From positions 1 through 37,651 of the forward strand of contig JAGQIK010000056.1 of the NCBI GenBank assembly GCA_020431405.1: a stretch of 37,651 nucleotides of DNA. The letters are read 5' to 3'. Each line of letters starts with the position of its first letter. Position 1 is the stretch's first letter. This DNA is from Myxococcales bacterium. GTDB taxonomy: Bacteria; Myxococcota_A; Polyangia; GCA-2747355. The position numbers were made by a program, and so were the translations under genes. The notes beneath the pieces are model-generated. The model was not told the DNA's origin. It saw only the letters and a list, made by a program, of their open reading frames with translations, and made no database searches. Positions 1 through 37,651 of this stretch are shown here, in pieces.

Positions 1-1298
1 GCGCCGGCGAGCGCCGCCGCGGCGGTGGCGACCTGATTGGAGATCGCGATCGCCACCTCGTCTTTGCGCGCTCTAGCCACGTCGAGCCGCGACTTGGCTT
101 CGCGCGCTTTGGCCTTGAGCCCGAAGTAGCCGGTGAGCGGCAGGTTGAAGACCAGGCCCGCTACCCAGTTGGGCGTGTCGGGCACCAAGCCGTACGCGAC
201 CGGCGACGTCGAGATGCCCGAGCCGCGGCCGAAGAAGCCCGCGACGATCTCGAGGCGCGGCACGAAGGCATAGGCCGCGGCCTTTTTCTCGCGCTCGGCG
301 CGCACGGCGTTGGCGATGCGCTCCTGCAGCAGCGGGTGGCGCTGGGCGCGCGCGGCGATGCGCGCCACGTCGAGGTCGGTGGAGGGGTCGAGCAGCGCGC
401 TCGGCGCGGCGTCGATCGAGCGGCCCGACATGCCCATCGCCTCGGCGAGCTGCGTCTTGCGCACCTCGAGCACCTGCTGCGCGCGCACCTCTTGCGTCAG
501 CGCGAGGGCGACCTCGGCTTCGGCGCGCGCGGCGTCGACGCCCGGCTTGAGGCTCTGGGCGACGAGCGTCTTGACCACGCGGGCGATGACGCGCGCGCGG
601 CGCACGCCCTCCGAGGCGGCGGTGACGGTTGCCCTGGCGCCGAGCACCATCAGGAACGCGTCGGTGACCTCGTAGGCGATCTCGAGCTTGCGCGCGCGAA
701 AGAGCGCGTCGGCGCCCTCGCGACGCGCCAGCGCGGCGTCGACCAGCGCGCTCTGACGCAAAAGGCCCGTGGCGTTGAAGATGCCGAACAGGCCGACGCC
801 GGTCTGCCACGAGCTGTCGTCGAGCCCGCGCTCGGGGCGGCCGCCCGAGGGGTTGCCGAAGCCGTGCAGGCGCCCGCCCACTGGCAGGTAGGCGAAGCCG
901 GGCGTGGCGTTGGCGCTCGAGCGGTTGGCGAAGATGGTGACGCCGACCTCGGGCAGGCGCGCTGCGCGTGCCGCGTCGACCTGCGCGGCGGCGACGCGTT
1001 CGAGCGCGCGCCGCGCGCGCAGCTTGGGGTGCGCAGCGAAGGCGCGTTGCAGCGCTTGCTGTAGCGTGAGCCGCTCCGACGCGGGCGCGCCGGGAAACAG
1101 CGGCACGTCGGCGGGCTGGCTCGCGGGTTGGCTCGCGGGTTGGCTCGCCGGCTGGCTTGCCGCAGGGGGCTGTGCTGCATCGGGTGCGCGCGCGTGCGCC
1201 GCCTTGGCCGCCGCCAGCGCGCCCAAACCGCAGCACAGCGCGACCGCGCCGGCGCGTCGGGCGGGCAAAGCGCTTCTTGGAGTTTTCGGAGGATTCAT
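1..1298 (-). CDS. TolC-family outer membrane efflux protein (3' end cut by window edge)
   Basis: Outer-membrane channel component of a type I secretion or RND/ABC efflux system. The frame is open from the ATG at 1298 to the left edge (432 codons), so the C-terminus lies outside the window. Residues 1-37 look like a signal peptide, with a basic start, a hydrophobic ALCCGLGALAAA core and an AHA-type cleavage region. A low-complexity (PASQ)4 linker follows, and then the family pattern LTLQQALQRAFAAHPKLRAR. Later come long helical segments rich in Ala, Arg and Glu and a second strand-turn-helix half near WVAGLVFNLPLTGYFG, as in the duplicated TolC fold. The start is preceded by AAGG. It diverges from the Cys-rich lipoprotein gene across about 300 bp. 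Partner pump genes, if any, lie to the left. It is distinct from the second channel gene at 23310. Confidence 0.85.
   Translation of the reverse strand, partial: MNPPKTPRSALPARRAGAVALCCGLGALAAAKAAHARAPDAAQPPAASQPASQPASQPASQPADVPLFPGAPASERLTLQQALQRAFAAHPKLRARRALERVAAAQVDAARAARLPEVGVTIFANRSSANATPGFAYLPVGGRLHGFGNPSGGRPERGLDDSSWQTGVGLFGIFNATGLLRQSALVDAALARREGADALFRARKLEIAYEVTDAFLMVLGARATVTAASEGVRRARVIARVVKTLVAQSLKPGVDAARAEAEVALALTQEVRAQQVLEVRKTQLAEAMGMSGRSIDAAPSALLDPSTDLDVARIAARAQRHPLLQERIANAVRAEREKKAAAYAFVPRLEIVAGFFGRGSGISTSPVAYGLVPDTPNWVAGLVFNLPLTGYFGLKAKAREAKSRLDVARARKDEVAIAISNQVATAAAALAG
1115..1162. repeat. Four tandem 12-bp units inside the TolC-family gene
   Basis: Four consecutive 12-bp units (consensus GYTGGCTCGCSG on the plus strand) encode the repeated ASQP/PASQ linker between the signal peptide and the channel domain. 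Only a few bases differ among units, so the array could change length by slippage in whole codons without breaking the frame. Confidence 0.85.
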
Positions 1299-1601
1299 CG
1301 CGACCTTGGACGAGGAGTCGGTGCTGGTCGTGCCGCCGCAGAGGCGTGGCAAAGCGCCGAAGCAACCGGCGTACCAGGGCCTCGGCCAGAAATCGGCCGT
1401 CCAGGCTCCGTATTCGCCGCGGACGACTGCTCCGCCCCAAAGAACTCTCCGCGGACGACCGCTCCGCGGGCACGCTGCAACCTACGGCGTCGCACCGCAA
1501 ACCGGTGGGCTACACGCGCGCGCGGTCGCGCTCGTAACTGCTCGACAATGCGAGGCGAGCGCGAGGCCCTGGCGGGCACGGATCTTGGTGTATCGGCGCA
1601 C
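1299..1601. other. Divergent intergenic region, 303 bp
   Basis: This gap separates the minus-strand TolC-family gene from the plus-strand Cys-rich lipoprotein gene and should hold both promoters. I cannot place a convincing -35/-10 pair. A weak sigma-54-like match (GGGCACG, 4 bp, TTGGT) lies at 1574-1589. It ends 13 bp before the lipoprotein ATG and has GG instead of GC at the -12 position, so I do not call it. The region also holds two copies of the short palindromic repeat described at 1412-1469. I see no credible gene in it. Confidence 0.6.
1412..1469. repeat. Short palindromic repeat, two adjacent units
   Basis: Units lie at 1412-1435 and 1446-1469. The second contains CCGCGGA, a 7-base spacer and TCCGCGG, a perfect 7-bp inverted repeat, so it can fold as a hairpin. 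A third unit sits inside a coding region at 7820-7845. Positions 1449-1469 and 7825-7845 are identical over 21 bp, and unit 1 matches 7820-7843 at 23 of 24 positions. This looks like a small dispersed palindromic element. Copy number elsewhere is unknown. Confidence 0.7.
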
Positions 1602-3113
1602 ATGAACCGTCGCGCCCTCGTCGCTCACCCGATCCGCTCTGCGTGTGGTGCCGTGCTGCTGTGCCTGCTGGCCGGCTGCCCGGGAAAGATCGGCGAGCGC
1701 GCCTTACCCGACAACACGGGCGCGCGCATCGACCACTGGATCTACGGCGAGCAGCCGCCAGGCGGCGGCTCGATCTGCACGATCCCCGAGTACTACTGCC
1801 CAGGCGGCAAGATCTGCTTTCAGGGCTTCTGCAACGACTCGGTCTGCGTGCAGACGGCGAAGTGTCCCAACCCGGGCGGCAAGTGCAAGGTCGTCTGCAC
1901 GCCCGTCGAAGATGCCTGCGCGTCGGTCAACTGCGAGGCGGGCTCGAGCTGTGTCGGCGGCCGCTGCGTCAAAGGCTGCTTCGACGCGCCGTGCGCCCAC
2001 GTCACGTGCGGCGCGGGGCGCATCTGCTCGAACGGCGCGTGTCTGACGCTGGCGCCCGAGACCGGCGCGCAGTGTCCGCCCGGCACGGCGGCCGCGATGC
2101 AGGCCTGCGCCGAAAACCCCTGCGCCGGCGTGAGCTGTGCCCAGGGCGAGATCTGCGTCGGCGGCACGTGCATCAAGAACACCTGCGCCGGCGTGACGTG
2201 CGAGCCCGGCTTCTATTGCAGCAATGGCAAGTGTGTCGACTCGTGCGCCGGCAAGCCGGGCGGGCCGCCGACGGGTGGCGCGCCCAAGCCGCCCGCCTGC
2301 GTCAAGAAGTGCAGCGTCTGCGGCGAGGCGGACGGCTGCGGCGGCACGTGCACCACGGGCAGCTGCCCGCAGGGCGAGGCGTGCAAGCAGGGCAAGTGCG
2401 AGTGCGTGCCCGACTGCATCGGCAAGTTCTGCAACGACGACAACGGCTGCGGCGGCAAGTGCAAGGGCTGTCCGCCCGACCAGATCTGCGATCAGACCAA
2501 CATCACCTGGCTGTGCTGCACGCCCGACTGCGCCGGCAAGGCCTGCGGCGCGCCCGATGGCTGCGGCGGCATCTGCGGCGACGGCTCGTGCGCGGCCTCC
2601 AACGAGCTTTGCAAGAAGGGCACGTGCGTCTGCCAGCCCGACTGCACGGCCAAGGCCTGCGGCGACGACAACGGCTGCGGCGGCACGTGCAAGAACTGTT
2701 CGTCAGGGCAGCGCTGCATCGCGTCGGCCGCCACGTGGTCATGCTGCACGCCGAGCTGCACGGGCAAAGCCTGCGGCGCCTCGGACGGCTGCGGCGGCAC
2801 GTGCAAGCAGGGAAGCTGCGCGGGCGGTCTGACCTGCAAGTCGGGCAAGTGCGTCTGCATCCCGCAGTGCGCGGGCAAAGCCTGCGGCGCGGCCGACGGC
2901 TGCGGCGGCGTATGCGCCGGCAGTTGCCCGAGCGGCCAGTCGTGCAAGAGCGGCCAGTGCGTGCCGCTGAGCTGCCCCTGCGGCAAGCAGCTGGTGGGTG
3001 CGAGCTGCGTCGACATCTGCAGCTCTGGCACGACGCTCTGCGGCTGCACCACCTGCTGCGGCCCCGGCACCAACTGCGACTTCGCCAGCGCCACCTGCAA
3101 GCCCGTCAACTAG
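1602..3113 (+). CDS. Cys-rich repeat lipoprotein (503 aa)
   Basis: Predicted envelope lipoprotein of unknown function. The ATG at 1602 gives a signal peptide ending in the lipobox LLAG-C with the lipidated Cys at residue 26. The in-frame ATG at 1550 would put 18 extra polar residues before it, so 1602 is preferred. The mature part has about 86 Cys in some 477 residues. The N-terminal half has loose C-x-G-x-x-C units such as CAGVSCAQGEIC and CAGVTCEPGFYC. The C-terminal half has six units centred on C-x(2-3)-[DN]GCGG-x-C (for example CGAPDGCGGIC and CGASDGCGGTC), each followed by a GSC or CC block. Such modules are normally disulfide-bonded and extracellular. It is followed at once by a strong hairpin and the composite repeat, which suggests it ends its own transcript. 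Confidence 0.85.
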   Translation: MNRRALVAHPIRSACGAVLLCLLAGCPGKIGERALPDNTGARIDHWIYGEQPPGGGSICTIPEYYCPGGKICFQGFCNDSVCVQTAKCPNPGGKCKVVCTPVEDACASVNCEAGSSCVGGRCVKGCFDAPCAHVTCGAGRICSNGACLTLAPETGAQCPPGTAAAMQACAENPCAGVSCAQGEICVGGTCIKNTCAGVTCEPGFYCSNGKCVDSCAGKPGGPPTGGAPKPPACVKKCSVCGEADGCGGTCTTGSCPQGEACKQGKCECVPDCIGKFCNDDNGCGGKCKGCPPDQICDQTNITWLCCTPDCAGKACGAPDGCGGICGDGSCAASNELCKKGTCVCQPDCTAKACGDDNGCGGTCKNCSSGQRCIASAATWSCCTPSCTGKACGASDGCGGTCKQGSCAGGLTCKSGKCVCIPQCAGKACGAADGCGGVCAGSCPSGQSCKSGQCVPLSCPCGKQLVGASCVDICSSGTTLCGCTTCCGPGTNCDFASATCKPVN

Positions 3114-3118
3114 GACTG

Positions 3119-3140
3119 CTTGATCACCTACGTGATCAAG
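3119..3140 (+). terminator. Perfect 9-bp hairpin just after the Cys-rich lipoprotein gene
   Basis: CTTGATCAC, four bases (CTAC), then GTGATCAAG form a perfect stem 6 bp after the stop codon. No T-run follows directly. A second, GC-rich hairpin with a T-rich loop lies 17 bp further on, at 3157. Together they probably end transcription or protect the 3' end. The symmetric TGATCA arms could also be a protein-binding site. Confidence 0.5.
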
Positions 3141-3155
3141 CGCCCTAGAATACGG

Positions 3156-3264
3156 TAGGGGGGCTTTTTTCAAGCCCCCCTCGCCGCGCGAAGTGAATCC
3201 GCGCGGCTCACCCCCGAGGCGCTCGCTTTGCTCGCGGTCGCGCCGCCGTCAAGCGGCGCTCCGT
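3156..3264. repeat. Composite multi-hairpin repeat, copy A
   Basis: Non-coding element made of successive hairpins. The first is 3157-3166 paired with 3172-3181 (10 bp, AGGGGGGCTT/AAGCCCCCCT, T-rich loop). The second is 3183-3190 with 3200-3207 (8 bp, GCCGCGCG/CGCGCGGC, loop AAGTGAATC). The third is 3240-3246 with 3253-3259 (7 bp, GCGCCGC/GCGGCGC, loop CGTCAA). The same order and nearly the same bases recur at 36740-36870. The first hairpin resembles a strong terminator. The element ends about 30 bp before the next gene. Confidence 0.85.
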
Positions 3265-3293
3265 GCAGGTCGCGCGTGCTATCGTCCGCGGCC

Positions 3294-3959
3294 ATGAGCA
3301 AAGCGATGACCCTCGGCGACGGCTTCAACCGTCGCAAGAAGCTGGCGGCCGATCTCGAGACGTGGATCAACCGCCTCACCGCCGCGGGGCGCACGCGCCG
3401 CACCTTTCGCACCAAGGACATCGAGGGCAGCAAGGCCTTCGAGCCCGAGCCCGGCAGCGAGAAGATCACCACGCGCCACTACACCATCGAAGAGTGTCGC
3501 GAGCGCATCGAAGAGGCCCTCGCCGAGGATCGCGAGCTGGCGATGCGTATCTCGCTGACCAATCAACGCGCCAAGGCGCCGCTCGAGGAGCTCGACGGCA
3601 GCGTGCGCGAGCTGTCGATCCCCGAGCTGCTGGTGCTCAAGAGCGACATCATCCCCAAGCTCGAGCGCGCGGCGCGTGCGATCCCGACGCTGGCCGACAA
3701 CGTCAACGTCGTCGAGAGCACCGACGAGCACGTGCGTCACCGCACCATCAGCAAAGTCGAGCGCAAGAAGGAGACCATGTCCGACAAGGGCATGAAGGTC
3801 GAAGAGATCGAGATCATCGGCTACGACGTCGTCGAGACCACCGACTACGGCGTCGTGGCGCGCGAGGCGTGGAACGAGATCGACAAGATCCAGGACTACG
3901 CGCAGCGCGTGAAGCACGCGATCAACCGCGCTAACAAGACCGAGCTGATAGAGCTCTAA
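3294..3959 (+). CDS. Uncharacterised cytoplasmic helical protein (221 aa)
   Basis: I do not recognise this family with confidence. There is no signal peptide and no membrane segment. The sequence is highly charged, with heptad-like Leu/Ile spacing in residues 60-145 (TIEECRERIEEALAEDRELA and IPELLVLKSDIIPKLERAA), so coiled coil or helical hairpins are likely. A linker containing SKVERKKETMSDKGMKVEEI follows, then a helical tail ending NRANKTELIEL. The general look is a little like the DIP1984 group of small helical proteins, but that is only an impression. The start is the first ATG after the composite repeat at 3156-3264. Nothing in its neighbours points to a function. Confidence 0.75.
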   Translation: MSKAMTLGDGFNRRKKLAADLETWINRLTAAGRTRRTFRTKDIEGSKAFEPEPGSEKITTRHYTIEECRERIEEALAEDRELAMRISLTNQRAKAPLEELDGSVRELSIPELLVLKSDIIPKLERAARAIPTLADNVNVVESTDEHVRHRTISKVERKKETMSDKGMKVEEIEIIGYDVVETTDYGVVAREAWNEIDKIQDYAQRVKHAINRANKTELIEL

Positions 3960-4076
3960 ACGCTATACCGATAGGGGCGCGGCCTGCCGAAGTTAGGTTT
4001 GTATATCCGTCAAACTGAAGCGGTCTACGGGTACCACCTTGTCTACCACATGCCTAGATGGTTTGTTTGTTGCACA

Positions 4077-4125
4077 CCGGTAGCGGGTAGGCGGTAGGAC
4101 ATAAGCGGTAAGCCGTAACAGGTAA
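4077..4125. repeat. Seven tandem degenerate heptamers
   Basis: Seven consecutive 7-bp units read CCGGTAG, CGGGTAG, GCGGTAG, GACATAA, GCGGTAA, GCCGTAA, CAGGTAA (consensus SSSGTAR). They lie in the 251-bp gap between the convergent helical protein and signal peptidase genes, a gap visibly less GC-rich than its surroundings around 4000-4130. A 6-bp hairpin (CCGGGG/CCCCGG, 8-nt loop) follows at 4135-4154. No gene is visible here. The array resembles the short heptameric repeats known from intergenic regions of some bacteria. Confidence 0.75.
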
Positions 4126-4210
4126 CATCCAAATCCGGGGCACCGAACCCCCGGGCGGGACCGCGCCCCACTTTTTCTTTCGCGTCCGCCAGCGCTGGGT
4201 GAAGGGAGCG

Positions 4211-5074
4211 CTAGCGCAAGCGCGTGCCGATGCGGCGCCACAGCGTGCCGTTGGGTCCGGCCGACCACCAGATCGATATCGCCACGCCGGTCACATCGCT
4301 CAGCTTGATCGGGCCCATCAGCCGCGAGTCGAAGCTGTTGTCGCGGTTGTCTCCCATCAGATAGACGTGTCCGGCAGGCACCGTGACCTTCTTCGAGAGG
4401 TGCACGGCAGTGGCGGGGTCGTAGATCACGCGATAGCGCCGCTGGCCCAGCGTCTCCTCGAAGCTGACGCAACGCTTCTTGACGACCTGGTGCAGGTCGA
4501 GGTCGTCGTAGGTGCATGGCGTCGCCAGCTCGCGCGAGACGACCTTGCCGTCGAGGCGCAGCGTCGTGCCGTAGAGATCGACCACGTCGCCGGCGACGCC
4601 GATGACGCGCTTGACGAAGGTGCGCGCGCGATGTCTGAACGTCACGATGTCACCGCGCGCTGGCGTGGCGGTGGTGAGCACGGTGAAGTGGTCGCCGAGC
4701 ACCATCGTCGGCGCCATAGAATTCGACGGCAGCTTGAAGGTTTCGGCGATGACCATGATCGGCAGACGTGCCACCACCTGCGCGCCGAGCCACACGCCGA
4801 AGGCCGCGGCGACGATGCCGCCGCCCGCGGGTCCGCGCTGCGCCGGTCGCGCGATGACGGCGTCGGCCGCCGAGAGCAGGCGTGCGCCGAGGGCGCCGAC
4901 GAGCCACAGGTGCGGGTGCGTGATGAACAGCGCGAGGGCCGCCACGTCGACCACCAGCCACGCCGCGCCGCGTGCGAAGTGCCCGCGCGCCGCGTGCCCC
5001 AGCCCGGGAAACGGCAACGACAGCAGCGCGGCGAGCACGCGCCGATCGGACGGTTTGGCGCTGGCAGCTTCCAC
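4211..5074 (-). CDS. lepB: Signal peptidase I
   Basis: Membrane-bound serine protease (family S26) that removes signal peptides from Sec- and Tat-exported preproteins on the periplasmic face. Family marks are clear in 287 residues: box B SNSMAPT with nucleophile Ser119, box D FVKRVIG with general-base Lys155, and box E GDNRDNS at 241-247. The N-terminal 110 residues carry hydrophobic segments, including a PFPGLGHAARG motif like that of small TM2-type membrane proteins, and a last helix just before the catalytic domain. The start is GTG at 5074. It closes a run of minus-strand genes whose other members are mostly exported, 62 bp after the NlpC/P60-like gene, so co-transcription is possible. 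Confidence 0.93.
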   Translation of the reverse strand: MEAASAKPSDRRVLAALLSLPFPGLGHAARGHFARGAAWLVVDVAALALFITHPHLWLVGALGARLLSAADAVIARPAQRGPAGGGIVAAAFGVWLGAQVVARLPIMVIAETFKLPSNSMAPTMVLGDHFTVLTTATPARGDIVTFRHRARTFVKRVIGVAGDVVDLYGTTLRLDGKVVSRELATPCTYDDLDLHQVVKKRCVSFEETLGQRRYRVIYDPATAVHLSKKVTVPAGHVYLMGDNRDNSFDSRLMGPIKLSDVTGVAISIWWSAGPNGTLWRRIGTRLR

Positions 5075-5136
5075 GGCCCGACGGTAGCCGCGCGTCGCGT
5101 TTTGGGCAACGCTGGTCGACGGCGGCCGCGCCGCGG

Positions 5137-5937
5137 CTAGCGCGTGACGCGCGCGAAGGCGATGCGCGTCGGGACGAAGGTGCGCACGTCCTGCGTCGCG
5201 CCGTACCAGCCATAGGCGCGCGTGTGGCCATGGTCATCGACGTAGAAGGCGAGGGTGCCTTCGCCGAAGCCGCCGATGCCGTCGGCGACGCGGCTGTCGC
5301 GGCCGTGAGGCAGGCGCGTGGCGTCGGCGATGCGCACCAGCCACACGCCACGCTGGCTGGGGTGTGGCTGCGGCGTGCCGACGATGAAACCGACGTGGCC
5401 CGTGTTGGGGCGGTTGCGCCAGAAGGACGGCTTGAGCCAGGCGAACAGATCGCCGGGGCGAAGGTCGCGCGGGTGCGCGATGCGCAGCCAGCCGCGGCGC
5501 GCGCGGCGCGTGGGAGCGCGGCGCATGACGTGATAGAAGCGCGCGGCCACCGGCCGGCTGCGCATCAGCGCGCGACGCGCGTGGGGCGCGCTGCGACGCA
5601 GCACCCAGTCGGCCATGCCCGAGCAGTCCCAGTAGAAGCGGCCGCGGCGCCACGAGACGCGGGTGATGTGCTGGTAGCGCGTGGCGCGCAGACGCGCGCG
5701 GATCTGCGCCAGCAGTGTGGTCACGCGCACCGCCGCGCGGGTTGCCGGCGGCTGCGCCGGCAGAGGCGGATGCCAGCGCCGGCGCGCGCGTTGGGGTGCG
5801 GGCGCCAGCGTTGGCGGTGTGGCGGCTTGCACCTGAGTGGACGGGTAGCTGCGCGCGGGGGGCGGCCGCTCGCAGGCGACAGCGAGCGTGGCACAGGCGA
5901 GCGCCAGCGCTGGGCAGCAGAACGAAGGTGCGCGCAT
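5137..5937 (-). CDS. NlpC/P60-like cysteine peptidase lipoprotein
   Basis: Probable cell-wall hydrolase or amidase of the NlpC/P60 type, lipid-anchored. The signal peptide ends in LAVA-C with Cys22 as the lipid site. A Pro/Arg-rich linker (residues 24-70) follows. The catalytic signature YWDCSGMADW gives nucleophile Cys105, and NTGHVGFIVG gives His181. A polar third residue may be Asp204 in VRIADAT. PGDLFAW at 161-167 is the usual strand before the His block. A good ribosome site (GGAGGAG) lies 3 bases before the ATG at 5937. It starts 43 bp after the upstream lipoprotein gene and lies 62 bp before lepB. The substrate is inferred from the family only. Confidence 0.8.
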   Translation of the reverse strand: MRAPSFCCPALALACATLAVACERPPPARSYPSTQVQAATPPTLAPAPQRARRRWHPPLPAQPPATRAAVRVTTLLAQIRARLRATRYQHITRVSWRRGRFYWDCSGMADWVLRRSAPHARRALMRSRPVAARFYHVMRRAPTRRARRGWLRIAHPRDLRPGDLFAWLKPSFWRNRPNTGHVGFIVGTPQPHPSQRGVWLVRIADATRLPHGRDSRVADGIGGFGEGTLAFYVDDHGHTRAYGWYGATQDVRTFVPTRIAFARVTR

Positions 5938-5980
5938 CGCTCCTCCTACGGCTGCGCGCGCGGTTTGCTGCCTTCGCGTG

Positions 5981-6778
5981 CTAGGGCAGCGAGCAGGTCG
6001 GGTAAAGCGCCTGGCACTTGGTCAGCGCGGTGAGCGCCTCGCTGATCGCTTGGCGGTGCCCGGCGTCGGCCTGATTGCCCCAGCATCGTTGAATGCCTCG
6101 GCGTGCGGCGAGACAGAAGTGGTTGGCGCTGATCTTCGCGCTGGTCTCCAAGCACGAGGGGCGCGGCCCGTAGCACTTGCGCGGCAGGCTGCAGTAGAGC
6201 TTCTTCTGCGCGTGCAGCATCAGGTAGTGGTAGCGGCTGCAGCCGGTGAGGATGTACGAGACGCCGTCGATGACGACCTCGATGACGCCCTTGTAGAGCT
6301 CGGTGACGCGCTCTTCGATGGACTGGATCAGGTAGCGCAGCCCGCCTTGGCAAACCAGCTGATCGATGGCGCCGAGGGTGATCGTCGTGACGGCCGACGC
6401 TGCGGTGCCCACGCCGAGAAACACGCAAGCTGGCGCGGCGACCACCGCCGCGGCGCCGCCCGTCACGACCACCGCGACGCCGCCCGCCGCGGCGCAGGTT
6501 GCCGTGGCGGTGCCGAGCACCACCGTCGCGCCGGCCGCGATGGTCGTGCCGTTCGCGACGACGTCGCAGAGCAGGTCGTCGGCGAACGCCGAGCGCGCTT
6601 CGCGCACGTACGACGTGGGCACCTCCGGCCCGGAGTCGTCGGTGCCGTCCGCTTTGCCGCTCGAGGCGCCGCGCTCGATGATCGGGCCGCCTGGATCGGT
6701 TGGCTCGAGGCCACCGCAGGCAGCAGCGAGCATGAAGGTCACGCAAAGCAAGGCGGTCAAACAGCGGGTCGTCGACAT
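5981..6778 (-). CDS. Putative lipoprotein with Gly/Ala/Val-rich core and Cys-rich tail (265 aa)
   Basis: Function unknown. Residues 1-20 form a lipoprotein signal peptide ending LAAA-C with Cys21. An Asp/Gly-rich linker containing SSGKADGTDD follows. Residues about 75-145 are a long, strongly hydrophobic Gly/Ala/Val/Thr stretch with few charges, which could be a membrane hairpin or a pore-like segment. The last 90 residues carry spaced Cys (LTGCSRYHYL, KKLYCSLPRKCYG, IQRCWGNQADAGH, CQALYPTCSLP), suggesting a small disulfide-bonded helical domain. This layout is reminiscent of some predicted secreted effectors, but I cannot assign a family. The start is chosen by the lipobox and an AAAGGAG site just upstream. 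A perfect 18-bp palindrome lies about 80 bp before the start. Confidence 0.75.
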   Translation of the reverse strand: MSTTRCLTALLCVTFMLAAACGGLEPTDPGGPIIERGASSGKADGTDDSGPEVPTSYVREARSAFADDLLCDVVANGTTIAAGATVVLGTATATCAAAGGVAVVVTGGAAAVVAAPACVFLGVGTAASAVTTITLGAIDQLVCQGGLRYLIQSIEERVTELYKGVIEVVIDGVSYILTGCSRYHYLMLHAQKKLYCSLPRKCYGPRPSCLETSAKISANHFCLAARRGIQRCWGNQADAGHRQAISEALTALTKCQALYPTCSLP

Positions 6779-6857
6779 CGGCGCTCCTTTGAAGCAGCAG
6801 AAAGTGTTGGCCGACGCGAAGAGCAAGCGTCGCGCCAGCGTTGCCGACGCGGCGCTG

Positions 6858-6875
6858 TTTGACCGATCGGTCAAA
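6858..6875. promoter_or_regulatory. Perfect 18-bp palindrome, candidate operator
   Basis: TTTGACCGATCGGTCAAA is exactly self-complementary. It lies in the 267-bp gap upstream of the lipoprotein gene that starts at 6778 (minus), 80 bp from its ATG. The shape and the TTGACC half-site are typical of operators bound by TetR-family dimers, and the site also contains a -35-like TTGACC. No TetR gene is in the window, so the regulator is unknown. Confidence 0.6.
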
Positions 6876-7045
6876 TGTCGCCCACTTGCGCTGCTGCCCG
6901 TCGCGGCGTAGCGCCGCCGCAGCGACCTGCGGGTGCCGTTGCGCTGCTGCACGAGTCGCCGTTGTGCTCGCACGACGGACGTTGCGTTGGTGCAGCGAGC
7001 GCTCGGATGTCGTGATGGGCTGTTTGCCGCGTCGGCGGCGGCGGC

Positions 7046-8509
7046 TCAGAGCTCGAGCCGCAGCCCGCCGATCACGCCCATGCGGCGGCCGCCGATGTGC
7101 AATGGCTCGCCGCCCGCGAGCTTGGGCGTCAGGTTGCCGCCGGTGGACTCGTAGTCGAAGGCCACGCGGTAGCCGAGGCCCGCGACGAGCCGACCTTCGA
7201 TGCCGACGCGCAGCAGCGCGCCGCCCACGTCGCCGACGGCGACGCGGTAGTCGGTGGCCGGCGTGATGGCGGCCACGGTGCGGTGAAAGGCGCCGGCGAC
7301 GCGGATCTGCAGCCACGACGCGAGCGGCTGCACGGCGCACAGCGTGCCGCCGACGTGAAGCAGCGCGTGCGGCGGGATCGTGTCGTTGCGCTCGACGATC
7401 AGTCCCGAGAAGGAGAAGTCGGCGCGCAGCTCGAGGCGCGGCGCGTAGCGCGCGAAGCGCGGCAGAGCGTAGACGATGGCGCCCGAGCCGCGCAGCGCGG
7501 TGGTGTCGAGCTCGCGCGGCGCGCCGCCGTCGACGGTGCCGATGGCGCTCAGCGTGAGCGCGTGCGCGTAGCTCAAGCGCAGCCCCAGCCCGTCGATCGC
7601 CGCGGGCGCCTTGCCGCGCAGCGGATAGAACGCCAGCGTCAGCAGCAGCTCGGCGAAGGCGCCGGTGTTGTAGGCCGCGCTCAGCTGTGGGCTCGCGAAC
7701 GTCACGCGCCGCCAGCTCGAGCCGACACCCACCGCCAGATCGAGCACGGGGTCGTCGCGCGTGCTGCGGCTGCGCCGACGAACGACGGCTCGGCCGAACA
7801 GCTGATCGTCGGAGAGCGAATTCGCCGCGGACGACCGCTCCGCGGCCAGCGAATTGGCGTCGGACGTCGCATCAACAGCCTGGGCGTTCGCGGCGCTGCG
7901 CGCCTCGCGCCGCATGGGTGGTGGTGGCGTGTCCGGTGCGCGCGTCGTGACGACGGGCGCTCGTGCTGGCGCGTTGGCGACGGCGACGCGTGCTGGTGTG
8001 GCAGCGACGGCTCCGGCCGCCGCCGTACGCGTGGGCGCGGGGGTGGCGACCGGCGTACGCGACGCGACACGCGCGCGTCGGCGATGGACGCGACGGGCGC
8101 GCCGGCGGTGGCGCAGACGTGCGTAGTAGCGTCGCCGCCGCAGGCGGGCGTGGCGACGCCGGCGCACGCGGTCCAAGCGGCCGAGCGCGACGCGCACGCG
8201 GCGGACGAGCCGGTTCAGCGCCCGCAAGGCACGGCGACCGCGCGTGGGGATGAAGGCCACGATCCGTCGCCTGTAGGCCACCCCCTGGACACCCACCCGC
8301 ACCACGACGCGGTAGCGCCGGCGGCGACGAACACGGCGCGATCGGATCCAGATGCGCGCGCGCCGGCTGCTGCGCGAGCGCCTCAGAGTGCGGCGTAGAT
8401 ACTTGGAAATAGAGGAGCTTGCCGGGCCATGACGTGCGATTTGCAGCGCGTGGGCATCGGGGCTCGCCAGCATCAGCAGGGCGATGGCGACACAGCAGGA
8501 GCGAACCAT
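7046..8509 (-). CDS. Outer-membrane beta-barrel protein with an Arg-rich N-terminal segment (487 aa)
   Basis: The signal peptide (MVRSCCVAIALLMLASPDAHA) and the C-terminal barrel are in one open frame. Residues 39-150 contain 51 Arg in 112 residues, with essentially one acidic residue (Asp113). This is an extreme polycation. A Pro/Ala/Thr linker (151-200) and a Ser/Ala-rich segment (200-235) follow. From about residue 255 there are alternating amphipathic strands such as VLDLAVGVGSSWRRV, AELLLTLAFYPL and RLELRADFSFSGLIV. The protein ends GVIGGLRLEL, a typical barrel terminus without a final aromatic residue. A copy of the 24-26 bp palindromic repeat lies in the Ser/Ala segment, where it encodes AAERSSAANS. 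The barrel call is firm. The role of the Arg segment is unknown. Confidence 0.75.
   Translation of the reverse strand: MVRSCCVAIALLMLASPDAHALQIARHGPASSSISKYLRRTLRRSRSSRRARIWIRSRRVRRRRRYRVVVRVGVQGVAYRRRIVAFIPTRGRRALRALNRLVRRVRVALGRLDRVRRRRHARLRRRRYYARLRHRRRARRVHRRRARVASRTPVATPAPTRTAAAGAVAATPARVAVANAPARAPVVTTRAPDTPPPPMRREARSAANAQAVDATSDANSLAAERSSAANSLSDDQLFGRAVVRRRSRSTRDDPVLDLAVGVGSSWRRVTFASPQLSAAYNTGAFAELLLTLAFYPLRGKAPAAIDGLGLRLSYAHALTLSAIGTVDGGAPRELDTTALRGSGAIVYALPRFARYAPRLELRADFSFSGLIVERNDTIPPHALLHVGGTLCAVQPLASWLQIRVAGAFHRTVAAITPATDYRVAVGDVGGALLRVGIEGRLVAGLGYRVAFDYESTGGNLTPKLAGGEPLHIGGRRMGVIGGLRLEL
7820..7845. repeat. Third copy of the short palindromic repeat, inside a coding region
   Basis: Positions 7825-7845 are identical to 1449-1469, and 7820-7843 match 1412-1435 at 23 of 24 positions. 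Here the element is translated in frame on the minus strand as part of the barrel protein's linker. It is flanked on both sides by GCGAATT, which could be a target duplication or part of a longer unit. Confidence 0.7.
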
Positions 8510-8574
8510 CGAGGGCTTGGCGAAGCAACATCCAAGCCACGGCTCGTCGTCGATACGACGCTGGGGGTGTCGCG

Positions 8575-10719
8575 CTAGAAACGGACCTCGCTGTAGTGCG
8601 CTTTGCGCCAGGTGATGCCGTCGCGTGACGACCAGACGGGCGCGACCTTGGCGGCGTCGAAGGTGCTGTCACCGCCGCCGGTGATGACCATCGCGTTGCC
8701 GTGGACGACGACACGCGCGCCGACCCGCGCCTCGAACGCGGCGCTCGCCGTCTGTTGGATCCAGTCGGTTCCGTTGACCGACGACCAGACGTCGTTCTTG
8801 CCGCGCCCGGAGATGACCCACAGCTTGCCGTCGAAGACGAGCGCGTCGAAGAGCATGCGGCTCGAGAACGCGGCCGCGCTCTTTTGCGTCCAGTTGACGC
8901 CGTCGCTGGACGACCAGACGTCGCTGAGATTGAAGCCGCCGATGAGCCACAGCGTGTTGCCGAGCGAGAGCACGCGCGCGCCGTAGCGCGGCGAGAACGC
9001 GGCGCCGGCCGTTCGCTGCGTCCAGTGGATGCCATCGCTCGACGACCAGATGTCGTTGACCGTGCCGCCGCTGGTCGTGCCGCCGGTGACCCAGATCTGT
9101 CCGTCGTGCACGAAGGCGCTGTGAAAGAAGCGCCCGGCGAACGGGGCGGCTTGCGTCGCGAGCGTCCAATGCACGCCGTCGCTGGACGACCACACGTCGC
9201 TCGTGCGCTGGAAGTCCGCGGTGAGGCCGCCGATGAGCCACAGCTTGTTGGCGAAGGTCACGACGGCGTGGCCGATGCGCGCCGAGAACTCGGCCGCGGC
9301 GCTTTCGAGCGTCCAGGCGACGCCGTCACGCGACGACCAGACGTCGTTGGCGCGGCCCGCCGCGGTGTCGCCACCGATCGCCCAGATCTTGCCGTTGAAG
9401 CTGACCGCCTCGTGCAGATAGCGCGCGGGCAGCGCGCGATCGGGGCGGCGCCAGCGAAGGCCATCGTCGGAGCTCCAGACCTCGCTGGTGGCGTAGTTGT
9501 CGCCGCCGTTGTCGCCGGCGATGCAGTAGATCTTGCCGTTGAAAACCTCCATGGTCTGCGCGTAGCGGGCGGGGAGCTCGGCGGCGGCGATGTCCTGCGT
9601 CCAGCTCACGCCGTCGGCCGACGACCACACGTCGTGCTGGCGCACGAAGTCGAGAAGGCCACCGACCAGCCGCAGCTTGCCACCGAAGACGACGAGCTCG
9701 ATGCCGGCGCGATTGCCGAAGCCGAGGCCCTTGGCTTCTTGCACCCAGCGCACGCCATCGCCGGAGGACCACACGTCGCCGTTGCCGTCGCCGCCGCCGA
9801 CGAGCCACATGCGGTCCTTGAAGACCTCCACCGAGTGAAGGGTGCGCGTGGAAAAGGGCGCCGCCGCGACCTCGAGCGTCCAGTTGACGCCGTCGGCGGA
9901 AGACCACACGTCGTCGAAGAAGCCGTCGCCGTCATTGTTGTAGCCGCCGACGAGCCACAGCTTGTTGTTGAAGACGGTGACCGTGTGGCCGTTGACCGGA
10001 GGAAACGCCGCGTGCTGCGTCTCCTCGGTCCAGTGCACGCCGTCGCTGCTCGACCAGACGTCGTCGAGCTCGTGGTTCACGCCGGCGCCGCCGATGACCC
10101 ACAGCTTGTTCTTGAAGACGACGACCTGATGCAGCTGGCGGGGCGGGAAGCCGGCGTCGGGCGTTTCCTCGACCCAGTTGATGCCATCGACCGACGACCA
10201 CACGTCGGCGTTGTTGTAGCCGCCGCCGATGAGCCACAGCTTGTTGTTGAAGACGGCGCTCTTGTGCCAGCGCCGCAGGCTGAACGTGCGGTGCGACATC
10301 GGGCGCGACACCTTGGCGCCGCCGCGAAGGTACGTGTAGTACGCGCTGCGCTGCAGGGTGAACGCGCTGTCGGTGATGGGCTTTCCGGCGTGCAGCAGGT
10401 CGAGCTGGCCGTCGGCGCAGCTCGCGTAGGCGCTGACGTCGCAGTCGCGGTCGGTGCTGCGGACCAGCGCGACGCCGTCGGCGCCGGACGAGAAGCTCAG
10501 CTCGCTGTCGTGTTCACCAACCCACGCCGAGACGGCGACGGTGCGGGCCTGGCCGCTCAGGTGATGCGGGCGCGTCCGACGCTTCAGCGACGCCTGGCCG
10601 TGCGCCGACAGCGAGAGCTCGCCGCGCTGCGCGTCGTCGTGCTCGGGTGCGCCGCACGCGACGAGCAGGGAGAGCATGACCGCGATGGTGGCGACGGGCT
10701 TGCCGTGTCGAGTGATCAT
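8575..10719 (-). CDS. Kelch-like repeat lipoprotein (714 aa)
   Basis: Predicted surface or periplasmic lipoprotein built from beta-propeller-type repeats. The signal peptide ends LLVA-C (Cys22), and an N-terminal region of about 130 residues follows. Then come roughly 45-50-residue repeats of the form V-W-S-S-x-D-G-x-x-W-T ... F/L-x-x-R-x-x-H-x-x-V-V-F-x-N-K-L-W-[LV]-[IV]-G-G. I count twelve VWSSxDG-type motifs, the eleventh reading VWSSVNG, and one extra half repeat at each end. The paired hydrophobic strand and GG are kelch marks. Eleven or twelve blades would make two propellers or one large one. Function is not predictable; such proteins often bind ligands or carbohydrate. No Shine-Dalgarno is evident before the ATG at 10719. 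Confidence 0.85.
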   Translation of the reverse strand: MITRHGKPVATIAVMLSLLVACGAPEHDDAQRGELSLSAHGQASLKRRTRPHHLSGQARTVAVSAWVGEHDSELSFSSGADGVALVRSTDRDCDVSAYASCADGQLDLLHAGKPITDSAFTLQRSAYYTYLRGGAKVSRPMSHRTFSLRRWHKSAVFNNKLWLIGGGYNNADVWSSVDGINWVEETPDAGFPPRQLHQVVVFKNKLWVIGGAGVNHELDDVWSSSDGVHWTEETQHAAFPPVNGHTVTVFNNKLWLVGGYNNDGDGFFDDVWSSADGVNWTLEVAAAPFSTRTLHSVEVFKDRMWLVGGGDGNGDVWSSGDGVRWVQEAKGLGFGNRAGIELVVFGGKLRLVGGLLDFVRQHDVWSSADGVSWTQDIAAAELPARYAQTMEVFNGKIYCIAGDNGGDNYATSEVWSSDDGLRWRRPDRALPARYLHEAVSFNGKIWAIGGDTAAGRANDVWSSRDGVAWTLESAAAEFSARIGHAVVTFANKLWLIGGLTADFQRTSDVWSSSDGVHWTLATQAAPFAGRFFHSAFVHDGQIWVTGGTTSGGTVNDIWSSSDGIHWTQRTAGAAFSPRYGARVLSLGNTLWLIGGFNLSDVWSSSDGVNWTQKSAAAFSSRMLFDALVFDGKLWVISGRGKNDVWSSVNGTDWIQQTASAAFEARVGARVVVHGNAMVITGGGDSTFDAAKVAPVWSSRDGITWRKAHYSEVRF

Positions 10720-10731
10720 GCACGGGGCAAG

Positions 10732-10747
10732 TACACGAAATGTGCCA
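10732..10747 (-). promoter_or_regulatory. Candidate sigma-54-type promoter for the kelch-like gene
   Basis: On the minus strand TGGCACATTTCGTGTA has a perfect -24 block (TGGCAC) at the correct spacing to a weak -12 block (GTGT in place of TTGC). It lies just upstream of the ATG at 10719, so a transcript would have almost no leader, in keeping with the missing ribosome site. The neighbouring gene encodes a sigma-54-type activator. The imperfect -12 keeps confidence low. Confidence 0.35.
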
Positions 10748-10807
10748 CGGCCCTGCTGCTGGCAACCCCGCGTGATCCCGTGGCGCCGAGGCGTCGCGAG
10801 GCCGCCA

Positions 10808-10851
10808 ACAACACGTGATCAGCGCAGCGACAACGCCTGATCAGGTGTTGT
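10808..10851. promoter_or_regulatory. 15-bp inverted repeat between activator and kelch-like genes
   Basis: ACAACACGTGATCAG at 10808-10822 pairs with CTGATCAGGTGTTGT at 10837-10851 (14 of 15 positions) around a 14-base loop. It abuts the stop codon of the activator gene (10853). It may be a terminator for that gene, although no T-run follows. It could equally be the upstream activator site for the candidate promoter about 60-100 bp downstream. Confidence 0.55.
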
Positions 10852-10852
10852 G

Positions 10853-12607
10853 TCAGCGCGCCTGCAGCGCCGTGAGGCGCTTCTTCAGGCCTTGCGCCGA
10901 GATCTTGAGCGCGCGGGCGGCTGCGTCGACGTCACCGCCGGCGGCGTCGAGGGCCTGGCGGATCTGCGACTCGGAGAGGTCGTTGGGTCTCGGCACGCCG
11001 AAGCGCAGCATCAACTTGGTCAGCGTCGACAGCGAGACCCCGAGCTGCTCGGCGGTCTGCTTCTGCTTGAAGTCGCACGCGCCGAGCAGCGCCAGCAGTC
11101 GCTCGCTGGCGCGCGCTTCGAGCGCGGTGAGCGGTGCGACGTGGGGGCTCGCGCCGCGGAAGATGTCGTCGAGGGCGTGGTCGTCGAGCAGCTTGGCCGT
11201 GGTCTTGCGCGCGATGTCGAGCAGCTCGCTGGCGCGGTCGAGATGCTTCGAGGCGCGATCGCTCGCTGCCGCGGTCGTCGTCGGTGACGGCGACATCGGC
11301 GGCGTCGTCGGCGTGGCGGCCGGCGCAGAGTCGGCGGCGGGCTCGGTCGCAGCCGCCGGAGTCGGCAGGTCGTCGGGGCCGAGCGGGTAGGGCGCGCGAA
11401 ACGGTCTGCCGCCGAGGTTGTGGCTCACCGTGCGCTCGACGACGTTTTGCAGCTGCCGCACGTTGCCCGGCCAGTCGTGCTGCAGCAGCGCGACAAAGAA
11501 CGACAGCGGAATGGTGCTGCGCCAGGGCCCGTCGGTGTCGCGCCACAGCCAGTCGATCGGGTGCTCGTCGCGAAAGCGCGCGAGCAGGTGCACGAACAGC
11601 GCGGGGATGTCGAAGCGCCGCTCGCGAAGCGGCGGCACTTTGACGATGTGCGCGGCGAGCCGAAAGTAGAGGTCTTGGCGCAGCCGCCCGCAGCGCATCT
11701 CCTCGGCGGGGTCGCGGTTGGTCGCGGCGAGAAAGCGCACGTCGACCTTGGCGCTCGCGGTCTGACCGACGGCGGTGACCTCGCCGTCTTCGATCACGCG
11801 CAGCAGCTTGGGCTGCATGGCGAGCGGCATCTCGCCCAGCTCGTCGAGAAAGAGCGTGCCGCCGTCGGCCGCGCGCAGCTGGCCGAGATTGTCCGACGAC
11901 GCGTCGGTGAAGGCCCCCTTGCGGTGGCCGAACAGCAAGCTCTCGACGAGCTGCTCGGGCAGCGCCGCGCAGTTGACCCGCACGAAGGGCTTTTGCGCGC
12001 GCGCGCTGCGCTGGTGGATCGCCGACGCGACCAGCTCCTTGCCCGCGCCCGTCTCGCCGAGGATCAGCGCCGGGCGGCCGAGCTTGCTGATCCAGCGGAT
12101 CTGCTCGCGCAGGCGCCACATCGCCTGGCACTCGCCGACCAACCCGAGGCGCTCGTCGCTGGCGGCGTCCGGGCGATCGCTGACCTCCAAGCCGAGCAGC
12201 GCGCGGTCGCCGATGGCGATGCACTGGCCGCGCTCGAGCCGAACCGGCCCGGCGATCTCCGTCATGCCTGCTGGCTCGACGAGATGTAGCGTGCGCCTGG
12301 CGTCGGCGAGCGGCTCGACCTCGAGCTGCTGCGTCTCGGCGAGCCAACGGCAGCGCAGCTGCGAGCGGCTGATCGCCGGATCGTCGAGGGTCACGGACCG
12401 CGCGTCGGGACCGGCCGTGACGAACGATGGATCGAACCGACCGACGGTCTGCCACGAGCCGTCCGTCGCGAGGGCGTCGCGCGCCGACAGCGCGCCGATG
12501 CGATCGAGGTCGAAGTGATAGAGCAGCCGCAGGCGGGCCACCGCGAGCTCGATGGCCTCGATTTCGAGCTGCGACCCGCGCGGGTCGATCGTCTTGTCGC
12601 CGGTCAT
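10853..12607 (-). CDS. FHA-domain sigma-54-dependent transcriptional activator, Fis family
   Basis: Bacterial enhancer-binding protein (584 aa) that would remodel sigma-54 RNA polymerase using ATP. Residues about 55-140 form an FHA-like domain (VGRFDP and DDPAISRSQLRCRW), expected to bind phosphothreonine. The AAA+ domain (about 152-400) has Walker A GETGAGKE at 184-191, the sigma-54 loop GAFTDA at 231-236 (a common variant of GAFTGA), Walker B TLFLDE at 251-256, an arginine-finger region near YFRLA and GNVRQL at 381-386. A Pro/Ala/Thr linker follows, and then two Fis-type helix-turn-helix segments at about 504-537 and 547-580, the second ending in ISAQGLKKRL. In such proteins the input is often a Ser/Thr kinase; one is encoded at 21190-23217. 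The target may be the adjacent kelch-like gene. Confidence 0.92.
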   Translation of the reverse strand: MTGDKTIDPRGSQLEIEAIELAVARLRLLYHFDLDRIGALSARDALATDGSWQTVGRFDPSFVTAGPDARSVTLDDPAISRSQLRCRWLAETQQLEVEPLADARRTLHLVEPAGMTEIAGPVRLERGQCIAIGDRALLGLEVSDRPDAASDERLGLVGECQAMWRLREQIRWISKLGRPALILGETGAGKELVASAIHQRSARAQKPFVRVNCAALPEQLVESLLFGHRKGAFTDASSDNLGQLRAADGGTLFLDELGEMPLAMQPKLLRVIEDGEVTAVGQTASAKVDVRFLAATNRDPAEEMRCGRLRQDLYFRLAAHIVKVPPLRERRFDIPALFVHLLARFRDEHPIDWLWRDTDGPWRSTIPLSFFVALLQHDWPGNVRQLQNVVERTVSHNLGGRPFRAPYPLGPDDLPTPAAATEPAADSAPAATPTTPPMSPSPTTTAAASDRASKHLDRASELLDIARKTTAKLLDDHALDDIFRGASPHVAPLTALEARASERLLALLGACDFKQKQTAEQLGVSLSTLTKLMLRFGVPRPNDLSESQIRQALDAAGGDVDAAARALKISAQGLKKRLTALQAR

Positions 12608-12670
12608 GCAGGCCGTGGGTGCACGCGGCTACCCTATCACTCGACCATCGACGCCGTCAGGAGGCGTAGC

Positions 12671-12694
12671 CCGCGAGCCGTGTTAGCCTCGCGG
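12671..12694 (+). other. Hairpin just before the cytochrome start codon
   Basis: CCGCGAG (12671-12677) and CTCGCGG (12688-12694) form a perfect 7-bp stem with a 10-base loop, 4 bases before the ATG at 12699. The gap from 12608 to 12698 must also hold the divergent promoters of the activator and cytochrome genes. The hairpin could mask the ribosome site, but this is only a structural observation. Confidence 0.4.
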
Positions 12695-12698
12695 CGAG

Positions 12699-14168
12699 AT
12701 GATGCTCCGGCGCCTATGTGTTGGCGGTTTGCTGCTCGCGGCCCTTTCGGCACCGTTGGTCGGCTGCGCCAGCTCCGACGCCAAGCGCAAGCGCGAGGCG
12801 CCGCGGCCGCTGCGGCGCGAGCTGGAGGGCCGCTCGATCTCGACCAAGCCCCGCGCAGATCTGCCGCGTGCGCCCAAGGGTCCGTTCGGGCTCTCGATGG
12901 TGGCCAGCGCCGACGGCAAGCCCGTCGACATCAAGCGCTTCCAGCAGAGCAAGGAGTGCGGCGAGTGCCACGCGCGCCAGTGGCGCGAGCTCAAAGGCTC
13001 GATGCACTCGGTCTCGCACCGCGACTCGCTGTACCGGCGCACCGCCGAGCTGGCGCGCGCGGAGGCGGGGCCGGCGATGTACGCGCTGTGCTCGGGCTGT
13101 CACGCGCCGCAGGGCGTGGCGAGCAAGCTGATCCCCGCCACGCCCGAAGACAAGCTGCCCGCTGTCGTCAAGGCGGGCATCCTCTGCGACACCTGCCACG
13201 CCATCAGCAAGCTCACCGGTGCGCAGGGGCCATGGAAGGAGCCGGGCAACGCGTCGTTCGTGCTGGCGCCCGACACCGAGCGCAAGTTCGGGCCGCCCAC
13301 GGGCAACGACAAGGACGCCGACCACCCCGTCAAGTCGCGCGCCTTCTTTCAGAAGTCCGAGCTCTGCGCGAGCTGCCACTCGATCATCCACCCGACCAAC
13401 GGCGTGCGCATCGAGCACACCTACGCCGAGTGGAAAAACAGCATCTACGCCAAGAAGGGCATCCAGTGCCAGGACTGCCACATGCGCACGGTGGCGCAGG
13501 CGCGCGAGGTGGCAGCGAAGCTGGTGCCGATCGTCGTGCGCGGCAAGTCGGCAGAGGAAGGCAAGCCGCGGCCCATCGCCTATCACTTCTTCGTTGGCGG
13601 CAGCGCCAGCGGCGATCTGCTCGGCGGCGGCAAAGCGCACGCGAAGATGGCCGCCGAGCGGCTCGCCAGCGCCGCGACGCTCGAGATCCTCGCCGCCAAG
13701 CGCGCGACGCCGCGCGAGCTGCGCTTCGAGGTCAAGGTCACCAACATCGGCGCCGGCCACAACCTGCCGACGAGCCTCACCGAGCTGCGCGAGATGTGGG
13801 TCGACGTCGAGGTCAAAGACGCCGCCGGGCGCCGCGTCTTCCGCTCGGGTGCCCTCGACGCGCGCGGTGACATCGACGCGCGCGCGATGCGCTTCGGCGC
13901 GATGGCCGGCGACCGCAACGGCAAGCTGACCTACAAGCCATGGGAGGTGACGCACTTTCTGTGGAAGCGCCTGATCGCACCCAAGGCGCACGCCCGGGAC
14001 GCGTTCATCGTGCCGCTGCCGCGCGACGTCAAGGGACCGCTCGAGATCCACGCCACGCTGCTTTATCGCAGCGCGCCGCCGAAGGTGCTCGTGATGCTGT
14101 GGGGCAAAGAAAAGCCGCCAGCGCTGCGCACGGTGGTGATGGCCAAAGCCTCGGCGCGCGCGCGCTAG
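12699..14168 (+). CDS. Five-haem cytochrome c lipoprotein (cytochrome c554-like)
   Basis: Predicted lipid-anchored multihaem electron-transfer protein of 489 residues. The signal peptide ends LVG-C with Cys23. Five CxxCH haem-binding motifs lie at residues 87-91 (CGECH), 131-135 (CSGCH), 163-167 (CDTCH), 223-227 (CASCH) and 257-261 (CQDCH). The block from SKECGECHARQW onward, with conserved His such as SMHSVSHRD, resembles the cytochrome c554/tetrahaem family. The C-terminal 200 residues contain GAGHNLPTSLTELREMWVDV and look like a beta-rich domain often joined to such cytochromes. The cytochrome c maturation system must be elsewhere. The redox partner is unknown. The next gene starts 12 bp downstream and is probably co-transcribed. 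Confidence 0.9.
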   Translation: MMLRRLCVGGLLLAALSAPLVGCASSDAKRKREAPRPLRRELEGRSISTKPRADLPRAPKGPFGLSMVASADGKPVDIKRFQQSKECGECHARQWRELKGSMHSVSHRDSLYRRTAELARAEAGPAMYALCSGCHAPQGVASKLIPATPEDKLPAVVKAGILCDTCHAISKLTGAQGPWKEPGNASFVLAPDTERKFGPPTGNDKDADHPVKSRAFFQKSELCASCHSIIHPTNGVRIEHTYAEWKNSIYAKKGIQCQDCHMRTVAQAREVAAKLVPIVVRGKSAEEGKPRPIAYHFFVGGSASGDLLGGGKAHAKMAAERLASAATLEILAAKRATPRELRFEVKVTNIGAGHNLPTSLTELREMWVDVEVKDAAGRRVFRSGALDARGDIDARAMRFGAMAGDRNGKLTYKPWEVTHFLWKRLIAPKAHARDAFIVPLPRDVKGPLEIHATLLYRSAPPKVLVMLWGKEKPPALRTVVMAKASARAR

Positions 14169-14180
14169 TCCGGTCGCTTC

Positions 14181-15053
14181 GTGGCTTGGCTGCGCTTCGT
14201 GCTGCTCGCGTCGATGCTGCTGCATGGCGCGTGCGCCGACTGGTTCTTGTTGTTTCCGCGCCGCGCGCGCTACACGCCGCGCGCGGCGACGCGCCACTTG
14301 ATCGCCTTCGAAGGCGGGCGGCTCGAGGCCTTCAGCTGGCCTGCACCGTGCCCGTGCGCGCTGCATCGCGGTCATCGTCGGCGTCGGCGTGGGCGTGATC
14401 GGCGCTGCTGTGCGGGGCGGCGCGCCAAGCCGCAGCTCTACTTGCTCGAGTTCACCGGCAACGCGGGCCTGGCGCAGTACGGCTCGTCGTTCGCGCCAGC
14501 GCTGTGGCCGCTGGCGGTGGAGGTGTGGCGCGTCAACTACCCGGGGTTCGGCAACAGCAGCAAGCCCTATGGCCTGCGACGCATCGGGCCCGCCGCGCGC
14601 GCCGCCTTCGACGCGCTAGCGCAGGTCGCGGGTTCGACACCGATCGTCGTGGCCGGCAACAGCATGGGCTGTCTGGCCGCGCTGCACCTCGCGGCGCGTC
14701 GCGACGTCGCCGGCGTGGTGGTCGCCAACGTGCCGCCACTGCGCGAGCTGATGCTGCAGCGCTATGGCTTCATCTTCGCGCTGCCCTTCGCGCTGCAGGT
14801 GCCGCTCGACATCGACGCGCACATCAACGCGCGGCGAACGCGCGGTGCGCCCGCGCTGTTCTTCACGGCGCAGCGAGACCGACTGGTGCCGCCCGGCTTT
14901 CAGCGCGAGGTGTTCGAAGACTATCGCGGGCCGCGCCGTCGCATCGTCGTGCGAGGCGCGGGGCACAACTCGCGTCTGTACCGCGACCGCCATCGTTTCG
15001 ACAGCGGCGTGCGCTGGCTCGTGGCTCGGCTGCGCTCGAGCGCTCGCAGGTAG
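14181..15053 (+). CDS. Alpha/beta hydrolase, membrane- or lipid-anchored
   Basis: Serine hydrolase of the alpha/beta fold, 290 residues, substrate unknown. The nucleophile elbow G-N-S-M-G gives Ser161, TAQRDRLVP gives the likely acid Asp233, and GAGHNS gives His262. The oxyanion-side motif is LEFTGNAG. The N-terminal 20 residues are hydrophobic and end LLHGAC, which could be a weak lipobox (Cys18) or an uncleaved anchor. The start is GTG at 14181, 12 bp after the cytochrome stop. An unusual Cys/Arg/His-rich loop (residues 57-82) separates the first strands. It ends only 2 bp from the convergent HEAT-like gene, leaving no room for a terminator. Confidence 0.8.
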   Translation: MAWLRFVLLASMLLHGACADWFLLFPRRARYTPRAATRHLIAFEGGRLEAFSWPAPCPCALHRGHRRRRRGRDRRCCAGRRAKPQLYLLEFTGNAGLAQYGSSFAPALWPLAVEVWRVNYPGFGNSSKPYGLRRIGPAARAAFDALAQVAGSTPIVVAGNSMGCLAALHLAARRDVAGVVVANVPPLRELMLQRYGFIFALPFALQVPLDIDAHINARRTRGAPALFFTAQRDRLVPPGFQREVFEDYRGPRRRIVVRGAGHNSRLYRDRHRFDSGVRWLVARLRSSARR

Positions 15054-15055
15054 TG

Positions 15056-16408
15056 CTAACGGCACCAGCTCGGCGGGCTGGCATAGCTCGCGGCGGCGCA
15101 GCAGCGCCTGATGGCGCCGTGCATCGCGGCGGTCGAGGGGCCGCACAGCCGCTCGGATAGGCAAAGCGCCATCGCCGCGTTGGCTCGCGTGGCGTGCTTC
15201 ATCATGCCGCTGGTCGCTGCCGGCGTTCGGCCCGCCTCGGCGCGACAGACCGTCAGCGCGTAGCGCAGCCGTCGCGCCGCCGAGACGGCCGGCGGCGGCA
15301 CGCGCTGCGGCTGCGGGTAGAGATGCACCCGCAGCAGCTTGGCCTTGCTGCGGATCGCCGCCAGCACGCGCTGGTCGCGAGCTGCGAGCGCAACGTTCGC
15401 CAGCGACTTGGCCGCCGCCCGGCGCGCCGCGAAGCCGGACGCGTCGTCGCGCAGCACCGCCAGCAGCGCCGCGTGTTGGCTGGCGTTGGCCGCACCACCC
15501 ACCGCCGCGATCGCGTCGAGCACGGTGCGCATACGCGAGGTGTTCTGCCAGCGCCCGTCGCGCGGGATCTGCGCCAGCAGCGCCAACAGCTCGGGCCGGG
15601 CCGCCGCCGCGGTCTTGCCGATCTTGCCCACCGCCCAGGCGATCCGCACGCGGCCATCGACGAGCCCGCGTCCGAGCAGGCCGCGCAGCGCGCTGACCGC
15701 CGGCGCCGCGCCCGCACCGAGCGCTGCCAAGGCGCTCACGGCGGCGCTCCGATGGCGCGCGTCGGTCAACAGTGGCACCAGCGCTGTGGCCACCACGGCG
15801 CCGCGGCCGCGCGCGGCGCGCACGGCGTCGATGGCGCGCCCGCACAGTGGGTGCGTCTGCACGAGCAGCGGCCGCAAGGCGAGCAGCCCAGCGCGGACGT
15901 ACGGCGCGAGCTCGGCGTAGCGCCCGCAGGTGGTCCGCTCGCGCGCAGCGACCTCGGCCAGCGTGCCGATGGCCGCGCTGGCGCCGCGCTGATCGCGCGC
16001 GCCGATGGCCGCGACGAGCCGCCGGTGCAGCGCGCGCCAGCCGGCGGCCGAGCCCCTGCCGGTGAGGCGGCTGCACAGCAGCTTGGTCATGACACTTGGC
16101 AGCTGCAGCGCGCCGCGCCGCTTCATCGCGCGCAGCACGCGTCGCGCCGCGTGCAGGCCGTACCCTTCGAGCTGATCTTCGGCGGCAAGCTGCAGGCACA
16201 GGTTGCGCCGCTGCCGGCGGTGCACGATCGCGCCGATCATCTGCGGCACCGCCGCGCGCCCACGCCGGCGCCACTTTCTACGCGCGCGCGCGGCCTCGGC
16301 GCGCTCCGAGTCGGTGCAAAACTGTCCGCCGCCGTGCGCGACGCTGCTCGTGGCGACGGTCACGGCGAGCGCGGCGCCGGCGATCCAGGCGGCTGAGCTT
16401 CGAGTCAT
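15056..16408 (-). CDS. Exported HEAT-like repeat protein (450 aa)
   Basis: The signal peptide (residues 1-26, ending SSVAHG) leads into an all-helical, Ala/Leu/Arg-rich protein. Residues about 150-370 show HEAT/armadillo-like pairs, such as ALVPLLTDARHRSAAVSALA, SALRGLLGRGLVDGRVRIAW, AVGKIGKTAAAARPELLALL and LAVLRDDASGFAARRAAAKS. HEAT repeats are protein-binding scaffolds. The C-terminal 60 residues carry seven Cys (for example CLSERLCGP, IRRCCAAAS and a final WCR), probably disulfide-bonded. The ATG at 16408 has an AGGA site upstream. Its binding partner is not predictable. Confidence 0.7.
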   Translation of the reverse strand: MTRSSAAWIAGAALAVTVATSSVAHGGGQFCTDSERAEAARARRKWRRRGRAAVPQMIGAIVHRRQRRNLCLQLAAEDQLEGYGLHAARRVLRAMKRRGALQLPSVMTKLLCSRLTGRGSAAGWRALHRRLVAAIGARDQRGASAAIGTLAEVAARERTTCGRYAELAPYVRAGLLALRPLLVQTHPLCGRAIDAVRAARGRGAVVATALVPLLTDARHRSAAVSALAALGAGAAPAVSALRGLLGRGLVDGRVRIAWAVGKIGKTAAAARPELLALLAQIPRDGRWQNTSRMRTVLDAIAAVGGAANASQHAALLAVLRDDASGFAARRAAAKSLANVALAARDQRVLAAIRSKAKLLRVHLYPQPQRVPPPAVSAARRLRYALTVCRAEAGRTPAATSGMMKHATRANAAMALCLSERLCGPSTAAMHGAIRRCCAAASYASPPSWCR

Positions 16409-16502
16409 GCCCGTCCTACGCGAACGTGGCGCCGATATTTCCGCGTGGCAGAGAAAACAGCGTTAGGTACTCTCACCCACACCGACGATCGGAGGGCAAT
16501 CG

Positions 16503-18230
16503 ATGGCAGAGCAGCGCAATCGCATCGACCTGGCGCGCGACGATCTGGCGCGCTGGCAATCCGAAAAGCCCGACAACTACTGGGAGGCGGATCCGAACAT
16601 CCGCGATGTGCTGCGCATGCACATGGGGGCGCGTTACGACGCGCAGCTCGAGGCGCTGCGCGCCACCGGCGCAGAGGCCGCGACAGCCATCGACGCGTTG
16701 GCGCGGCTCTCCAACCGCGACGAGAACCTCCCGCTGCTCGACACCTACGACGGCATCGGCCGGCGCGTCGACGAGGTGCGCTTTCACCCGTCCTATCACG
16801 CGCTGGGTGAGAAGCTGTGGGCCACCGGCGTGCTGGCGGCGCTCGGCGAGCCCGGCGGCGAGGTCGCCTGCGGCGCGCGCGGCTACCTGCTGGCGCACAA
16901 CGGCGAGGCGGGTCACCTCTGTCCGGTGGCCTGCACCGCGGGGCTGATCAAGCTGCTGCAGCAGGTCGGCTCGGTGGCGCAGCGCGAGCGCTATCTCGGG
17001 CGGCTGCTCAGCACCGACTACGCCGAGCGACTGCACGCCTCGCAGTTTGTCACCGAGGTGCAGGGCGGCTCCGACGTGGGCGCCAACGACACGATGGCGA
17101 CGCCGGATCCCGAGCGGCCGGGCATGTATCGGCTCAGCGGCGAGAAGTGGTTCTGCTCGGTGGCCGACGCCAACGTGTTCGTGGTGACGGCGCGACTCGC
17201 AGACGGCCCCGACGGGACGGCGGGGCTTGGCCTCTTCATCGTGCCGCGTCACGTCGACGGCGAGCTCAACGGCTTTTCGATCCGGCGCCTCAAGTACAAG
17301 CTCGGCACGCGCTCGATGGCGTCGGGCGAGATCGACTTTCGCGGCGCCCTCGCCGAGCCCGTCGGCGATCTCTCGCGCGGCTTCAAGACCCTCGTCAGCG
17401 TCGTGCTCGACACGTCGCGCGTGCAGAACGCCGTCGTCACGGCGGGCGTGATGCGGCGCGCCTACGTCGAGGCGCAGACCTTCGCGCGCGCGCGTCGCGC
17501 CTTCGGCCGGCCGATCATCGAGCACGCCATGGTGCAGCAGACGCTGGCGCGCATGCGCGTGATGACCAGCGCCGCGGTGGCGTCGACCTTCCGCATCATG
17601 GCGATCACCGATCGGCTCGCCGCCGGCGAAGGGGGCGACGATCTCGCCGCCGCCCGCCGCACGCACGTCAACATCAACAAATACTGGACGTCGCTGTGGT
17701 GCACGCGCGTCGTGCGCGACGGCATCGAGGTGCTCGGCGGCAACGGCGCCATCGAGGAGTTTTCCGTGCTGCCACGGCTATACCGCGACAGCATCGTGCT
17801 CGAGAGCTGGGAGGGCACGCACAACACGCTGTGCGCGCAGGTGCTGCGCGACTTCGCGCAACGCAAGCTGCACCAGCCGTGGCTGCGCGAGGTCGAAGCG
17901 GCACTCGCCGCGGTATCGGCCGAGCACGTCGGCGCGCACCATGCCCGCGCCAAGACGCTGCTCGCCGACGTCAGCGCGCGCATCGAGCGCCTGCTGACCT
18001 TCGACGCGGCGCACGCGACGCTCTACGTGCGCCACGTCGTCGATCAGATGTGTCTGCTGCAAGGCTACAGCGCCCTGCTGCTCGAGCTGTCGTGGCAGAG
18101 CGAGCAGGGGATCGCCTCGGACAAGGCGCTGCTGGTCGAGCTCTACCGCCGACTGTTCATCGACGAAGGTGATCCGATGGAGCAGCTCGACCTGCCCGAG
18201 CTCTACCGCCGCGCCAGCGCGCAGCTCTGA
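16503..18230 (+). CDS. Acyl-CoA dehydrogenase family protein, AidB-like (575 aa)
   Basis: FAD-dependent oxidation of acyl-CoA or a related thioester, or an AidB-like role. Family motifs are FVTEVQGGSDVGAN (FAD/substrate loop, about 182-195), GEKWFCS (213-219), RRAFGRPI (331-338), EVLGGNGAIEE (409-419), RLYRDS (425-430) and WEGTHN (436-441). Glu437 in WEGT occupies the catalytic-base position of YEGT in classical acyl-CoA dehydrogenases. The WEG motif, the extended N-terminus and the C-terminal helical region (about 455-575) match the AidB subgroup more than the short 380-residue enzymes. GGAGG lies 9 bases before the ATG. It stands alone between a divergent and a convergent gene. Confidence 0.88.
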   Translation: MAEQRNRIDLARDDLARWQSEKPDNYWEADPNIRDVLRMHMGARYDAQLEALRATGAEAATAIDALARLSNRDENLPLLDTYDGIGRRVDEVRFHPSYHALGEKLWATGVLAALGEPGGEVACGARGYLLAHNGEAGHLCPVACTAGLIKLLQQVGSVAQRERYLGRLLSTDYAERLHASQFVTEVQGGSDVGANDTMATPDPERPGMYRLSGEKWFCSVADANVFVVTARLADGPDGTAGLGLFIVPRHVDGELNGFSIRRLKYKLGTRSMASGEIDFRGALAEPVGDLSRGFKTLVSVVLDTSRVQNAVVTAGVMRRAYVEAQTFARARRAFGRPIIEHAMVQQTLARMRVMTSAAVASTFRIMAITDRLAAGEGGDDLAAARRTHVNINKYWTSLWCTRVVRDGIEVLGGNGAIEEFSVLPRLYRDSIVLESWEGTHNTLCAQVLRDFAQRKLHQPWLREVEAALAAVSAEHVGAHHARAKTLLADVSARIERLLTFDAAHATLYVRHVVDQMCLLQGYSALLLELSWQSEQGIASDKALLVELYRRLFIDEGDPMEQLDLPELYRRASAQL

Positions 18231-18234
18231 GCCG

Positions 18235-18752
18235 CTAGAGCGGACAGACCCGCGTGCCGTTGACGTCGAAGCCCTTGTCCTCCTCGGCGCGCAGCTGCTT
18301 GGTCTGCGTGTAGCTCCTGTCGCCGATCCGAAAGGTCACTTCGAGCGTGCCTTCAAAATCGCCCGACGCGGGGTGATCCGCGCCTGCTTGCCCGCTGCAC
18401 GCCACGCTCAGGTGATACAGCACGCCGGCATTGGCATCGAAGGTGAGGGCCAACTGATTGATCGGAGTGCTGCTGTCGGCCTGAAGCGCACAGCCTGCCC
18501 CCAGCGTCGTGGCGCTGACCGCGACGTTGTTTGCCGCGGTCAAGAGCTGCACGGACTCGAATGCCACCTTCGCATCGGCACGGGTCGATAGTTCGATGCC
18601 AGCGACGAGCGTGCGCCGCCCGCTACCACCGGCGCCACAGTATTATAGAGCGCGCTCGTGATGTTGATCGTGTCGTTGCCCACGGGTTCGCGCTTTCCGC
18701 AGCCCGTCGCGATCAGCAGCGTGGCCAGCAGCGCGACGAATAGTCTTGCCAT
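18235..18752 (-). pseudogene. Putative lipoprotein gene interrupted by one frameshift
   Basis: The N-terminal part starts at ATG 18752 with signal peptide [18 protein letters not shown] (Cys18) and runs to about GNDTINITSALYNTVAPVV. In the normal frame it ends at 18540. The C-terminal part is in another minus frame, open from about 18655 to the stop at 18235, and contains RTLVAGIELSTRADAKVAFE and FEGTLEVTFRIGDRSY. The two fit as one protein of roughly 170 residues if one base is gained or lost near 18610-18635, a G/C-run area. Neither fragment alone looks complete. The product would be a small beta-rich lipoprotein of unknown function. The stop lies 4 bp from the acyl-CoA dehydrogenase stop; CCGCT-AG-AGCGG at 18232-18243 may form a small shared hairpin. 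Confidence 0.65.
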
Positions 18753-18875
18753 CAGAGCTCCCTCCTGCCCGTTGAACCTCGGCTGGAAGCAACTGCTGAT
18801 CCAGCGCGCCGTCTACGTTCAAGGCGGCGAATGTGCAGTCTCGCGTCGCCCAGCGAGGCAGACCACGCCAAGGCC

Positions 18876-18887
18876 GTCCCATGGGAC
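18876..18887. promoter_or_regulatory. 12-bp perfect palindrome in a divergent promoter region
   Basis: GTCCCATGGGAC lies in the 216-bp gap between the frameshifted lipoprotein gene (minus, ATG 18752) and the glycerophosphodiesterase-like gene (plus, ATG 18969). It could be an operator for either gene, but a 12-bp palindrome is weak evidence in such GC-rich DNA. Confidence 0.3.
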
Positions 18888-18968
18888 AACGAGCGCGCAT
18901 CGCCTCTGTTTTCGGGCGATTGCGCGCTGGTACACGCGCTGCAACTGGCGTCCTCGATGGAGGGGCCG

Positions 18969-21170
18969 ATGAGCACGCGCGCGATCTCGAGAGCGATGAC
19001 GGTGATTGTGTTGGCTGCCGCGACGGCAGGCTGCGGCGGGCTCGAGCCGGCGCAGAGCGACTCGCCACCGCCGACGACGACCAAGCGCGCCGCCGCGCTG
19101 AGCACGCCGGTCTGCGGCAGCAACGGCCCGCGCGACTTTCTCGTCATCGGCCACAAGGGCGCACCCTACGATCGCTGCGAGAACACCATCGACAGCTTCC
19201 GCACGGCCCTCGCGCAGGGCGCCAACGCCATCGAGCTCGACCTGTCACTCACCTCCGACGGCCGCGTGGTGGTCTGGCACGACTGGTCGCCCGACTCGCC
19301 GGTGGCGCTGGCCCGCCAGACCGCGAGCGGCTACGAGCTGTGTCGGCCCTACGTGCCCGACGTGTTCTCCAGTCACCGCAAACCCGTCGATCAGCTCAGC
19401 CTCTCCGAGCTGAGGCAGCACTACGGCTACACGCGTCAAAGCTTCGCCTGCAGCCTCAGCCCGTTCTGCACGGTGCACAAGACCGCCGACGTGATCCCGA
19501 CCATCGAGGACGTGGTGGGTCTGACCGCGCCCGATCGGCGCCTGCGCTACCTGTTCTTCGACGTCAAGGTCCCGTCCGGTCAGCCGCAGCTCGCCGTGCG
19601 CATCCTCGAGGTGACGGTCGCCGCGCTGCAGGCGCGCGGGCTTTTGCACAAGGCGGTGTTCATGAGCCCGCACGCGGCGGTTTACACCGCCATGCGCGCG
19701 CGCGCCGGCCAGCTCGCGCCCTTGTACCCTGGCGCGCCGATCCGCGTCTCCTTCGACCGCGAGGTGGCGCAGATCGTGATCGCCAACTATGCGGATTGGT
19801 CGAGCGTGACGCCCAACACGGCGTCGACGCCGCCCAACCGATTCGCCCCCATCGGCCAGCCGGCGCTGCCGGCGGCTTCGGCGCTGCAGTTCTTCACGCT
19901 CGTCGATCGCGAGATCGGCCTGCGCGACGCGCACAACGCTGGGCGCGCGGCCAACGACAAGCTCAAGCTCATCGCCTGGACCATCGATTCGAGCACCGAC
20001 CTGTGCACGCTCATCGGCAAGGGCGTCGACGGCATCCTCACCAACTATCCGGCGCGCCTCGCCGGCATCGTCGCGCCGTGGTTTCCGAGCTCGCCCAAGC
20101 ACGGCTGCCCGATCGGCACGCTCAACGAGTACAGCGAATGTGTCGCCAGCTGCTCGCCCACCACGACCGAAAACGCCGGCTTCTGCGGGCACACCTGCGA
20201 CCCCAACCTGCCCAGCTACGGGCCGCAGATCGAGGTCTGTGATGGCATCGACAACGACTGCGACGGACAGGTCGACGAGGGCTACACCGACAGCGACGGC
20301 GACGGCACACCCGACTGCACCGATCCGGACGACGACGGCGACGGCATCGCCGACGTCGCCGACAACTGCCCGACGGTGGCCAACCGCGGGCAAGAAGACC
20401 GCGACGGCGACGGCATCGGCGACGCGTGCGATTCGTGCCCCGACGACCCGGGCAACGACAGCGACAACGACGGCATCTGCGGCGACGTCGACAACTGTCC
20501 GACGCGCTGGAACCGAGGGCAGCAGGACAACGACGGTGACGGCATCGGCGACGCCTGCGACCCCGACGACGACAACGACGGCTTGCCCGACGTCGCCGAC
20601 AACTGCCCGCTGCTCGCCACCAAGAACACCAACGACGCCGACGGCGACGGCGTGGGCGACGCGTGCGACAACTGCCCCAACACGCCCAATCCCGACCAGG
20701 CCAACCACGACACGGATCCGCAGGGCGACGCCTGCGACCTCGACGACGACAACGACGGCGTGCCCGACACCAAAGACAACTGCCCGTGGGTCCCCAACCC
20801 CGACCAGAAGAACAGCGGCGGCGGCCCCGAAGGCGACGCCTGCACGAAGCTGACCTCGTGGCCCGCGATCCGCACCGCGCTCGACGCGCGCGTCGAGGCG
20901 CTCGCCTTGCTGATGGCCAAGCAGGGGCTCGGCTGGCCCGTCGGCTGGGAGCCGCCAACGCCCTGCGAGGTGTGCCAGACCACGCCGTGGGATCGCTTCT
21001 ACCAGGCCGGGCTGCTCGCCGCGGGGCACTATCTCGGCGCCCACAAGCTCAGCGAGGCGCTCGCCGCTTCCGATGTGCTCGCCGTGCTGCTCGTCGACGG
21101 CGCCGTGCGCCACAACGACGCCACGCGCTACATCGACGAGCGCTGGGGCGAAAAGCAGACGAGCAAGTAG
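18969..21170 (+). CDS. Lipoprotein fusing a glycerophosphodiester phosphodiesterase domain with MopE-like and thrombospondin type 3 repeats
   Basis: A 733-residue protein with signal peptide ending TAG-C (Cys22). Residues about 57-370 form a GDPD-type TIM barrel: [18 protein letters not shown] (His62, Glu71, Asn72), [19 protein letters not shown] (Glu89, Asp91) and the terminal IAWTID...[10 protein letters not shown]. The usual HRG is HKG here. A Cys-rich joint leads to a MopE-like motif [18 protein letters not shown] (423-439). About five thrombospondin type 3 units (D-x-D-x-D-G-x-x-D-x-x-D-N-C-P, 441-625) follow and should bind calcium. A helical domain of about 105 residues ends the protein. 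GGAGGGG upstream supports the ATG at 18969. Expected activity is hydrolysis of glycerophosphodiesters outside the cytoplasm. Confidence 0.88.
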
Positions 21171-21184
21171 CCGCGGCGTCGCGG
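21171..21184. terminator. Small hairpin between convergent genes
   Basis: CCGCG-GCGT-CGCGG directly follows the stop at 21170 and precedes the kinase stop at 21190. The stem has only 5 bp and no T-run, so a bidirectional terminator role is possible but weak. Confidence 0.3.
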
Positions 21185-21189
21185 CCGGC

Positions 21190-23217
21190 TCAGGACTCGC
21201 CCTCGGCGCGCACCCACAGCAGCCCGACGAGCGCCACCGACAGCGTGTTGGCGACCGTCAGGCTCCCTACCGCCAGGCGAGGCCAGATCATCGCGACGAC
21301 GAGGCCCGCGGCGCAGGGCAGCGCGCCGTAGAACAGGTGCCGGTTGAGCGCGATGGCGCACGCGATGTAGAGCAGCCCGAGCACCAGCATGTGGATCACC
21401 GCGGCCGTCTCGTGGTTGACGGGCAGCAGCAGCACCACCAGCCAGACGGCGCACAAGCCCAAACAGCCCGCCACGAAGACGCCGGCGAGGCGCCGGTTGA
21501 GGGCGGTGTCGAAGACGCGGGCGCGCAGCGCGAAGAGCGTCCCGCAGGCGACCACCGTAAACGCGCTGGTGGTCACCAGGCCGATGGCCTTGCGCGAGAG
21601 GCCAGCCATCTGCGACAGCCACGTGCCCAGCAGCGCGGTTCCGACGATCACCAAGGCGCCCGCCGCGAGCATCCGGCCGCGGCGCTGCGATCCGACGCGC
21701 TCGTCGTGGTCACGCTCGAGCGAGACGAGCTTGGCCTGCGCCTGCGCTTCGTCGGCACGACGCGCGCGCGCATGCTCGAGCCGCGCGCGGAGCTGTGGCG
21801 CGTCGTCTCGCAGCTCGGAGAGCAGAAGCTCCGCGGCGTTGATGTTGTCCTGATCGAGCTCGACCTGCACGAGGATGCGCTTGCACTGCTCGAGCAGCTC
21901 GATGGCCGCGGGAAGCTCCGGCCAGGTCTGCAGCGCGCTGCGCAAGGCGAAGCGACACTCGGCGGCGAGATCGTAGACGTGGCGCAGCCCGTCGCGATCG
22001 ATCTCTCGTGCCGCGCCCGCGCCCGCGCCCGTGCCCGCGCGCAGGTGCTCGGCACTTTCGACCGCCGCGCGCAGCTGCGCCAGTCGCTCGGCGGCTGCGT
22101 CGACCAGCGCGAGGGCGCTGCGCCGTTCGAGAAAGCGCTCGATAGCGCGCTTGAGCTCGTCCACCGACGCGTGGCGCTGCTTCGGGTCGCGCGTCGTGGC
22201 GCGGTTTGCGATGGCTGCCAGCTCGGGCGGCACCGAGACGTCGTAGTCGACGGGCGCGCAGCGATAGGCCGCGCAGAGGGTGGCCAGCAGGTTGCCGCCG
22301 CGGTGGCGCATGGCGCCGGTGAGCAGCTCGTGCAGCGTCGCGCCGAGCAGAAACACGTCGGTGCGCACCGACAGCGGCGCCCGCGCGCCGCCGTTCTCGC
22401 CGGTGATCTCGGCGGGCACCATCTCGGGCGCCAGGTAGCCGGCGGTGCCGACCAGCTCGTCGTCGCGCGCGTGACCGTCGTCATCGAGCTCGATGCCGAT
22501 GCCCCAGTCGAGCAGGTAGACCTCGCCGAAGCTGCCGATCATCACGTTGTCGGTCTTGATGTCGCGATGCAGCACGCCGCGGCTGTGGGCGAAGCGCACG
22601 GCGTCACAGACCCGCAGCAGCACCTCGAGGTGAAACTCGAGGCGATCGCCGCCGTGTTGCTGCCACGCGGGGTGATCGCTGTCGCGGATCAGCGCGCGCC
22701 AGCTCGTGCCGCTGATGCGCTTCATCACCAGCAGCGGCCGCCCCGCGTGATCGCGTCCCAGTGCGTGCACCGGCACGATCGCCGGGTGCTCGAGCCGTCC
22801 GGTGATCACGCCCTCGCGCACGAGCGCCGTGTCGGAGCGACGCGAGACGTCGCTGGCGTTGGCGTTGGCGCTCGGCGCCGCCGCGGCCCTGGGCCGCTTG
22901 ATCGCGACCTCGCGACCGAGCGAGCGCTGCCGCGCCAGCTCGACGACGCCCATGCCGCCGGTGCCGATGCGCTCGATGATCTCGAGATCCGCGGTGCCGC
23001 GCGTGGACCCCGCGCCGCCTTCGCCGCCGAGCGTGATCGCCGGCAGCTCCTCGAGCGCCTTCGCGCCCGCGGCGTCGGTTGGCGGCAGCGTCGCACTGCT
23101 CGCCGCCAAACGCGGGCGGATCGTCGCGCCGTGGGGCAGATCGACGGGCAGCGTGCGGTCGGCTACCAGCGCCGCGAGCGTCCTTTCGAGCCCCTCGTTG
23201 TCATCCATCATCGCCAT
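21190..23217 (-). CDS. Membrane Ser/Thr protein kinase
   Basis: Eukaryotic-type kinase of 675 residues. The kinase domain (about 78-370) has a Gly loop GTGGMGVV at 85-92, VAIK with Lys107, HRDIKTDN at 217-224 with catalytic Asp219, DWG at 237-239 in place of DFG, and GYLAPE at 260-265. DWG is a known variant among bacterial kinases, and all catalytic residues are present. A helical region of about 150 residues with EXXLXELR-type patterns follows (about 380-535). Six hydrophobic segments at about 545-670 anchor it in the inner membrane with the kinase domain in the cytoplasm. Possible partners include the FHA domain of the activator at 10853-12607. The exact start among clustered Met residues 1, 3 and 4 is uncertain. 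Confidence 0.9.
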   Translation of the reverse strand: MAMMDDNEGLERTLAALVADRTLPVDLPHGATIRPRLAASSATLPPTDAAGAKALEELPAITLGGEGGAGSTRGTADLEIIERIGTGGMGVVELARQRSLGREVAIKRPRAAAAPSANANASDVSRRSDTALVREGVITGRLEHPAIVPVHALGRDHAGRPLLVMKRISGTSWRALIRDSDHPAWQQHGGDRLEFHLEVLLRVCDAVRFAHSRGVLHRDIKTDNVMIGSFGEVYLLDWGIGIELDDDGHARDDELVGTAGYLAPEMVPAEITGENGGARAPLSVRTDVFLLGATLHELLTGAMRHRGGNLLATLCAAYRCAPVDYDVSVPPELAAIANRATTRDPKQRHASVDELKRAIERFLERRSALALVDAAAERLAQLRAAVESAEHLRAGTGAGAGAAREIDRDGLRHVYDLAAECRFALRSALQTWPELPAAIELLEQCKRILVQVELDQDNINAAELLLSELRDDAPQLRARLEHARARRADEAQAQAKLVSLERDHDERVGSQRRGRMLAAGALVIVGTALLGTWLSQMAGLSRKAIGLVTTSAFTVVACGTLFALRARVFDTALNRRLAGVFVAGCLGLCAVWLVVLLLPVNHETAAVIHMLVLGLLYIACAIALNRHLFYGALPCAAGLVVAMIWPRLAVGSLTVANTLSVALVGLLWVRAEGES

Positions 23218-23244
23218 CGCGCCGCGCGCGAGCCTAGCCAGCCC

Positions 23245-23260
23245 TACAAAAGTTTACAAA
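23245..23260. promoter_or_regulatory. Direct repeat in the efflux operon promoter region, candidate response-regulator site
   Basis: TACAAA-AGTT-TACAAA is a perfect 6-mer direct repeat with 10-bp period, about 50 bp before the ATG of the first efflux gene and within the 92-bp gap to the divergent kinase gene. OmpR/PhoB-family regulators typically bind such tandem repeats one helical turn apart. On the other strand it reads GTAAACTTTTGTAGG, a partial match to the CpxR pattern GTAAA-N5-GTAAA. The operon encodes a CpxAR-like pair, so autoregulation is plausible. Confidence 0.5.
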
Positions 23261-23309
23261 CTGGCGCTCGTCGCCACCCCTGCGCTGCGTTCTGCTCTGG
23301 CTGAACGTG

Positions 23310-24740
23310 ATGAAGCACGCGCGGCGCCCCTACCTCGTTATCACGACACTTCTCGTCGCCTGTGGCTGCACGGCCAAGCTCGACGCGATCAAGCCGCAGG
23401 TGGCGCTGCCGCAGCGCTTTTCGGGCGGCGGCGCGGCCAAGCTGGGGGCGCGCTGGTGGCGAAGCTTCAACGATCCGGAGCTCACGCGGCTTGTCGAGCG
23501 CGCGCTGAGCAAGAGCTTCTCGCTGCGCGCGGCTTGGGCGCGCGTGGCGCAGGCGCGGGCGGTGGCCAAGCGCGAGGGCGCTGCGCTCTACCCGAGCCTC
23601 TCCGTGCAGGCCTCGGGCGGCGGCTTGATCTCGCGCGGACGCGTCATCGCCAGCACCTCGCTGGTCAACGTCTCGCCCTTCGACATCACCGGCCGCGAGG
23701 ACATCTCGCTCGGGCTGGCGGCCAGCTACGAGCTCGACCTGTGGGGCAAGCTGCGCAGCACGCGCGACGCGGCCAAGCTCGATCTGCGCGCCAGCGAGCA
23801 CGATCTGATGGCCGCGGCGATCTCGCTCTCGGCCGAGGTCGCCATCGCCTGGTATCGCCGCGTGGAGCAGGCGGCGCAGCTGGCGCTGCTCGAGACGCAG
23901 CTTCGCACCAACGAGCGCACCCTCGAGCTGGTCACCGTCAGCTGGCAGCGCGGCGCGGTGCGCGCCGAAGATGTCTTTCGCCAGCGCCAGCTCACCGAGG
24001 CCGTGCGCGCGCAGAAGGCGACGGTACAGGCGGCGCTCGCCGTGCAGTCGCACCGCCTCGCCGTGCTCGTCGGCGCCGTGCCCACCGCGGTCGTCGCACC
24101 CGCCGGCGCCAAGACGCTCGTCAAGCTGCCGCCGCTGCCGCGCACCGGCGTGCCGTCGAAGCTGATCACGCGCCGGCCGGACTTGGCGCGTCTTCACGCG
24201 CGCGTGCTCGCCGCTGATCGGCGCTTCGCCGCGGCCGTCGCCGATCGCTTGCCGTCGCTGTCGCTCTCGGCGGGCATCCTCACCAGCGGCCGCGCCGTCG
24301 ACCTGTTCGCCAGCTGGATCGGAAACCTCGCCGCCTCGATCTTCGCGCCGATCCTCGACGGCGGCCGGCGCAAGGCCGAGTCGGAGCGCTTCAAGGCGCA
24401 GCGGCTCGAGCTGCGCCAGCAGTACACGCAGCAGGTGCTCGAGGCGCTGCGCGAGGTGGAAGACGCGTTGATCCGCGAGGTCAAGCAGCGCCAGCTTTTG
24501 CGCAGCATCGCCACGCAGCTGAAGCTCGCCAAGCACGTCATCGAGCGCGTGCACGACAGCTACGTAAACGGCGTGGGTGACTACCTGCGCGTGCTCGACG
24601 CCTACGCGACGTACCAGCAGCTGCAGCGCAACGAGCTCACGGCGCGCCGCGAGCTGATCGAGATCCGCATCGGCCTTTGCCGCGCGCTGAGCGGCGGCTG
24701 GAAGCTCGAGGCGCCGCGCGCCGAGGGGAAACGGTCGTGA
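23310..24740 (+). CDS. RND efflux outer-membrane lipoprotein channel, TolC/NodT type
   Basis: Outer-membrane factor of a tripartite efflux pump, 476 residues from the ATG at 23310 (a GTG sits one codon earlier). The signal peptide ends LLVACGC, so Cys18 or Cys20 would be lipidated as in the OprM/NodT group. Family motifs are WWRSFNDPELTRLVERAL, the helical EREGAALYPSLSV-like segment, SYELDLWGKLRSTRDAA, TRRPDLARLHARVLAADRRF, and DGGRRKAESERFKAQRL in the second half, ending VGDYLRVLDAYATYQQLQRN. It is the first gene of the efflux operon. Its stop TGA overlaps the GTG of the adaptor gene (GTGA), indicating translational coupling. Confidence 0.92.
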   Translation: MKHARRPYLVITTLLVACGCTAKLDAIKPQVALPQRFSGGGAAKLGARWWRSFNDPELTRLVERALSKSFSLRAAWARVAQARAVAKREGAALYPSLSVQASGGGLISRGRVIASTSLVNVSPFDITGREDISLGLAASYELDLWGKLRSTRDAAKLDLRASEHDLMAAAISLSAEVAIAWYRRVEQAAQLALLETQLRTNERTLELVTVSWQRGAVRAEDVFRQRQLTEAVRAQKATVQAALAVQSHRLAVLVGAVPTAVVAPAGAKTLVKLPPLPRTGVPSKLITRRPDLARLHARVLAADRRFAAAVADRLPSLSLSAGILTSGRAVDLFASWIGNLAASIFAPILDGGRRKAESERFKAQRLELRQQYTQQVLEALREVEDALIREVKQRQLLRSIATQLKLAKHVIERVHDSYVNGVGDYLRVLDAYATYQQLQRNELTARRELIEIRIGLCRALSGGWKLEAPRAEGKRS

Positions 24741-26046
24741 GCACGCCTTTGCCCCCCAAAGAAGACGCGCCGTCGCCGCCGCCCGGCGACGAGGTGTCGC
24801 CGCCGCGCGCCAAAGAAGACGCGTCGCCCGAGATCGATCTCGAAGCGCCAGCGCGCACCGTGGGCGCCAAGCTGCGCGTGGCGCTCGGCGTGCTGCTGAT
24901 CGTCGGCGCGGCGGGCGGCATCGGCTACTGGCTGATGCAGACCGGCCCGCGCGCGCGCAAGAAGCGCCGGCGCGCCAAGGTCACGTGGCTGGTGCACACT
25001 CAGCCGGTCAAGGTCGCCGAGCACCACGCGCGCATCATCGCGCGCGGCACGGTGATGGCGGCGCGCACGGTCGACCTGCGCGCGCGCGTCGCCGGCAGCG
25101 TCGTTTGGCTCAGCAAGGAGATGCTGCCCGGCGGGCGCTTCAAGAAGGGTGACGTCATCGCGCGGCTCGACCCGCGCGACTACACACTCGCTATCGAGCA
25201 GCGCCGCGCCGCCGTGGTGCAGGCGCGCACCGCGCTGGCGCTCGAGCGGGGCCAGCAGGCCATCGCGCGCCGCGGCTACAAGCTGCTTGGCAAGGCCATC
25301 GCCGAGAAAGACCGCGGCCTGGTGCTGCGCAAGCCGCAGCTCGACAACGCGCGCGCCACGCTGCAGGCGGCCGAAGCGCTGCTCGCCCAGGCGCGGCTCG
25401 ACCTCTCGCGCACCGTGATCCGCGCGCCCTTCAACGCGGCGATCAAGACGCGCCAGGTCAGCGTCGGCACGCAGGTCACGGCGCTGACGAGCCTCGGCGA
25501 GCTGGTCGGCACCGACAGCTACTGGGTCGAGCTGACCGTGCCGGTGCACCAGCTGCGCTTCTTGTCGATCCCGGGCCGCGACGGCGAGACGGGCTCGCCG
25601 GCGCGCGTCTATCACAGCTCGGCCTGGGGCCGCGGCGCCTACCGCGACGCGCGCATCCTGCGCCTCGCCTCGGACCTCGAGGCCAAAGGCCGCATGGCGC
25701 GCCTGCTGCTCGCCATCGACGACCCGCTGCTCTTGGCCGCCAAGAAGCCGCTCGCCGGCGCGCCGCGGCGGCTGCTCATCGGCGCCTACGTGCGCGCCGA
25801 GATCCGCGGCGCATCGCTCGGCCGCGTGGCGATGATCCCGGCGCGCGCGCTGCGCGACGGCGACACGGTGTGGCTCGTCTCGCCGCAAAAGACGCTGCTG
25901 ATGCGGCGCGTGCGCGTGCTGCTGCGCGACCAAGACCACGTCTACGTGCACGCGGCCGATCTACGCGCCGGCGACACGCTGGTCGACAGCGACATCACGT
26001 CGCCGGTGGAAGGCATGCCGCTGCGCCTCGCTGCCGCCAAGAAGCC

Positions 26047-26050
<4 letters not shown>
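24737..26050 (+). CDS. RND efflux periplasmic adaptor (membrane fusion protein)
   Basis: Adaptor that links the inner-membrane pump to the outer-membrane channel, 437 residues from GTG 24737. An N-terminal Pro/Glu-rich cytoplasmic tail of about 40 residues (with PPKEDA and RAKEDA repeats) precedes one transmembrane helix at about 45-67 and a basic RARKKRRRAK stretch. Then come the first lipoyl half (RARVAGSVVWLSKEMLPGGRFKKGDVIARLD), an alpha-helical hairpin (about 150-215), the second lipoyl half (LSRTVIRAPFNAAIKTRQVSVGTQV), a beta-barrel and a membrane-proximal domain. The RAPF motif is highly characteristic. Because the anchor is a transmembrane helix, no lipid Cys is needed. The stop overlaps the next start (ATGA). 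Confidence 0.92.
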
Positions 26051-29141
<3,091 letters not shown>

Positions 29142-29142
<1 letters not shown>

Positions 29143-29888
29143 TGATGGTCAGAAGCCAAGCGCCCGCCTCGGATGGCGCGCTGCTGATCGTCGATGACGA
29201 TCGCGAGCTGTGCGCGATGCTCGTCGAGTACCTCGAGGCCGAAGGCGAGCGCGCGGTGTGCGAGCACGACGGCGCGCGCGGTCTGGTCGCGGCGCGCTCG
29301 GGGGCGCACCCGCTGGTGGTGCTCGACGTGATGCTGCCGGAAAGCTCCGGCTTCGAGGTGCTGGCGTCGCTGCGCGAGGGCGGCGAGCGCGTGCCGGTGA
29401 TCATGCTCACCGCGCGCGGCGACGACGGCGACAAGATCCGCGGGCTCGAGGCCGGCGCCGATGACTATCTGGCCAAGCCGTTCAACCCGCGCGAGCTGCT
29501 GGCGCGCATCCGCGCGGTGCTGCGCCGCAGCGGCGAGGGCGCGGGCGAGAGCGACGGCGAGGGCGCGGGCGACGGGCTCTCGATCGACGCCGAGCGCCGC
29601 GTCGCCTATCGCGACGGCCAGCGCCTGGCGCTCACCGGCGTCGAGCTCGAGATGCTGCGGCTGCTCAGCGCGCGAACAGGCGAGGTCGTCTCGCGCGACG
29701 CGCTCAGCGAGCAAGCGCTGGGCCGCGCCTTCGATCCGCGCGATCGCAGCGTGGACATCCACATCAGCAGCCTGCGCCGCAAGCTTCACGCGCCAGGCGA
29801 CGACGGCTCGCCGATCCGCACGGTGCGCGGTGAAGGCTACCTGCTGTTGCCGGTGCGCGCTGCTGCGCGGCGCGGCGGCAGGAGCTGA
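29142..29888 (+). CDS. OmpR-family response regulator, CpxR-like
   Basis: Transcription factor of 248 residues. The receiver domain has the acidic pair in LLIVDDD (about 16-20), the phosphorylation site Asp62 in VVLDVMLPESSG, Thr in IMLTARG and Lys112 in LAKPFNPREL. A short Gly/Glu linker with two EGAG(E/D) units follows. The winged-helix DNA-binding domain (about 145-240) contains LTGVELEMLRLL, VDIHISSLRRKL and RTVRGEGYLL. The first ATG overlaps the pump stop by one base; a second ATG follows directly. It is likely the regulator of this pump operon through the direct repeat at 23245-23260. The partner kinase gene starts 10 bp downstream. Confidence 0.93.
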
Positions 29889-29898
29889 GCCGAAGGCC

Positions 29899-31290
29899 AT
29901 GCGACGTCTGTTCGCGCAGATCTTTCTGTGGTTCGCCGGTGCGCTGACGCTGCTGCTCGTCGTCAGCTACGCGGTCAACAACGTCTGGCGCACGGCGAGC
30001 CCGATCAAGCTCGTCGACCGCGGCCCCTCGTCACTCTACGCCGCGCTGGCCGTCGAAGCCTACGAGCGCGGCGGCCGCGGCGAGCTCGACACGGCGCTGT
30101 CGCGCATCGAGAAGCTCACCGGCGCCAAGGCCTATCTCGTCGATCGCGGCGGCCGCGAGCTTTCCGGTCGCACGCTGCCGGCGCGCGTGGCCGAGGTGGC
30201 GCGCTCGGTGCTGCGCGAGGGCGCGGGCGAGCGGCGCTTCGTCGGTCAGAAGCGCTTCTTCGCGCGACCGACGCGCGGCAAGGGCGGCGCGCGCTACGTC
30301 TACGTCAATGTGGCGCCGCCTCAGCGCGGCCTGCTGCGCGTGGTGCTGCCCGAGCACGCCGAGAAGGTGCTCTTGGTGTTGGCGATCTTGCTCGGGGCGT
30401 TGGTCTGTTACCTGCTGGCGCGCCACCTGAGCGCGCCGATCAGCACGCTGCGGCGCGCGACGCAGCGGCTCGCCGAAGGCGATCTGAGCGCGCGTGTCGA
30501 CACCAGCGCGCGTCGTCGCGTGGCCGAGATCGCCGAGCTGGCACACGACTTCGATCGCATGGCCGAGCGCGTCGAGTCGCTGGTGGGCGCGCAGCGCGAG
30601 CTCTTGCAGAACGTCTCGCACGAGCTGCGCTCGCCGCTGGCGCGCCTGCGGGTGGCGCTCGAGCTGGCCCGCCAGCGCGGCGGCGCCGGCGACGAGGCCA
30701 AGGCCGCCGAGGCGCTCGACCGCATCGAGCGCGAGACCGAGCGGCTAGACCAGCTGATCGGCCTGCTGCTCACGCTGAGCCGACTCGAGTCGCGCACCGA
30801 GACGCTGGCGCGCGAGCGCGTCGACATCGGCGCCTTGCTGCGCGAGGTGGTGGCCGACGCGCGCTACGAGCTTCGCGGCACGCGCAGCATCGCCATCGAG
30901 GTCGAGCACGCCAAGGGCGCTGACGCCGAGGCGCTCGTCGTACGTGGCGCGCCGTCGCTTCTGCGTTCGGCGCTCGAAAACGTGGTGCGCAACGCGCTGC
31001 GCTACACCGACGACGGCACGGAGGTCAGCGTGCGCGTCGAGGACCGCGGCGCGCTGCACGTCTGCGTGCGCGACCATGGTCCGGGCGTGCCCGAAGACGA
31101 GCTCGAGTCGATCTTCGCGCCCTTCGTGCGCGTCAGCGCGGCGCGCGAGCGCGACAGCGGCGGCGCGGGGCTCGGCCTCGCGGTGACGCGTCGAGCCATC
31201 GAAGCGCACGGCGGCGAGGTCTCGGCGCGCAACGCGCGAGGCGGTGGTCTGGCCGTCGAGATCGTGCTGCCGCGGGGCGCGCTGACGTAG
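29899..31290 (+). CDS. Sensor histidine kinase, CpxA-like
   Basis: Inner-membrane sensor of 463 residues, partner of the preceding regulator. The first membrane helix is at about 8-27, the periplasmic sensor at about 28-155 and the second helix at about 157-174. A HAMP domain follows, containing HLSAPISTLRRATQRLAEGD. The dimerisation/phosphoacceptor motif NVSHELRSPLARLRVALELA has His241, very close to CpxA/EnvZ-type H-boxes. The ATPase domain shows the N-box ENVVRNALRYT (360-370), DHGPGVP (392-398) and GGAGLGLAVT (421-430). The start ATG lies 10 bp after the regulator stop. Envelope stress or pump substrates are likely signals by analogy with CpxA, but this is inference. Confidence 0.93.
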   Translation: MRRLFAQIFLWFAGALTLLLVVSYAVNNVWRTASPIKLVDRGPSSLYAALAVEAYERGGRGELDTALSRIEKLTGAKAYLVDRGGRELSGRTLPARVAEVARSVLREGAGERRFVGQKRFFARPTRGKGGARYVYVNVAPPQRGLLRVVLPEHAEKVLLVLAILLGALVCYLLARHLSAPISTLRRATQRLAEGDLSARVDTSARRRVAEIAELAHDFDRMAERVESLVGAQRELLQNVSHELRSPLARLRVALELARQRGGAGDEAKAAEALDRIERETERLDQLIGLLLTLSRLESRTETLARERVDIGALLREVVADARYELRGTRSIAIEVEHAKGADAEALVVRGAPSLLRSALENVVRNALRYTDDGTEVSVRVEDRGALHVCVRDHGPGVPEDELESIFAPFVRVSAARERDSGGAGLGLAVTRRAIEAHGGEVSARNARGGGLAVEIVLPRGALT

Positions 31291-31375
31291 CGCGTCCACC
31301 ACGTCGCGCGCGCGCGACGAAGCTGCGCCCGCGCAGCGACGAAAGACGAGCGTACGCTTTGCTGTAAGGCCGCGC

Positions 31376-31388
31376 GCCGACGTTCGTA
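31376..31388 (+). promoter_or_regulatory. 13-bp motif upstream of a lipoprotein gene, copy 1
   Basis: GCCGACGTTCGTA ends 26 bases before the ATG at 31415. The identical 13-mer at 36063-36075 ends 25 bases before the ATG at 36101. Equal distance to two lipoprotein starts suggests a shared promoter or leader element. Confidence 0.4.
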
Positions 31389-31414
31389 GGCACGGCGGGA
31401 AGAGGAGCCCGCCG

Positions 31415-32107
31415 ATGAACAAGCTATCCATGTCGCTCGTGCTGCTGTGTGTCTTGGTGCTCGCGAGCTGTCAGAGCGAAGGTGATCACGCTGCCTGCGA
31501 AGCGGGGTCGCGCTGCGACGACGCCAGGGCGTCGACGTCGACGCGCGATGGGGGCGCTTCGGCCGACGCGAGCTTGGCGAACGCGAGCGCGTCGTGCGAG
31601 CGCTACCTGTCGTGTCTTCTGGTGGTCACGCCGCAGGGCTACGCCGGCGCGCTGCAGCTTTATGGCGCGCAGTCGGCGTGCTGGCAGAGCGCGCAGACGA
31701 CGGCCAACTGCTCGAAGGCGTGCGACGCGGCGTTCGACCAGATCGCCAGCGGCTGCCGCTGCGAGGGCACGGTCTGCAGCGCGCCGCCGCCGCCGCCGCT
31801 TCACGACGCCTGCGTCAACGACTTCGCGGGTAAGCCGCCCAGCTCCTACTACCAGGAGCAGGTCGCGCTCGACTGTGCGATCAGCTGCAGCGGCAGCAGC
31901 GGCGCCGACTGCTGGCGCACGTGCTTCGAGGCCAAGAACCAGCTCTCCAAAGACTGCGGCACCTGCTTCATGCAGCACGCTAGCTGCGTGCTGAGCTCGT
32001 GTGCCGTGTGCAAGACGCAGCGCACATCGCCAGACTGCACGAGCTGCGTCGCCAACCGCTGCACGCAGGCGCTCGAAACGTGCAGCGGTCTTGTCTACGG
32101 CGCCTGA
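31415..32107 (+). CDS. Cys-rich lipoprotein (230 aa)
   Basis: Function unknown. The signal peptide ends VLAS-C with Cys19 lipidated. The mature part has 24 further Cys. A Ser/Thr/Ala/Asp-rich linker (residues 30-55) is followed by a Cys-rich domain with spaced pairs such as CSKACDAAFDQIASGCRCEG, CAISC, CWRTCFEAK, CGTCFMQHASC and CTSCVANRC. The even number of Cys and their regular C-x(2-3)-C spacing suggest a fully disulfide-bonded extracytoplasmic domain. AGAGGAG upstream supports the ATG at 31415. It follows the kinase gene by 124 bp and has its own likely promoter region. Confidence 0.75.
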   Translation: MNKLSMSLVLLCVLVLASCQSEGDHAACEAGSRCDDARASTSTRDGGASADASLANASASCERYLSCLLVVTPQGYAGALQLYGAQSACWQSAQTTANCSKACDAAFDQIASGCRCEGTVCSAPPPPPLHDACVNDFAGKPPSSYYQEQVALDCAISCSGSSGADCWRTCFEAKNQLSKDCGTCFMQHASCVLSSCAVCKTQRTSPDCTSCVANRCTQALETCSGLVYGA

Positions 32108-32180
32108 GCGGTGTGTCTCGCGTCACACGAAGGCGCCGAATATTTTTGGGGAAGCTAGCGGCGCGGATCCCGTAAGTGAC

Positions 32181-32195
32181 GGCGGAGAAGCCGCC
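32181..32195 (+). other. Hairpin covering the ribosome-binding site of the Sel1-repeat gene
   Basis: GGCGG (32181-32185) and CCGCC (32191-32195) form a 5-bp stem with loop AGAAG, directly before the ATG at 32196. The likely Shine-Dalgarno GGAGAAG (32184-32190) lies partly inside the stem, so translation could depend on melting it. Confidence 0.4.
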
Positions 32196-35100
32196 ATGAT
32201 CCAAGTGAGCTCGCCGCGCCCGCGTTTGCCGCGGTGCCAGCGAATCGTGCGCCTCGCGCCAGCCGTGCTGCTGTCGTTGCCGCTGCTGCTGCCGCTCGCC
32301 GGCTGCGCCACCACCTCCGCGACGACAGGCCCATCGGGTGCGACCTGCAAGGACGGGCCGAGCTGTCTCGCGCGCGTCAACACGCTGATCGCGCGCGGCG
32401 CGCGTCAAGAAGCCTACCTGCTCGCCGCGCGTACGGCCGCCACCGACCGCAAGGCGTCGACCTGGTTCGCGCTGCGCAAGCTCGCATACGAGCCCATGCG
32501 CGAGCGCGCCGCGCTGGTGCGGCGACTGCAGGCGGGCTGTCGCGAGGGCGGGACGAAGGCGCCGTGGACGTGTGCCGGGCTCGGCGTGCTCTTGCAGCAC
32601 CGCCGCGCCACCAGCGCCGCTGCGCTCAGCCCGCTCGAGCGCGCCTGCAAGCAGCGCAACGACTACGCCTGCACCTACCTGGCGAGCATGCGCGGGCGCG
32701 GCGCGGGTGTGCCCTTCGACCCCGCCGCCGCCAAGCGGCTGCTCGAGGGCGCCTGCGGGCGCGGCTACCTGCGCGCCTGCAGCAGCCTCGGCGTGCTCTA
32801 TCGTCACGGTGAGGGTGTGCCGCGCGACATCGCGCGGGCGCGCATGCTCTATCGGCGCGCCTGCGCCGGCGGTGATCTCAAAGGCTGCTTCGAGGACGCG
32901 ATGCTGTACGCCTTCGCGCTCGGCGTGAAGCGCGACTTCGGGCGCGCCTTGAGCACGTCGCAGCGGCTCTGCCAGCAAGGCTACGTGCGCGCCTGCAACT
33001 TCGCCGGCACGGCCTATGGGTTGGGCCGCGGTGTGACGCGCGACACGCGGCGCGCGGCCAAGCTCGAAGCGCGCGGCTGCCGCGGCGGCTTCATCGACGG
33101 CTGCGTGCGACTGGCGTCCTACTATCTCGACGGCCGCGGGGTCGCCGCGGACGCCAAGAAGGCTTTCGAGCTGGCCAGCACTGCTTGTCGCGCCAACGCC
33201 AACCGCGGCTGCATGATGCTGGCGCGCCTGCGCTTCGCCGGCCGCGGCTGCAAGCGCGACCTACCCAAGGCGGCCTCGCTGTTTCGCACCGCGTGTCGCG
33301 GCGCCGCTCAGAGCGCCTGCGCCGCCCTCGGCGAGATGACCTTGCACGGCTTCGGCGTGAAGCGTGCGCCCGCGCGCGGGATCGCCCTGCTGCAGTCGGC
33401 CTGCGACAAGCAGCACGCCAACGCCTGCGAGCAGCTGGCGTACGTCTACGGCCGCGGCCGCGGCGTCAAGGCCGATCCCGCCAAGGCGCTCGCCGTGCTG
33501 CGTCGCGCGTGCAGCAACAAGACCTACGAGGCTTGCGTGACGCTCGGTGCGCACCGCTTCCATGGCCGCTACGGTCCGCGTGACCGACCCCGAGCGGTGG
33601 CGCTCTATCGCACGGCGTGCGAGCACGGCGCCTACCTTGGCTGCTTCGCGCTCGCGGCCTTGTACTTCAGTGGCGTTGGCGTCGCGCGTGACGACGCCAA
33701 GGCGCAGGCGCTCACCGCGAAGGCCTGCGACGGCGACGTGGCGCAGGCCTGTTTTTCGCTCGGGCTGCGCTACGTCAACGGCCAAGGCGTGGCGCGCGAC
33801 GACCGCCGCGCGCTGTCGCTCTTCGGCCGCGCCTGCGGCGGCGGCACGGCGAGAGCCTGCAGCGCGCTGGCCATGATGTACGCCACGGCGCGCGGCACGG
33901 CGCGCGATCTGCGGCGCGCGGCGCCCCTCTTCGAGAAGGCCTGCCGCGGCGGCGACCACGCCGCCTGCACGCGATTGGGCATCATGCTCCAGGAAGATCA
34001 CAGAAAAGCAGGCGTGCCGCATGACCCGCGGCGGGCCGTCACGCTCTTCGAGAAGGGCTGCAAAGGCGGCGACAGCTGGGGCTGCCTGCGCCTCGCCGCG
34101 GCGCTCGCCGACGGTGCCGGCGTGACGCGCGACGACAAGCGCGCCGCCAAGCTCTTCGCCAAGGCCTGCGAGGCGAAGAACCACTGGGGCTGCAACGGGC
34201 TCGGGCGGCTGACGCTTCACGGCCGCGGCGTGCCGCGCGACTTGACGCGCGCCCACGCGCTGTTCGAGCGCGGCTGCAAGGCGGGCAATGGACAGAGCTG
34301 TCTGTGGCTCGGCCGCATGCTCGCCGACGGCCACGGCGTCAAAGCCGATGGCGCGCGGGCGCTCGAGATCTTTCGCAAGGCCTGCCGCGCAGGTCAGGTC
34401 GTTGGCTGCGACGCGGCGGCCACGATGCTGCGCAGCGGAAAGCAGGTGGCGCGCGACTACGCCGCGGCCGCCGCGATCTATCGCGCCGGCTGCAAGGCCA
34501 AGATGGCGGCGATGTGCTTCGGCCTCGGTCAGATGCACGAGCTCGGTCACGGCGTGAGCCGCGATCTGGCCGCCGCCTACGCGCTCTACCGCACCTCGTG
34601 TCAGCACGGGCACATGCCTGGCTGCTACGTGCTGGCGCTGGCCCACGGCGACGGGCGCCACGGCATCGCGCGCGATCCGGCGCGCGCCGTCGCGCTGTTT
34701 CGCCGCAGCTGCGAGGGCAAGCTGGCGCAGGGCTGCTACGCCCTGTCGCTGCTGTCCAAGGACAAGACCAAAGCGCACGCGCTGCAGCGTCGCGCGTGCG
34801 ACGGCGGCTACGCCGACGCCTGCCTGGTGCTCGGTCGCGCCGCCTTCCAAAGCAGCAAGCCGAGCAGCTACCAGCGCGCGGCCAAGCGCTTCGCGCGCGC
34901 TTGCGCGCTCGGCTCGGCGACCGCCTGCGCGCATCTCGGCCGGCTCTACGTCGCCGGCGGCGGCGTCAAGCGCGACTATCGCAAGGCGCGCGAGCTGCTC
35001 GAAAAAGGCTGCAAGCGCGACGCGAGCGGCTGCGTCGGGCTGGGCTATCTCTATCAGGAAGGCTACGGCGTCAAGCGCGACTACAGCAAGGCAGGCGCGC

Positions 35101-36017
35101 TCTATCAGCGCGCCTGCGACGCCAACCACATGCCCGGCTGCGTCTATCTCGGGGGTCTGTACGGCAACGGCTCGGGCGTGCGCAAGAACCTCGCGCGCGC
35201 GCTCGAGTACTATCGCAAGGCCTGCGACTGGGGTAACGGCTTCGGCTGCCGCGCGCTCGGCATCGCCTTCGGGCGCGGCGCCGGCGTCAAGCGCGACGTC
35301 GGCGAAGCGGCGCTGCGGCTGCGCAAGGGCTGCAAGCTCGGCGACGCGCAGAGCTGTCGCGAGCTCGGCGGCTTCGCGCTCAACGGCGTCGGCGTCGCGC
35401 GCGACCCTCGCCGCGCGGCGCGCTTGTTTCGACGCGCCTGCGCCGCGGGCGACGCCGATGGCTGCAACGATCTCGGCGCGCTCTACAGCGATGGCCGCGG
35501 CGTGGCGCGCGACGACCGCCGCGCGGCCGGGCATTACCTCAAGGCCTGCAACGGCGGAAACGCCGTCGGGTGCACCAACTTCGCCGTCTCGCTGGCCGAG
35601 GGGCGCGGCGTCAAACGCCAGCCGCGCCGCGCGCGCGTCCTGCTGCGCGCGACATGCGACAAGGGCGCCGCGGGCGCCTGCCACCGGCTCGGCATGATGT
35701 ACGTGCGTGGGCTCGGCGGTCCTCAGAAAGCGGTCGAGGGCAACAAGCTGCTGCTGCACGCCTGCCAGAACCGGCGCCTGCTCGGCTGCGTGAGCCTCGG
35801 CCTGAGCTACCTGCGCGGCCGCGGGGTGAGCAAAGATCCGCGCCGCGCGATGGCGCTCTTCGACAAAGCCTGTCGTGGCAGGCAGATGCACGGCTGCGTG
35901 AACGTCGCCTTGCTGCTGCGCGCGCGCCGCGACAAGCGCGCACACGCGCGGGCGGCCAAGCTGCTCGAGCGTGCCTGCGCGGGCGGCCTCAAATCGGCCT
36001 GCGGCGTGGCGCCCTGA
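32196..36017 (+). CDS. Giant Sel1/Hcp-like repeat lipoprotein (1273 aa)
   Basis: Solenoid lipoprotein with signal peptide ending PLAG-C (residues 28-37 region). After an N-terminal region of about 110 residues come 32 consecutive Sel1-type helical repeats of about 36 residues, consensus A-C-x7-C-x-x-L-G-x-x-Y-x-x-G-x-G-V-x-R-D-x-x-R-A-x-x-L-F-x-K. Of these, 31 have exactly C-x7-C and one (GCKRDASGC) has C-x6-C. This Cys pair is the signature of Helicobacter Hcp proteins, where each repeat is stapled by one disulfide. Here at least 64 Cys would form 32 staples, several times more than the usual Hcp size. One repeat (SCEGKLAQGCYALSLLSKDK) is short. Such scaffolds bind proteins or cell-wall ligands; the target is unknown. 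Confidence 0.88.
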   Translation: MIQVSSPRPRLPRCQRIVRLAPAVLLSLPLLLPLAGCATTSATTGPSGATCKDGPSCLARVNTLIARGARQEAYLLAARTAATDRKASTWFALRKLAYEPMRERAALVRRLQAGCREGGTKAPWTCAGLGVLLQHRRATSAAALSPLERACKQRNDYACTYLASMRGRGAGVPFDPAAAKRLLEGACGRGYLRACSSLGVLYRHGEGVPRDIARARMLYRRACAGGDLKGCFEDAMLYAFALGVKRDFGRALSTSQRLCQQGYVRACNFAGTAYGLGRGVTRDTRRAAKLEARGCRGGFIDGCVRLASYYLDGRGVAADAKKAFELASTACRANANRGCMMLARLRFAGRGCKRDLPKAASLFRTACRGAAQSACAALGEMTLHGFGVKRAPARGIALLQSACDKQHANACEQLAYVYGRGRGVKADPAKALAVLRRACSNKTYEACVTLGAHRFHGRYGPRDRPRAVALYRTACEHGAYLGCFALAALYFSGVGVARDDAKAQALTAKACDGDVAQACFSLGLRYVNGQGVARDDRRALSLFGRACGGGTARACSALAMMYATARGTARDLRRAAPLFEKACRGGDHAACTRLGIMLQEDHRKAGVPHDPRRAVTLFEKGCKGGDSWGCLRLAAALADGAGVTRDDKRAAKLFAKACEAKNHWGCNGLGRLTLHGRGVPRDLTRAHALFERGCKAGNGQSCLWLGRMLADGHGVKADGARALEIFRKACRAGQVVGCDAAATMLRSGKQVARDYAAAAAIYRAGCKAKMAAMCFGLGQMHELGHGVSRDLAAAYALYRTSCQHGHMPGCYVLALAHGDGRHGIARDPARAVALFRRSCEGKLAQGCYALSLLSKDKTKAHALQRRACDGGYADACLVLGRAAFQSSKPSSYQRAAKRFARACALGSATACAHLGRLYVAGGGVKRDYRKARELLEKGCKRDASGCVGLGYLYQEGYGVKRDYSKAGALYQRACDANHMPGCVYLGGLYGNGSGVRKNLARALEYYRKACDWGNGFGCRALGIAFGRGAGVKRDVGEAALRLRKGCKLGDAQSCRELGGFALNGVGVARDPRRAARLFRRACAAGDADGCNDLGALYSDGRGVARDDRRAAGHYLKACNGGNAVGCTNFAVSLAEGRGVKRQPRRARVLLRATCDKGAAGACHRLGMMYVRGLGGPQKAVEGNKLLLHACQNRRLLGCVSLGLSYLRGRGVSKDPRRAMALFDKACRGRQMHGCVNVALLLRARRDKRAHARAAKLLERACAGGLKSACGVAP

Positions 36018-36062
36018 GGCTTGGGCTATACTCGCCGGCGCTCGCGAGGCGGAAGCCCTCGA

Positions 36063-36075
36063 GCCGACGTTCGTA
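36063..36075 (+). promoter_or_regulatory. 13-bp motif upstream of a lipoprotein gene, copy 2
   Basis: Same 13-mer as at 31376-31388, 25 bases before the ATG at 36101. A possible -10 hexamer TATACT lies further upstream at 36027-36032, without a clear -35. Confidence 0.4.
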
Positions 36076-36100
36076 TGCATACACCTTAGGAGGCTTGCAC

Positions 36101-36742
36101 ATGAAGAGACGCGAACAGGTATCGCGACTAGTCGCCGCGCTAGCGCTCTTGCTGGTGCCGGGCTGTTCGAGCGATGACGGCCCGACCAAGGCGCAGAGCA
36201 CCATCGGCCCGGCCGGCGGCAGCGTAACCGTCGGTAAAGCCAGCGTCGTGATCCCGCAAGGGGCGACGGGCACCGACCGCGAGATCGGTATCGAGAAGCT
36301 CGGCTCGGGCTGGCCCGATGCGCCCGCGGGTCTCGAGCTCGCCGGTGACGTCTACGCCTTCACGCCGCACGGCATCGGCTTCGCATCGCCGGTGACCGTC
36401 ACCATCCCGGTCAATGCCACGACCTCGGACGTCAAGCTCTACAAGTACCAGCCGGGCGAGTCGGTGTGGACCGAGGTGTCAGGCGCGACGGTCAACGCCA
36501 GCGACTCGACCATCACCGGGCTGACCTCGAGCTTCTCCGGTTTCTGCGGCATGAAGACCGCGAAGCCGTCGGGCGGCGAGCCCACGCCCGACATGGGCCC
36601 CAGCGGCGACAAAGGCACGCCCGAGAAAGACATGGGCCAGTGTAAGGGCGTCGAGATGCAGTGCGACACCAGCGCCGAGTGCTGCACCGGCCTCGAGTGC
36701 ATCGACATCAGCGGCTACAAGGGCTGCTTCACGCCTAGCTAG
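36101..36742 (+). CDS. ZU5-like domain lipoprotein with a C-terminal Cys knot-like motif (213 aa)
   Basis: The signal peptide ends VPG-C (Cys22). Residues about 33-150 resemble a ZU5-like beta-sandwich (IGPAGGSVTVGKASVVIPQG, then VYAFTPHGIGFASPVTVTIP, then VKLYKYQPGESVWTEV), a module common in bacterial surface proteins. A Pro/Gly/Asp linker follows. The last 35 residues contain six Cys in the order C-x6-C-x6-CC-x4-C-x7-C, similar to small disulfide-knot peptides. A near-ideal ribosome site (TTAGGAGG) stands before the ATG. The stop codon overlaps the first hairpin of composite repeat copy B, which probably ends transcription. The role is likely structural or adhesive, but unproven. Confidence 0.78.
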   Translation: MKRREQVSRLVAALALLLVPGCSSDDGPTKAQSTIGPAGGSVTVGKASVVIPQGATGTDREIGIEKLGSGWPDAPAGLELAGDVYAFTPHGIGFASPVTVTIPVNATTSDVKLYKYQPGESVWTEVSGATVNASDSTITGLTSSFSGFCGMKTAKPSGGEPTPDMGPSGDKGTPEKDMGQCKGVEMQCDTSAECCTGLECIDISGYKGCFTPS

Positions 36743-36870
36743 GGGGGCTTTTCAAGCCCCCCTCGCCGCGCGAAGTGAATCCGCGCGGCTCACCCCCGAG
36801 TCGCTCGCTTCGCTCGCCGGTGCACCTGGCAGGTGCAGCGAGACGGCGCCGCCGTCAAGCGGCGCTCCGT
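36740..36870. repeat. Composite multi-hairpin repeat, copy B
   Basis: Same hairpin order as 3156-3264. The first is 36741-36750 with 36754-36763 (10 bp, loop TTC). The second is 36765-36772 with 36782-36789 (8 bp, loop AAGTGAATC). The third is 36846-36852 with 36859-36865 (7 bp, loop CGTCAA). Between the last two, copy B has an additional hairpin TGCACCT-GGC-AGGTGCA (36821-36837) missing from copy A. It lies between convergent genes and could end transcription from both sides. Confidence 0.85.
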
Positions 36871-36895
36871 CGTGAGCAGCGAGCGTCCTGGCAGG

Positions 36896-37650
36896 CTAGC
36901 TAGCGTCCTGGTAGCCCGCGCGTGAGGGTGCGACGGGCGAGCGCGCGGGTTTGCCGTCGCAGAGCAGGCGCGCGAGGATCGGCTCGACGGCCGCGGCCCA
37001 GCGCGCGTAGCCGGCCGCAGTCAGGTGCACGAAGTCGGGCATCACGGCGCGCGAGATGCGGCCGCCGGGCCCGACGAAGCGCGCGCCGATGTCGAGCGTC
37101 GTGACGCGCGGGCGGCCGCGCAGCCGAGCGAAGGCGACGGCGCTGGCGCGGGCGACGGCACGACGACTGAGGCCCGGCACCTCGCCGCGTGGAAGATCGC
37201 CAGCACCACGACGTGGGTGCGCGGCAGCTGCTTGTGCAGCAGATCGACCACCGCGACGATGCCGTCGGCGATGTCCTGCGGCGGCTCGCGAGCGACGTTG
37301 TTGGTGCCGATCATGAGCACCGCCACCTCGACCTGATCGCGTACGCGTGAAAGTGGCGCGAGGCGCCACAGCAGGTGGCCCGTTTCGTCGCCGTCGATGG
37401 CGAAGGCCAGCGCGCGGCGTTTGCCGTAGGCGCGCTGCCAGACGGCGCGTCCGCGGCGCATCCAGCGCGCGGTGATCGAATCGCCCAAGAAGAGCAGCTC
37501 GGGGCCGTGACGCAGCAGCGCCAGCTGGGCGCGATGCCGCGCGCGCCACCAGCGCGCCGCCCGCGCCCGCGGTTGCACGGCGTGCGGCGGCGCTGCCCAG
37601 GCGCGCGGCGCCGGCACACAGGCGCAAAGGCAGAGCAGCAGCCGCGGCAC
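36896..37650 (-). pseudogene. SGNH/GDSL hydrolase gene with one frameshift, at the right window edge
   Basis: Resembles the platelet-activating-factor acetylhydrolase beta/gamma-like branch of SGNH esterases. The N-terminal part (from GTG 37650, possibly starting outside the window) has a signal-peptide-like start, FLGDSIT (nucleophile Ser58), AIDGDETGHLLWRL and IGTNN (Asn117). After VVVLAIF this frame degenerates and stops at 37042. Another minus frame continues exactly where expected with PRGEVPG, RPRVTTLDIGARF and MPDFVHLTAAGYARWA (catalytic Asp/His), ending at 36896. Adding one base near 37190-37194 (CC to CCC in the ATCTTCCACGC context) restores a single protein of about 250 residues. 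All catalytic blocks are intact, so the break may be recent or a sequence error. Confidence 0.75.
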
Positions 37651-37651
37651 C

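What the first reader, a model, noticed from the sequence alone, without database searches (positions are those of the whole stretch)
3156..3264. Composite multi-hairpin element in two copies 33.6 kb apart
A roughly 109-bp (copy A) and 131-bp (copy B, 36740-36870) non-coding element shares the same ordered hairpins with identical stems and loops (AAGTGAATC and CGTCAA loops). Copy B has one additional hairpin, TGCACCT-GGC-AGGTGCA, that copy A lacks. Both copies directly follow genes for Cys-containing lipoproteins. Conserved loops and a modular gain or loss of a hairpin suggest a mobile palindromic element (REP/MITE-like) or a family of structured 3' ends, not a simple terminator.
Basis: seen in the sequence. 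Interest (0 to 1): 0.62.

Follow-up and report, generated by a model that had tools for sequence, protein, structure and literature searches.

The report
Multi-hairpin element marking gene 3' ends
The two copies belong to a family of about 40 scattered multi-hairpin sequences that sit just after gene stop codons in this bacterium, with a core that also recurs in unrelated bacteria; they most likely act in the messenger RNA to end or protect transcripts, although this has not been tested experimentally.

Summary
About 40 copies lie on some 35 contigs of the same 11.2-Mb genome. Thirty-five of 40 sit in sense orientation directly behind a stop codon (P ~1e-26 against random non-coding placement), at two preferred distances (-2 to 11 nt, or 32-53 nt when an extra hairpin intervenes). 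Host genes are unrelated (rpoD, rpsU, citrate synthase). Base pairs covary strongly: 26 of 30 pairs change on both sides. The core (G5-6 hairpin, TCG, variable hairpin, CTCAC4-6) recurs at gene 3' ends in Rhodobacteraceae and the MAG Co_bin.297. Between Gemmobacter-type genomes it stays at orthologous sites while the second hairpin is swapped for another perfect palindrome. REP/RAYT and MITE membership are not supported: several element-bearing genomes lack Y1 transposases, there are no target-site duplications, and orientation is biased. There is no U-tract. Best reading: a sequence-conserved 'hairpin cluster' that works in nascent mRNA as a terminator or 3'-end shield, copied between genes by an unknown route. 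H1 G-run length covaries with a third C-run, suggesting alternative pairing or an intrastrand triplex. Function is inferred, not shown.

The parts
3118..3141 (+). optional leading hairpin H0 of copy A (GCTTGATCAC-CTAC-GTGATCAAGC) between stop codon 3111-3113 and the core
   Evidence: sequence; shared with C404 and C278 copies; folded in MFE
3157..3181 (+). copy A H1: A-GGGGGG-CTT...AAG-CCCCCC-T hairpin
   Evidence: covariation, helix 1; this palindrome occurs at 34 places in the genome, 29 of them in the element
3183..3207 (+). copy A H2: hypervariable hairpin GCCGCGCG-AAGTGAATC-CGCGCGGC
   Evidence: all 6 pairs with two-sided changes
3208..3217 (+). copy A conserved linker TCACCCCCGA with the third tract (C-run 2, 3211-3215)
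   Evidence: CTCACCCC invariant or nearly so; length covaries with H1 G-run
3220..3236 (+). copy A H3: imperfect hairpin CGCTCGCTTTGCTCGCG
   Evidence: helices 4-5; perfected by T-to-G changes in the C518 copy
3240..3259 (+). copy A H4: GCGCCGC-CGTCAA-GCGGCGC hairpin; identity among closest copies continues to GTGCAG
   Evidence: 7 of 7 pairs with two-sided changes; boundary
36740..36742 (+). stop codon TAG of the upstream gene, supplied by the first bases of copy B
   Evidence: ORF 35570-36742
36741..36763 (+). copy B H1
36765..36789 (+). copy B H2 (identical to copy A)
36790..36799 (+). copy B conserved linker TCACCCCCGA
36802..36817 (+). copy B H3
36821..36837 (+). copy B optional extra hairpin H5 TGCACCT-GGC-AGGTGCA
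   Evidence: also in C592, C44, C274, C291 copies
36846..36865 (+). copy B H4 GCGCCGC-CGTCAA-GCGGCGC

Best explanation
It is a family of transcribed, sequence-conserved hairpin clusters carried at mRNA 3' ends. As RNA polymerase leaves a gene, four (up to six) closely spaced GC hairpins (H0 optional, H1, H2, H3, H5 optional, H4) fold in the nascent RNA directly behind the stop codon and either stop the polymerase without a U-tract or shield the 3' end from exonucleases. Shown: folding potential, covariation, sense 3' placement, dispersal to unrelated genes, and a recurrent core in distant bacteria. Inferred: that it is transcribed, and that termination or 3' protection is what is selected. New gene 3' ends acquired it by copying of the exact unit between stop codon and GCTCC(GTGCAG); the copying route is unknown (ectopic recombination or an unidentified transposition).
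For: About 40 copies in one genome; 35/40 sense and within 56 nt of a stop, P 1.4e-26; bimodal spacing explained by H0; 26/30 pairs with two-sided changes, 95.4% paired against 77.6% in shuffles and 37-60% in slid controls; predicted folding of the 120 nt from the element start -65 against -49 kcal/mol at other 3' ends; core found at gene 3' ends in Rhodobacteraceae and Co_bin.297; retained at orthologous sites between ~87% identical genomes while H2 is swapped with complementarity kept in about 9 of 19 pairs. One Co_bin.297 copy directly follows a tRNA-like 3' end, so a transcript end rather than translation appears to be the common denominator. Geometry (hairpins <15 nt apart, <80 nt from the stop, no U-tract needed) equals the hairpin-cluster terminators of PMC8355165.
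Against: No RNA data were available. Some downstream genes start only 23-60 nt after the element, leaving little room for an independent promoter if it terminates. Five copies lack a sense upstream gene, and in Gemmobacter about a quarter face the other way. The genome has ~40 copies for thousands of genes, so it is no general terminator. The covariation alignment was fitted to the model structure, and GC content of the element is higher than of background 3' ends (0.73 against 0.66).
Confidence: 0.6

Rival explanations
1. A non-autonomous mobile palindromic element (MITE/REP-like) that inserts next to stop codons or terminators in a fixed orientation and is merely tolerated there; the hairpins are transposase recognition sites in single-stranded DNA.
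For: Near-identical copies behind non-homologous genes with sharp boundaries at the stop codon and at GCTCC or GTGCAG; patchy distribution with large copy-number differences among relatives; gain or loss of H0 and H5 modules.
Against: No target-site duplication; 12 Y1 transposase genes of the genome lie on contigs without the element, and five element-bearing genomes have no Y1 transposase; orientation bias; positions conserved between Gemmobacter-type genomes; absent from viral contigs, and copy A has no match in phage or plasmid records.
Confidence: 0.22
2. A DNA-level structural element: G-run, C-run 1 and C-run 2 (with H2 as a compact loop) form an intrastrand triplex or cruciform that stalls RNA polymerase or replication behind the gene.
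For: Run lengths covary: 6/6/5 or 5/5/4 in this genome (Spearman 0.87, n=23) and 6/6/6 or 5/5/5 in Gemmobacter (0.56, n=22); [quoted passage not shown]
Against: Tracts of 5-6 with a 25-35 nt loop are outside the published search definition; E. coli triplex motifs show no strand bias and no terminator activity; the correlation is equally explained by alternative RNA pairing of the G-run with C-run 2, or by concerted slippage.
Confidence: 0.12
3. Ordinary chance palindromes or a mutational by-product (template switching that perfects hairpins) in a GC-rich genome, with no selected function.
For: H2 is replaced wholesale by other perfect palindromes, as template-switch mutation would do.
Against: Conserved linker, H1 and placement would not survive by mutation alone; the H1 palindrome pattern has 34 sites against 0 for the reversed-pattern control.
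Confidence: 0.06

Closest known systems
Hairpin-cluster intrinsic terminators without U-tract (Gupta and Pal 2021, PMC8355165; compare the tandem shapes of GeSTer, from memory)
   Same: Several hairpins <15 nt apart within 80 nt of the stop codon, GC-rich genome, no U-tract.
   Different: Those clusters share no sequence around the stop codon; here a conserved scaffold (AGGGGG..CCCCCT-CG-H2-CTCACCCC) recurs in about 40 copies and across distant bacteria.
REP / BIME palindromic repeats with RAYT (PMC3733652)
   Same: Palindromic repeats biased to the downstream side of genes, thought to act as RNA.
   Different: Composite ~108 bp rather than 20-40 bp, no GTAG/CGTC tag at the hairpin foot seen, no Y1 transposase in several element-bearing genomes, one fixed orientation to the gene.
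Intrastrand triplex motifs (TM/PIT, PMC4666352)
   Same: Three G/C tracts of matched length on one strand, intergenic, about 20-40 copies per genome.
   Different: A hairpin (H2) replaces the short second loop; strong strand bias; five to six triads at most.
TIRYT terminal inverted repeats with GGGGWSAS (PMC3733652)
   Same: The bottom strand reads GGGGTGAG, which fits the loose consensus.
   Different: The TIRYT-like gene of this genome (L122) is flanked by GGGGTCACTCT repeats unrelated to the element.

Membership tests
Hairpin-cluster terminator | hairpins within 80 nt of a stop codon, sense | tested here: met
   35 of 40 copies, -2 to 53 nt
Hairpin-cluster terminator | hairpins separated by <15 nt | tested here: met
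   H1-H2 1-2 nt, H2-H3 about 13 nt, H3-H4 3 nt
Hairpin-cluster terminator | RNA-seq drop or 3' ends at the cluster | not testable with these tools
   no transcriptome of this organism
Canonical intrinsic terminator | stem followed by a U-tract | tested here: not met
   2 of 37 copies
REP/RAYT element | linkage to a Y1 (RAYT) transposase | tested here: not met
   12 Y1 loci all on contigs without the element; none in G060, G062, G415, G419, G421
REP/RAYT element | short single palindrome tagged GTAG or CGTC | tested here: not met
   alignments show a composite of four hairpins and no such conserved tag at a hairpin foot
MITE | target-site duplication | tested here: not met
   25 copies, no flank repeat above permutation
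MITE | terminal inverted repeats matching a transposase gene in the genome | not tested
   only Y1 transposases were examined
Intrastrand triplex motif | three tracts of 6 or more with loops of 1-6 nt | tested here: not met
   tracts 4-6 and the second loop is the H2 hairpin
Intrastrand triplex motif | matched tract lengths | tested here: met
   correlated lengths in two genomes
Rfam family | score above a gathering threshold | tested here: not met
   no hit in the window; only far sub-threshold hits in loci

The most novel reading that the evidence does not exclude
A previously undescribed 3'-end RNA module, shared by myxobacteria-like and Rhodobacteraceae genomes, in which the G-run of the first hairpin alternates between two C-runs (or forms a triplex with them), so that the 3' end works as a switchable or factor-read terminator, with a hypervariable but always self-complementary second hairpin.
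Probability: 0.2. Interest if true: 0.75.

Novelty: new variant of a known kind. Interest (0 to 1): 0.45.

Why it matters
How high-GC bacteria end transcripts without U-tracts is poorly understood. A hairpin cluster with a conserved sequence scaffold, found in distant lineages and locked to gene 3' ends, gives a handle for finding a shared mechanism or factor. The second hairpin, which is swapped between orthologues yet nearly always stays paired, is also a clear natural case for studying how palindromes are rewritten during evolution.

Tried and rejected
Rfam at gathering and relaxed thresholds: nothing relevant. Viral contigs, and phage and plasmid records with copy A: absent; the Rhodobacteraceae core finds only Paracoccus aminovorans plasmids, again directly behind a gene. 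RAYT/TIRYT origin: examined and rejected. Lipoprotein-specific role: rejected, since hosts include rpoD, rpsU and citrate synthase. Stop-codon-targeted insertion: TAG is only slightly enriched (25/33 against 84/151, p=0.05). Gene paralogy as the reason for shared elements: rejected, one homologous upstream pair among 39 segments. Literature searches for the Rhodobacter GAGGATATTT tail, for repeats in myxobacteria and for conserved 3'-end repeats found no description.

Full report
Observation. Both copies are in the window as described. Copy A is 3156-3264 and copy B 36740-36869; B carries the extra hairpin at 36821-36837. In B the stop codon TAG is the first three bases of the element; in A a 43-nt stretch with another perfect hairpin (H0, 3118-3141) separates stop codon and core. 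Both fold much better than shuffled sequence (z -6.9 and -5.0).

Family in the genome. A BLAST-type search and a covariance model (R1) built from five copies find about 40 copies on some 35 contigs. The order is constant: H1 (A-G5/6-CT..AG-C5/6-T), CG, H2, CTCACCCC(C), (A/G)ATGTCG, H3, H4, ending GCTCC. H2 comes in unrelated sequence versions that are nearly always self-complementary. H0 and H5 are optional; H5 occurs in five copies, once with a different stem. The H1 palindrome pattern occurs at 34 places, 29 of them inside the element, while its reversed-pattern control has none.

Placement. With a codon-usage gene caller trained on the same genome, 35 of 40 copies lie in sense orientation behind a gene, at -2 to 11 nt or, when H0 intervenes, at 32 to 53 nt from the stop codon. 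Random placement in non-coding DNA would put 12.7% there; P(35 of 40 or more) = 1.4e-26. The host genes are unrelated: rpoD, rpsU, citrate synthase, an NtrC-type regulator, protein kinases, a GNAT acetyltransferase, a cytochrome c. Sequences beyond the element are not homologous among copies, apart from one upstream pair and a few downstream pairs. The closest pairs share sequence exactly from stop codon or AGGGGG to GCTCC or GTGCAG: for example C290 and C217 have cores that differ by one base inside the element but different H0 hairpins. No target-site duplication is seen.

Structure is selected. On 42 copies, 26 of 30 modelled pairs show changes on both sides; 95.4% of cells pair, against 77.6% in shuffles and 37-60% in slid controls. 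The alignment was fitted to the structure, which favours it, but independent MAFFT alignments show the same compensations, for example GGCGGC/GCCGCC, GGAGCC/GGCTCC and GCGGGC/GCCCGC, and GAG/CTC with GGG/CCC.

Beyond the genome. Only a few relatives hold it. An exact pattern search in GTDB contigs and a 65-nt core model (R2) find the same core at gene 3' ends in the MAG Co_bin.297 (22 hits) and in Rhodobacteraceae (up to 48 hits per genome), there with a GAGGATATTT tail, and a variant in one genus of the same phylum. Whether these are homologous or convergent cannot be decided; the shared TCG-H2-CTCACCCC layout and the run-length covariation argue for a common kind. In two Gemmobacter-type genomes about 87% identical, about 18 of 40 sampled elements are at orthologous sites; H1 and the tail stay, while H2 is replaced by another palindrome in about nine of 19 aligned pairs and lost in one (counted by eye). 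In Gemmobacter-type genomes about three quarters, and in Co_bin.297 all located copies, are in sense behind a gene; one copy directly follows a tRNA-like 3' end, so transcript ends rather than stop codons seem to be the common denominator.

Third tract. The length of the H1 G-run correlates with the C-run after CTCA: 6/6/5 or 5/5/4 here, 6/6/6 or 5/5/5 in Gemmobacter. This fits alternative pairing, an intrastrand triplex of the kind catalogued in PMC4666352, or concerted slippage; the data do not separate these.

What it most likely does. The geometry equals the hairpin-cluster terminators inferred from RNA-seq in PMC8355165: several hairpins less than 15 nt apart, within 80 nt of the stop codon, without U-tract. 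U-tract terminators are rare at the other sampled 3' ends of this genome too (3 of 59). I therefore favour action in nascent mRNA as terminator or 3'-end shield (confidence 0.6). This is inference: no transcript data exist for this organism. The spread to unrelated genes is shown; its route is not. RAYT-driven transposition is not supported.

Known or new. It is not in Rfam and no description was found in the searched library, which misses most subscription papers. It fails REP, MITE and canonical-terminator membership tests. I file it as a new variant of the hairpin-cluster 3'-end kind, the variation being the conserved sequence scaffold, its dispersal as a unit, and the third tract.

Noticed in passing
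L102, L104, L109 (own genome), and downstream of the copy in L082: Another dispersed hairpin, (TAG)CAGGTTGCTGAAAAAG..CTTTTCC..GCACCTGCT, sits directly behind stop codons, sometimes as the H0 of the element and at least once without H1.
   Followed up: no
L097 (C515, around 23436-23517): The element is flanked by a direct duplication of about 90 bp of a neighbouring gene's 3' end.
   Followed up: no
L095 (C212:1-260): Head-to-tail partial copies of the element (H2 to H4 units) at a contig end.
   Followed up: no
own genome, 151 background genes in fetched loci: TAG is the commonest stop codon (84 of 151), which seems unusual for a genome of this high GC content.
   Followed up: partly
L122 (C699, Y1 transposase gene): A TIRYT-like transposase gene flanked by inverted GGGGTCACTCT repeats, fitting the GGGGWSAS consensus of PMC3733652.
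   Followed up: partly
L100, L106 and other own loci: Short GGCCCGA / ACGGGCC heptamer-like tandem arrays recur in intergenic regions near several copies.
   Followed up: no
L191, L195, L196 (genus g156): The core variant is nested inside a larger palindrome (GTCTGAACAATTG...CATTATTCAGAC), which looks more MITE-like than in the window's genome.
   Followed up: partly
window 16179-16257 +: tRNA-Gly (GCC) gene.
   Followed up: no

Follow-up and report, generated by a model that had tools for sequence, protein, structure and literature searches.

A long cysteine-paired Sel1 repeat lipoprotein encoded in a myxobacterial genome and its predicted disulfide-stapled solenoid fold

The window, which is the whole stretch of 37,651 nucleotides of contig JAGQIK010000056.1 (Myxococcales bacterium, assembly GCA_020431405.1) analyzed in this study, contains a gene for a Sel1/Hcp-type repeat lipoprotein, in the following called the Sel1 lipoprotein. 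Its open reading frame begins with an ATG at position 32196, ends with a stop codon at position 36017 and encodes 1273 aa, with a GC content by codon position of 0.71/0.58/0.90 that is consistent with a coding frame. The gene, its parts and its neighbors are located as follows:

23307-24740, plus strand: outer-membrane efflux protein, upstream of the Sel1 gene
25870-29142, plus strand: RND pump, upstream of the Sel1 gene
29142-31290, plus strand: response regulator and histidine kinase, upstream of the Sel1 gene
31415-32107, plus strand: putative lipoprotein (230 aa, 26 Cys) close ahead of the Sel1 gene, no Pfam match
32196-36017, plus strand: Sel1/Hcp-type repeat lipoprotein gene (P0001), 1273 aa, from open reading frame, translation and Pfam Sel1 match
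32196-32306, plus strand: signal peptide and lipobox LAGC, read by eye, with residue 37 as the likely lipidated Cys
32307-32645, plus strand: irregular N-terminal part (residues 38-150), containing two irregular pairs, C51-x5-C57 and C115-x10-C126
32646-36002, plus strand: 32 Cys-paired Sel1 repeats, residues 151-1269, from Cys spacing and the register of the AlphaFold2 model
33249-33251, plus strand: lone Cys352 in repeat column 13, where Val is the usual residue, from the repeat alignment
35010-35033, plus strand: sole C-x6-C pair, C939/C946, from the Cys positions
36101-36742: lipoprotein of 213 aa with no Pfam match, downstream of the Sel1 gene

The intergenic gaps from the histidine kinase through the Sel1 gene to the downstream lipoprotein comprise 124, 88 and 83 bases, and a weak terminator-like site ahead of the Sel1 gene (32120-32136) is within chance expectation. 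The analysis gave no support for a functional link between the Sel1 lipoprotein and the efflux system, although such a link is conceivable. Among the other features of the window, 18831-21170 (plus strand) encodes a glycerophosphodiester phosphodiesterase, an acidic protein that contains five thrombospondin type 3 stretches. A tRNA-Gly called by ARAGORN at 16179-16257 (plus strand) is probably false, as it has no Rfam match at gathering and lies inside open frames, and the 939-aa open frame antisense to the array (33261-36080, minus strand) is probably a by-product of the GC-rich in-phase repeats.

The Sel1 lipoprotein contains 71 Cys, 64 of which make up 32 regular pairs, namely 31 C-x7-C and one C-x6-C. 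Open reading frame, translation and Cys count thereby confirm the composition given for 32196-36017 in the initial annotation. Successive pairs are mostly 36 residues apart (range 29-39), and the 31 C-x7-C pairs compare with a mean of 3.8 and a maximum of 10 in 2000 shuffles of the protein. Four further Cys form the two irregular pairs ahead of the array (C51/C57 and C115/C126), and C14 in the signal peptide, C37 in the lipobox and C352 are unpaired. Haem binding by the Sel1 lipoprotein was rejected, since the sequence does not contain any haem-binding motif CxxCH.

Across the 31 regular repeats the two Cys are the only invariant columns, followed by an Ala present in 29/31. Pairwise identity among the repeats averages 32% at the protein level (maximum 56%) and 48% at the DNA level (maximum 64%), and the mean identity to the repeats of other arrays is 30%. 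With protein identities around 32% and a DNA maximum of 64%, a recent expansion of the whole array appears unlikely from the sequence, and the divergence would fit an array of old age, in line with what had been proposed at the outset. Arrays that did expand recently exist elsewhere, with mean repeat identities of 67% (L112), 59% (L142) and 59% (L110).

At the N-terminus, a hydrophobic stretch is followed by the LAGC lipobox, and from this reading by eye Cys37 is likely the lipidated residue. The mature protein would comprise 1237 aa with a computed mass of 131 kDa and a computed pI of 10.0. The irregular part between lipobox and array is predicted to add further helices at lower confidence (AlphaFold2, residues 38-340, 10 relatives). 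Its N-cap motif is similar to those of three other Sel1 proteins (L126, L148 and L171), and a regular expression for this motif matched 5/112 arrays.

A Pfam search assigned the protein to Sel1 (PF08238) as sole match, with 400 bits and an E-value of 9.3e-124 at a gathering cut-off of 30.7 bits, and phmmer identified Helicobacter HcpC (1ouv, E 5e-47) as the closest solved structure, the Cys of HcpC being aligned to Cys of the Sel1 lipoprotein. For Hcp proteins, seven residues between the paired Cys are described (PMC4792463), and this spacing is found in 31/32 repeats; in the AlphaFold2 model, moreover, the Cys are positioned to connect each repeat at its end with the beginning of the following one. 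Together with the LAGC lipobox read from the sequence, these results support the original designation as a Sel1/Hcp-type lipoprotein. The Hcp-type reading is thus right as far as computation goes, and the Sel1 lipoprotein is a long member of a known and widespread kind of protein. Scores for more specific families stayed below the respective cut-offs, with 93.8 bits compared with 700 for AlgK (NF038194) and, among the NCBIfam equivalogs, 62.6 compared with 330 bits for MotX, 38 compared with 450 bits for ExoR and 32.5 compared with 350 bits for MerG, so that these identities were rejected.

An AlphaFold2 model of residues 38-1237, built with 25 relatives and covering 31 of the 32 regular pairs (one pair lies beyond it), shows an all-helical solenoid of 67 helices with a mean pLDDT of 86.5, which drops below 60 near model residues 831-870. 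The pTM of 0.48 leaves the overall shape of the superhelix uncertain. The Cys register is highly uniform: in 28/31 modeled pairs helix B ends one residue after the first Cys, a three-residue loop follows, and the second Cys occupies the fourth position of the next helix A; the remaining three pairs show a one-residue shift in one or two of these measures. C126 of the N-terminal part is residue 5 of its helix and resembles the regular pairs, and C57 occupies the fourth position of the first helix, C51 lying directly ahead. In HcpC and HcpB, the disulfides are described as lying where helix B ends and the following helix A begins (PMC3851747). The shared register matches this site, and the model therefore agrees with stapling in terms of register, as distinct from S-S distance; on this basis each repeat probably contains a disulfide. 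Alignment of the model with VIA-align supports the relationship to HcpC (1ouv, Z 26.5, rmsd 4.5, 264/265 residues, 35% identity), and the fold list further contains 4bwr (Z 27.2), 5jkp (Z 15.9), 5jjo (Z 15.3) and 3e4b (Z 13.9). The SLR protein c5321 of E. coli is described as having 11 SLR units, a length of about 115 Angstrom and 7-8 units and 60-65 Angstrom per turn (PMC3851747). Scaled to about 33 repeats and assuming the same superhelix, these dimensions would give the Sel1 lipoprotein a length of 25-35 nm.

With a threshold of E 1e-25, related arrays are present in at least 152/289 genomes of the window's class, the true number being possibly higher since no more than two candidates per genome were scored; related arrays are hence common in this class. 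When the ORFs listed for selected loci of this class are compared, with each record counted once, the window array contains the most C-x7-C pairs (31), followed by arrays with 24, 23, 22, 22, 20 and fewer, several of them in the range of 17-24. In the named collection of 79 loci the median is 11 and the maximum 33, the latter found in Sulfurospirillum sp. W8 (L138:1610-5281), which encodes a basic 1224-aa Sel1 protein with a signal peptide. The description of the array as far longer than typical Hcp proteins consequently holds in comparison with HcpC (1ouv, chain of 273 aa), but its length is not unique. A loss of the Cys pairs was not observed among paralogues and relatives, 14 Cys columns being invariant in 16/16 sequences of alignment A1; conservation across relatives thus concerns the Cys pair itself.

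An orthologous array was sought by colinearity against 120 arrays, a set that includes duplicates (e.g., L031 = L126, L102 = L187, L108 = L171), and none of the 120 beat all 200 permutations; for two arrays, 1-2 of the 200 permutations were as good or better. Control pairs of other arrays yielded z values of 5.0, 8.3, 10.7 and 14.6. The colinearity search thus gave no support for the proposed maintenance of this particular array. Since the matches to the flanking RND pump and histidine kinase in two genomes of the same family were 47% or weaker, synteny did not pin an orthologous locus in these genomes either. A DNA pattern for two Cys-paired repeats was uninformative in 377 genomes, as the reversed control was equally frequent or more so. 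In the literature, covered by titles and abstract openings, no report of long Cys-paired Sel1 arrays in myxobacteria was found.

Other domain combinations were observed among the collected loci. In two loci from Acidobacteriaceae MAGs (L164:309-3689 and L110:205-2730), a caspase domain (Peptidase_C14) is fused to long Cys-paired Sel1 arrays; both loci scanned were positive for this domain, and L135, L139, L140, L144, L151 and L152 resemble them in the stretches inspected. In the own genome (contig C274, L070:609-4613), a protein kinase domain is fused to a Cys-paired Sel1 array with 10 C-x7-C.

Next to the Cys pairs, the arrays from the window's family of genomes are characterized by a strong positive charge, a trait that is new here and was absent from the initial annotation. 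The repeats of 16 arrays from this family carry a mean charge per residue of +0.105 (lowest +0.054), compared with -0.008 (sd 0.032) for 127 other ORFs. Broken down by element, the window repeats carry +2.23 in helix B, +0.84 in the A-B loop and +0.23 in helix A, the corresponding values of 1617 other repeats being +0.51, -0.33 and -0.13. Because helix 1 of c5321 is described as facing the concave side (PMC3851747), the basic face of the window array would, by analogy, be the outer one. As a control, 53 further ORFs from the same genome were selected by codon-position GC; their mean was +0.022, with six ORFs at +0.09 or more, so that part of the basic charge reflects a general lean of the genome; the nine Sel1 ORFs of this genome average +0.095. 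The idea that longer arrays are more basic was rejected over all arrays (rho 0.04, p 0.62); among the non-family arrays alone, rho was 0.20 (p 0.02). Long basic arrays outside the window's family are L138, L042 and L146.

A mature pI of 10.0, a family mean far above that of other ORFs and a charge excess that sits on helix B and the A-B loop next to a near-neutral helix A might all indicate that the main job of the rod is to bind an anionic polymer by its basic convex face. It would then serve as spacer or glue for peptidoglycan, LPS, exopolysaccharide or extracellular DNA and not as a protein scaffold. However, the other ORFs of the genome are somewhat basic too, charge does not track array length over all arrays and three long arrays outside the family share this property, and we therefore regard such a tether as unlikely. 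Decidedly doubtful is the further picture of lineage-specific outer-membrane lipoproteins in which dozens of stapled Sel1 repeats form rods of 25-35 nm, near-neutral in the groove and continuously basic on the outer face, and that tether or space the envelope by binding an anionic polymer along their length.

Concerning the location of the protein, Lys at position +2 and Ala at position +7 are described as marks of inner-membrane and matrix lipoproteins, respectively, in Myxococcus xanthus (PMC3222651). In the Sel1 lipoprotein these positions are occupied by Ala (+2) and Thr (+7), in agreement with neither rule, which makes the outer membrane the best guess, by analogy with a rule taken from another myxobacterium. 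An extension outward from the outer membrane, as a surface or matrix protein for cell-cell or prey contact, would be compatible with the lipobox, with the description of H. pylori Hcp proteins as secreted (PMC3608669) and with the suitability that long stapled rods may have for surface display. Nevertheless, the matrix signal described for Myxococcus, Ala +7 (PMC3222651), is missing and none of the window proteins scanned was recognised as the product of a gene for lipoprotein surface export, so that this kind of exposure does not appear probable.

Taken together, the computed fold, Cys register, kinship and charge and the lipobox read from the sequence are best explained by an outer-membrane, disulfide-stapled lipoprotein that would act as a protein-binding scaffold, a reading to which we assign a probability of about 0.6. 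The Sel1 lipoprotein would be secreted and then anchored, most likely in the outer membrane, and its mature chain would fold into a single right-handed Sel1 (SLR) superhelix of about 33-34 repeats. As in HcpB/HcpC, each inter-repeat junction would have a disulfide that connects helix B, at its end, with the beginning of the following helix A and that is presumably formed after export by DsbA/VKOR-type enzymes of the cell; VKOR matches were found at 2 places and DsbA-like matches at 13 places of the own genome. Staples of this kind would set the angle between repeats, and the chain could therefore serve as an extended and stable scaffold, with partner proteins bound along the groove, while the basic outer face may hold it to anionic polymers of the envelope. 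An SLR protein has been described as a demonstrated protein-binding envelope regulator in Pseudomonas (PMC10746161). For the Sel1 lipoprotein, the analysis turned up neither a partner gene nor a phenotype.

The scaffold reading is also favored over two activities assigned to other proteins of this fold. According to the titles of the respective papers, HcpA and HcpB reportedly bind penicillin or have beta-lactamase activity, and the Sel1 lipoprotein shares fold and Cys pattern with HcpB/HcpC; since a chain of 32 repeats is not needed for such an activity, we consider this analogy very improbable. A role as immunity protein of a toxin system is the most far-fetched of all. The Sel1 immunity proteins PA5087/PA5088 do appear in the fold list (5jkp and 5jjo), but in a Pfam scan of the 16 other window ORFs none was recognised as an effector or type VI gene, and the neighbors are an efflux system and a two-component system.

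The Sel1 lipoprotein extends the Cys-stapled Sel1 rod from the 273-residue chain of HcpC to about 1200 residues and into another phylum. As a natural stapled solenoid of 30-plus repeats, it would lend itself to studying how the stiffness of helical-repeat proteins depends on disulfides, and the strongly basic, presumably outer face shared by arrays of one family of genomes is a trait that can be measured.

In comparison with known systems, HcpB (1klx) and HcpC (1ouv) share with the window protein the Sel1 repeats and the C-x7-C pairs, with Cys that align to its own, whereas HcpC has a short chain and differs from the window protein with its 32 pairs, lipobox, strong positive charge and different phylum. 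AlgK-type TPR/Sel1 proteins are likewise helical-repeat lipoproteins (3e4b); the low AlgK score of the window protein and the lack of recognised polysaccharide genes among the window ORFs scanned set it apart from them. The E. coli protein c5321 (4bwr) forms an SLR superhelix as well, but is described as having no disulfides, with Trp replacing their effect (PMC3851747). Three Sel1 proteins from Sandaracinaceae/Polyangia (L126, L148 and L171) possess the C-x6-C N-cap motif and 15-17 C-x7-C, yet they have about half the repeats, their N-termini are without the LAGC lipobox and they are absent from the twelve most basic arrays. L138 of Sulfurospirillum sp. W8 is likewise a basic Cys-paired Sel1 array of comparable length, while its signal peptide is without an evident lipobox and it lies outside the ten best colinear matches to the window array.
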